A stretch of 64,000 nucleotides of DNA from Antedon mediterranea (lineage: Eukaryota; Echinodermata; Crinoidea; Comatulida; Antedonidae): NCBI RefSeq assembly GCF_964355755.1, contig NC_092679.1, positions 7,936,001 to 8,000,000 of the forward strand, in the 5' to 3' direction. The position numbers were made by a program, and so were the translations under genes. Below, piece by piece: positions 1-64,000 of the stretch (its first letter is position 1; the number at the start of each line of letters is the position of its first letter). The notes under the pieces are model-generated. The model was given only the letters and a program-made list of their open reading frames with translations. It was not told the DNA's origin and made no database searches.

Positions 1-516
1 TTGAATTTTCCGTTTACTTTAAATTTAATTAAAAGTTAAGATGACGGGGTTGGGTTTCTTGATGTCGTCTCAAATTTATTTACTGTGATTATTAATCATA
101 ATATAATTGAATTATAAAATACATTCATTTCCTATTTAATCACCTGTCATTTTTAACATATCAAGCGGTACAAAAACTACAGATATTAAATTAAAGAAGA
201 GTTTTATTTTAGAAATGTAGTGAGCTAAGAACAGTACTAAATTTACCATCAGCTCTTCAATTAAGTTTTTGATATTATATAAGGTATAACTAACTTTTGA
301 AGGTTATTATAATAAGTTTAAGAAGATTAAATGGTAACAACAACAATATATAAGGTTTTACTTTTTATTGAACCAAAAAAAATGGTAAATACCTTAGTTG
401 ACTTTTCGTTGACTGTCAACTTTTTCATTCAAACTACTGTTTGGAATAATTTTCCACTTTATAATATTTGGAACCAGATGAATTTATTTAATAATATAGG
501 GTTTAGCTTTTTTTAA
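1..516. other. AT-rich non-coding DNA, no gene recognised
   Basis: No splice-bounded conserved exon, RNA gene or repeat is recognised here. The first exon visible downstream begins with the last two bases of a split codon. So at least part of the sequence to its left is an intron of the ARHGAP11A-like gene. How much is intron cannot be told from this window. Confidence 0.4.
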
Positions 517-1025
517 AGATGTATTGTCCCTTGAAACACAAAAAATGAAGGTCAAAATATTATAAATTTAAATTGGCCATATCAAAGTAATAAAGTTATT
601 CACTTTAAGCTGAAAATTCGAGCCAAAAACAACACGTTTACATAATTAACAGGTAAATTAGTTTGATTAAATTTTGTCTGGAAAATCGTCACGAGCGAAA
701 GTAAACAAAGATTTCAAACCACCAGTATGCATTATGCATATGCTAATTAGGATTGTTTACAACTCGTCCTGGTTGAGAAGGTGTTTTCACACAGATCGCG
801 AGGAAGTTTTATGATATGCATACAGAGTAGCCAAACAAGTGCATTGCATTATGGGATATGTTTTGATTGAAAACAAAAACGTCTGTATTTCAGTTGAATT
901 ATTTTTTTTTCAACTAATTTTTGGTGAAAGTTAATAACTATTATGATACTTCAAAATAACCCACCTATTTTCGAAATCTTTTATTTTTTATTTTTTTTGG
1001 AATTCGTCAAAGGGACAATACATCT
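517..1025. mobile_element. 509-bp TTAA-flanked MITE
   Basis: The ends are near-perfect inverted repeats, AGATGTATTGTCCCTTG at the left and its complement at the right. Each is bordered by TTAA (513-516 and 1026-1029). A TTAA target duplication is typical of piggyBac- and Kolobok-type DNA transposons. The interior has no long reading frame, so it is a non-autonomous derivative. Degenerate copies of the right end (ACAATACATCTTTAA-like) appear near 38790-38866 and 49840-49912, which supports a dispersed family. Confidence 0.75.
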
Positions 1026-1029
1026 TTAA

Positions 1030-3003
1030 ACATATTTATGTTAGCAATGTATTATGGATCACTCAACTTAAGTTTAATGTGCTTTTGAAACATGTTCATA
1101 AGCCTATCCCAAGGAAGGAAATAATGATTTATTTTATACTGACTGTAATAACATTAGTAAAATAGGTTTTTTATGGGTAAGGTAATATAATATCTATTTC
1201 AAAAATACATCCTACAATTTGTTGTAAAAGTTTCTAATTGATTCAATATGAAATGAATTATTAAAGGAAGACAACTTTAGCCAAAGAGTGAAATAAGAGG
1301 AAGGAAGCCCACACAAAGTTCATTTAACATTGATTGGATATTTATATAACAATGTAAATATATCAAAACAATTAATATACTCCTATTGGAGGAAACATGT
1401 AATTTGGTAAGATACAAACCAGTGAAACTCAAATTGGCCTTGGGGTTTGCAAACTCTTTCATATACCTTGTTTATTTTTACATGTGGATAGACATTCATT
1501 TGTTAGTTTACTTTTACACTTTATTAATCATCAACTTCCAGTTAATTTTTTTTTTAAGAACCTTGAAAAAGCTTTATTGGAAATGGTATAAAATATCTGA
1601 CTCAACTTTTCCACTAGTTTTCAAGAACATTTTGAACCCATTTTGTACTATATGAGAAGTTAGCATTTCTAATATACAGTATTTAAGAATCGTTGACATT
1701 GTCAAAATGTAATACTGTTTGGAGGAGGATATTAAATTTGTCGTCATTCTTTTATTAGCCATTTTCAATACTACTACAAGTTGGGAATACATTGCATTTT
1801 TGTTACAAGAGTGATACATAAATCTGTTACTGTCAGTAAAGAAATGATACATTTATTTGTTTGTTGATTTGTGGTCTATTTCATCCTTTGTCCGGAAATA
1901 ATTTATCATACCGTCACTACTAAAGACATAAATCTTAAAAAAGAAGGCTTTTGTTTTAATCTTTTAAATCGTACAAACACAGACACAAAGTTTCATTTTC
2001 TGATATAAATATGTGATAAAAAAATAACAATTTTTCTCTGTCTGATATTAAATTATGTTCTAAATAAACAAAATATATGGAGTATACATTGGCTTATTGT
2101 TTGGGAGTTAGTATTAAGTGACTATAGATCCTTCAATTATGCCTTTTTTATGCTATTTAAATAAAGAGCAATTATATCTAAGTAGCATTAACCCACCAAT
2201 GTCTTGGGAAAACAGAATGTGGGGTTACAGCAACAGTAATGTCTGTTTATTTGAGTATCACCACCAATGAAGATTTTAGAACTGAACTTATCTAAACATC
2301 TACAGGCAGTACAACAGATGGTACTGTATGAGATGTCTAAGTAGACCCCAAGGGTGTTAATTAGGGATTTCAAATTTCCTTTTTTGGTTCATTTGCTTGA
2401 AAAGAGACATTTTAATTTATTGAGCATAAATAAATATAAAATGTTGAAGAGAGTTAGGCACCTCTATGAATGTCTTCACTTCTTATTTAAAAACTTTAGT
2501 TACATTATTGAGGTTTAATTTAATATTAAACATTACATTCCAAATAAATATATTTATTAAAGTAATTTCATTTTATGTAGTACTAGTAATTTCATCTTAT
2601 AATTTTTTGAAGTATTTTTTATTTCTTTATTCTGATATAAAATCAATAGGATAAATACACAAAAAAGTACCGAGACGGCAAACTTATTTCCATTGTATAC
2701 TTTTTTTTAGATTTTAAATTAAAAGTTTAAATAAAATTGCATATGAAAACAATGAACAGTAGTACAGGTGTGAAGAGAGAGTAGGGTACTGGGTTAATTC
2801 TATTGTGGATGATCAAATGTTGTGGTGACGTCAATATGTCTGAATGTGAATAGGAAGTGGTGAGAACGCCTAAACAGATTTTAGATGATGGTTTATTACT
2901 GATGTTTGGTTATAATTTTATTCCATCAACGAACCAACCAATAGTATTTGGTTTTGAAATGGTTTTCTATTCTGTTACAACTTGGAGAAAACCACTTTAT
3001 ACC
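1030..3003. other. AT-rich non-coding DNA
   Basis: Only short chance reading frames are present. No recognisable exon, tRNA or long repeat is seen. Presumed intron or intergenic sequence. Confidence 0.35.
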
Positions 3004-3321
3004 AGAAGAATTATAGTCTGATTGATGTCTCCTTGTATTAACGAATTGAAACTAAAATCTCAAATGATGTTTCATTCCAGCAGTTTTATGTTGATTACTA
3101 ATACAGACTACCATTACCTCCATGCTCTCTACCATACTGTACTTAATATAGCAACCCCACATTGTAATGGAACAGTCCAATCTGTAACTGCCAATGGTTG
3201 CTTATCTGTAGTTTGCTGAAATGAGATCTTATACCCTACTATCATTTGAGATTTGAGTTTCAGTTGGTTAATACATACAAGGAGATATATAACTGAACAT
3301 CAATTGGATTATAATTCTTCT
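3004..3321. repeat. 318-bp imperfect hairpin (foldback) repeat
   Basis: The left arm at about 3004-3070, beginning AGAAGAATTATA, is complementary to the right arm at about 3241-3321. The match runs for roughly 65-80 bases with small gaps. It includes the paired blocks TCTCCTTGTAT / ATACAAGGAGA and ATCTCAAATGAT / ATCATTTGAGAT. The ~170-bp loop shows weaker internal complementarity. A small foldback or MITE-type element is the likely explanation, but no clear target duplication flanks it. Confidence 0.6.
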
Positions 3322-5542
3322 AAATCAATTTGTTACTATCATTTGAATTATAAGGATAATATATAATTTCACAACAGGTAAGGTTTCATCTGCTTAATTT
3401 GTTTGATTCGCCACTTTCTTTTCACTACTTTTTAAAGCTTTTTTATTTAATGCTAGTTAATAATAAATATTCTTTTGAGATTTATTTTCACTACTGTATT
3501 TAGAATTACTGGTATTCATTAGAATTAAAAACGTAAATTTTCATCTTTGTGTGATAAATTAATTAATTGTGTTAATAAACATTTTTCTTTTTTTTGGTAA
3601 ACTCGATGAACTTATTTATCATGTTTTGCTCATTCACCCTAAAAGAGGAAAATGAAAGTTGTGTCTGGCTTTTATGAATCATGAGATCTTCCAGTTGGTT
3701 AGAAGGTTGTTGAATTTAGCACAGAATGTGTTTGTAATCAGTGATAATGTGGTTCAAATGTTACAGATTATGTATCAGGATGGATTGGATTTAAGTTTGG
3801 TTCATAGGACACTCTCTCAGATTAAGTAATGACTTACAGTACTACTAGCTTAAAAAGAGGTAATAAATAATTTGTCTGCAATCTCTATGGCAAAACAAAG
3901 CACATTGTTCAGTAGTCGTTTTTCAGAATTGCTGAATTTTGTGGCAGTTTAAGATTCTTCTAGAGAAATTAGCTGAACAAAACATATGATCTTTGTACAT
4001 TTTTAAAACATAGATTCATTAATTCATAACTAAAAAATTCTTTCATTCTTTGTAGAAATTCCTACATATATACACCAAGTATTAACTAAAAAAATTCAAC
4101 TTTAAAAATCTAACCAGTGCTTCCTGTTTTAAGTTACTTTCTTAAATTAGATTTGTTCCTTTTCTTTCTGGTTTCCTGTAATTCCAGTCACCCATTTATT
4201 TTGCTAATTACAATGTTTATTTTTAGACAATAGGGATGTTTATATGTATATTATTACTTGCGGTTTTTAAACCATACTGTACTGTATAAATTTAACCCAT
4301 CATTGTTTATAATTAAATATTTTAATTCTGCTATTTGTTTATGGAAAGTATGATGTAACTTTGAAATATGAAGTTCAACCAATCACCTATTTTAGGATTC
4401 ATATAGATAATATTAACAAAGATACTGTACAGTATTAAGATGTTCACAACAAACTCTTAACTATCAAAATATCCTCATTCATACAATGTAAAATATTTAT
4501 GTAATACATCTAAAAAAAAAAACATTTTACCCAGAAATTGAGAAAAATGCCATCCAATTATTGTTTTTAAAATTTGCAGCTAGACCTTGTTCAATGACCT
4601 CCCACCACCAGAACTATGCCAATTGCCAAATGTACACACTCAATACCTGGGTATATGAATGACATAGGCTAACAGGAATGCTTCAGAACACAAAAGAGCC
4701 ATTCAATCCAAGTAGTTCTCATCTCAACTTAGGGTTGATTAAGTTTCTTTAATTTGTAATAATATTATTGTTAATTAGTTTGTTCATTCAGCCGCCATGC
4801 GGGTTTTTTTAGCGTTTGTTGACACGAAGTAGGTGTATTCAATTGTTCCGGTACTCAACCACAGAACTACATTAAAACATTTTACATCCATGTAAATCAT
4901 GGACTGATATCATGTGGTTTATTTATTATTAAGAATAAGAGTTTCTGATGACCAGGACATATGATTGCTCACTTTAAAAAAAAAATTCCCTTTATTATGT
5001 TTTTAAGAAAATTCTTACCAATTTGTTGGTTACTCTCTTAAATAACAAAGAATCTCACAGCTCATTTCACATTCCATTGTAAAGGCTAAATTCCATGATC
5101 CTGGAAAATAACAATTCCATTATTATTATTTTAATAATCTGTTATATACCCTGGATATTTGTCTGATATGTTAACCAGATGCACCCTACATAAAGGAAAA
5201 GGTGTGAGTCATATTTGGGGTTCGTTTAGTAACTCATTCTTGTCGTATTGCTTTGCACTCAATATGATATTACTGTACTAAATTTTAAAACTTTGTTTAT
5301 ATTAAAAAAATCTGCATATTTTGTATGCATAATATTATTAAAAGATATCTTTCAAACATCTTTTATGCATATTTAATACTACAGTATTAATAGATCATTG
5401 TATTACTGCTGGTATTTTTACTGCAACTGTAATTTTCTTTTGTGACTTTGTTTCTAATCAATTTTTACAAAATTAATATCCATTGCAATCATTAAATTTA
5501 ACAGAATAACGGACATAAATTTTGTTTCTCCATTTCAAACAG
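3322..5542. other. AT-rich non-coding DNA, probably intron
   Basis: No conserved exon is recognised. It ends in a splice acceptor (ATTTCAAACAG) directly before the first recognised coding exon, so the right-hand part is intron of the ARHGAP11A-like gene. Confidence 0.4.
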
Positions 5543-8500
5543 ATTTAACTCAAGATGGTGAAACTGTATTCAAATTTAGTTCACCGTCTTTGAAATTTGC
5601 AGATGAAAGTTTCTGTGGATTTAATGCCACACCTGTGAAAACTGAAAAGTTCCTAAATTTGACTACCCCCAAAACGGCAACGCCTGGAAAAGGACGTTTG
5701 AGAAAGCTCAATCCTTTGAACTCCAAAAAATTTAAAAGGTAAGTTCAATTTTTTCTTTGATTGACATGTATTTATACCAGAAGATCCACACTGAATAACA
5801 TAATACGAGTGCAACTCCAGATTCTTCAAAACGATCAAAATGTTGAATTCTCAAAATAAATGTGTTCTGCCTATTTATTTAGAGTTACATATGTAACCTA
5901 AATCATCTTAGTTGATTCCTTTATATAAAATGTATAATAATTTTGCATAATTAGCTGAATACAATGGTAAAGCAATAAATGATATTAAATTCTACATTGT
6001 TAATGTTAAGTGGGCTTAAAATCTGGGGTTGAAATAATTCTGATATTAATATTCAAATTGTGTATTCTTGTTAATCAAAGCAAAAAGGTTTCATAATGCA
6101 AACAATATGTGTCATGGTCAATTAGTGAATAGGTAATAATGGTTTGCATATCTACAGTACTACTAGTATCTACCAATATAGGCTGTTGATGAACCTAACA
6201 TATGGCTGCTGAACCAGTACAACACTTATGTTTATTACAGTATTGCTTTTTGTGTAGTTGTAAAAAGACTGGTGTTTTGTGTTAAAATATGCTATAATAT
6301 TTAAAGATATATCCAAACAGTTATCTAACAATAAAGTGACAGTTATTGCTTGCATCACAGTTGGATGACACCATTGTTCTATTCTTGCCATTTAGTCTTC
6401 ATGCTTAATTGACGGCGCCCTAATTTGCTTAAAAATTCCAGTGTTTAAATGGATTTGTAGACAATGTTCCACCAGCCGCACGACTTTGAACTTAACAACA
6501 ATGCGTGCACCCTCCGACAGACGCCCTTTATTCCTGTACAATACATCATATTTTGTTGTTGCTTAGTTTTAATAATAGGATATGCACAAACTGTGAAAAG
6601 TACATATTTTTAGGTGATAATATAATGTCCCATTAACTGTCATTATTTGGCGCCTCACGCTGTCACTGACGTTTGTTTGGTGGTGATTCCTTTCTGATTT
6701 GTTTAAACTTTTAAGGTCTTTATGATTTTTGCAAATTCTGAATAACAGAAAAGAATAGGAAATAATAAATACTAATGGAAGCATCAGCTGTTATTACTAT
6801 TACACACGCAACTGTCTAGGATAAGCCTTTGCACTGCAAAACACATTGTTACTCATTTTGGATTTTATTGCTGCTACCAACGATCCATTATCATACTCAA
6901 AATTAGCTATATTAAACCAATCAGAGATAACTACTATACACAGATTTACTGAGGTAATCATATTTTTTGTTTACTAACAATTTAATTCCAATTGACATAT
7001 TTATGTAAATTGCTGCAATATTTATTTACTAATGAAAGTAATTGGTTACATTTTTCTGCAGCCTCTTTATACAGTTCTTTAGTACAGCAAACTGTATTAC
7101 AATATGGATGACATTATGTTTACTGTATCTAAATTTCTGTAAATTGCTGCAGTATTATTTACTAATGAAAGTAATTGGTTACATTTTTCTGCAGCCTCTT
7201 TATACAGTTCTTTAACAGTAAACTGTATTACAATATTTCTATAAATGTCAATGACATTATGTTTATCTAAATTTCTGTGATATTAATGAAAGTAACTTTT
7301 CTTTTTCAATTGTATTGTAGTCTTCCTCCTAATTTGATTAATTTATTAATACCAGTCTCTAATCTTTTAAATTGTTAATTTATATTTATTTTGAATTTTG
7401 TGATTTGATTTATGAATCCCAGATGAACAGTAATCTGTCATTTGATTAAAGTAGTATCAGGATGTCTAAAAAATAACTACATTAAAATTGAAAAGAAGCT
7501 ATTTCATGCTTGTTTTGTCTAAAACCTATCTACTACCTACTCGATTCCTTTTCAAAGTAAATTCCAATTAAATTTAAAAAGTAGTAATATTTGATGATTC
7601 AATACTGAACATTTGAAATGTATGAAAACAAGTGCGATTTTCCTGTTTTTAAAAACTGGGAAGAGTAGAGCATAATCAGACTGACTGACAGGATATTACC
7701 AATTTTACTGATTCATCAATGACCTGGGGATTTTGGATTACCTTCCCTCCCTTCAACACAAATCCATTGATGCTTTACAAGTTGCAGAATCTTGCAGATT
7801 GCAAATGGTAATTTTAATATCTGCCAGAGTGTTTTAATAATGCGTGTTGACTTTCATCTTTTTTGCTGCACTCATCAGACAATGGAGAAATAGTTTAAAT
7901 TGTGTTACTAAATTTAAGGAATTCTTTTGTTGTAAATAGATTGATGCCTTCATGGAGGTGGTGATACAAAGAAAACATCGTTTCCTTGATCAATTTAAAT
8001 TTATGTGGGAATTAAACATATCCAAAGGCCTTCTGTGTTAAACTCAACCTTCCTAATTAAACTATTACAAATTGCTACTGTATATGATGCTTGTGGACTG
8101 ATGATGATCTCAATTAAAAACAATCATTAATTTTTGTGACCTACTAGTTGTGGTATTTTGATCACATATTTCACTAATCCAAATACTCTGTACTATATTA
8201 ATTATTACTGTACATTGTACAATACAGAATGCATTGCCAGGACACTTTTAACTGATCTCTTTGATGAATTTGAATAACAACTCCCTGTAAAGAATATTTA
8301 AAAAAACAGATGAATTCTTGCCCAATTGTAGTATAGCAAGATCTATTCACAGGGTCCCAGCCAGTATTTATCATTTGAGAGATTATAATATGAATAATTT
8401 GTATTCATTTCAACATATACCATTGGATTAATATGTACACTTATTTAACCCTGTTGGCATCAAAACCAGGTTTAATGGAACCCACTTTGACAGTTTTAAC

Positions 8501-11500
8501 TAGTTGATGACAAGGTTGATAAATTGCATATTAATTTCTGTCCTTGGATGGTATTTATTTACTTTATAATTCCCTGAAGTGTTACATATATTGTGAATCT
8601 TAGTAATCATTGTTATAAACATGATTATTTACAGTATTCATGTTATGGATTTCCACAAAACTTGGTTCGCTCCAGGGCACAACAAAATGCACATGCAGCA
8701 GATCAGTCATACTAATGCCGCTTGTGATTGGTCAAATTGCTTGTGTTGATGGGAAACACAATTCAAAATTGACATGCTAACTGTATGTCACTTCTCAGGG
8801 GCTGCTTTTATACACACACTTTATACTGTTTAGTAAAATATTATTTAGCCAGTGAGCCGCCAATATTCTATTGCGTTCTGATCACTGGTCTATGTAATTG
8901 TAAATGAAGGCTGTTTTCGGGTAGATCAAAAAATGATTCTTTAAATACTGTAAAGGAATATAATGCTTTTATTAGGAAAGTACACTGCACTCTTTTAAAC
9001 TGACAACGTAAAGTTTTTGGTTAATAAAAAAGGAATTTGCTACAGTACCTACTGTTATTACTGTCCACACATTGTCTACTGTTGAATAAATGCAAAATAC
9101 AAAATGTGTTTAAGAATGATTTATCTTGAATCAAAATGTTTAAGCTGAGCTACTGTATAGCACAGTGCAATTAACATTAATAGGTAACAAGGTTGTGTAA
9201 TTTGAAATTCTGTTTATTTTTAAGATGTAATTCGTTTCAAAAATCCTTTAACATTAACAAGGACAAATTAATACAAATTAATCCAGCGATCTGACAACCA
9301 CTTTCTAGGTGAAGATTTTTACTCTAGAAGCCTGTTACTTGCCAATCAATATTTCCGAAAGACATCAACGAACAAAGTCATTCTTAATTTGGATTTCCTT
9401 AAACATCACTAAAGGACAAAGGATACTACAAATTACAATTATATCCACCTAAGAAAATGTTGATAAAGTAAAGTAGGTAAGGGTGAATAAATCAGAAAAA
9501 ACAAAATATGAAACTTAAATTGAATATTAAAATTAAAGCTTTTATGTAATATGTAATAGTGTTCAATGATTATGCTATACAGGTTCTTGCTGTTATTTGT
9601 TGTATTGAATTCTAGCAATTTAAATTAGTTCAAAATCTCAGTTCTGGTCAGTTTTATTAGAATTTTCAAATTCTTGATGCAGTCTTCATGTAATGTATAG
9701 CATTTCATTATACATTACAGTGGAATTAGTAGTCTGTTTTTAATGAAATGACTTGGTTTGTGATGCTATGTAATGTTGTAAAGGTATGCATGACTTTGAC
9801 ATTTGCAGTAATTTATAATTGTGTCACATTCCAACATGTACATTAATAGTGAATTTTTAGCTTTTAGACAAAAATTTTCTATGGAAAATGTTGATTTAGT
9901 CTGTATAATTTTTTTACCAAATGGAAAAAGAGAATTTTGTACCATAATGGATATTTTAAACATCACTATTACTGTAGACATTGACTCTGTCTTACAGTGG
10001 TTCACAGGGATTTTTATATTGAGAATTTACCTGTAGTACGATTAAATTGTTCAGGTTGTTTTTTTTACCTTTGAAATTTCACGGCCATCTTCTACAGCAG
10101 TAGCATGTTTTTTTGTATTTCGCTGAATACTTAATTCATATAGATGTATTGAATTTAAATATATATTCAGCCAAGCTTAGATATTTAAAAATATAGAAAT
10201 GAGGATAGTACAGAGGATGACGTGCTAGTGGTTAGGTGTCGATGAACTCTGGAAGCTTTATGTGTTCTAACATTCCACCCTAGCTGTTTGTACTTGTTAA
10301 TTTGTGGTTGGAAGTGGTTTACTTCACTTGTGAAACACATCATATCACTTGATTCTGGAATCTTTCAACCACAGAATAAATTGAACACAGTGACTTCAGT
10401 AAACCATTAAAATCTGTTTGTATGTAAAACTCTGACCAGTAATTGACCACTCCTTTGGATATGTGCACTCTTACCAATGCTGTCCACTCCTTAATAAAAA
10501 ATAGCTATCTGTACCTATCTGCACCCTTTTATTATCAATTCAAGCCTACCTTGTAGATTAATATTATCTAGAACTGCAGTACTTGGAATTGATAATATCC
10601 CTTTGTTTCTATAACTTTTCCATACGTTATGAAATCAGTACAAATCCAGGAAGATAGCTATCAATGCATTTCTTCCTTTATTTTGATCTTTATCCGTTTC
10701 AATCCAACCATTGCACGCAATCATTTAAATTTTATTGTCAACCAATTTCCCTAATTTCCTGTTAAGTTTCAACATTCAATTTGAAAGCCAGTTTTATCCT
10801 GTTTGTATCTTATACAGTATGCTCTGTTAAAAAATTAACAATACAATCACTTGTTATGAAATTTTATGTAACATTATTTTGTACTGTATAGTTTCAAAAC
10901 TGTTATCACTTAAAATTCATCATGCATTACTGAATGTCTGTAGATTAGGCAATTTTAAAGACAAGATCGAACTGTCATATATCTCGGGTCTATACCGAGA
11001 GTTGTTGTTGATTTTATCGAGTTATCATATCCCGAGGGCAGCAAAAATGTAATAGCTCAATTGATTAACAAGCGTGACTGTCCACACAATCTATCTTTTA
11101 AAGCTTATGTTTGACAAAGTTACGAGTTCTGTACATGAACATAATGTGTACATACTGTACACTATTCATTATTCAATCCTCTGCATATATCAGATGAACC
11201 GTTACCACCTCAGAATCGTGAGCATGTTATTATAATTTCCATTTTGTACAATTTGTTTGATGAATTGTATGTGCTTTAAGATATTAATGCCAAAATACAT
11301 TTTTTTACTGTGGTTATTCTTCAATGGTTGCACAATACTGTATATTGAATAGCTTATCTTTCCAGTACACTGGTGGTGGTTAACCACGGATTATGCTTCA
11401 CAATTTATTAGCTTGTTTTTATGAATATTGTATTAAATTAATAATAATATTGTTTACATTGCTTTATTTGGTCTTTATGAATTCATAACCCAAAGTATAA

Positions 11501-14500
11501 TGCCATATACAGGTACTGTATATGGCATTAAAATTGCAAATTAAATATCATTAAAATGTTTGGTGCTATCTTTATGAGTCTTTATAGTATACCAGGGAGT
11601 TGAACAAGTATTATTTGACATTGACAACTCCCCGTATAATTAGGTTATATGCATTGTCATGCATATAATATAACCTCTTGATTCTGTCAAAATCTTTATT
11701 TTTTATTTATTTATTCTTTCCTTAGCACTATTTTGTTCGTGAATTATCTTGATATCAGTTTCATCTATCTAAGTCAATTTTTCAGAGTATATTCCTTATG
11801 GCCAGGAATCGATGTGGTTATGTTTTCAGGGTGCGCAATCAAACATTACGCGGTCTACGCGCGATTTAACGAAATCACGTTTGTAATCATATCTTCACAA
11901 GCATGAATCACTTTTAAACAAAATTTGGTACTCATAAATTTCAGGTCATATTTCATCATATGGCAATACAATTACGTGCGTAGCGCATATAACGCATGCG
12001 TACGCGCGCTTAAAATGTTGAAAATTGTCAGAATTTATTTTCGATGAAATTAGAGTACGTTTCAGGCAATTTTAAGCGTTTAAAAAATTGCCATGAGTGC
12101 GCAGATTTTTGCACGCGCAGTGCGCGTCAAACGTTATTGCGCACTGTTTTTGTCCGATTACTGTTGTATAACCTTTCTTTAATAATATCATCATATTTTA
12201 TTCTCTTTTCAACGCGAAACAGCGTTATACGAGCACGTCAAAAGTGACAGGCTACGCACGTGTAAGTTAACAAAATGGTGAAAATATGCTAAATTTTAAA
12301 ATTAATATATATCGTTAGAACCCTCGTTAGAACACCTATTTTTTATTTAATTTTCTTGAAGTGTATGTATCATATGTATGATTTATTATGAAATTAGAAG
12401 AACAAAAGTTGATTAAGTTATCATTAATGGCATATTAAATTTAACAAAATTAATTTCGACAATCAAACAAATTATAACATTTTCTTAGGCCAAAATAACA
12501 AACTTAACATTAACTTTCTTCCTTAAGAAGTTCATATATTAAAGTTAAAAAAGTATATAGTTTGACAGTGCATCATTTTTTTTAATTTTTAAAGATGTCA
12601 TCATAGTAAAACATTATAATTCATTGCGGTATGTAATAATCTATCTGCACCAAAGTGGTTACTGCATAGTAAATACACGGAGGAATCTTTCCATAACTTT
12701 TAGTCAGTTGTGTATGGCTCGGTGGTCTTTGCTCGTGTCTATAGCATTCAAGTACCGAGTTCGAGTCTCACCTTGGGAAACCAAACAAAATAAGATTTTT
12801 TTTATTATCCGTATTGATTGTTCAATTGTATTTCTTAGTGTATAGATTATACACATGATTTATAATGAAATCTAAATAAAAACACAAATGTGGTTTATGA
12901 CATTATATACGCAGAAAGATCTTTGATCGGATTATGATACCGGCTATTGTATTTGCGTTAGTAAGATCCTATCATATATTATAAATAACTAACGATTCTG
13001 AGAAAATCAATCAATCAATATATCTTAAATCAATCAATTATCTTTATTTAAATCAATTCATATAACCTATAATTCGTCATAGTGACGAATTAAATCTAGT
13101 TTGTACTTATTTTGGGTTTTTTTTATGGTTTGTAGTCAGATTGATTATTTTGTTATACAAAACATAAAACTCATAAATTAAATAATTAATTAAGTATTTA
13201 TTTTATTTATTGAAGTAATTTTAACAAAGATTCTGTCTATAAATAAAAATGTAAATAATTCTATAAGCAATGTCCTTGTATTTACACAATTAAGGAAGCT
13301 ATCTTTCGAACATCATCCGCTTTGGTACTTGCAGTACTAATGATCTGGCTATTTTACTATTCAATTACTTAATGTTACTTGAATGTTTTCATTGCCACCC
13401 TAGGCTACAAAATATTGCTAAAAAATTGACTGATTTGTCATGAGTTTCCCTTTAAATAACAAAATAAGACGTAAAAGATGTACAAATTATTAAATTTTCT
13501 ATTATCTCATTATTGACTTATATAATTTTAGACGATGTTTCCATTAAAAAATTTTTTTAATTATAATTTCATTTTAGGTCAAGTTGATAAAACTGGGTAT
13601 TGCTAAACTGCGCAAACACTGCGCAAAAAAAAAAAAAAGTAGACTTGCCCCAAGTCTGTATTGTTTTTTATTTCTATTTATTCGTTTTTATTTCGACCGC
13701 GATTTTTGTCTGAAAATACAGACTTGTGAAACACGTATAGAAATCGATTTGCAGACCGCAAACATCCAATAAGAATGACGTAGGTTATCATACCGTATTT
13801 GGCTATATGGGGCGGGCGGTATGTAAATATGGATTTCGAATCAACCAATGATCATTTTGTTTCAAAATGAAAAAGATCGAGTACGTACAGTGCTGAATGT
13901 ACGATCGAGACTGTTGAAATATGAAATCGTGTTGCCAAGTTGTTTTGTTTATTAATTGTTTAGTCCTTAGCCTAGGCCTCCTTCGTAGGTCCTACTCAAC
14001 TCGCACGTATGACCTGCCAAATAAAACACCAATAAGGTAGGTCTACACACCACCACCGGCACACAACAGGATTCACACACAACAGACAGGGCTACACCAG
14101 TCCAGGGAGTTGTACACCACTACACAGAACAGGACAGGGTCTGGGTGGGAATTAAATCAAATTATCTCCGCGTAATATTAAATGATCCATTCAATGTTTG
14201 ATTTGCGGAGAAGCAAGACGAGTTTTCTTGGGAAAAATCCCATCAAATGTTATAAAATCATTTCTAGCCTTCAGAAACTTTCATTAATGTACCCAAGTAC
14301 ACATTGTCTAAACGCAACATAGCGCATGCGTACCTTCTTAGTTGTTGAGTCTTTGAAATTCTGAAACATGAATATTAAAACAGTGTACGAGTGAGTAGCC
14401 AATCGCATGCAGCTGAAACTAGTCAACCGGATAATCTATGCACCAAGAATTCTTAGTGTCAAACCACGTGACTTTTGCGTGTTTCCCCAGACGGAGTATC

Positions 14501-17500
14501 CAAACTCAAGTAATACACGTATGAAACGCCATATGTGCAAAAATATTTATATTTTTACTAATATTAAGAAAAAACTCCGTCTGGAGCCCAGACTACAAAA
14601 AAAGCTGCGCAAACCTCCTTCAAAACAATTATTATTGATTAGAACACAACTAGAACTATATAGGGAGACAATTTATGAGGGAAAAAAAATTTGAAATTCC
14701 TTTAAGTTTGCCTTTTTTGGGTTAAAAACTTCAATTTTTGGGAAAATTACTGATTTCACAGCGCAAACAACAACAAAAAGCTGCGCAAACCTCCTTCAAA
14801 ACAATTATTATTGATTAGAACACAACTAGAACTATATAGGGAGACAATTTATGAGAAAAAAAATGTGAAATTCCTTTAAGTTTGCCTTTTTTTTTGGTGA
14901 AAAACTTCAATTTTTGGGAAAATTACTGATTTCACAGCGCAAACAACAAAAAAAGCTGCGCAAACCTCCTTTAAATCAATTAATATTGATTAAAACACAA
15001 CTAGACCTATATAGGGAGACAATTTATGGGAAAACAAATTTGAAATTCCTTTAAGTTTGCCTTTTTTTGGGTGAAAAACTTCAATTTTTGGGAAAATTAC
15101 TGATTTCACAGCGCAAACAACAAAAAAAGCTGCACAAACCTCCTTCAAAACAATTATTATTGATTAGAACACAACTAGAACTATATAGGGAGACAATTTA
15201 TGAGAAAAAAAATTTGAAATTCTTTTAAAGGAAAGGAACAACCTAATATTTTACCTAACTATTATAAAAGTAACCCTACCAACTTAATATTCAGAACAAT
15301 TTATGTTTAAATCGGATTTGTAGTTTTCTAGTAAACAGGATTTTAAAGCTGTTTTCAAGACATTTGAAAATCGCCATCTTGTGCTCATGGCAGCCTGTTT
15401 GTGACGTCAGATACGGCCGACGAAAATTTTAAGATTCGCGGTTGCATTCGGCGCTTCTATTGGATAAGCGAATCCGCTAATATGATTGGCTAATAACGCG
15501 ACATGCGGTCATGCAGGACGGCGATGACGCGGTATGAGCATGCGCTGGCTTGGTAAACAAACCTTCGCTCGATCTTTTCTTCTGCAAGCCAATTTGTAAA
15601 TCTTTCAGCTATTATTAATCTATTGTTACTTTTATTGCCTAGCTGTTTCAAACGGGATTTGGTAGGGGAATTAACTGGTAAACCTTCCAAACGAAGGCTG
15701 TTGGTTGACGATGCAGTGTCTACTTTATTTTCGTTCAACACGAGTTCTAGGCCTAGTAAGGCATACAGTACAGATACACTGGCCGCAAGTACACCATTCT
15801 TCGACGGCTTGTTATGCTCGAGAATGTTCTTCTTCTCTTCTTTTTTCCTCATCTGCACAACGCAAAACTAACTCTCTTTCTGTATATTCTGGTTCCAAAT
15901 TTTCTGAATTATAAAAACTCCAAGCCATATTCCGAATTATTAGGTATGTTAGGCTATTTAATTGATTTTATTTATGGTTATATCCCGCACTTCCATATTG
16001 AAATACTGTACTAAGACGATGGACGCTTGGATTTGCTTGAATGCGTCCACCTAATCTGACGTCACATATTTGCTCTTAACCTGTCAAAATGGCGCTGTTC
16101 AATTTCCGATATGTTGTCGTTTAAAAGTCTATTTTTTAACTAAATTGCTTACTATTGTACCTTGAACCATTGTAATCATGTTTTTATTACATTTATCTAT
16201 AAGCACAGTGGCACATTTAGCCCAGGGTGTTCCTTTCCTTTAAGTTAGCCTTTTTTGGGTTAAAAACTTCAATTTTTGGGAAAATTACTCATTTCACAGC
16301 GCAAACAACAAAAAAAGCTGCGCAAACCTCTTTTAAATCAATTAATATTGATTAAAACACAACTAGACCTATATAGGGAGACAATTTATGGGAAAACAAA
16401 TTTGAAATTCCTTTAAGTTTGCCTTTTTTTGGGTGAAAAACTTCAATTTTTGGGGAAAATTACTGATTTCACAGCGCAAACAACAAAAAAAGCTGCGCAA
16501 ACCTCCTTTAAATCAATTAATATTGATTAAAACACAACTAGACCTATATAGGGAGACAATTTATGGGGAAGACAAATTTGAAATATCTTTAAGTTTGCCT
16601 TTTTTTGGGTGAAAAACTTCAATTTTTGGGAAAATTACTGATTTCACAGCGCAAACAAAAAAAAAAGCTGCGCAAACCTCCTTCAAAACAATTATTATTG
16701 ATTAGAACACAACTAGAACTATATAGGGAGACAATTTATGAGAAATTTTTGTAATTTTCCCAAAAATTGTTTTACAAAGGCAAACTTTCAGGAATTTCAA
16801 TATTGTTTTTTCATAAATTGTCTTCCTATATAGTTCTAGTTGTGTTTTTTGCGCAGCTTTTTTTGGTGTTTGCGCAGTGTGCGCAAACCTTGATTGACAT
16901 CTGTGAAATCTGTAATTTAAATTTTTTAATTTAAAAAAAAAGGCAAACTTACAGCAATTTCAAATTGTTTTTCTAAATTGCCTCCTTATATTGTTCTAGT
17001 TGTTATCTAATCAATATTAATTGATTTGAAGGAGGTTTGCGCAGCTTTTTTGGGTGTTTGCGCTGTGAAATCAGTAATTTTCCCAAAAATTGAAGTTTTC
17101 ACCCAAAAAAAGGCAAGCTTAAAGGAATTTCAAATTTGTTTTCCCATAAATTGTCTCCCTATATAGTTCTAGTTGTTATCTAATCAATATTAATTGATTT
17201 GAAGGAGGTTTGCGCAGCTTTTTTTGGGGTTGCGCAAACCTTTACAGTAAATCTGTGAAATCTGTAATTTTCTGTTTTTCACCCAAAAAAAGGCAAACTT
17301 ACAGCAATTTCAATTTGTCTTCCCCATAAATTGTCTCCCTATATAGGTCCAGTTGTGTTTTAATCAATATTAATTGATTTAAAGGAGGTTTGCGCAGCTT
17401 TTTTTGTTGTTTGCGCTGTGAAATCAGTAATTTTCCCAAAAATTGGAGTTTTTCACCCAAAAAAGGCAAACTTAAAGGAATTTCAAATTTGTTTTTTCAA

Positions 17501-20500
17501 AAATTGTCTCCCTATATAGTTCTAGTTGTGTTCTAATAAATATTAATTGGTTTGAAGGAGGTTTGCGGAGTATTGCTAAACACCGCAAACCTCCAAAAAA
17601 ACATAGCAAACCCCACCGAACCAACATAAAAGTGATTGAATAATGTAGTGTACGACCCACTGGGTATATAAATTATTAAACTTCTACTGTTAACTACTTT
17701 TTTGGGGATAAAACATCATTTTTTGGTTAAAAATTAGCAATCATTTTTGACCAAAAAATGATGTTTCACCCCAAAAATAAGTAGTTAACAGTAGAAATTT
17801 AATATTTTTTTTACATGGATATACCCAGTGGGTTGTACACTACATGATTCAATCAGTTTTATGTTGGTTCGATGGGGTTTGCTATATTTTTTTTGGAGGT
17901 TTGCAGGGTTTAGCAATCATTTTTGACAAAAAAATGATGTTTTACCCCAAAAATAATTAGTTAACAGTAAAAATGTATTATTTTTTTTTACATGGATATA
18001 CCCAGTGGGTTGTACACTACATGATTCAATCACTTTTATGTTGGTTCGATGGGGTTTGCTATGTTTTTTTGGAGGTTTGCGGGGGTTTGCGGTGTTTAGC
18101 AATACCCGGTTTGCGCAGCTTTTTGTTGTTGAAGTTAAAATTGAAGTTTTTCACCCAAAAAAAAGAAAACTTAAAAGAATTTCAAATTTGTTTTCCCATA
18201 AATTGTCTCCCTATATATAGGTATCCCAATGAAAGCGCACAGAGGGGTATCACTTTTGAAATATTGACGAAATTCGAAAAAGTAGTATGACTTTGATGTT
18301 AAATAAATCGTATTCAATCTTAATTAATACTTACAAAATTTATATTGTTTGAAAGTACTTGTTTTAATCTATGTATAAGTGTGTTTATAATTAAAATTAA
18401 TGAATTAGTTGCCGAGAAAATGCGATTTTAAAACGGTTCTAAAATCCAGTCGAGCCGATTTCCGCGCGTTGAAAACCTCATCGGAAAATCCCCATCAGTT
18501 TTCAAAACACGATCGCACGATTACCATTGGAGCTAGCGGATTAATTTCTGTTGTATGTTATCAGGCTTTAAATAAACTTTAATTTGATACGAAAATCCAC
18601 TTCTATAAATAGGTTTTTCGTAACGAAAAATCAATTTTTGTGACAAAAATCCAATTTTGATTCACCGTTTATGGAAAAATATTATGGATTTTGGTATTAA
18701 ATTATAGCTAAATCTACATTGAAATCGATAAAACATAGTTTACAAACGTATTGTGCATGGTAATTGTGCGAACTACATTTTAAAATGGTGCATGAGGCGT
18801 AAATCCCGTTCAAAATTTTAAAGATCCAACCATTATAATCCGGTGAATATTGTAGTGAGTAAAATATTGTACTCTAAAATACGCGCGTGTTTGTTGTGGC
18901 GTTTTCCGTTAAATACATTAATGCACCCTATCAGCGAATGGTACGTTCCATATTTTGAACACGTTGTTTAGTTTTCCTCGCTCGAGTTCGACCGGCTCGA
19001 TGCGAGATGTGTGACAGCAGCGATGTCGGAGATTGACATGTCCTTTTCCGTCGTAGAATATCTGGTTTTACACATTAATTTAACAACTTAAAATTGATGT
19101 AATGTGCGGAAGATTTATTATGCAAGTATACAATGCAAATGCGTTAGGTTAAAATGTACCGAAGACATTTATTAAGCTAATTTACCAACGTTACATTTGA
19201 CTCTGTATACGGCGGTCGAAAGTCATTAACTGCGACCGAAATACTTTAACGGTCGCGACTACTGATCGCGAGTAAGCCGTGACTTGGCCTAAACTTTAGC
19301 TCCGTATTTCAATTTAATAACGTAATAATACGAAAAGAAAACAATTTTTATAATGTTATATATACTATTCAGGTAAACAATTAATTGTTTTAATTAACAT
19401 TGATTATTTTAAATGAGTTTATTTTGACCCATATTGTGCGTTTGCCTTAAAAGAGCATATCTTACTTAGCAGCCCGGCTTAGATTTGGTGTCATAATCAT
19501 ACGGGCCTAAAATCTTGTTTTACGTATTCAAAAGTTATATATAATAGTATTTATGATTGAAATTATAAATATAAAGTATATTAAAATATTCTAATAATTA
19601 TACTTACTGAAAATTAGTGTAAAAGAAAGAAAACAGTACACACCGTTTTTAACATACTTTTTCATTTTTTTTTTTTATAATTTTAAATTTCACCATTAAA
19701 AATTTTTTTTTTATATATTACACATCTAAAATATATTTATTAATGAAATATACACTACATTCTAACAAGTACAAAAAAAATTAAATGAATTAGTACAGTA
19801 GTTCAAAAGTTACAGATCATTGAAAAATTGCAGTTTTTTCATTTTTTAGGGAATTCCAGCAAAAATGGGTGCTAAATGCTTTCCTACCACTTTGCGGACC
19901 AATAATTTAAAAAATAGGTTTCGTTGAGGCTCCAAAAAAAATAGAGTTGTACAACTCTGTGATATCTATAGGTTTAACAAAATTCAAAACTTTTAACTAA
20001 TTATTGTAAAAGTTATAACCTTTTAAAAATGCTTCCAATTTCAACTGCAAAAAACACCATTTTTAGGCAAAAAATCGTATATTTTTTTACCACTTTAAAT
20101 AACCATAACTTTAGAACGGGTAATCGGATTTCAATCATTTAAATTGCAAAATGCTAATTACATTAAGTTCTTTATGGTTAACTGAAAGAAAAAGTAAAAA
20201 AATTAATTTGAATTTTTTCATTGGGATACCTACTATATAGGTCTAGTTGTTATCTAATCAATATTAATTGATTTAAAGGAGGTTTCCGCAGCTTTTTTGG
20301 GGGGTTTGCGCTGTGAAATCAGTAATTTTCCCAAAAATTGAAGTCTTTCACCCAAAAAAAGGCAAACTTAAAGGAATTTCAAATTTGTTTTTCCATAAAT
20401 TGTCTCCCTATATAGGTCTAGTTGTGCTTTAATCAATATTAATTGATTTAAAGGAGGTTTGCGCAGCTTTTTTTGTTGTTTACGCTGTGAAATCAGTAAT

Positions 20501-23500
20501 TTTCCCAAAAATTGAAGTTTTTAACCCAAAAAAGGCAAACTTAAAGGAATTTCAATTTTTTTTTTCTCATAAATTGTCTCTCTATATAGTTCTAGTTGTG
20601 TTCTAATCAATAATAATTGATTTAAAGGAGGTTTGCGCAGCTTTTTTGGGTGTTTGCGCTGTGAAATCAGTAATTTTCCCAAAAATTGAAGTTTTCACCC
20701 AAAAAAAGGCAAGCTTAAAGAAATTTCAAATTTGTTTTCCCATAAATTGTCTCCCTATATAGTTCTAGTTGTTATCTAATCAATATTAATTGATTTGAAG
20801 GAGGTTTGCGCAGCTTTTTTTTGGGTTGCGCAAACCTTTACAGTAAATCTGTGAAATCTGTAATTTTCTGTTTTTCACCCAAAAAAAGGCAAACTTACAG
20901 CAATTTCAATTTGTCTTCCCCATAAATTGTCTCCCTATATAGGTCCAGTTGTGTTTTAATCAATATTAATTGATTTAAAGGAGGTTTGCGCAGCTTTTTT
21001 TGTTGTTTGCGCTGTGAAATCAGTAATTTTCCCAAAAATTGGAGTTTTTCACCCAAAAAAGGCAAACTTAAAGGAATTTCAAATTTGTTTTTTCAAAAAT
21101 TGTCTCCCTATATAGTTCTAGTTGTGTTCTAATAAATATTAATTGGTTTGAAGGAGGTTTGCGGAGTATTGCTAAACACCGCAAACCTCCAAAAAAACAT
21201 AGCAAACCCCACCGAACCAACATAAAAGTGATTGAATAATGTAGTGTACGACCCACTGGGTATATAAATTATTAAATTTCTACTGTTAACTACTTTTTTG
21301 GGGATAAAACATCATTTTTTGGTTAAAAATTAGCAATCATTTTTGACCAAAAAATGATGTTTCACCCCAAAAATAAGTAGTTAACAGTAGAAATTTAATA
21401 TTTTTTTTACATGGATATACCCAGTGGGTTGTACACTACATGATTCAATCAGTTTTATGTTGGTTCGATGGGGTTTGCTATATTTTTTTGGAGGTTTGCA
21501 GGGTTTAGCAATCATTTTTGACAAAAAAATGATGTTTTACCCCAAAAATAATTAGTTAACAGTAAAAATGTATTATTTTTTTTTACATGGATATACCCAG
21601 TGGGTTGTACACTACATGATTCAATCACTTTTATGTTGGTTCGATGGGGTTTGCTATGTTTTTTTGGAGGTTTGCGGTATTTAGCAATACCCGGTTTGCG
21701 CAGCTTTTTGTTGTTGAAGTTAAAATTGAAGTTTTTCACCCAAAAAAAAGAAAACTTAAAAGAATTTCAAATTTGTTTTCCCATAAATTGTCTCCCTATA
21801 TAGGTCTAGTTGTTATCTAATCAATATTAATTGATTTAAAGGAGGTTTCCGCAGCTTTTTTGGGGGGTTTGCGCTGTGAAATCAGTAATTTTCCCAAAAA
21901 TTGAAGTCTTTCACCCAAAAAAAGGCAAACTTAAAGGAATTTCAAATTTGTTTTTCCATAAATTGTCTCCCTATATAGGTCTAGTTGTGCTTTAATCAAT
22001 ATTAATTGATTTAAAGGAGGTTTGCGCAGCTTTTTTTGTTGTTTACGCTGTGAAATCAGTAATTTTCCCAAAAATTGAAGTTTTTAACCCAAAAAAGGCA
22101 AACTTAAAGGAATTTCAATTTTTTTTTTCTCATAAATTGTCTCTCTATATAGTTCTAGTTGTGTTCTAATCAATACCGTATTTTCCGGAGTATAGGTCGA
22201 CCCCAAGTATAAGTCGACCCCCAACTTTGACCTAGAATATCGTTGATTTTGGTATGACCTGAATATAAGTCGACCCCCCAAAATCGGCTAATAACATAAC
22301 TTTAAAGTTCAAAGAAGGCTAGAACGTATGAAATGTGGTTGTTTGTTTATACGATTATTAAAGTGTAGGCCTAATCAATATCGGACGGACGTAATCACAA
22401 CGGCTTCGCCGCCGTCTTCGCCAGCCTATAATAAATGACAGCGATGTAGCGTTACAGTACTTGCCATCAGCGATGTTTTTTCGCGTCACTCAAATAAATT
22501 AAAACGAGTTTTTCGTTAGGAGGCTTATTAAATTGTACAGGCGAGTAGTTGTAAATCGCGTTATCTGTAAATGTACACGCGCCGGACTGAGGAGAATTTA
22601 TTTTATGAATAGACATGCGCAGTAATTGTAATTACGAACAAACAAACAAACTGCGCATGTGTATAGATGAAAATATTGCGCAATAACAAACATGCTGCAT
22701 GGACATTCCAACATCGTGTAGTTCGTTTGTGGTGTGTGTTACGATGTTTTCGCGAGTGAATACGAAGCATATGAAACACAAACGAAAGCTATTTATTCTT
22801 AATTATTTTAATAAAAGCGTAATATAAACATCAAAATTAATCTTTGTTATATATTAATAGTACTTGTACCAGTACTTGTTGGAGTTGTATTATTTTGTAC
22901 AATGTAGGTATTATTAAATTGAAAACTCCTGTGAGTGATTGATGATAGGCCACTGACCTTGCTAGGCCTTGACAGCTGACGGCTTTTGAACGAATTTTTT
23001 CGGCTTGATTTTTTTCAAAAATCGCATGGTCGGAGTATAAGTCGACCCCCCGATTTTGCAATTAAAATTTTCCCACAAAGTCTCGACCTATACTCCGGAA
23101 AATACGGTAATAATTGATTTAAAGGAGGTTTGCGCAGCTTTTTTTGTTGTTTGCGCTGTGAAATCAGTAATTTTCCCAAAAATTGAAGTTTTTCACCAAA
23201 AAAAAGGCAAACTTAAAGGAATTTCAAATTCTTTTTCCCATAAATTGTCTCCCTATATAGTTCTAGTTGTGTTCTAATAAATATTAATTGGTTTGAAGGA
23301 GGTTTGCGCAGCTTTTTGTTGTTGTTTGCGCAGTTTAGCAATACCCGATAAAACTTGGTTCCCACTAGGACGTAACACAATGATGTAAGCACAATGCAAG
23401 TGAATTAACCAATCACAGAAGACTGTTTGGATGATCCATTGTGTCATAATTGGTCAAATTAAAGTACTTGCTTGCGTTGTGCTTACATCCTTGAATTGTT

Positions 23501-26500
23501 TCCAAGTGTGAACCAAGCTTAAGTCGGTAATTGCAAGGTGGTGTTATAACCATCAATTTCAATCCATTAAGTCTGAACTTTGAATTAGTCCTATGCTACT
23601 GCAATGTTTGCTTGCACTAATACCTCATTAAATAGACTGGTGGTCAAAACTGTAATTAAGCATGGTCTAAATTTCTAATTTTCTTGTTTACGAGTCAAGT
23701 CTTACTCTGAATCAGGCTTAATTTGCATATTATTAACGTTCATTGTTTTTGAATTATCTCTTTAAAAGTAAACTTTGACAAGAATATTCTTATTTTTCTA
23801 CCTGGTTTAAATGTCATGTTTTATATCTTCACATGAAAATGATATGATGTTAATCTACAGTATACAGGTTTATCTTGAACATTTTGATAACACAGTGAAT
23901 GTTGAGAGTTGTCATCAATTCAAAACATTATCATGTGTTTTGAATAATAATGCACATTTTAAAAACATTTAAAACATATCTGTACTATCTTTAAATTTTC
24001 TTTTGTTTTGATATTTTATTGGACTTGTATTACTAAACATTTTTTATTGTTCTACTAACAACAATATTTATTGTTAACATCATTAAAACATGTATTCTTA
24101 CCATACTCATTGCATTTATAAGTATAATATACAATATAACTAATTGCTTTATTCTTGTTATAGGCGGTCTTTTGGTCCACTAACACACACCCTAGGTGGT
24201 GGAACCCCCTCATCTGACAAAGGTGCTGTATCTATCTCATCTATCAAGAAGAAACTTGGCCATCGCTCCATCAAACTACAGGTACTAACTCTGCTTCATT
24301 AAATACTCTATAACTTACACAGTTAATGTAGAATTAACATTTTATATGATGCTTTCTTTTATATTGCTTGGCCACATTTATGCAAAATATGTGGCCACTT
24401 TACATATGGCCGCTCGACTTTTTGACTAACAATTTTAATCATTGATGTTTTCTGGGTCCAGCAGCTTGGACCTATGAATTAGTCGAGTTTACAAAATACC
24501 GAAAATGTCAGCTGTAGATAATAAGCTTTCCGTTTGATTTAGCTTCTGAATGAGTTGTCCTCTGGAGATATACTGTAGCTGGCTAAAGCTGCAGCGCAAA
24601 AACCTAACCACCTATACTTAATATGAGGTGATGGTTACCTGTATGGTAATCAAAATAGCCCAAACCATAAGTTACACATGATGATCTGACCACATGACCA
24701 ATACTTTAGGATGTGTGAAAAATCTGCTGTGTATGTTTACAACATTCAGTCCTTTGTCTGATCAATATCCTGACATTAATAATAATAAAGAAGAGCAAAA
24801 AAGCACTTTGTTTATACGTACACTATCTTTTTAATTACTCTGTTCTCAGTTGTTATGGTCTTGCAGCATTATGTTGTACACGCTTTAACAATATTTCGAC
24901 ATGCTGGATAATTCCCATGAATTCCCAAACAACATATAAGTAATTGATTTAAATAAATATTCTGACTTTTATAGTCTTGAATGATTGAAGACTGTTTCGC
25001 TTTTCATTCATTTAAATATTTATATGATGATGTACATTGTAAAGCCACAGTACTTATATGAAATCGGATGTCAAGTACGGCAAGGCATGGCACCATCTCA
25101 TGTTCTATGGTATCCCAAACAGATTAATTTGTTATTAATAAATGACATAATATAGTACAATTTTTAGATTAAAGAACGTGAAAATATTTTTGAAAGTTGA
25201 CAGAAACTAACAGGCGGCTTTATTATGATTTTGATATAAAACAACTTAATTGTGCATTAGTCATGAAATTAATAACTAAAGAAGGAAGATGTTGTCTGTT
25301 GTTAAGTTAAAGACTTGCATGATAATTGATACATTATCATTTTTTTTTTTTATTTGAATAAAATATTCAGAAGATTGATGTAATGTTGGCACCCTTGAGT
25401 GTATGATAGGGTAGCAAAAGAATTGATTAAAAGGAAATCCCAAATCATTCTTTGGAGCCTAAAATCTTAAGCCTATAAATATTATTGCATATTTCTAGAG
25501 ATTTTCAGATGTCTGCACATTTAAAGGTGATGTGTTTAGAAACAGGTTTGACTGTATGTCAAACTTTCATGTTTTGCCGTAAACATTCATAGATAAAAGG
25601 AAACAAGTGATTATTCTCACATCAGAGTAAATAAAATTACCAATGACTAGCTTTCAAGTGAATCCTGTCGTTCATTAGATTCTTTTAGAGAAAGATTAAT
25701 TGAAGAAATGTGTAAGTAGGCGTATCTTGCGTACGACCTTAGGGTTTAATCTTGAAGATGTTGCTTAATTGAATTAACACAAGCTTAAGTCTGCAGTCTT
25801 GTTTTTGCAATCAATTTTTCTTGTGTTGCAATTCAATTCTCGGTATTAATTGTATGATCCTATAACTCGCTCAAAATCAAAATATTATTGGTATTTATTG
25901 AAATTCAACATCCAAATTATTAGAACATTGAGTTCTAATTTACGTTAAAAACATCAAACATTAAAAAGTAAGCCTACAATAAAACAAAACATGCAAAAAT
26001 GTAAGTTGCCTGCTAGGTGAGTAGTAGTCAACAAATGATTTATGACTCTCAGTCCTTATTATTGTAAAAATTTAACTGAAGATCACAATATTTAGGGCTG
26101 TTGAAACAGTAAATTGCTGGATACACACTAGACCATGACAACTGGTGTCCTTTTCATAACCCCAATATCATTAGTCGGTTCATTCAGTGCTGCATATCTT
26201 TTATTCACTTGTGAATTTAAATTGAATTCACTGGGACACACTAAATTGCGTTCAGTACCTAAAATTTGTATAATGTATTTATAAGCTATCTTTTTTACTA
26301 TGATTTATATTCAAGTGGTCTAGTGTCTTGAAAGGAAATGATAATAAGCATTCACTTAAGAATTGTAGCCTGGAGCTATTCTGTCTCGTTCAATATATAA
26401 TATCATGTATGTTATGTTGTGTAAAATATATTAAAGTTGTTTGGAAATGTGAAGGTTGGAAATGTCATGTCTGTTAATTGCAATCTGATATACCCTCCGA

Positions 26501-29433
26501 TATATTTTATTATTTTGTATTGAACATACAGTAATTTGTGTTATTAAAGCATGTACTGCTTAGTGATACAGTTGCTTTTTTGTATATAAAGGCAATGTTT
26601 TACACACGATATGAAAAGTTAAGGGTGGGTGACAATAACGTTCAGTACTAACAGATGGTTATTAAGTTTGTTCTTAGGGTGTGTACTTAATCAAAGAACT
26701 ATTTGCCAATATGTAAATTGTTAATAACTAATAGTAAGTATGACTTCTCACTGTGAAATAAGCAAATAACAAAGTCACCAGACCTTGGTAGTCATATATT
26801 TCCTGATGTGTAATTCTATTTTATTGTTTGAACTTAAATTTGGCCTTGTCCTCTTTACATTGAATATGATGTATAAATGCAATAATAATAATATGTTATA
26901 GGTTGATTTTCATTTCTGTTCAGAAATAGAACTGTTTACCGTACATTCATTTGTCCTTGTCGCCAAAAATAAATTTCACTTCATTTACAAATGTGTTTCT
27001 ATTCCCACAGTCATCTCCGTATCAATAGTTTCAATATCTTTGTATTTGTCATTGTATCTTGCCTTATGATATTGTTTCTTACTCATAATTCCGGTGTTAT
27101 TATTTTATACTGTGATTTAATATCATTGTATTTGTGTTTGTATCTTGCAGGCTACACCAGTCCCTGATCGATTAGCTCCTGGTGAATCGATTGGCTGGAG
27201 ACTTGCAAATCGACCCCCTAAAAAAGGGCTTGGTACTTTAAAAGTAGTTGATGATGCCCTAGCTGGGCAAACTAAGCGTTCACATCAGAAATCATCAAGT
27301 TCTCCTGCAAAGGTACTTACTAGTAACAAGATGTACACAAAAAGCTCTTTTGGATCTGGCCCTGCTGTCACCATACAAGATATACATTATGGGAAGGTTG
27401 CTACACCTCAAAAAGACAATACAAAATCACCAAAAGTAATGCTTGTCGATGTACAAATGTCTTGGAAAGGACCTGTTCGTAATGTTAACCAAGAGACTGT
27501 TGCAAATAATAACAATAATCAGGTCGATCAGCCGGCTCCGTCAATGCCAACTGCTGTTGTTCATGTTGGTAGGAAATATGATTCTAGCCTTAAGAGACAG
27601 GGACCTGTCACACCAAACACAGCCAACAAGTATAGAGGCAACAGCGTTAGAATGCATTGTAACCACTTAGCTTCACCGGAGAGTTCGCCGGAATTTGCTC
27701 CACCTAGTCCACCTAATCCAGTTGTACAGCATTCAGAACATGCTAATCCAGCACCAGTCATGCATCATTCAGCGAGTCAAAAATCTCTATCAAGTGTTTT
27801 ATCAAACATCAGTGTCACAAGCACTAAATCTGTATTCAGTGTAGAATGTAATTATAATAATGTAGATGAAGAACACAGACCTTCAAGTGTAATACCTCCA
27901 CCAATAATGTTTTCTAATGAAAATAATGCAACTACTACTGTTGGTTATTATAGAGGAGACTGTACCAACAAACAGGCTTCCATCAATCAGAATCACACTA
28001 ATGTACATAAAGCCTACAATGCCCAGATGTACAGTGGCACTAAGTCCATAACCAATTCAAATACCTATGGTAACACTCAAGATTACATTGATACACACAG
28101 TATTCAATATGGTGGTGAAGACAAAAAACTAGGTGATGGGACAACTAGTAAAACTTCAAGTCTTGATAGTTTAGACACTTTAGGAAGTGAAGAAGAATTA
28201 AAAGCACATCAGAAACTTAAAAAATCCACGTCAGTAGATAGCGGTCGAGGAGCATCATTGTACGATAGTGAAGGAATGTACAAGATCGAGGATATTGCAA
28301 TAATGATCAAAAATCTTGAGCAAACGAATGAGGAAAATGAGACCAGTAATAAAGTAAATTATGCACCAAGTTATGCAGTAAATATGAATACCAAGTCACA
28401 AACATTGAGTAAACATGTTGTACAACCGCCACACTCTTGTGAAGGATCAAAACTGGTTCAAGAAGGTAACTCTAAAAGTAAAGTACCCAGTGCATTTTAT
28501 AACTCGCTTCCCAGAGGAATGAATTCAACAAGAACAGAGGGGTTTAATAACAGATCTCAATGGCAGTATAGTTCATGTACTCTTCCGAGTAGACGTGTTA
28601 AAAGATCACAAACGTGTCCTGATGGTATCGGTTCACTTGATGCTAGACGACTTAGTAACAGTGTTGTTGAAGCTAATGTAGAGTTCAGTTCAACAGAGGA
28701 CAACAGTCCATTAAAGATGTTAAATAGGACACCACTTAGGTTTTCTTCTAGAGGACGTCGTCCATCATTACCATCCCAACCTTCTGAACCAATGGAACCA
28801 TTTCAGAGGTCAGAACGATTTTTACGGAAAAGTTTTTCAGCAGGTTCTGGAGTGCGATCACCAAAGTTTCCCTTGACTTCGCTAGTGAAGTCGATAAGCT
28901 CTGAAAGCGGTTTGTCAAGAGTGGACACACAAGAGCCATTTGATGATGACGACGATGAAGAAGACGATTCTGATGAGGAAGAAGACATCTTTAAATCAAG
29001 GATACCAAAGAACCACTTCAAGCAAAGACCACGCTTCAGCCAGACACACGAGCCGAGATTCCAAAAGCTAACACCATGCCAGGAAGCTGATGATGAAGAA
29101 GTAACTCGAAAGTATCATCGTCCAGCTCCACTGGTTGAAAACTGCTCTGATAATGTACTTGAAGAAGTACAAGTTATAAAACAAGTTTCCTTACCTCTTC
29201 ACCTCGCAAAGTCAACCAAAGTGCGTGGGCACGGTAAGAAAACGGTTACACACAAATATGGCACACCAACAAAGTCTAAGCGATTTGGCTTTCTAAGTAA
29301 ATCAAAAGAAGATGGGAACAGTACCCCCAAACATATTGGGAAATCCCCTAAAAGGTACCCACGGTCCCCAGTTAATCCTCTTAATAACCCTTCAGGTGAT
29401 CTAAGTAGTGCTGTTTTTACTGGAGAGTTCTAA
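5543..29433 (+). CDS. ARHGAP11A: ARHGAP11A-like Rho GTPase-activating protein, C-terminal three exons
   Basis: Coding exons are 5543-5738, 24164-24281 and 27151-29433. All are joined by GT-AG introns, and the phases fit: the first exon starts with two bases of a split codon, the first junction completes an AGG codon, and the second junction is phase 0. Together they encode about 860 residues ending at a TAA. The family acts on RhoA during cytokinesis and in the nucleus. The catalytic RhoGAP domain is N-terminal and must lie left of the window. The assignment rests on short conserved C-terminal blocks: ESIGWRLAN (human ESVGWRLAN), MSWKGP (MSWTGP), SPLK..NRTPLRF (SPLKFQRTPVRQ) and LVKSISSESGLS (LVKSVSCDGALS). 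The rest is low-complexity, serine-rich and apparently disordered. The human protein is about 1,020 residues, so the size fits. The family call was made by eye from remembered motifs, but the motif order is the same in both. Confidence 0.75.
5739..7004. other. Start of the 18.4 kb ARHGAP11A intron, unique sequence
   Basis: The intron opens with a strong donor (GTAAGT). A short GC-richer patch at about 6405-6520 stands out from the AT-rich surroundings but has no recognisable coding or RNA content. Nothing else is seen. Confidence 0.4.
7005..7272. repeat. Direct tandem duplication, 134-bp period
   Basis: The block starting GTAAATTGCTGCA at 7005 is repeated from 7139 with only small indels. 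Both copies share ACTAATGAAAGTAATTGG and the following TTTCTGCAGCCTC stretch. A partial third copy (TAAATTTCTGTGATATTAATG) follows near 7266. It is intronic. Confidence 0.75.
7273..11490. other. Intronic DNA with one decayed MITE copy
   Basis: Mostly unique AT-rich sequence. At about 8657-8775 there is a decayed member of the CTTGGTTCCCACTAG inverted-repeat family seen better at 23350-23522 and 49152-49336; it keeps AAAACTTGGTTCG and a TTGTGATTGGTCAA centre. No exon is recognised. Confidence 0.4.
11498..11530. repeat. Perfect 15-bp palindrome with 3-base centre
   Basis: TAATGCCATATACAG is followed by GTA and then the exact complement. A second, imperfect palindrome lies just downstream at 11642-11676 (AGGTTATATGCAT against ATGCATATAATATAACCT). 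Both could extrude as hairpins. No function is assigned. Confidence 0.7.
11755..12275 (+). repeat. Dispersed repeat, copy 1 of 2 (about 500 bp)
   Basis: The same sequence occurs in reverse orientation at about 44880-45354 and continues at 51086-51100. Shared stretches include TTCCTTATGGCCAGGAATC, the CpG-rich ACGCATGCGTACGCGCGCTT region and GACAGGCTACGCACGTGTAA. The match ends near GATATCAAGATAA on one side and ACACGTGCGTAGCC on the other. No coding potential is recognised. This copy is uninterrupted, so it serves as an empty site for the 5.7 kb element that splits the other copy. Confidence 0.8.
12276..13585. other. Intronic DNA with a possible tRNA-derived SINE trace
   Basis: At about 12709-12782 there is a box A-like TGGCTCGGTGGTCT followed some 45 bases later by a box B-like GTTCGAGTCTC, then an A-rich run. 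This spacing is what a tRNA-derived SINE or a tRNA pseudogene shows. No cloverleaf could be drawn convincingly. The rest is featureless AT-rich intron. Confidence 0.3.
13639..14596. mobile_element. Possible degenerate inserted element inside the giant element
   Basis: This GC-richer segment does not match the ~175-bp repeats around it. It is bounded by loosely complementary ends (GTAGACTTGCCCCAAGTCTG at the left; GAGCCCAGACTAC at the right) and by A-runs on both sides. An internal pair CAGACGGAGT near 14490 and ACTCCGTCTG near 14575 forms a further inverted repeat. It may be an old insertion or the original core of the element. No gene is recognised. Confidence 0.35.
15229..16239. mobile_element. 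1,011-bp TTAA-flanked element
   Basis: Ends are AGGAAAGGAACA and its complement (TGTTCCTTTCCT). They are flanked by TTAA at 15225-15228 and 16240-16243. Neighbouring repeat units show the uninterrupted site (CCTTTAAGTTTGCC), so both the boundaries and the target duplication are clear. TTAA points to piggyBac or Kolobok relatives. The interior is richer in GC and CpG than its surroundings and has one modest open frame on the minus strand. Confidence 0.85.
15490..15852 (-). CDS. Unidentified 120-residue open frame in the TTAA element
   Basis: The frame begins at the ATG giving MRKKEEKKNILEHNKPSKNG and ends in RMSRY. It is basic, with a Lys/Arg-rich N-terminus and a short hydrophobic stretch (VLAASVSVLYALLGLELVL). 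No family is recognised. It could be a fragment of the parent transposase, a captured host exon or chance. Its GC content is higher than that of the flanking repeats. No splice signals or promoter support it. Confidence 0.2.
   Translation of the reverse strand: MRKKEEKKNILEHNKPSKNGVLAASVSVLYALLGLELVLNENKVDTASSTNSLRLEGLPVNSPTKSRLKQLGNKSNNRLIIAERFTNWLAEEKIERRFVYQASACSYRVIAVLHDRMSRY
16746..17570 (-). repeat. Inverted ~175-bp repeat units, first block
   Basis: These are the same repeat as the preceding direct block but reversed, reading GGAGGTTTGCGCAGC at the end of each unit (near 17044, 17218 and 17398). The switch point reads from ...GACAATTTATGAGAAATTTTTG into ...AATTTTCCCAAAAATTG. The DNA can therefore fold back on itself over several hundred bases. 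The first inverted unit (about 16750-16905) is the most diverged. Confidence 0.85.
17571..18107. mobile_element. Nested palindromic element related to the giant element's ends
   Basis: It begins TATTGCTAAACACCGCAAAC and ends with the complementary GTTTGCGGTGTTTAGCAATA plus CCC. This is nearly the same terminal sequence as that of the 9.75 kb element. Inside are three related blocks in alternating orientation containing ACCCACTGGGTATAT / ATATACCCAGTGGGT and AAAAAATGATGTTT. It appears to be a shorter relative of the giant element embedded in it. The short open frames across it are by-products of the repeat. A second copy lies at about 21166-21692. Confidence 0.65.
18218..20232. mobile_element. 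2.0 kb inverted-repeat insertion
   Basis: The ends are TAGGTATCCCAATGAAA and its complement. They are flanked by CTATATA on both sides (18211-18217 and 20233-20239). The duplicated neighbour copy near 21796-21810 reads straight through as CTCCCTATATAGGTCTAG and so shows the empty site. No open frame of useful length is present. The middle (about 18400-19300) is richer in CpG. A 7-bp duplication is unusual, and an 8-bp hAT-type event with one altered base is possible. Confidence 0.8.
20233..22173 (-). repeat. Inverted ~175-bp units, second block with tandem duplication
   Basis: This continues the inverted array. About 20690-21806 repeats 17090-18217 almost exactly, at an offset near 3,596 bp that includes the 2.0 kb insertion. 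Then 21806-22173 repeats 20240-20610. With the insertion removed, this is a head-to-tail duplication of roughly 1.57 kb covering array units plus the nested palindromic element. Copies differ by small changes such as the extra GGGGGTTTGCGG tract near 18075. Confidence 0.85.
22176..23107. mobile_element. 932-bp TA-flanked inverted-repeat element
   Basis: The ends begin CCGTATTTTCCGGAGTATAG, with an exact complement at the right. TA lies on each side (22174-22175 and 23108-23109). The duplicated copy at about 20601-20620 gives the empty site AATCAATAATAATTG. Subterminal copies of TATAAGTCGACCCCC are repeated several times. A TA duplication fits Tc1/mariner-type or other TA-targeting DNA transposons. 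No transposase frame is present, so it is non-autonomous. Confidence 0.85.
23350..23522. mobile_element. Small palindromic MITE (CTTGGTTCCCACTAG family)
   Basis: The left end AAACTTGGTTCCCACTAGG is complementary to the right end (CCAAGTGTGAACCAAGCTT), with subterminal GGACGTAA / TTACATCC. A CCAATCACAG / ATTGGTCAAATT core lies between. Relatives are at 8657-8775 (decayed), 49052-49129 (one arm) and 49152-49336 (best preserved). The giant element's right target duplication overlaps its first bases, so the giant element inserted into this older MITE. Confidence 0.7.
23523..24163. other. Right end of the large ARHGAP11A intron
   Basis: Unique AT-rich sequence ending in the acceptor TTCTTGTTATAG before the 118-bp exon. 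Nothing else is recognised. Confidence 0.5.
24282..27150. other. ARHGAP11A intron, unique AT-rich sequence
   Basis: Bounded by a GTACTAAC donor and a TTGTATCTTGCAG acceptor. A short palindrome (GGCCACAT ... ATGTGGCC) lies at about 24370-24396. No additional exon, RNA gene or well-formed transposon is seen. Confidence 0.5.
27151..29433 (+). CDS. ARHGAP11A: Large terminal exon of the ARHGAP11A-like gene
   Basis: A single 2,283-bp exon encodes 760 residues and begins right after a TTGCAG acceptor; a TTG-initiated frame would wrongly include the acceptor. Residues 12-20 carry the ESIGWRLAN block and residues 103-108 the MSWKGP block. The SPLK/RTPLRF block lies near 28702-28745 and the LVKSIS block near 28882-28920. 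An acidic run of Asp and Glu with no basic residue sits at about 28942-28990. Many Ser-Pro and Thr-Pro pairs, for example near 27690 and at the C-terminus, look like proline-directed kinase sites, as expected for a mitotic regulator. No folded domain is recognised. A polyadenylation signal candidate (AATAAA) lies near 29603. Confidence 0.75.
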   Translation, partial: ATPVPDRLAPGESIGWRLANRPPKKGLGTLKVVDDALAGQTKRSHQKSSSSPAKVLTSNKMYTKSSFGSGPAVTIQDIHYGKVATPQKDNTKSPKVMLVDVQMSWKGPVRNVNQETVANNNNNQVDQPAPSMPTAVVHVGRKYDSSLKRQGPVTPNTANKYRGNSVRMHCNHLASPESSPEFAPPSPPNPVVQHSEHANPAPVMHHSASQKSLSSVLSNISVTSTKSVFSVECNYNNVDEEHRPSSVIPPPIMFSNENNATTTVGYYRGDCTNKQASINQNHTNVHKAYNAQMYSGTKSITNSNTYGNTQDYIDTHSIQYGGEDKKLGDGTTSKTSSLDSLDTLGSEEELKAHQKLKKSTSVDSGRGASLYDSEGMYKIEDIAIMIKNLEQTNEENETSNKVNYAPSYAVNMNTKSQTLSKHVVQPPHSCEGSKLVQEGNSKSKVPSAFYNSLPRGMNSTRTEGFNNRSQWQYSSCTLPSRRVKRSQTCPDGIGSLDARRLSNSVVEANVEFSSTEDNSPLKMLNRTPLRFSSRGRRPSLPSQPSEPMEPFQRSERFLRKSFSAGSGVRSPKFPLTSLVKSISSESGLSRVDTQEPFDDDDDEEDDSDEEEDIFKSRIPKNHFKQRPRFSQTHEPRFQKLTPCQEADDEEVTRKYHRPAPLVENCSDNVLEEVQVIKQVSLPLHLAKSTKVRGHGKKTVTHKYGTPTKSKRFGFLSKSKEDGNSTPKHIGKSPKRYPRSPVNPLNNPSGDLSSAVFTGEF

Positions 29434-32400
29434 AGTTAAACTTAAGTACAGTTCTTACAATCATACTTGGAAGTACTAAACCATCTTGATGTATAAAAAA
29501 AAAACTTTATGGTGTATCTTTAATTGGTGTAAATAGCTTAAAATGATATTAAAGAAAGGAACAATTGATGTAGATATATTATGCAGATAATTCTCTTATT
29601 TAAATAAAGACTTAAGAATCACAATATACTATATAATTTGTACATAAATATCCGATCCATACTGTGGTGCTGCTCTTTCTAATATCTTCAGCTTCTAATG
29701 TATATAATGTATTCACATAAGTCTTCTTGATTCTGTAAAAACTAGTATTTGTTCATCTTTGTGTGGTTTTATTTTTTTCAAGCATCTTTAATTCTTATTT
29801 TTAAATTTTAATTTCAATAGAGTGGCAGAAAAAATAAAATCATGTATTTTGAAAATGTATTGATGGGATAGTTTGTAATTTAAGATTGTGCATTCAAGTA
29901 ATGGTTTTACAAGAATGTGATATTGGAAAGCTTTCCTGGAAGCTTCTCCTTCTTACTAAAATATTGATTAAGTAAAGTATAAAAGAAACACTTTAATTCC
30001 ATCAAGGTATATTCACTTCTGATTGGTCAATTTCACTGTGTGTGTGTATTTTGTTCAAACACGAATAAATCTTATTTAAATTAATAAGAGTATATTTTAC
30101 AGATTCACTCTCTCAGGTTAAGAGACACTGGATTAACTATCTATGAGTGTGATTCAGGGTAGTAAACCACAAATTATTGATTTTATTTATGGCAGTCTAA
30201 TTTAAGTTACACAATTCAGAACATTTACATTGCTTATGTTTTATAACTGTATCTGAAGTAATGTCACTGGTTATTATATAGCAATCATGTTTTTTTTTAT
30301 ATTTCAAAATGTTGTCTCATTATATTTTTATTTACACACATACTTTATAAGTACTTTATTATTTCACTCTGCAACATTGTGGATTTGTCATACTTTGCCA
30401 TCATTTGTAATTTTAGTCTCTGGTAGATAATTACGAGGAATGAATCAATTAAACCAAGATAAAAGAATGTTTTGTATTGCGTTTCATTGATGACCCATTG
30501 CTAAAAGTAGTGGATGGATCAAGTGCAGTGTTACAATCTGAATCGCATTATTATTATTCGTATAATAATAAAACGTGTTTCTGCCGTGTTATATACGGTA
30601 ACTGCATGCGCGCGATGTCCACACGTCGTACGTGAAGTTAAACAAACACTGAGGGCGCTGTATATAAAATATCTCATTTTCTGAATGAATGAATGAATGA
30701 TTTGCTCGGCATTTAATAATTGGACTCTGCTCTGCAATGTTTAGATATGTTTATTTAAATAATATTTCGGCAGTTACCATAATTCGTCTAGACTTTCCCA
30801 CACCAAAGGAATTGGTCCGTCCATCGATCGCTGTGGTCTACCATAAATCGAGAATAAACAAAAAACCAAAAGTTCACCTCCTCCCAAACCAAAATATTGT
30901 AGCATTTCGATCTACCCCGACCTCACGTATTACCGGCCCATCCCATCCTTTTATTGTAAACATGAATTTATTAGAAAACATAGGTACAGTGGCTAACATT
31001 AGCCCCTTTTACACAGAGCTTGTGTTTCTTCATTTATGAGGTCCTCGTTCATGAATTTTTAAATTGAAACCAATCGGAAAATACTGCGATTGCTAACATA
31101 TGGTGATTTAACGAGACCTTCAATAAATGTTTGCTTTAACAAAGTCATCTTCTCTTATTACAATATAGCTCTGTTTTTATGGTAAATGAAAAGCGATACA
31201 TACCACACCCTCAATTCAAAATCCCGAATACGGTCATCGAATCGTGTGTAGGCCTAATTACAAACAGCCCAGAATAGGCGAAATACATAATATAGTAAGA
31301 CATTGAACATGACACTATAGATAATTTAACGTTACGTCGTAAACAACGTATAAAATAAACACATCAGACCATCTGTACCGTAACTATAATTATTTTCGGT
31401 TTATGTTTTCGTTTTCGGTATTCCGTATTGCACTTAACCTATGTTGTAATATTGCACATAGTCATGGCTTATGTTAAACCCTGACCGCATTGCGTGCCCT
31501 ACCAAAGCTTAGGGGATTAATTTATAACCTCCAGTTATACAATACCGTATATCGTACTACCATATCGTAATGCAGTTGAATTATGTATTATGTTACTAAT
31601 TTGTTTTCCCAATACTAACGCATTGAACTTCAAGAACAAGTGATGATTGTTTAATCGTCTTAAGTATCTGAAGCTGTTTTGATTTCTACAAAATGTGCGC
31701 AATTGCAAATCGTGACGTGTGCTGGAGGCGTTGCCCTGGTGAACAACCCGTGACATTCTATGTGAGGTCCTACTGTTTTAACTATAGGCCTAATAATAAC
31801 CATTTTCAATCAATCGATTTTTTTTCCTCAATCAGGAAAAAGATGTAAACAACAAGTATAAAAGACAAAAGACAAATAAAATGTATTTATTGATAAACAA
31901 AATAAAAAGAATAGACCTACCAATAACATAGGTCTACAACTATATGCATTTAAAAGTGATCAAACCAAATAATTCAACAAAAGCACCGTGGTACTCAGAG
32001 TACTACCTTTTTTTTTTCGTCTCATGCTACTTCTAAACTTTTGAGAAGAGAAAAGTCGGCGACTTGATTCGCGGTGTTACTTTATGAACAATCAAGTATA
32101 CTCTTGGAGACAAAAACAAATTGACGCGCACGACTGATTGTTGAAAAGTCATTAAAAGATGGTTATGTCATGGACCTATCTATATAGGCCCATGGTTATA
32201 TACTCTGACGAGATCTAATAAGGTCGAAACAGAGGCCACTGTCTGCAGATTGGATATAATATGTATATATAATTATTTAAATACTCGGTGTACGGTATAG
32301 GCTGCATTTAAGAAATTAACATGAATCACTTAATGTCATAATGATGCTGAGTGGTACTGTTTTCTGAAAATTAAACATGTGTCATGAGCGGAAATAAATG

Positions 32401-34415
32401 TGTGGTTAATGAGGGATTGTATCAATTAATCCTAACCATGGAGTAATGTATTAACCAAAGCAGACAACCTCAACGAACCAAGGTCGTCGTCGTGTCAGGT
32501 GGCTGAAGATGAGCACGCATCAGCTGATGATCTTGACGTCTTGAAAGTCAACCTCAACTGACCTTTCTCCAGTACGAATTCTAGCACATTCTTCATCATT
32601 TAAATTATTCGTTCCAATTATAAACATTAAACGAATCGTCTGTTGAACGTATTTAAATTATATTACATTATCATCTATCATACCGTATTCATTTCTGAAA
32701 TTATTATAATTTTTGTCAACAAATCTTCTTCAGCTGAGTACGAACATGGACCCAGTCGTGCTGTAGGCCTATGGAGTGTTTTGCATACGCCATTATTTGT
32801 GCTCTCTCAGATTTAGACATAGCAACGAATCATAAAGAAAGTTAACAATATCCTACTCACTTTTTAGACTAACATCACTCATTAAATCAAATTAAACACG
32901 ATTACGTTTTTTTTTTATTGACATTTTAAACTAAATAAAACTAAAGTAGGCACACAATGACTGTCCAGTTCAGACGCACTCAGTTCCGACCGCGGCAACA
33001 GGACTGCTAAGTATGCGCGTGACGAAAATGGTGGAGTGCACAGGCCTAGCCGGCCTAGGCTAATTTGTAGTTTGTTAACTAATTAAATCTACATTCCTAC
33101 ATAATTCGTTTTTATTTCTTAAATATATTGCAACAAGAATGATATAGATAGGCCTTCTGAAAACAGCCATATACTCACTTTTTGGGCTTTTTAGGATGAA
33201 TGGTGTCCTCTTGATTTGAAATTGACAGGGAAAAGAGATCGTCTGACGTTTTCAACAATCCTAGTGATTTGATTGGTCGAAAGTCATGCTGCTATTTTAA
33301 AGGTTGAACCGTGATATCAAAGAATATATATCACAAGAATGAGTATTCCGCGATTTTTGCATCAGAAATTTGTAACAGAACCGATCGAAACATTTATTTT
33401 CTTTAAATGTAACTACATAATTTCCAAGGGATATACATTTTTTATATTAGCTTTGTTTTGTTTTTATATCTTAATTTGAGACTCAAATGCAATAATATTT
33501 TAAATTCACTTGTTGCTAATTTATCAAAAGAGAGTTTTTAGTATAAGGTTATTTAATGTAGTTTTACAATGTTAGTAAGAGCAATGTTGCTATGTTTAAT
33601 ATCCTTTTATGTACGTTGTGTTGTCTTATTTCTGAATTTCTGTCTTGTTCGATGTAATAGTTATTTACCGTATGTATCTATATGAACTGTAATTATCCAA
33701 TCTTATATATTTTTTTTAATATATAGATGACAATAACGATTATTTGAGGATTGAGACCGAAGAAAGTCATATTGTCAACTTGCCAATGTATTAAACATCC
33801 CTTGCATCGTTTTTATGATCGTTATGTTTTTTTAGCTAGTTGCTATGGATAAAACTCAATCAATAAACAAGCATCAAATAATTATAGATAATATATTTAT
33901 TATATACTCTCATTGAGGAATACAATTACTATTGTTAAAATGAAAGATTTACTACGAGCACAGCGCTCTGAACAACAGTAGTAGTAACAGTACAGACACT
34001 ATAGACCTATAATTTTACTTTCAATGGATAATAGAGGGCGCAATTCAGCATTAGGTGTGATATAAGTACAGTACTGTATATAACAAATGAATAAAATAAA
34101 AATAAACTAATAACTAAGAATATTATAGAAAATAGGAAAGAAATGAGTCATTTGTACAAAATGGCAAATGTAAATGATGTATACTATTATTTCATATACT
34201 AAATTGGTTATGTTGAAATATTTTGTACATAATTTGTAAAAATCTAGAAATAATTGGAAAATGTATGGTCCACATGTCATCTAAATTAGAGTTAAAGGCT
34301 GGATATTACTTCATCAATTATCTACTAAAATATCAGAAACAGATTTTTTGATAACATTGGGTGAGGATAACACATAACACAAAACAATGTTTTTTTACAT
34401 AAAACATGATATGAA
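29434..34415. other. Intergenic region between ARHGAP11A and AP2S1
   Basis: The left part is the ARHGAP11A 3' UTR, with an AATAAA near 29603. A CpG-bearing patch at about 30560-30650 (CATGCGCGCGATG) and a (TGAA)n microsatellite at about 30683-30700 follow. A second CpG-bearing area with a CCAAT-type GATTGGTCG lies at about 32980-33300. Neither leads into a recognised coding exon. The right end should contain the AP2S1 3' UTR. No gene is called in these 5 kb. Confidence 0.4.
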
Positions 34416-36338
34416 TTATTCTAGTTGTTGCAGCTCCATTAACTGTTTAAGAACTTTGGTCTGACTTGTCTCTCGAATCTCACCGGCAAGAAACATCTCA
34501 TCAACAACTGAGTACACTTTGTAGAAATTAAAAACCAAGTCCAGCTCGCAGACATTGTGAAAATATTCATTCAGCACCTGTAAAGAACATCATCATTTAA
34601 ATGATTGCCAACATGCTTGTTTGTGCAGACAGAGTATCCATGTTTTCTACACATCACGCTATACTAATAAATAAATTCTATATTCATTATAACTATCATC
34701 TTTATTGTAAATAATCACTGTATATATCTTATATTTAATTTTTTTTTGTACAAAAATCACTGTACTACACGTTATTATGGTATCATTATTATTATGATTG
34801 CATACAGTTCACAAGATATGTTAAATAACTGTGTGATTTGGTCAAGCAGCCATGGGACTATAGTTGTTTGAAATGTAATACGTGTACACAAACCTACCTC
34901 AACAAAATTGTGTATAGCTTCTAAATAGGCTAAGTTATTATCGCTAACATCTACGCATATGCAGAAATATAATCCTGCATATCGACGATATACAATCTTG
35001 AAATTTCTGAACTGTAAAAAAAATAGAGAATTTATTGAAAACACAGTAATATTAATGTAACAATAATTGTTTATGAAAATGTGTATAATTTGTATAACTT
35101 GTCAAAATTATTCATCATACTTTATTTATTAGGTCATGCTGGATCATCATAAAACTTAAAGACCCATTCCCTACAAATTTTGATATTTTGTAAAAATAAT
35201 GCATATATATTATTTAAAGTCAAGTATCACTTAGAATCGACTTATTTTTCAAATTTTTAACCATTTAAAGAGGAAAAAAGTTATCGCAATAGGACCATAT
35301 ACTAATAGTATTTATTTTTACATTAAATGTAGTTTGTGACCCTTAAATTAGATCTAAAAAACGTAGGGAATGGGACTTTAAATAAATATAAATTCAATAT
35401 TCCACAAAACAAAAACAATTCCATACTTCAACAAAATTAGTATGTTTTGCATCTCTAACAGTGACAAGTGCATGGACTTCTTCAATTAACTTCTGCTTCT
35501 CATCATCATCAAAGGCCATGTACCATTTCGCCAGTCTTGTTTTTCCAGCACGATTTTGAATGAGAATAAACCGAATCTATAGAATATACAAGACAAGCAA
35601 AATTAACTCTTGGGAAACACACATTTAAAATTCTGTTATACATCAATTTTATACATTAATGGAGTGTTGAATAATAAATAATAATAATAGTAAAAAAAAG
35701 AACAATGAATGTCATTTTCTATTATTATTATTGTATATTGTATTTTATAATAAATAATGATGGAGTAAGAACAGTTTTCTGTTTCGGCTCATGCCAATTA
35801 CTTGCTCATGGCAAGATGAAATGTGAAATGTACTTTTAAGAACTTTTGCCGAATAAATATTATTATTATTATTAATTATTAGAACTTAGGTAGGGCCTAC
35901 TGTACTAACTACTAAGTCTATGCCTATATTATTATCATTATTATAGGCTAGTATTACTATTATACTAATACTACTGTATTACTAAACTTTGCAATGCATA
36001 AATACGAGACCATATTGAAATTCAATTAATTACATTTTCATAATCCTGACCGTGTAGGCCTAACAACAGGGTATCATGGCCACAATGACCTTTCCGTAAG
36101 AGCCGCAACAGACAGCAAATTTCCGTACGGCGTAAGGTGGTTTTCATAGAAGACGTACCACTCTACACGTCGGAAGGCCTACTAACTACTCTACTACTAT
36201 TCTAAAGGCCTACGTTATTAACTACTACTAGCCTTCTTAAATTATATTTTTAAAACTTATTTACTTATTAAAAAATTGTCAAGCTATCAAGAATATCAAA
36301 TGAACACCTTATAATAAGAACAATACATTATTTACCAT
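34416..36338 (-). CDS. AP2S1: AP-2 clathrin adaptor sigma subunit
   Basis: Four coding exons on the minus strand: 36336-36338 (the ATG alone), 35427-35576, 34898-35011 and 34416-34577, all with GT-AG junctions in phase 0. The product is 142 residues, the same length as human sigma-2, and nearly identical to it from [20 protein letters not shown] through [14 protein letters not shown] to [16 protein letters not shown]. It forms the small sigma chain of the AP-2 complex at the plasma membrane. There it packs against the alpha subunit and binds dileucine sorting signals during clathrin-mediated endocytosis. The Arg-rich N-terminal helix and the hydrophobic core of the longin-like fold are intact. 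Having only the start codon in exon 1 is unusual but is supported by the perfect phase match. Confidence 0.97.
35160..35377. mobile_element. 218-bp TTAA-flanked MITE in an AP2S1 intron
   Basis: The ends are AGACCCATTCCCTAC and its complement GTAGGGAATGGGACT. TTAA lies on both sides (35156-35159 and 35378-35381). A second, left-truncated copy lies at about 42410-42573 in a POLR1C intron. The two share AAAAAAGTTATC.CAATA and TTAAATTAGATCTAAAAA.CGTAGGGAATGG. It is non-coding and non-autonomous. Confidence 0.85.
35577..36335. other. First intron of AP2S1
   Basis: An AT-rich intron between the start-codon exon and exon 2, with several short ATT/AAT microsatellite runs near 35680-35880. No other feature is recognised. 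Confidence 0.5.
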
Positions 36339-36672
36339 TTTAACTAAAAAATTTACTTTTCGGGCGCCGCCGACGATAAGGTCACTCCTTCACTTTCACG
36401 CATAAATACAATAATACTTCCGGTTAGGGAAGTATAATGATTTATTCCATAGAATTATAATATGTATTCAGTCCAAAACTATTCTACAAAATTAAAATAT
36501 ACACATAGTACGTCAAACTCTGGTTATAATTCTTTAAATGAATTTTCGCCGTATATTCTATAACGCTGTACTGTACTATTAAACATTTATTTCCTAAATA
36601 TATAATGGAATCGGCCAGCTGTAATAATAAATAATTTATTTGTTGTGTAGTGTATACTCCACTATGTAGGAT
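36339..36672. promoter_or_regulatory. Likely ancestral bidirectional AP2S1/POLR1C promoter
   Basis: AP2S1 starts at its left edge on the minus strand. If the element at 36682-38236 is removed, POLR1C starts at its right edge on the plus strand. The start codons would then be only about 340 bp apart. Next to AP2S1 there is a CpG-bearing stretch (CGGGCGCCGCCGACG, about 36361) and an ETS-type CCGGAAGT on the minus strand at 36417-36424, which is common in TATA-less housekeeping promoters. Promoter function is inferred from position and motifs. Confidence 0.5.
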
Positions 36673-36681
36673 AAGAAGCAT

Positions 36682-38236
36682 GGTAATCTCTTCTTCCTCG
36701 GTCACATTTGCCTCATTTTAATATATGTCATCAAAGAACTTATAACACTCTTTGATGTCATGTAATATATGTTATTATGAATAATAAACAGTTTATTACG
36801 TCATACTATACAACCGGGATTTTACCTCTTGAATATTCATAAGATAAAGTTTCATACAACCGGCCGTGTGTGATGATACTCTAAATGTGTTACCATATTT
36901 TCCCGCATATTTTACCTTGATAGATTGGTATTCTTATAAGAAATACGTATAAAATAAGAATATCAGATACTTTAATTAATTTTAATCATAATTTTGGCTT
37001 TAATCTATACTTAATTGGTACATTATTTTTTAGTAGTTATAGACAGTTAGTAGTACCAGTAGTATAGTACTAGTGACTTTGCAGGTGTACTTGTTCCTGA
37101 AGAGTTTCTGGTTATTTTAATATTCTTTATTTTTTAACGAACAACTGTAAAAAACTGTCATGTTCTGATAGGCAAACAAAGTTATAAGCAAAAATATCCT
37201 CCAGGGTGGATTTAAAATGCAGTTTTAAAACGCAGTCTGTGTTAAAAATGGGGGTTTTTCAGATTCCATTTTGGCCCCCATTGGTTCAAAGAAGGCGAAT
37301 AATTAAATTTTTAATAATTCCCACTTCTAGTGAAAATTGTAGTATGGTTTTGTCTATGTGTATGTATGTGTGAAACAATTATCTTAAAAGATACTGTAGA
37401 TTTGTATTGTATTAGTTAACCCTACAGACCGATGAACTGTAGGAACCTTGTAGTATAGTCTGTTTATGATCTCTACATAAGAAAGTAAGTACTGTATTGT
37501 ATAAAGTTGAGATAAAGTATCCATGTCTATGTTAAAGACATTTGTGTGATGATACCAAATATAAATGATTAGGAATGTGACTCAAGTTTCTGTCTTCTAC
37601 AACAATTTTAAAGACCATGATGTCATTTAAATTCCATCTAAACTACTCATCCCAAATTTATGTGATGAGGTCATAATTAAGGCACCTTAAGGGTACCTTT
37701 TCTCTTTATTTAGTTATAGTTATAGCCTACCTAGAAAACATGACACTGTGTTTGATTTCAGTAATTGTTTAATTTCCCGAAGTAGCTATTTAAAAAAAAA
37801 TGTGTTTTTTATCTGACAAATCTTTTAGACTTGTAATAAAATCGTATTGAAGAAATACAGGTGTATTAGGTATAAGCCTAATCTGACTGAAAAGTTCAAT
37901 TTTTGGTGAATAATTATCTCACTATACCCTATATAATAGTGTTACCGTTGTCAGCAGCCCAAAATCAAATTTTGATGAATATGTGTTCACTTAATTTGGT
38001 AATTGTTTTCAAGAAATCACTTAAATTGAAAATGAAAAATCCAGTTTATTCATAATAATCATTACATAGTATTGCGGCACAATATTGTAGTGCAAGTGAA
38101 ACTTATGAATACTCAAGAGGTAAAATCCCAGTATAGTATGACGTAATCAACTGTTTATTATTCATGAGAGTGTTGTTCAGCCTAGCGTGACATATATTAA
38201 AATGAGGCAAATGTGACCGAGGAAGAAGAGATTACC
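36682..38236. mobile_element. 1.56 kb long-inverted-repeat element inserted at the POLR1C start codon
   Basis: The left end GGTAATCTCTTCTTCCTCGG and its complement at the right are the tips of long inverted repeats. These cover about 36682-36855 and 38097-38236, with gaps. Both sides carry the same 9-mer AAGAAGCAT (36673-36681 and 38237-38245). Long terminal repeats plus a 9-bp duplication are the pattern of Mutator-like elements. Both arms contain a TGACGTAAT-like CRE motif. No transposase frame is seen. The right duplication includes the first two bases of the POLR1C ATG, so the insertion displaced the old 5' UTR yet regenerated the start codon. The right arm must now supply the sequence just upstream of POLR1C. 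Confidence 0.88.
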
Positions 38237-38243
38237 AAGAAGC

Positions 38244-41200
38244 ATGGCGTCGAACAGTAACAACATCATGGACAAACGAATGGAAGAAATACGAACTAAA
38301 ATAGAGCTAAAAGAACACAGCATAGTTAATGTATGTTTAGCTTTTACTACATAAATAGACAAGAATAGGCCGAAGGCATAGACCTATATATTAATAAATA
38401 AGTCGTCGAATGTTCTTAAAAATCAATAAACACTGCATTGTTGACTGCCAACTAAATTCATGGATGGGTCATGACATTTATATTATGATTACACACATAA
38501 CTTTTATGTTGTTCATTGCAAGGATTATATTGTTTGACATTATTAGTGTAACAATATTTTGGGGCCATTGGGGCCATTTTAATTTAATAATTAATGAGTT
38601 TGTCCAAAAATTGGATTATTACTAATTAGAACAAAATTGTTTACTTGAAAAACTCAGGAACTGTAATTTCAAGAAAAAAAAATAAATTGGCTGCCAGCCA
38701 AATGAGTTTTTGGTTCAACTTAACCGTTTATTGATGAAAACATTATTCTTACAGTTTTTTTTTCTATAAAAGTGAACTTTATTAAAACTATAACAAATTG
38801 CCTATTCAAAAGTCTGATTTTATTAATCTTCATTTTTCATATTTTGTGAGTACAATACATCTTTAATTAATAATAATATTTTTTTCTTTCAATTGATTTC
38901 ATTTCAGGTAAACAGCACAGATTTTCCAGGAGGTTATACTGGTATTGATGATTCTTGGAACTTGGACAAGTTTGCAAAGGTAGATTAGTTTTAGTTAAGT
39001 GTTTAAAATGAAAAATGTATAAAATTAAAGATGTCATGATAGACATGTGTCATTAATTAATTTAAAAATTGTTTCAAAAGTTGAATATTGTTTCAAAAGT
39101 TGAATAGTTTTTAGTACTAATAAACATAATTTTGTTTTTATTGATAGAAATTTCGGATAGATGTTGTTGACATAAAAGACGATAGAATAGAATTTGATAT
39201 GGTTGGTGTGGATGCATCAGTTGCAAATGCATTTAGAAGAATATTGTTAGCAGAGGTAATCATTCTGTTTTAAGTATTGTTTTTTATGATTAAAGACTTC
39301 ATATGACAATAATTAACCTTGAAATTAACAACATTCTTTATTCAGATATCAACACATGTGCTCTACAATATATCCACCATGTTGCCTCTGCATTCAGATA
39401 TCAACACATATGCTCTACAATATATCCACCATGTTGCCTCTGTATTCAGATATCAACACATGTGCTCTACAATATATCCACCATGTTGCCTCTGTATTCA
39501 GATATCAACACATATGCTCTACAATATATCCACCATGTTGCCTCTGTATTCAGATATCAACACATGTTCTCTACAATATATCCACCATGTTGCCTCTGTA
39601 TTCAGATATCAACACATATGCTCTACAATATATCCACCATGTTGCCTCTGTATTCAGATATCAACACATGTGCTCTACAATATATCCACCATGTTGCCTC
39701 TGTATTCAGATATCAACACATGTGCTCTACAATATATCCACCATGTTGCCTCTGTATTCAGATATCAACACATGTTCTCTACAATATATCCACCATGTTG
39801 CCTCTGCCCCGGATAGAGGGTGATATCACTCTTTATACATGCAACATCTTTCCTTTTTTCAAAGACAAGCAAAAGTTATGTTCTCTTAACTCTGACCAAA
39901 CAAGCGAGTTAACTTATACTCGTAACAAATAAATATAAACCAAATAACATCTCAATATGAACACAATTTGTTTTTTTCTCTCTACAGTGTCTTTTTTTAA
40001 ACCAACTTAACTATATCTAACTAAACTAAACTGATTCGAAACTAATATTTAAACATAATCTTTAAGGTAACGTGGTTTCTTTCTGATTCTTGTGCTGCGT
40101 CTTGTATTGGTTGGAGTTTCAGTTGCCTGACTTGTACTTTGTACTTGTGTTTTATCTGTCTTGGAAGGCGTTCGATTGTGCTTGTGTGTGCGTGAAGTGG
40201 TACGATTGATAATAGCAAATGGTTCAGCGCTTAATTGAAGATGTCGTCGATTTCTGATGTAGTTTGCGCCACTTTCTATTTGTACTCTGTATGATCTACA
40301 ACTGACCATTTCTGTGACTCGTGCTTTCTTCCACTCTTTGCAATGTGGCTTAGGTTTCATTCTGACGGTGTCTCCTGGTTGGAGAGATGGTTCTTTTGCG
40401 CCATGGTCAAATAATTTTTTCTGCTGTCTCTGCTTCTTTTGTTTTTTCTCAACGATGTTCTCAGGGATATTTGGAGCAAGGTGTGAACTTCTAGGGCATT
40501 TTGACCAATGCATGTGATAAACGTAGCAACACGATATTGCATTGCCTGATTTTTTAAACCTGTTAGTAACTCGTACAATGTCCACAACTGCTTAAACATT
40601 TGCCAGTTTGTTTTCATATTTCCTTTTAAAGATATATTGGGAGGGAGAGGAACCCTAACATTCTTAATACCATAACCTGCAGGAGGTAAATTGCCATCCG
40701 GCGGTGGAAGTTCCTCATTGTCAGACATGTTTATAAAACTGGTAAAACACACTGATCTTAATCTAGGCCTAGATTGAAACTGAATTTAACAATGTATACT
40801 ATAAACTTACTTAATAGTACAGTATTAGTATATTACTACACTCGATACAACACAGGGCACTGCTTCCACACTACACAGCGTAACTGATAATACGTCTTAG
40901 GCCTATACCGCGTCAATAAATCAATCACAAAACTGCTTGATTGAGACAGCTACTAGTACTGCTGATCATGGAGGTATGATACTGATAGTGCTGGACGATC
41001 ACGCTAGATATCTCCGTAGCGTAGAGCGTTGCCTCTGCCCCGGATAGAGGGCGATATCACTCTTTATACATGCAACACATTCTAACATTTACATTTTTAT
41101 TTTCTGATAGAACCAACAACATTTTGTAGCCAAGTAAATTCAGGAGATAAAAGATTTCAATTTGCTAAAGTTGTTTATCACTAATTTCTTACTTCTAGTT

Positions 41201-43231
41201 ACCAACAATGGCTATTGAGAAAGTGTTTATATTGAACAATACATCGCTGATCCAAGATGAAGTATTAGCGCATCGACTTGGCCTCATTCCAATCAAAGCA
41301 GACCCTCGACTCTTTGAATATCAACAGGAAGGTAAGAATTGTATACAAAAGTAGTCCTTGATTCTAGACAATAACAACATAATACAAGTTGTATTGTTTT
41401 TACCAATAGAATGTTTTTCTTCATCTCCTGCAGATATGCATTTGAAAATTTGTAATTTAAACAATCATGAATATCCCTGAATTTCCTGACAGACTATAGA
41501 AATAATCATTATTTATACCCTAGTAACTTGTTTAGCCAAAATATTCATTCTGAAAATAGGTGATGATGAAGGAAGCCCTGAAGATACTGTTGAATTCAAT
41601 TTAAAGATAAAGTGCACACGAAATCCAAATGCACCCAAAGATGCAACCGATCCTGAAGAACTCTACAGAAATTGCAAAGGTAACTTGTGTAACAACATCC
41701 ATGATAAATAGTTATACTGAATTTTGCAATTTTGTAATACAGAGATAGTCCTAGGGTGACATCCTATTTTCCATACAAAAATACAGTATTAATAAAAAGT
41801 CCCAAGGTTAATAATTAAAATGTATTTATAGTATGGACAAAAGATATGAAATGGATTCCAAGAGGCAATCAGGAAGACTTGGTAAGTGGTATTTATGTAT
41901 AATTATCCTGTTTATTTAATCCTTTATTTATTGTTTCTAAAATTGTGACTGTATTTTTTAAAAATAATATAGTATTTTGAATTTTATGTATGTATTAATT
42001 ATACTGTTTTTCAAAGCTGTTAGTGGTAGTTGGTATAAATAAAACAAATAACGAGATACTTTTAATTTTATAGTATGGGCAAAATGCTTTTAAACCTGTA
42101 AATGATGATATCTTAATTGCAAAGTTGAGACCGGGTCAAGAAATTGATGTCAAGTTAAACTGTGTAAAAGGCATTGGCAAAGACCATGCTAAGTTTTCAC
42201 CTGTCGGTAATTACACTCTTACCTGCATTATTTAAGGTCACATGAATAAAAAAAAAATGGGTTAATTACAGAAAAACAAGGCCATATACATGGCTGCAGT
42301 CGCTTGCTCAAGTTAGTGTTTACCGACCGACCGACCTAACATAGTAAGCTGTAGAGTTGCACGCGACTAAAAACGAAAATATCAATCTGTGCTAAATGAA
42401 TATTGTGATTTATAGCAGGCCACTTAAATTATTAGAATCGATTTATTTTTCACATTTTTTAACCGTTTAAAGCAGAAAAAAGTTATCTCAATAAGACCAT
42501 ATAGTATTTATTTTAAATGTAGTTTGTGACCTTAAATTAGATCTAAAAAGCGTAGGGAATGGGACTTTGATAATAAAGATAATTTATTCTATCCAACATT
42601 GACTGTTGAATAATTTGTTTTTATTTTGTGAAAAACCTTTAGCCACTGCATCCTACAGAATGTTACCCGATGTATCACTCAATAGTGAAGTGACAGGAAC
42701 ATTAGCTGAAAGATTGGTGGCGTGCTTCTCAAAAAATGTTATGGAGATAAGAGAAATAGATGGTTAGTGTCAACTAGTGCACAAATTGTAATGTAAACAC
42801 AAATATTTCTTGGACAATTGACAAAATATTTTTGTATTAATTTCAGGTGTGAAACATGCAGTTGTAGTAAACCCTCGTCATGAAACTTGTAGCAGAGAAG
42901 TATTTAGACATGAGGTAAGGCGTTTACCAAGCAATCTTCTGAACTTATTTTCAACTTAATTTTGTAATGACTTTTTTTTTTTAGGATTTGAAGGATTTGG
43001 TTAAATTAACAAGAATTCGTGATCATTTTATTTGTAAGTATTAATATATTTTTGTTATTTATATAACTTGTAACATTTTTCCTGAATGAAATGGATAAGT
43101 TGTTTTCTTTAGTTTCAGTTGAGTCAACAGGAGCATTACCACCAAATGTCTTGGTTTCTGAAGCTATCAAAGTGTTGATGTCAAAGTGTAAGCAGTTTCT
43201 ATCTGAGCTTGACAGTGTTACCACATCATAA
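38244..43231 (+). CDS. POLR1C: RNA polymerases I and III shared subunit RPAC1
   Basis: Eleven exons: 38244-38330, 38908-38979, 39148-39255, 41199-41331, 41560-41679, 41832-41881, 42074-42206, 42643-42762, 42847-42914, 42985-43033 and 43113-43231. All have GT-AG introns and matching phases, giving 352 residues (human 346). The family's conserved stretches are present: [67 protein letters not shown] and [14 protein letters not shown]. It is the alpha-like (AC40) subunit that pairs with POLR1D in the assembly core of Pol I and Pol III, in nucleolus and nucleus. The first ATG lies at the edge of a transposable element. The N-terminal 30 residues are not conserved, so a later in-frame Met (for example the ninth residue) could also be used. 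An AATAAA lies near 43366. Confidence 0.96.
38331..38907. other. POLR1C intron 1 with a decayed TTAA-MITE end
   Basis: The intron includes, at about 38790-38866, a stretch ending in GAGTACAATACATCTTTAATT. This resembles the right end of the 509-bp MITE at 517-1025 and a similar stretch at 49840-49912. The rest is unremarkable. Confidence 0.4.
39341..39808 (+). repeat. 52-bp tandem repeat, nine copies
   Basis: Copies begin TTCAGATATCAACACAT at 39341, 39393, 39445, 39497, 39549, 39601, 39653, 39705 and 39757. They are nearly identical and vary mainly at CACATGTGCTC / CACATATGCTC / CACATGTTCTC. The unit has no stop codon in any forward frame and its length is not a multiple of three. So all three forward frames stay open, which makes long but spurious reading frames. 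It lies in POLR1C intron 3. Its last copy runs directly into a truncated LTR, sharing GTTGCCTCTG with it. Confidence 0.95.
40049..40490 (-). pseudogene. Gypsy integrase C-terminal fragment
   Basis: The frame holds the C-terminal integrase module of Ty3/Gypsy elements: [11 protein letters not shown], a Trp-Lys-Lys-Ala spacing, [10 protein letters not shown] and [11 protein letters not shown] Thr/Ser/Arg-rich tail follows. The catalytic core and zinc-binding region are absent. It is joined, in a different frame, to the gag-like piece upstream at about 40485-40495. That is the expected product of an internal deletion. Confidence 0.75.
40490..40728 (-). pseudogene. Gypsy gag N-terminal fragment
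   Basis: It starts at an ATG giving [20 protein letters not shown] and continues into a capsid-like segment: [20 protein letters not shown], with the W..F.Q.W..YE spacing common in Gypsy gag proteins. It breaks off after [11 protein letters not shown], where the sequence jumps to the integrase end. No zinc knuckle remains. The protein cannot function as encoded. Confidence 0.65.
42278..42368. mobile_element. 91-bp short element (AAGGCCA...CACGCGACT family)
   Basis: It starts AAGGCCATATACATGGCTGC and ends TAGAGTTGCACGCGACT. AAAAAC flanks it at 42272-42277 and 42369-42374. The interior contains ACCGACCGACCGACC. The same two ends bound the 6.5 kb insertion at 44732-51238, so this is a very short relative. 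Subterminal AGTCGC / GCGACT form an inverted repeat. It lies in a POLR1C intron. Confidence 0.65.
42410..42573. mobile_element. Truncated second copy of the AGACCCATTCCC MITE
   Basis: It aligns to the right two-thirds of the 218-bp MITE at 35160-35377 and ends GTAGGGAATGGGACTTTGA. The left terminal repeat is missing. Confidence 0.75.
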
Positions 43232-43719
43232 TATGTACAACAAATACTTCAAGTCTGTTCCTTGTTTCAAACTCTCTGAATTTTTTCATTTGCCTATTCT
43301 AAGATTGCTTATAATGAATACATCAACTACAATTCAAGACAGTTCATCTGATCACCGTGTTTAACAATAAAGCAAAGACCATAAATCTATTTTTAGTATT
43401 TCTTTTGCAAGCAACAACTTGATTGTTTACTATGCTATTTATGTTATTAAAAGATGAAAGAAAATACCATATTTTAAAGTTATAATCTGTTATTACTACC
43501 GTTATAATTTATACCATGGATATAAATAATGGCCAACGAGATGATAGCTAGGGGAAGGAAACCCCTAAATTAAACCTACTGAGCTAGCACTTCAGGAAAT
43601 ATATATTCCCTCGAACAAAATATCATTCCCTCAGGGATGTCAAATCTTATATTTAACCTCTAAGCAGTCAATATCTGTATAATAAAGTACGTACACAAAG
43701 ACTTTGGTGGTTACAGTAT
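43232..43719. other. POLR1C 3' UTR and spacer
   Basis: The 3' UTR carries ACAATAAAGCAAAG near 43366 as the likely polyadenylation signal. After that there is unique AT-rich DNA up to the LINE insertion. No gene is seen. Confidence 0.5.
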
Positions 43720-44879
43720 ACACTATTCAGAAAGAGCCAAATATGTTAAATGTAAATTGGCATGAAATAACTTCATATACAAATGTGAATGACGCTCTGC
43801 AGTTTTTTGAAGACAAGTTTTTACAAATTGTTAATAAACATGTACCTGGTTCGAAATAAAGATAACCCATGGCTCACAAAAAATGTAATACAGTATTACA
43901 AATGCGAAAACATGACTCAATGAAAAAAGAGCGAATAAAGAAAATTGTCCTCAATTATGGAACGAATACCGTGAATTAAAAAACAAAGTAAATTACGATA
44001 TTAGGAAATCAAAAAAGGATTATTTCTCTAAACAATTAAATACAAAAGATATATTGTACCATCTAAGAATAAAAAAAGTGTTATAAGTAGTATAAATACA
44101 ATAAATGGCCTTGAAACAGATTCTTACAAGATGGCTAATACTTTAAATGAGTTTTTTGCAAACATAGGACCTAACCTAGCTAAACAAATTCCTCAATTTA
44201 AAAGTAACCATGTAAATTATGAATACCCAAATAAGGTGAAGACAAAATAAATGTCACGTTTGTTGACGAAGAATATGTATACAAACAAATTTTACCATTA
44301 TCTGACAAAAAGGCTACAGGAACTGATGAAATTCCTGCTAAACTAATAAAATTAGCAATCAACTCAATTGTACAACCCATTACATTTTTAATTAATTTAT
44401 CTCTAAGAACCAGCGACTTCCCAAGTAAATGGAAAAATGCACGAATATGCCCAATTTTTTAAAATGGCGACCGAAGTGAACCATCTAACTACAGGCCAAT
44501 TTCTGTACTACCAATTTTATCGAAAATTATTGACCAACTCTATTCACATTCGCCAAACCCTAAATTATACAATCAACAATCTGGATTTAGGCCAAATTAC
44601 TCGACATCATCGGCATTAATAAATATAACTGAAGATTGGATTGACAGTATTGAAAATAGTAAAAATAGGACTAATAATGCTTGATCTCAAAAAAGCTTTC
44701 GACACTGTTAATCACCAGATACTAATAAAACAAGGCCAACAGCCATTAAGTCGCGTGCTACAATGCATAGTGATACCGGACCGACAGACAGAGAGACCGA
44801 CCGACCGACATAGTGAACTATACTGACCGAAATTACTGAAGATGTTGAAATGTTTAAAAACATTTATTTTTTTTAAATT

Positions 44880-45354
44880 TACACGTGCGTAGCCTGTCAC
44901 TTTCGACGTGCTCGTATAACGTAATTTCGAGTTGAAAAGTAAGTCAAGAAAACAGAAATCGGGCAAAAAGAGTGCGCAATAACATTTAACGCGCAGTGCG
45001 CGCGCAAAAATATGCGCACTCATGGCAATTTTGTAAACGCTTAAAATTGCCTGAAACGTACTCTAATTATTTCATCGAAAATAAATTTTGAAAATGTTAA
45101 GCGCGCGTACGCATGCGTTACATGCGCTACGCACGTAATTGTATTGCCATATGATGATTTATGCCCTGAAATTTATGAGTACCAAATTTTATTTAATTGT
45201 GATTCATGGTTGTGAAGATATGATTACAAACGTGATTTCGTTAAATCGTGCGTAGACCGCGTAATTTTTTATTGCGCACCGTGAAAACATAACCACATTG
45301 ATTCCTGGCCATAAGGAATATACTGTGAAAAATTGACCTAGCTAGATTAAACTG
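44880..45354 (-). repeat. Dispersed repeat, copy 2 of 2 (interrupted)
   Basis: Reverse-complement match to 11755-12275, with shared GCGTACGCATGCGTTA-like and ATTCCTGGCCATAAGGAAT stretches. The last part of the repeat (GATATCAAGATAA) is found at 51087-51099, on the far side of the 5.7 kb element. This shows where that element went in. Confidence 0.85.
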
Positions 45355-45379
45355 CCCAGTGGGCACAGAACATAATTTC

Positions 45380-47560
45380 AACGTTGAATCAACGTTGAAA
45401 TATAGTTGATTTGTTGAAATCATGTTGTCAGCGTATTTCAAACGTTGAATCAACGTTGAAATAACATTTTTTCCCTAACTATATTTTTTACGATTATTAA
45501 TAAACATTGAATCAACGTTGAAATAACATTTTCTTTTCAATAGAATGTTTATGTTCATTTATCAATGTTAATCAAATGTTGAAATAACATTGTCTTTTTA
45601 ACTAGTAATTTACGTTAATTTATAAATGTTGATTTAACGTTGAAATAACATCGTCTTTCTAACAAATGTTTTTTGTTAATTTTTCAATGTTGATCCAACG
45701 TTGAAATAACATTGTTTTTCTAACAAATGTTTTACGTTAATTTATAAATGTTGATTCAACGTTGAAATAACATTGTGTTTTTAACTAGAAATTTACGTTA
45801 ATTTATCAATGTTGATCCAACGTTAAAATAACATTGTCCTTCTAACTAGTAATTTACGTTAATTTATCAATGTTGATTTAACGTTGAAATAACATTGTCT
45901 TTCTAACTAGAAATTTACGTTAATTTATCAATGTTGATCCAACGTTGAAATAACATTGTATTTTTAACTAGAAACTTACGTTAATTTATCAATGTTGATC
46001 CAACGTTGAAATAACCTTGTATTTTTAACTAGAAATTTACGTTAATTTATCAATGTTGATCCAACGTTGAAATAACATTGTATTTTTAACTAGAAATTTA
46101 CATTTTATTATCAATGTTGATCCAACGTTGAAATAACATTGTCTTTCGAACTAGAAATTTACGTTAATTTATCAATGTTGATCCAACGTTGAAATAACAT
46201 TGTCTTTCTAACTAGTAATTTAAGTTAATTTATCAATGTTGATCCAACGTTGAAATAACATTGTCTTTCTAACTAGTAATTTACGTTAATTTATCAATGT
46301 TGATCCAACGTTAAAATCACATTGTATTTTTAACTAGAAATTTACGTTAATTTATTAATGTTGATCCAACGTTGAAATAACATTGTATTTTTAACTAGTA
46401 ATTTACGTTAATTTATCAATGTTGATCCAACGTTGAAATAACATTGTATTTTTAACTAGTAATTTACGTTAATTTATCAATGTTGATCCAACGTTGAAAT
46501 AACATTGTATTTTTAACTAGAAATTTACGTTAATTTATTAATGTTGATCCAACGTTGAAATAACATTGTCTTTCTAACTAGTAATTTACGTTAATTTATC
46601 AATGTTGATCCAACGTTAAAATCACATTGTATTTTTAACTAGAAATTTACGTTAATTTATCAATGTTGATCCAACGTTGAAATAACATTGTATTTTTAAC
46701 TAGTAATTTACGTTAATTTATCAATGTTGATCCAACGTTAAAATCACATTGTATTTTTAACTAGAAATTTACGTTAATTTATCAATGTTGATCCAACGTT
46801 GAAATAACATTGTATTTTTAACTAGTAATTTACGTTAATTTATCAATGTTGATCCAACGTTGAAATAACATTGTATTTTTAACTAGTAATTTATGTTAAT
46901 TTATCAATGTTGATCCAACGTTGAAATAACATTGTATTTTTAACTAGAAATTTACGTTAATTTATTAATGTTGATCCAACGTTGAAATAACATTGTATTT
47001 TTAACTAGAAATTTACGTTAATTTATTAATGTTGATCCAACGTTAAAATAACATTGTCTTTCTAACTAGTAATTTACGTTAATTTATCAATGTTGATCAA
47101 CGTTGAAATAACATTGTATTTTTAACTAGTAATTTACGTTAATTTATCAATGTTTATACAACGTTGAAATAACATTGTCTTTATATCTAAAAATTTACGT
47201 TAATTTATCAATGTTGATCCAACGTTGAAATAACATTGTATTTTTAACAAGAAATTTACGTTAATTTATCAATGTTGATCCAACGTTGCAATAACATTGT
47301 ATTTTTAACTAGAAATTTACGTTAATTTATCAATGTTGATCCAACGTTGAAATATAACATTGTATTTCTAACTAGTAATTTACGTTAATTTATCAATGTT
47401 GGTCCAACGTTGAAATAACATTGTATTTTTAACAAGAAATTTACGTTAATTTATCAATGTTGCTCCAACGTTGAAATAACATTGTCTTTCTAACTAGTAA
47501 TTTACGTTAATTTATCAATATTGATCCAACGTTGAAATAACATTGTATTTCTAACTAGTA
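45380..47560 (+). repeat. 61-bp tandem repeat, about 35 copies
   Basis: The unit contains TTTTTAACTAGAAATTTACG and then TTATCAATGTTGATCCAACG before TTGAAATAACATTG. The 61-bp spacing was checked at 45692, 45753 and 45814. Copies near the left edge are more diverged (AATCAACGTTGAAAT) and those in the middle almost identical, as expected for unequal exchange. It is non-coding. Confidence 0.95.
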
Positions 47561-47569
47561 ATTTTTTTC

Positions 47570-49050
47570 AAACAATTATTATTTTTGTTTTTCAATGTTA
47601 TTCCAACGTTATTTATAACGTTGAAATCCAATTGTCATTTTCAAATGACATGTTTTCACGTTGAAAAACTCTTGAAATTATGTTGTTTTTTCAAACAATT
47701 ATTATTTTTGTTTTTCAATGTTAATTAAACGTTAAATTAAAGATAAATTCTATTTAATACTTTGGTTAAAATGACATGTTTTTAACGTTTAATATTAAAT
47801 AATATGTGTTTAAGTGCGTTGCCATTGATGTTTCAAAGTTAAATTAACATTAGATTTCAGTTGGCGGTTTATTTTATCATCCTTTATTGTAAAACAAATG
47901 ATTATTGGTTATTTAGGAATTTTAGATTGGCAAATATTATTGTCTCTGTATAATACAAAAATGTTCTAGAAGTTGTGTTGAAAATTGAATGATCCTTTCA
48001 TGCAAGATCAAATTTCATAAGAATAGATAGGCCCACGAGCTTGTCATTGGTTAGTTTCGTTTTGATAAAATTTTGAAACTGGTGTCGGTAATTTCAGTTA
48101 CTTCGACGTAGGCTAGGCCTACAGTAGTAGTGGTGTGTAGAAAAAAAAGGCTCATCATTGAAATTGTCAAATAAGTATGTTTTCAGGTAGGAAAACAATC
48201 TTTTTTATTTGTAATCTACTAATTTATAAGCTTGACTATTTTACCCTTATCAATAGCTAGCCTCTAGTCTAGTAGGCCACACTCACATGCATAGCTAGCT
48301 AGGCTATAGGTAGGCTAGGCAGGCTGCCAAACTGATGAACTGAATTCACTCACTAGGCCTAGTGGAAGCATTTAGTATCATGCCTGTCAATGGCAAACAT
48401 TTGCCTTGCCAAGGATAACTACAGTACTGTACTTATTATGGTTATAAAATGGTATGAACTATTAGGCCTTTAGTTCAATACTTTCTTTATTTATCCAAAA
48501 GTATACATAAATATAACATTATAATATATAATTAGTTGGCCTAGGCCCTAGCTAGCTTTCTGCTAGGCTTTCTACAGTAGCTGCTAATGCTATTATTAGT
48601 ATTATAGTATACAAACACATGCTAGCCTAGTAGGACGGCTATTTGTTGAACTTACTCGCTTTCTTTATTTCAGATTGTAATGTAGGCCTAGCTAAGGCCC
48701 TTAGGCCTATGCCTAGCTAGAGTACAAAATAATGAAGTACATGTAGGCCTATTCTCTTTTCTATGTGAATCAAACGAGAAAAATCTAATGGATGATCAAT
48801 ATTTTTATATACAAAAGGTTGGTATTTATAGTTCTTAACTTTAATATTGAATTGAATAAATTGTGGCCTAGGCCTAGTTAGTCGTCGCGCGGGGGAGAGA
48901 GCGATGGATGAAACTTGGCCTAGGCCATACATGAATTAATAATTACGCCACGCGTTAAAATAATTATTATGATATTGATAAGAATCAGCTTGCGTATTTC
49001 AAGAAATGTACGAAAATGAATAACGTAGCGTTGCGACACGGACTTCTTCC
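47570..49050. other. Central non-coding part of the 5.7 kb element
   Basis: Transitional ACGTT-rich sequence comes first (to about 47850), then AT-rich DNA with many TAGGCCTA and CTAGCTAG runs. An acceptor-like TTTATTTCAG occurs near 48665, but no convincing exon follows. No gene is recognised. Confidence 0.4.
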
Positions 49051-49151
49051 GAACAGTTCTGGTTTTTTTTTTCCGCTTGCGTTGCGTTTACGTCCTAGCT
49101 TTACGTTCTAGTGGGAACCAAGCTTTACAGTATTAAAATGATCCATCGCTG

Positions 49152-49336
49152 TAAAGCTTGGTTCCCACTAGAACGTAACGCAAGGACGTAAACGCAACGC
49201 AAGCGTTTTAACCAGTAACAAGCGAAGTTATAGACAGTTAGCAATCACAAGCGAATAAGCCATCGCTTGTGATTGGTCAATTCACTTGCGTTGCGTTACG
49301 TCCTTGTGTTGCGTCGCTAGTGGGAACCACGCTTTA
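49152..49336. mobile_element. 185-bp palindromic MITE (CTTGGTTCCCACTAG family)
   Basis: The left end TAAAGCTTGGTTCCCACTAG and the right end CTAGTGGGAACCACGCTTTA are complementary over about 40 bp, including ACGTAACGCAAGGACGTAA-like sequence. An extra single arm of the same family lies next to it at about 49052-49129 in opposite orientation. Nearly the whole unit can fold into a hairpin. Confidence 0.8.
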
Positions 49337-49973
49337 GTCTGTTGTAGACAAAAATAGAGTCGCCGATTACCTCGCTCTGGGCATGCGCAATAGCGTGTCG
49401 GATTCCCTAACGCTGGGCATTTGAGTTACGGTGCCGGAATCCTATAATCACGGCGTAAATATTAATACAGTGTTGCAATATTATTTACATAAATTTAATT
49501 GATTGCATATTTTACGTGTAAGTGTGAAATGATGTTCTGAATTCAATTTTTGTTTATGTACAGTATGATTTTTTAACACTGTGTTAAAGATATAATTGAA
49601 CTGAACAATTTTTTTTTAATGTTTTGTTGAATATGATGCCGTCACTGTAGAGTTGTTCACTTTGACCAAAAAATTAGATTTTAAAAAATGCATTTGTACC
49701 TGAAAAGGAGGACAATTTAAACAAACAATTGGTTTTTGGTTAAATGTACTGTTTATTTTGTATTTTTGTTAAGTGAAATCTTTATTGTTTTTGTTTATTT
49801 TCTACGGCAAGTGAATATCTAAATTGTTAAAATTGCAAAATGCCAAGGTATTCAAAGTATGATTGTATTAATCTTCATTGTTCCTGTTTTTTGGGGACAA
49901 TAAATCTTTCAATTAATTTTTTACTGTATTATTTTTGTTTAAAACTACAGTAACTTGATTGAATTTGTTTCAG

Positions 49974-50132
49974 GTTTGGAAAAATAATATTGCCACACTT
50001 TTGGAAACCATAGGACAATGTCAACACAGGAATCGAGGCAACTGTTTATTGACTAATCGGAACAATGCAATTACAGTAATGTGTTATTGCCATCATTTGG
50101 ACTTCTGCAACATTAGCACAAGGCACCTGTGA
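49974..50132 (+). CDS. Exon-like open frame inside the 5.7 kb element
   Basis: After a good acceptor (TTGAATTTGTTTCAG) there is a 52-codon frame starting VWKNNIATLLETIGQCQHRN and ending at TGA. It is Cys/His/Asn-rich in its second half (MCYCHHLDFCN). No family is recognised and no partner exon was found upstream. It could be a captured terminal exon, a relic of the parent element's gene, or chance. Confidence 0.2.
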   Translation, partial: VWKNNIATLLETIGQCQHRNRGNCLLTNRNNAITVMCYCHHLDFCNISTRHL

Positions 50133-50499
50133 CGTGTGTTGTATTTATTGTGTTTTACTGTAATCAGCCAATATTTATAGTTATTCAATCATGTTAGTTG
50201 GCAAACATATTACAAACTGGTTATTATTATATTTTTTATACTTAACATTGGTACCTGAGAACTGTCAGTGAGGATGTACATTATTTGATTGTTGCTTGGA
50301 TTTTGCCTGATGATTTGATAACACCTGATTAAATGTTATTTTATGTTTTTATAGAAATTAAAGATTAGTGAGATATACAGTATTTATAAAATGTCTCTAT
50401 TGATGGATTCTGCGACGTAACAGTAACTTTACTACCAACTACTTTAAAACCGTTGATTCAAATTGGATATAGTAATTCAACAAATCAATTACCATTGAA

Positions 50500-51050
50500 A
50501 ATATGCAACGTTGATAATTTCTATGTTGATTCAACGTTGACATTTACGTTGAGGGAAACTTTCATTTTCAACCATTTTTTCAACGTTACCTATTTTAACG
50601 TTGTTTCAACGTTGATAATTTCTATGTTGATTCAACGTTGACATTTACGTTGAGGCAAACTTTCATTTTCAACCATTTTTTCAACGTTATTTCAACGTTA
50701 CCTATTTTAACGTTGTTTCAACGTTGATAATTTCTATGTTGATTCAACGTTGACATTTAAGTTGAGGCAAACTTTCATTTTCAACCATTTTTTCAACGTT
50801 AATTCAACGTTACTTATTTTAACGTTGTTTCAACGTTGATAATTTCTATGTTGATTCAACGTTGACATTTACGTTGAGGCAAACTTTCATTTTCAACCAT
50901 TTTTTCAACGTTATTTCAACGTTACTTATTTTAACGTTGTTTCAACGTTGATAATTTCTATGTTGATTCAACGTTGACATTTACGTTGAGGCAAACTTTC
51001 ATTTTCAACCACTTTTTCAACGTTATTTCAACGTTTGCAGATAACGTTGA
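50500..51050 (+). repeat. 112-bp tandem repeat, five copies
   Basis: Units begin GATAATTTCTATGTTGATTC at 50513, 50614, 50726, 50838 and 50950. The first is about 11 bp shorter than the others. Each carries AACGTTGACATTTACGTTGA and CAACCATTTTTTCAACGTTA. The repeat shares the CAACGTTGA core with the 61-bp array at the other end of the element but is otherwise different. Confidence 0.92.
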
Positions 51051-52442
51051 ATTAACGTTAATTCAACCAATTTTTGCCCACTGGGTGATATCAAGATAAG
51101 GACAGAAAGCGATAAAACGCATAGTGATACCGGACCGACCGACCGACCGACCGACCGACCGACCGACCGCCGACAGACAGACAGACAGACCGACCGACCG
51201 ACCGACATAGTGAACTATAGAGTCGCTTCCACGCGACTAAAACCTACACAATTTTAATTTTGCTAATCATGTTATCAAATGGTTTGAAAATTATTTAACA
51301 AATCGTACACATATTACTAATATTAACAATGTTGATTCGGTAAAGTCTAATAGTGTTTGTGGAATCCCTCAGGGATCAATATTAGGGCCCCTTCTATTTA
51401 TCATGTATATTAATGATCTACCTAACTCAGTTTCCCATAGCACATGTACGCAGATGACACTGCGTTATATTATGCATCTAAAGACATACACGATATAATA
51501 AGCAAAGTAAATACTGATCTAAAACATGTACAACTATGGTTAGCAAGTAACAAATTAAGTCTAAACGTTAAAAAGACTGAATATATGATTTTAGGAACAC
51601 ATCAAAAATTAAATAAATTGATTAACATGGATATTAATATTAATATAGACGGTACAAAACTTGAAAAAGTAAATAACTGTAAACATTTAGGTGTCATTAT
51701 CGATGAAAATTTAAAATGGCATAAACAATTAGATCAGGTGAAAAATAAAGTAATATCAGGTCTGTACTATCTAAAAAAAATGCAGCAATATTTTCCCTCA
51801 AAATATTCAATCATTAATGTACAAATCTATCATAGTAAGCCCACCATTTTGACTACTGCAATGTAGTATGGGGTCGTTGTAACCAAACCCTCAAATATAA
51901 ACTCCAATTACTCCAAAATAGAGCGGCTAAAATAATTACACATACATCTAGGTATGACTCTAGCTCACAGGCGCTCAAAGATTTAAATTGGCCTAATTTA
52001 GAAGAAAAACAATATTACAACGAAGCAGTCACAATGTATAAAATAATGAATAACTTGACACCATCCTACTTAAGAAACAGATTCTATGAACGCAAACAAA
52101 CATATAATACTAGATCAAAAGATATTCTAAGTTTACATAAGGCACACTGAGTATAAAAATAAAAAGAAAAGTTTCTCGTTTTCTGGCGCAAAGCTATGGA
52201 ATAGTTTAAATGATATAGGCCTAAACTCAAATGCAATTACAGCTCCTAATTATATACATATATCTAAATTATAAATGACCAAAGATAAAATATACTTGAA
52301 ACTCTATATTTTTCATGAAATCTTTTTTGTTGTTGTTGTTTTTGTACTGTAAATTATAACTTGTGTAATAGTATAAATGTGTTGCATCCGTTTTTAAATA
52401 AAGTTGTTATTATAGCCTGTAACACTCTATTCAGAAAGAGCC

Positions 52443-53159
52443 TGTAAATATAGATGGCGCTCTTTAACTTCAACGAGAGAGGGAGGGGAGTGAGGAATAT
52501 TGAAGGAAAAACAATGTTGTTGTCTTGTTGACAAAAAGTGGATAACTGTTTAGTTTAGATTCTCATTACTTTATATAATAATAGAGTTGTATAACATCAA
52601 TATGATACCATTGTGAGGAGGCCAAGTCAATAGTGTGTTTTAAATGTGTTCATAGTAAGTTGTATGTGTTTCTGTGTATTATTTCTATTCAATACGATCG
52701 CGAGTGAAATATTCCAACAAGGTCAGGCTGCTCGTTTCGTTGTTCTGATAGATGGCATGCTCCACACTCACTGGATTGTGAGCAGCTGGACTATATGCTG
52801 TAGATACTGTATGTAGTATTTTTAGGTTGAGAGGTATAGTATTAGTGGAGTGAGGGTATTCAGGAGTAACCAAAATAGCCAAAAAGGTAGGTAGTAATCT
52901 GTATGTGAGCCTAAATTTGAAACTAATAATATTAATATTTTAATAAAGGAAGATATGCTAGGAATATCGTGATTATGTAAAAAGTGAAATAAAATGATTT
53001 GTGTATGCTTAAATTATTGTCATTAAATAATTAAACTACTAATAATCTATTTCGATTATTAATACTTTTTATATATTTTACAGGTGTTAGTTTTTCATAG
53101 CTTTAGGTTATCATAACGAGATAGATTGAACAGGGAGTTGTAAACTCCCTGGATTGAAC
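52443..53159. promoter_or_regulatory. Upstream region and possible 5' UTR intron of the LRR gene
   Basis: A donor-like AAAAAGGTAGGTAG near 52882 and an acceptor-like TATTTTACAGGTG near 53083 could bound a 5' UTR intron. Just before the ATG is a perfect 9-bp hairpin, CAGGGAGTT-GTA-AACTCCCTG (about 53131-53151), which could hinder scanning ribosomes. Promoter activity is inferred from position only. Confidence 0.3.
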
Positions 53160-56100
53160 ATGTTGCAGTTTTTTCAAGACACTTGGCAACAGTTGCAAGA
53201 TGTTATGTTCGTCAGTGGCGATGCAGCGACTATCAGTATCACCATATTTGTCATTACTATGCTGTCTATAACAATTGGTTGTGTGTTGACCAGTCTTGTA
53301 AAGGGTGATGACCCGTCGCCTAAAAAACGCAAGAAATATATAAGTCGTGGGACATCAAGTGTGGTGTCATGCCATAATAGACATTTAACAGTAAGTGAAT
53401 AATTTATGTTGAGAATGGATAAGGAGATTAGAATAGCTATTTATATTCATATTATTACTTTCTATATTAAGGTAATCACAATTGGCAAGGACATAATATT
53501 TTTTGCTCTATTAAGATTGTTTATTGAAAATTGAATAGTGAATTTAGTTTTGGGAGAAAATTACATATATGATTTTATTATTTTACCCATATATTATTAT
53601 TAACAAAATAATACTCTGTAATTGTTTAAAAATTAAAAAATGTTTTTGTAGTATCTTAATGAAATGATTTAGAAACAAATGACAATTGACATTTGTCATT
53701 GTATTATAAACACATGCATCAGACAGAATGGAGTTAAATATTGATTTCCATAAAGATCATCACCTGCTTTTATTGTTGACTTCTCCAAGGTGGCATTAAT
53801 CATTAACTATGAATGATGGTAGACTTCTTGTTACGTCATATGATAAATTATTAATAAATCAATATGATTATAAATAAATGTTACCCACATATTTTTACAC
53901 TAAGAAATTCCCCAATTATTTTATGAATTTGTTTTAGCATTTGGGGTTTTCTTGTCTGTTAACACTATGGTATATTGAAAAAAAAAATGAAATTTGACAT
54001 TTTGTTGTTATAGTTGACCTTAGTCTGCACATAACCAGTGTATAGATAACAGGTTCTTGATTGAATGAAATTAGAATTTCCTAAAGAACTGGTTCTTAAT
54101 TAGTAAATTACATAGCTTTTGAACTTTGAGGAAGGATGTTAAATGGCAAGAACCTATTTTAGAATGTGTTTAACGTCAGCATTTCTAAATGGTAAGATTC
54201 TTTTGTAAAGTCAAATTTGTAAATTATTTGAATTTTAAGTTTAATATATTTACTTTAGTGTGTCGGTATTAGTTTAATGAAACACTAACTTTTAAGATAA
54301 TGTTCTGATTGGATTTTTTGTACACTTACAGTACATTGTAAATTGCAAATGATATTATTAAACAATTTATTATTGTTTTAGGGACGTAACAAGAAAAAGA
54401 ATTACTTTCGAAGTAACAGCAACGTTAGTAATGTTGTGGTAACAAAACATGAACTTCCACCAAGACTGACTAACGATGCATGCAAAGCATGTGGTATTGT
54501 TGCTGCTAAACGCAATTGTCAGTAAGTTCTAAATTTTAGAATTTCATTTTGTGAAGCGAATTTCTAATTATGATAAATAAATCTAAACTGAATGTAGAAG
54601 ACTAATGACTGTAGCATTGAGACTTGTAAGATTCTATATAAAGATGGCAATTCCCATGTTGAATGCTCATGCAACTAAGTTATACATTGACAACGACGCA
54701 TTCTAATAATTACTTTCATTTATTTCCATGACAAATTAATCTCTGTTTTGTCTGATTTTTTGTTTGACGTCAATATAATATGTATAATTGTGGTTATTAA
54801 TAGCTTTACATCTTAGACTTCTGGTTGGGTTTCGTACTTTGACCAGAAAATAAATGGATATTTCTTGTGTAAAAACACTAAAGTCATATTTTAAATCCTT
54901 TAAAAAAAAATAATTTTGGGTTTAGATATGTATGCAGCTATTTCAAGATATCAACAAAATCAATATTGTGTAATGACCAATAAACATGTTTCCTTTTACT
55001 ATTCCCATAGGCCTGGTAAAGTACTTTACAGTGATGTTGTTTTCACTAAAATCTTAGTAATGTAGTAAAATAATACACCTGCAAGAAGACCCAACAAAAA
55101 TGATACAGGATGACTTAAAAACAATATAAAAAAATACACTGACCCACTTGAGACACACCCGGCCCATGACAGGAATAAATGGCACAAAATAGTAAAACAT
55201 GTCTTACATTATGATGAAGTGTGTTTATATTTATGTTATCACTAGAATATATGCATTTTGTAGGTATACATTATGTGCAACATGCTGTCGTAAAAATCAA
55301 GCAGCAGTATGTAATGCCCATGGTACAGGACTGGTAGCCGTACAGAATATGGTAGAATGTGCTTGCTGTGAAAAACCTATTGAATTAGATTTAAGGTATG
55401 TGTTTCATGTATTTCATAGGAGTGTTTGTTGCACACAGAGAGAAAGAAGATAATTTTATGTTCCTGTTTTTTCTCTTTTTTTTCTGATATATTATAATTG
55501 TATTTAAAAAAAAAACTAAAAAAAAAACAACAATATTTCTTCCTTATTAAAGCTATTTAGAATTGAGGCAGTGTCCAAATCGTATTGGATATGTAGGTAC
55601 CCAACTAGCAACTTTGAATCTGTCCAATAATCGTCTGGTATTGTTGCCAGTGGAAATCGGTTGTTTACGTGGACTTAAGGAACTTTTTCTTCAGTACAAC
55701 TGTCTCCAATCTTTACCTGTAAGTTCTGATTACATTAGCCTTTCCTTAAGTAGTCTTTACTATAATTTTGTAAATATAGCTTCAAACATAGGCTTGTCGG
55801 TTTTGTTATTAGGCGACCTGAAATTATTGTGTTACAGGACTTTGTTTAACAGGAAATGAAGTGGAATTCAAACATGGTGAATCCATTTTACAAAGAAAAA
55901 CAACATGAATGAATGCTTTTCCTGAAAAAGTTTAATAATTTTGATAAATGCTTCACATTAATAAATAATTCAGGGCAAGACATGATATTAATTATAATCC
56001 TTTTTTATACAGACTGGTGACTTATATATAGAGAAAATAAATGATTTTTTTTCTTATTTTCTTAGGAGACAATATGCAATTTACACAGCCTTCATGAGCT

Positions 56101-57744
56101 AGACTGTAAAAACAATCAGCTTCACAAGTTACCTGGTAACCTTGGCAACCTTATTAATCTTACAGTACTAAATGTGATAAACAATCAACTAAAAGCTTTA
56201 CCTGTTTCAGTAGGTAAACTTAGGAAATTGGAAGAACTATATGCACAGTAAGTTTGTCATTAGTGGTGTTCTGAAGATGAACTCCATATCATGAGCGCAT
56301 ACTTTAATTTTTAAGACTTTAGATATAAGCATCTAATTAATACTATATTTATTTTCAATTTTAATTTTCAGTTCCAATAAGTTGAAGAGTTTACCATTGG
56401 AGATATGCAATTTATTAAACTTAAATGTAAGTATGTAAGGAAATGTATATACGTTTATTCCATGGAGAAATTGTATATCCTTCATGGTTATTCCAATTTG
56501 AATCACTTAAATCTATTTACTATAAAAATATCAGGTCATTTCATATTTTTTAATTAAAACCGTGCATCCTAATACGCTTTTCTAGGCCTTATATGTTGGT
56601 GAGAATCAACTAAAAACATTACCAGATAAAATTGGCAAACTGTACTGTCTTAAAGAGCTGGATCTATCATCTTGTTGTTTGTCATCTTTGCCTGAATCTA
56701 TTTCTAGATGCACTGCCTTAATAAGGGTTTGGCTTTCAAATAATAGGTTTGTTTGTTTTTTATTTCTTCATTGCTAATTAATAGTGGAGTTTATGAATTC
56801 AAATCAAACACAGTTTATTCATCATCGTTAAATTATAAAGAAATCAGAAAAAATTGGTCGATAAAGAGATGAAAAGGAAACACATTAAAACCTTAAAATG
56901 AGCTTGATAAAAGAAAAACAAAAGTCAACACGTATCATGTTTTTAAAAATATTTTTTTTTAAAATAAATAAATTGGGTTCTTACTGCATCAGTTGAATTA
57001 ACTTGTATATGATATTGGTTGTTTTTCCTACAGGTTACGAGTTTTACCAGATCAAATTGGTCGTCTCCATAATCTGAAGGAGTTACATGTTCGCAATAAT
57101 TTAATTGAATATTTTCCTGCTTCTCTTGCGACGTTACAACTTTACACATTTAGTGGTGAGTACCTATGATTCTTTTAATGTATATCATTCAATATATTTA
57201 TTGTATTTTGTATTCTGATTTCCTACTTCTACTTACAGCAAATAATAATCCATTGCTGTCTGAAGTTGATAAAAGGTCTTGGAGTGACTACAACATATTG
57301 CCATGTACGCCAATGCCAAGCCTGTTTGAATTGTGTGCTAGAAAGATTGTATCGGCTAATGTTCCAAGACTTGAAGGAGAACTTCCCAAAGAGATAGAAA
57401 GTAAGAACTCCATCAACATAATAAACAACATTGTAACATTATCAAAAACATTCCATTCATCAAAATCATTATTGTCATAATCATCATCATTATGATATTT
57501 ATTATTACATCATAATTTAAAAATCTTCTAAAAAAATGAGGATAAATCAACAGATTTTTAAATTTACTTTTCAGAAATACTTAACGGTGTTCATTTTTGC
57601 TCCTGTTGTGAAGGTCCATTTTTCCATCATTTCAAGTCTGAGATCTGCTTTAACAATGTTGGCATATTCCATCGAGTACCACTGTATCAACAAATTTGTT
57701 TTCCCAATCAGCCGTCTCTGTGTCCGCCTTTAGATCTATCATGA
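53160..57744 (+). CDS. Membrane-anchored leucine-rich-repeat protein with cysteine-rich finger
   Basis: Ten exons: 53160-53390, 54382-54521, 55264-55395, 55553-55718, 56066-56247, 56372-56426, 56586-56746, 57034-57155, 57239-57400 and 57575-57744. All are GT-AG with consistent phases, giving 506 residues. A hydrophobic segment at about 24-47 is followed by a Lys/Arg-rich patch, as in a membrane anchor. Residues 111-143 form a finger C-x2-C-x8-C-x4-C-x2-CC-x7-C-x2-H, with a further CACC at 156-159. Then come nine LRRs of the LxxLxLxxNxLxxLP type. The C-terminus has a CSCC motif near 458-461, recalling the cysteine-pair tails of LRRC28/LRRC58-type proteins. The role is unknown; ligand or partner binding through the LRRs is inference. 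I cannot assign an orthologue. Confidence 0.85.
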
Positions 57745-58829
57745 CAGCTTTATAGGACTGACCCAATTGTTTGAAATAGAGTTGAGTTGAAGTCTATCCT
57801 GTATGAAGTGTTTCTCACCTATAGGTTCTGAAACATTATAGTGTTTTTCTTGCAAAATAATTGTCTTGTTACTATGGAAACGTAGGATGTTATATTGGTA
57901 TATTCTTGGCACACAAATCTTCATTTGCTGATGTTAATAATACATTGTTAAAGCCTTAGTGATTTAGGGTCTGAATTAATTCGGTCAGAATAAACCACTG
58001 TTTTTCATCATTTACAATATTGCCATTAATAATATCTATAATGTTTTTTATTACATTTTGGGTTATATTTTGTATATATTGTTGTTGATATATTTATGGA
58101 AGAAAGAAAGAAAAGAAATGTGCAAACAGATATTTTTTTTATATTTAAGTGGTTTAAAAATCAAATGTTCAATATTTAAATGCAAATTTGTTTCTGAAAT
58201 TTATAAAATATTTTAAAAAAATGTGTATATACAATATTGTTAAATCGTAATTTCGATGTATATTTATGTATAAAAATATATTTTAAAAAAAGTGTATCAA
58301 TCCTCTGTTTACAGTATAAATATGAAATTATGTTTTGTGATTTAATAAAATTAATGATCTTATCTTGAAATGAGTTGTTTGTTCTTATTGCCTGTAAATT
58401 ATTGCGCCACCACTACTCAGATTCAACGAATGTTATTGGTCAACTTTAAAATGAAAATTCGTTTTTCTTGGCATACTTAAGACAATAAAACACCAAAGTG
58501 CTATCCTTTCGGTGTTTCATCGAAAAGACGTGTTTCGTCGATTAGTGATGATTATTCATAGCCGGTATATAGCATTTTGAACAGACCTTAATTTGTTTAC
58601 TAATTATCCGGCGGCGGCAGTTAACCCGGATTCCGTTATCGTATAATGTATTGTAATTGGTCAAAACGCTAGAATGACATTTTATGATACAGTACAACAG
58701 TCGTAACGGTAACACGTCAGGTCTAGCGCTAATTTCGGAACGATATTAGGTTACTGCATTGAGTTGAATGCTACCATACTGATTACATCAATTCTAGAAA
58801 TTGGATTGAAAATATTCAAATGACTGAAA
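57745..58829. promoter_or_regulatory. LRR gene 3' UTR and GPCR upstream region
   Basis: The left part is the LRR gene 3' UTR, with AATAAAA near 58344. From about 58400 the sequence becomes GC-richer (CCGGCGGCGGCAGTTAACCC near 58608) and includes a CCAAT-type TAATTGGTCAAAACG near 58655. This is consistent with a promoter for the downstream GPCR. No exon is recognised. Confidence 0.4.
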
Positions 58830-59798
58830 ATGAGTCTGGAATTAGAAAACGCATTTGGCGAAATACGCAAAGAAGCAAGAGTGTGGCTATTTATTTATGC
58901 AGTGGTTGGCATTATTGGTATATTCGCAAACCTATTAGTACTTACTGTGTTTCTTACAAATTCAAATGGTGGTAGGCGAAGAAATGTTACTGCGAAACTT
59001 CTTATTCATCAGTCGGCAATTGATTTAATTTCAAGTATTGTATTTTTACCATTTTATGTTATTCCAGAAGGATGGTTGATTAAAAATGAAGCTGCCGGTG
59101 ATTTGTTTTGCAAGGGTCGTGGAACTTTCTGGGTGTTGGCAACTTCTTCAACAGTAAATCTTGTATTGATTACTGTTGAACGATATTATGCAATTGTCCA
59201 TCCAATCCAACACTATGTTCATTGTAAAAGTATAAAGGTATATTATTTACTGCCAATAGTTTACATCTACGCTTTCCTCGCAATGGGCCACCTCGTATTT
59301 GTTGCAAAAATAAACGATGAGTATTACTGTTATTATGATTGGAGTGAAGCAAATGAAAATCTTCAAGCTATCATTGGAATACAAAGTTTTATTTTTTCAT
59401 GGTTTATCCCTATTTTAATTATTGTATTCGCTTACTCAACAATTCTTCTTACGTTACGTAAAATGTATTGCGGGTTTCCAAATGGGGTTGATGGATCCGG
59501 TACTGGGGGTAGACGACGGTACGTTGCACAGAAAAACCTTATCAACACTTTCATCGCTGTTTCAATTGCATATGCTGTTTGTTGGACACCTGATATGTTT
59601 TTATATCTTACTTATAATGTCAGCTCTGGTACATTACCTAAAAATATGGAAAATGGAATCAGTCATCGTTTAACAGTTTTATTGTCGGTATGCAATATGG
59701 TTGTTAATCCGTTTATTTACGCTTTTAAATATAAAATTTTTAAGACGGGATTATCTAAAATGTTCAGTGATATTAAAGTAACTTCAAGAGGAGCTTGA
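58830..59798 (+). CDS. Intronless class A (rhodopsin-like) GPCR, orphan
   Basis: A single 322-residue exon with seven hydrophobic segments at about 18-42, 54-78, 97-120, 137-159, 182-207, 237-263 and 281-303. Family hallmarks are N34 in TM1, D65 in TM2, the ERY triplet at 117-119 (DRY position), C94 and C167 for the extracellular disulphide, CWTP at 251-254 in TM6, and NPFIY at 293-297 in TM7. The N-terminus is short and has no signal peptide, and the C-terminal tail is only about 20 residues. A peptide or amine receptor is likely, but the ligand cannot be inferred. An earlier ATG ten bases upstream is out of frame. Intronless receptors of this kind often form expanded families in echinoderms. 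Confidence 0.93.
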   Translation: MSLELENAFGEIRKEARVWLFIYAVVGIIGIFANLLVLTVFLTNSNGGRRRNVTAKLLIHQSAIDLISSIVFLPFYVIPEGWLIKNEAAGDLFCKGRGTFWVLATSSTVNLVLITVERYYAIVHPIQHYVHCKSIKVYYLLPIVYIYAFLAMGHLVFVAKINDEYYCYYDWSEANENLQAIIGIQSFIFSWFIPILIIVFAYSTILLTLRKMYCGFPNGVDGSGTGGRRRYVAQKNLINTFIAVSIAYAVCWTPDMFLYLTYNVSSGTLPKNMENGISHRLTVLLSVCNMVVNPFIYAFKYKIFKTGLSKMFSDIKVTSRGA

Positions 59799-60610
59799 CT
59801 GCTACATTACTGAAGTTAATCAATCCGTTATAATACACAACAATTTTATATCTAAATAACTTAATTAACAAAATAGTATATCAACAATTTATAATCGGTA
59901 TTTGTAAATATACCATAATTATACTGTACCGTATTTACAGTATGCCTTAAAATTAATTGCAATTTCAATATAACCGAATTAAAGAAAATAGATCAAAGTA
60001 CTTTTAATATTTGTACTGGAAGATGAGTGTTGAGAGTGTAATTTGTTATATGATCTCACTTATTATTAACAATCAACAGAAGTGTAGCTATTTGCTGATC
60101 GTCGGCAAGAAGTTTGTTTTCGTAAACATCTGTGTATTACTGTCTTCAATAGATTCCAGCATTCTTCAGTTGGTTAGCAACATAGTTAAATGATACTGTA
60201 TATAAAGTCATTAACGTTAAACCAAGATTTATTATTACAAATTGTGTGATTATCTCCAGTTAATAAAATTTTAAATTGAAATGTATTGAGTGTCAACTTG
60301 ACAAATTAAATTAAGTAGTCGAAATCGCAAGCACTTAATTAACTGTCAATTTCAGAATCCGTTCCGAAATATTTCAGAATGGTTGAGACACACGGTACCT
60401 GTCTAGATGAGAAAATATACTGTATATGTATTGTATGTTCCCCCAAAACACGAAAATGAAGTTTAAAATAATCTTTGAAGAATATGAAGCCATTGTTTGT
60501 AATTAATAAAGTTTATCACTTTCGAAGAAAAAAAGACACACGAAAAACTGTTTTGCTGATTGTGATGCCGTTTGTTGTATGAGAGAATGTATTTGGTGGG
60601 TGAAAATCTG
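59799..60610. other. Spacer between the GPCR and the tRNA-like gene
   Basis: AT-rich sequence with no recognised exon, repeat or RNA. It presumably starts with the GPCR 3' UTR. Confidence 0.45.
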
Positions 60611-60681
60611 TGCTCTGTGGGCTAGTGGTATGATACTCGCCCTGTAAGCGAGAGGTCGCAGGTTCGAATCCCGCCAGAGAC
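60611..60681 (+). tRNA. tRNA-Thr(UGU)-like gene or tRNA pseudogene
   Basis: The anticodon arm is CTCGC-CCTGTAA-GCGAG, giving anticodon TGT. The T arm GCAGG-TTCGAAT-CCCGC has one A-C mismatch, and box B is GGTTCGAATCC. A box A-like TGGGCTAGTGGT is present. A T5 terminator follows at once (CATTTTTC). Against a functional gene: position 33 would be C instead of the nearly universal T, only five of seven acceptor pairs form, and the D stem is weak. A decayed tRNA or tRNA-derived repeat is quite possible. Confidence 0.5.
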
Positions 60682-61147
60682 ATTTTTCATACAACTAAAA
60701 CGATGAGCTATGATTGACGCTTGTTCTGAATATGAACACTGTTTTAATAATTTGACAGTATGATTTATATAATCTACTCAGTGCTACGTACGGACCTAAA
60801 TGCTGAGCTCCGGAAACAAGTAAGTAAACAAGTAAACACAATTGATTATGTATGCACAGTAAAATCATGCGAATGTGGCGTTCCATAGTGTCAATAGTTG
60901 CTATTGCCACGTTTTTTGTGAGAAAAGAAGAAGATACGACGATCTGACGGCGGACGGACACCGCCGGTACGTGTAGTTTGCTTCTGCTGTGTACGTCGTG
61001 TGGTGGTGGTTTAGGCCTAGAGTGTAGCAGATGGTATTTCCGAGGACACGTTTACCACAGTTAGGAGGCTAAAAGCTATTATATATTGCTTTTTTCTAAA
61101 GAAACAGTGACTTATCTATTTAAAAACAACCTAAGAAAGTTTTCATT
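60682..61147. promoter_or_regulatory. Upstream region of TMED10
   Basis: The last ~250 bases before the TMED10 ATG are GC- and CpG-richer (GACGGCGGACGGACACCGCC near 60945; TGTACGTCGTG near 60990) than the surroundings, as in a housekeeping promoter. No TATA box is seen. The transcription start is not determinable. Confidence 0.4.
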
Positions 61148-63202
61148 ATGAATTTGTATCTAATTTTTAGTATTTTATCGTCAATTTTGTTCACTCAAAT
61201 TTGTGGATTATCGATGATGCTGCCTCCGAACGTAAAAAAATGTTTGAAGGAAGAAATCCATAAAGATGTTCTTGTAACTGGCGATTATAAACTAAGCGAT
61301 GCTCCTGGACATAAAACGTTGTTACATGTAAGTATCCTGTTCTTTGAACAATCAACCTGCTTTGTAATAAATGTATTGTTGTATGTTATTAATATTATTC
61401 CTGGCCATATAATGACGTGGCTAATTATTAATATTTAGCCCGATCAACTAGTATAGAGAAGCCACAAGCAATAAGACAGTTTTGTTAGTATATAGCCTGT
61501 AGCAAAGTCATTTCGTCCTATACAACCAGTCGGCCTAGGAAGAAACTTGCAGAACATTATTATTAAATAAATATAGAAAAGTGTTACAATTTGTATTTTT
61601 TATACAGGTATTATAATTTATTGTTAAAGTTTTTATTCAGTATTTTTGTTATTTTCATCTAGTAGGCCTAGGCCTAATCAACTTTCTGTCTTTTGTTTCA
61701 ATTCAATTTTATTTTATTTCCACAATATAGGCATAATAACATACACAGGTCCAGGATAATAAATACAACTGATTTACAATAAAATCTATTTAGTAAAATT
61801 AATTAGCGTAGTCGAGTTAATAACATTTTTATCCTTAAACGAAAACGCGTAAGGAATGTATTGGTAAAATCATGTTTTGTTTTTTTTTTAAATTGAAATA
61901 CTGAAAATGTGTTTATATAGATTATGTAAGTAAATGTACAGTGTTACCATTAATTAAGTCTGTACGATTTTGAGTTGTTTTGGGCACACTACCATTTTGT
62001 AGGGTCTTCCTTGGCTTTGCCCGCACGGTCTTCTCTCCTCCTGCATAGTAAATCAGTAGAGGGCGACATTAAAAAAATATATACAAATTTGTTTTCGGTA
62101 TTTAGATTTTTTTATTTTGTTTTTGGTTGTTTATGGTTGTTTTCGGTAATTAGACTAACCGCCTCAGTTCTGTGAACAGGTTGAGCTTTTCAGAATATTA
62201 AATAACATTTGTTCTTCTTTTAATTAGGTTGGGGATTCCAAAGGTCACACACTCTACAGCAAGGAAGATGCCCAAGAAGGCAAATTTGCATTTACAACTG
62301 ATGATTATGATATGTTTGAAGTTTGTTTTGAAACTAAAGTTTCTGCAGGTGATTGAAATGTGTTTTTTTTTTACAAAAAGTAATTACAAATTTACTGTAA
62401 AAAGTCAGAAAATAGCATCTTATGTTTTTTTCTTCATATGTAGTGCACAACATCTAGGTTTACTGCCTTTTTTATGAAAGTATTTTTAAATATTTATCAT
62501 TGTTATTTTAAATCGATTATTTTTCATAGGATTAAGAGGAACACAGCGTGAAGTGAGTCTTGATCTAAAACACGGAATTGAAGCTAAAAGTTATGAAGAT
62601 GTAAGTATTAATACAAGAAACATCTCTCGGATACTGTACCTGTCCAATAAACCCAAAACATACCAAACTGTAGTATTAGGAGAAAATAAAAATTCTGTAC
62701 CATATCTACTGTAAATATATAATACTGAATTAGCCAAAATTCGCCCGAAAGGTGGAATTGAACCACTCCGATGTTAATCGGCTACAGGTTTGAAGCCTGC
62801 ACCCCAGACCACTGAGGTTCATCCGGGCAACTAAGCATGCAGGAAATACTTCCTTAAATACCCTTGCATTCTAGCCTTTCTCCAGACATGGTGTCAAAAT
62901 ACTGTTTCTGTTTAAAATGTTATGTATTTGTTTAATTTCTTTTTAATTCCATATTTTAAACTGTTTGCATAATTTTTATTAGTTTAGTGTGCTACAAAAA
63001 GGGTAAAAACTGGATAAAAATAGTTTAAAATTTCATAATTTGCATCTCATTAATATTCATGAACTTATTCTTTAGCTGGCCAAGGCTGAAAAACTGAAGC
63101 CAATGGAAGTTGAATTGCGGCGCTTAGAAGATCTTTCAGAGTCTATTGTGAATGATTTTGCCTACTTAAGAAAGCGGGAAGAAGAGATGAGGGATACAAA
63201 TG
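61148..63202 (+). CDS. TMED10: TMED10 (p24 delta-type) cargo receptor, partial at right edge
   Basis: Four exons are visible: 61148-61327, 62228-62348, 62530-62600 and 63076-63202, with GT-AG introns and matching phases, giving about 166 residues. The first ~20 residues form a signal peptide. The GOLD domain follows with [37 protein letters not shown] and MFEVCFE; two conserved cysteines are in place. The coiled coil carries [20 protein letters not shown] and REEEMRDTN. The transmembrane segment and cytosolic COPI/COPII sorting tail should be in one more exon beyond the last donor (GTGAGA); it is not recognised before the window ends. p24 proteins cycle between ER and Golgi, sorting GPI-anchored and other cargo. 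Confidence 0.95.
61328..62227. other. First intron of TMED10
   Basis: AT-rich intron. No exon, RNA gene or clear transposon is recognised in it. Confidence 0.5.
62742..62828 (-). tRNA. Selenocysteine tRNA (anticodon TCA)
   Basis: The 87-nt length matches the eukaryotic tRNA-Sec. Features on the minus strand: an extended acceptor stem opening GCCCGGATG and closing CCTTTCGGGC with G73; anticodon arm CAGG-CTTCAAA-CCTG; long variable arm CCGAT-TAAC-ATCGG; and T arm GTGG-TTCAATT-CCAC. Most positions outside the variable arm equal the vertebrate gene. Upstream, TATTTAAG sits about 25-32 bases before the first base, where the external TATA box of this gene type (Pol III type 3) lies. TTTT follows within a few bases of the 3' end. 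It decodes UGA as Sec in selenoprotein mRNAs. It lies antisense in a TMED10 intron. Confidence 0.96.
62829..62890 (-). promoter_or_regulatory. External promoter of the tRNA-Sec gene
   Basis: Reading on the minus strand, TATTTAAGG lies at about -32 to -24 from the tRNA start. This is the expected TATA position for a type 3 Pol III promoter. A proximal sequence element should lie around -65 to -50 (in the AAGGCTAGAATGCAAGG stretch), but its consensus in this organism is unknown to me. Confidence 0.5.
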
Positions 63203-63459
63203 GTGAGATATTTATTTGGGTATAAAAGTGCAAATAGAACATTCCAGAATGTTTCATATGAATTGGTATGAGCATTAAAAATGTTGATATTAAATAGTTA
63301 CAGTAGTCCCATAATAAGAGAGGAGTGGTTTCATGAAAACACATTTTTCTTGTTGATTCAACAATACAGTAATTTTTGGAAGAATTTCATCTGGTTGTGG
63401 AATAGGTATTACATAAAATTTCTTTTTGAACAACCAAAAATAGTATAAGCGAACTTACA
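63203..63459. other. TMED10 intron after exon 4
   Basis: Intronic sequence beginning with the GTGAGA donor. Nothing recognisable lies before the Penelope-like fragment. Confidence 0.5.
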
Positions 63460-63795
63460 GTACGTTTCGAAACCTATCAGGTTTCATTCTCAACTGGCGT
63501 TTCATCGTCTAGCGTTGTTAATCCCATGACGACGATGAGTTGGTATAGCGCCACCAATAGGTCCAAAAGGACGTGCCCCCTTCTCCAATAGTTGATCATA
63601 AATGTGTGACAATTCGTGGGCTCCTTCATCTCTGTTCATGATTTTTCCATATTTTCTGATGTTGATCGACTCTTTTATTTGCCTCTTTTGAGTGTTGCAT
63701 TCTTTCTCAAGGATAGCAGCGTTCCAATCAATGAGGTGATTGTGTTGTAGTGCATGATCTGTTTGGGTAGCCCTGTCTCATGTTCTAATAATCTG
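63460..63795 (-). mobile_element. Penelope-like retroelement fragment (endonuclease C-terminus)
   Basis: On the minus strand there is a frame with HLIDWNAAILEKECNTQKRQ, then IKESINIRKYGKIMNRDEGA and ELSHIY. This matches the C-terminal pattern of Penelope-like elements with a GIY-YIG endonuclease: DH.IDW..A.IL, R.IKES..I and MN.DEG..LS. The stretch after the stop (GAAACGCCAGTTGAGAATGA, CGAAACGTACTG) is of the kind found in the 3' region of these elements. The reverse transcriptase is missing, so it is a short dead fragment in a TMED10 intron. Confidence 0.65.
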
Positions 63796-64000
63796 GGTTT
63801 TTTTTATGCTTGTGTAATTTTGATTTTTTTGTATTGAGACAAATACATAAATGAAAAATGAAATTATTAGGTTATGTGTTGAATTAAATCACAAGTTACT
63901 AGGTCCAGGCTGTTCTCGTCCACAACCCTGTAATACACATTTGATAAACAACATATTAATGTTTAATGGAGAGTTGGAAGTCCAATAGAACCAGCAATAA
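63796..64000. other. Right edge of the window, intronic
   Basis: No exon is recognised. The final TMED10 exon is expected further to the right. Confidence 0.4.

Follow-up and report, generated by a model that had tools for sequence, protein, structure and literature searches.

A non-autonomous DNA transposon inserted with a target duplication at the start codon of POLR1C in Antedon mediterranea

Two kinds of event in which a transposon takes over the start of a neighbouring transcript are well documented: promoters that read outward from transposon ends (PMC4287451, a review that credits the outward promoter of maize Mu1 to Barkan and Martienssen 1991), and transcription starts that have moved into MITEs of the 5′ UTR, as in the rice gene OsPT1 (PMC12902297). 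The OsPT1 MITE, a Harbinger-type element, sits hundreds of bases away from the ATG, and 5′ RACE proved the displaced start. Among cut-and-paste transposons, the maize Mu elements of the Mutator superfamily are marked by 9-bp target duplications, long inverted ends and insertion near the ATG at gene 5′ ends (PMC2774946), while the Merlin superfamily is defined by terminal GG, inverted ends of 24-462 bp and duplications of 8 or 9 bp (PMC8101967).

The locus described here lies in a window of 64 kb (the whole stretch of DNA analysed, C10:7936001-8000000), whose genes are animal-like, and was compared with the complete assembly (354 Mb in 18 contigs). Like the OsPT1 MITE, its transposon is a non-autonomous inverted-repeat element in the 5′ region of a gene whose start codon is untouched. 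Unlike it, the element abuts the ATG itself and, in contrast to the RNA evidence for OsPT1 and to the established promoter of Mu1, an outward promoter at its end is a candidate. The gene concerned, POLR1C, encodes a core subunit of RNA polymerases I and III that is essential in both yeast and vertebrates. Most insertions into the 5′ end of an essential gene do not persist, and this one is unusual in where it lies, on the start codon of a gene for a core polymerase subunit and within a 343-bp spacer between two genes.

The insertion site and its junctions

POLR1C occupies positions 38244-43231 of the forward strand and is modelled as 11 exons encoding 353 amino acids, with GT/AG borders and no stop. 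In this model exon 1 (38244-38330, same strand) begins with the first in-frame ATG at 38244-38246. The first 89 residues match human RPAC1 (E 1e-26), the whole protein matches the Pfam families RNA_pol_L and RNA_pol_A_bac, and the N-terminal part has a single location in the genome. A second in-frame ATG, at codon 9 (38268), gives the gene a fallback start, since A occupies -3 and G occupies +4 around both ATGs. Other mobile DNA is found nearby. The region 39335-41077, intron 3, is a second mobile-element insertion within POLR1C; about nine tandem copies of a 52-bp unit lie there beside a reverse-strand Gypsy-like ORF recognised by eye, and a 50-bp sequence has two copies that are 98% identical at a distance of 1231 bp. 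Downstream of the gene, 43686-52274 holds pieces of a LINE-like reverse transcriptase ORF, also recognised by eye.

On the other side, on the reverse strand, lies AP2S1. Its likely exon 1 (36336-36338) consists of an ATG followed by a GTAAAT donor, and its exon 2 (35428-35576) starts after an AG at 35576 and matches the small chain of clathrin adaptors (Pfam Clat_adaptor_s, E 2.1e-16). The two genes are thus arranged head to head, with start codons about 343 bp apart before the insertion and 1.9 kb apart now. Because of this layout, the ancestral spacer (36339-36681, 343 bp, unstranded) is inferred to have served both genes, as a presumed two-gene promoter region; no paper on the AP2S1-POLR1C gene pair was found in the literature. 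The spacer is present once in the genome, and its CpG observed/expected ratio is 1.57, against 0.78 for the window. The 100 bp beside AP2S1 contain seven CpG (top 5% of the window) and the window's only CTTCCGG, at 36417, while the 100 bp beside POLR1C contain one CpG.

Between the spacer and POLR1C stands the element (36682-38236, unstranded), 1555 bp long with the ends GGTAATCTCTTC...GAAGAGATTACC. Its termini, GGTAATCTCTTCTTCCTC... and ...GAGGAAGAAGAGATTACC, form inverted repeats that are perfect for about 50 bp (arms at 36681-36730 and 38188-38237) and continue imperfectly to about 160 bp. The sequence-only reading had described long inverted repeats bounded by one and the same 9-mer, the right copy of which supplies the first two bases of the POLR1C ATG, and both statements hold: AAGAAGCAT lies directly outside the perfect arms at 36673-36681 and 38237-38245 (both unstranded, from the sequence and a boundary scan), and the right copy runs into the start codon, its last two bases being the A and T of the ATG. 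The chance of a 9/9 match at a fixed boundary is about 1e-5. The ORF list contains no frame above 55 amino acids wholly within the element, and no Rfam family was found in 34000-39500. The structure is that of a TIR-type non-autonomous DNA transposon inserted with target duplication at the POLR1C ATG. Two internal peculiarities were observed besides. At 36725-36776 the left arm carries an extra segment of about 48 bp with a hairpin (TATATGTCATCAAAGA / TCTTTGATGTCATGTAATATA), absent from every other aligned arm. A 79-bp segment at 37608-37686 has some 15 additional matches (78-80% identity) at places where the element ends are missing, and so may be part of a different repeat family.

The insertion left different sequences at its two borders. 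At the right junction, AAGAAGCAT is followed by GGCG and both the ATG and the protein are intact. A 9-bp staggered cut copies the target on both sides, so this junction necessarily keeps the ATG; the earlier description of the insertion as regenerating the start codon is right in that the codon was kept, but this follows automatically from the duplication. The first base of the element is G, by which the left junction spells a second ATG (36680-36682), which opens an upstream ORF of 13 codons, MVISSSSVTFASF; this junction also forms the donor-like ATG|GTAATC. As had been claimed, the ancestral 5′ flank ending GGATAAGAAGCAT is displaced by 1.56 kb from the POLR1C ATG and now adjoins AP2S1, which the sequence and the AP2S1 exons bear out. 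An assembly error that joined a repeat to POLR1C is highly improbable. The element does belong to a repeat family, which could invite such an error, but this copy is distinct from all others (its best relative is 87% identical over 1.3 kb), the right junction occurs once in the genome, and misassembly does not produce a clean 9-bp duplication flanking the element on both sides, such as other copies also have.

The transposon family and its affinities

Apart from its best relative, the element has about a dozen others in its own genome. The 18-bp element end was found at 35 genomic places with at most one mismatch, against none for the reversed control; a 14-bp end pattern was dropped, since its 188 matches were too near the background of 139 for the control. 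The terminal inverted repeats are common to the dispersed copies, and every copy read is non-autonomous. Family copies with two clear ends carry their own 9-bp duplications, constant in length and differing in sequence, which confirms the earlier view of the locus as a transposon insertion. These are GTACAATGC, GTTGTAGTA, TTTCTGCGC, CTTTTGATC, GTTTGATAT, GATTAATAT and GTCGACACG/GTCGACATG, together with AACATAAAC at copy L040, ATATAAAAC/ATGTAAAAC at L066 and TCATCACAC at L067. Copy L014 is damaged at its right end and its duplication, GACGTATAT, is recognisable in part only; L015 has no target duplication at its ends. Five short elements (L021-L024 and L067, about 260-440 bp), which share the terminal 30-65 bp and show 9-bp duplications in several cases, form by these sequence features a related MITE subfamily.

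Three long copies were considered as autonomous elements and rejected. The two ORFs of about 306 amino acids in the 6.7-kb copy L040 are part of a different repeat nested inside it, which lacks these ends in its other copies. They match no Pfam family, one sub-threshold match apart, and the first has no convincing solved relative. This nested protein family (L040:3444-5217), with 121 genome matches, some in frames above 1500 amino acids, and no Pfam family, looks like an abundant unnamed mobile element. The 6.25-kb copy L066 likewise contains other nested repeats, and a 3.3-kb copy on contig C6 has no ORF above 95 amino acids.

Judged by its ends and duplications, the element fits a Mutator- or Merlin-like superfamily. 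It shares with maize Mu the 9-bp duplications, the long inverted ends, the non-autonomous copies and an insertion at the 5′ end of a gene near the ATG, and with Merlin the terminal GG, inverted ends within 24-462 bp and duplications of 9 bp. Unlike in maize, no Mutator transposase is linked to the family among the loci read: the genome has 36 MULE matches, and none of those read, a minority, lies between the element's ends. Two MULE-domain matches on C6, 6-8 kb from family copies, were rejected as a linked transposase, neither being inside a copy. As for Merlin, there are 11 matches to Merlin-type (IS1595-type) transposases, and at the eight read the element's ends do not occur within about 1.5 kb. 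No terminal repeats with duplications were found at the MULE and Merlin loci read.

Among the duplicated target sites, G at position 1 or C at position 9 is over-represented (12/22 half sites, P ~1e-4 or less), and the preference of maize Mu for S W at the outer ends of the duplication appears in 11 of 22 half sites, with P ~0.003-0.005 on few sites. The POLR1C target departs from the first preference and does not match the second. Maize Mu inserts at the 5′ ends of genes, whereas one copy of the present family, L016, adjoins a LINE endonuclease ORF.

Transcription of POLR1C after the insertion

The sequence is best explained by the following course of events. A non-autonomous cut-and-paste transposon inserted recently at the boundary of the POLR1C 5′ UTR and start codon, inside the head-to-head spacer with AP2S1. 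With the target duplicated, the right copy preserved the ATG and coding sequence, while the presumed old promoter region remained with AP2S1. POLR1C is thus separated from the spacer it shared with AP2S1 and probably starts its message in another way, perhaps from the element itself. The sequence-only reading had proposed that the promoter or 5′ UTR was replaced by the right arm or now runs through it, and either may hold. As the subunit is essential, POLR1C is presumably still made, and carriers of the insertion allele may initiate its transcripts within the right arm or immediately next to it. If initiation took place downstream of about 38216, within the duplication or the final 20 bp of the element, the leader would be very short and free of the element's ATGs.

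We put the odds of initiation within or next to the right arm at about even. Such a start is preferred to read-through with splicing and to a weakened allele for its short leader without upstream ATG; if transcription began at the old promoter, the leader, left unspliced, would be burdened with 36 upstream ATGs, 35 in the element and one at the left junction. The right arm (38100-38236, forward strand), taken as a candidate promoter region, was compared in an alignment of 20 family ends. It contains the CRE-like TGACGTAA, 98 bp before the arm end and about 105 bp before the ATG, and the TATA-like TATATTAAAA, about 42-51 bp before the ATG. The sequence-only reading had pointed to the CRE-like motif, which is indeed present directly upstream of the gene; it was found in 13/20 of the family arms examined, and the TATA-like motif is similarly common. 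Both motifs are family-wide and so arrived with the element; TGACGTAA is a family feature and no adaptation at POLR1C. As a TATA box, moreover, TATATTAAAA is poor, and the 64-kb window has 19 occurrences of TATATTAA by itself. A bacterial promoter scan of the region was disregarded as meaningless for an animal gene. The right arm differs from the family majority at one of 137 sites, and its private changes (1/122) do not differ from those of the interior (8/787) in a way that would indicate selection. The family-wide distribution of the motifs and the lack of any sign of selection at the POLR1C site count against a start in the right arm, as may a poor expression of the insertion allele, if it is polymorphic.

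It is rather unlikely, in our estimate, that POLR1C is still transcribed from the old promoter on the AP2S1 side, the element then being spliced out for the most part as an intron of the 5′ UTR, with the left-junction donor (36683) paired, for instance, with acceptors that lie within it. The junction donor scores 7.7, inside the range of the POLR1C donors (6.7-10.8), exon 3 of the gene itself uses a GTAATC donor, and acceptor-like sites are present at 37718 (9.0) and 37760 (7.1). Yet splicing to these acceptors would leave 10 and 9 upstream ATGs, respectively, before the start codon, the scores come from a small matrix of 11 donors and 10 acceptors, and sites of this kind abound in AT-rich DNA.

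The age of the insertion bears on a further explanation. Counted at the sites on which the other aligned copies are unanimous, the POLR1C copy has 9 private substitutions in 954 (0.9%), among the lower values of the family; this is an upper bound on change after insertion, as mutations of the source copy are included. By this measure the copy looks young, and with only about 0.9% private substitutions the insertion could plausibly be polymorphic, as the sequence-only reading had suggested. It could then be a young, weakened allele, the individual or species relying on an empty-site allele for normal POLR1C expression. The low private divergence, the intact target duplication and the position at the start codon of a presumed essential gene all speak for this, but POLR1C remains open, and the assembly contains no second spacer and no empty site (expected as GGATAAGAAGCATGGCG, searched with at most 3 mismatches), though a single assembled haplotype would hide it. 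We regard this explanation as unlikely.

Returning to a start in or beside the right arm, a stronger version can be put forward only tentatively: a transposon end may recently have become the sole promoter of single-copy POLR1C, beside a CRE-like site and uncoupled from AP2S1, in an allele possibly still segregating. Young and precise as it is, the insertion amounts to a natural experiment: how much promoter does a housekeeping gene need, and can a transposon end replace a promoter at once?
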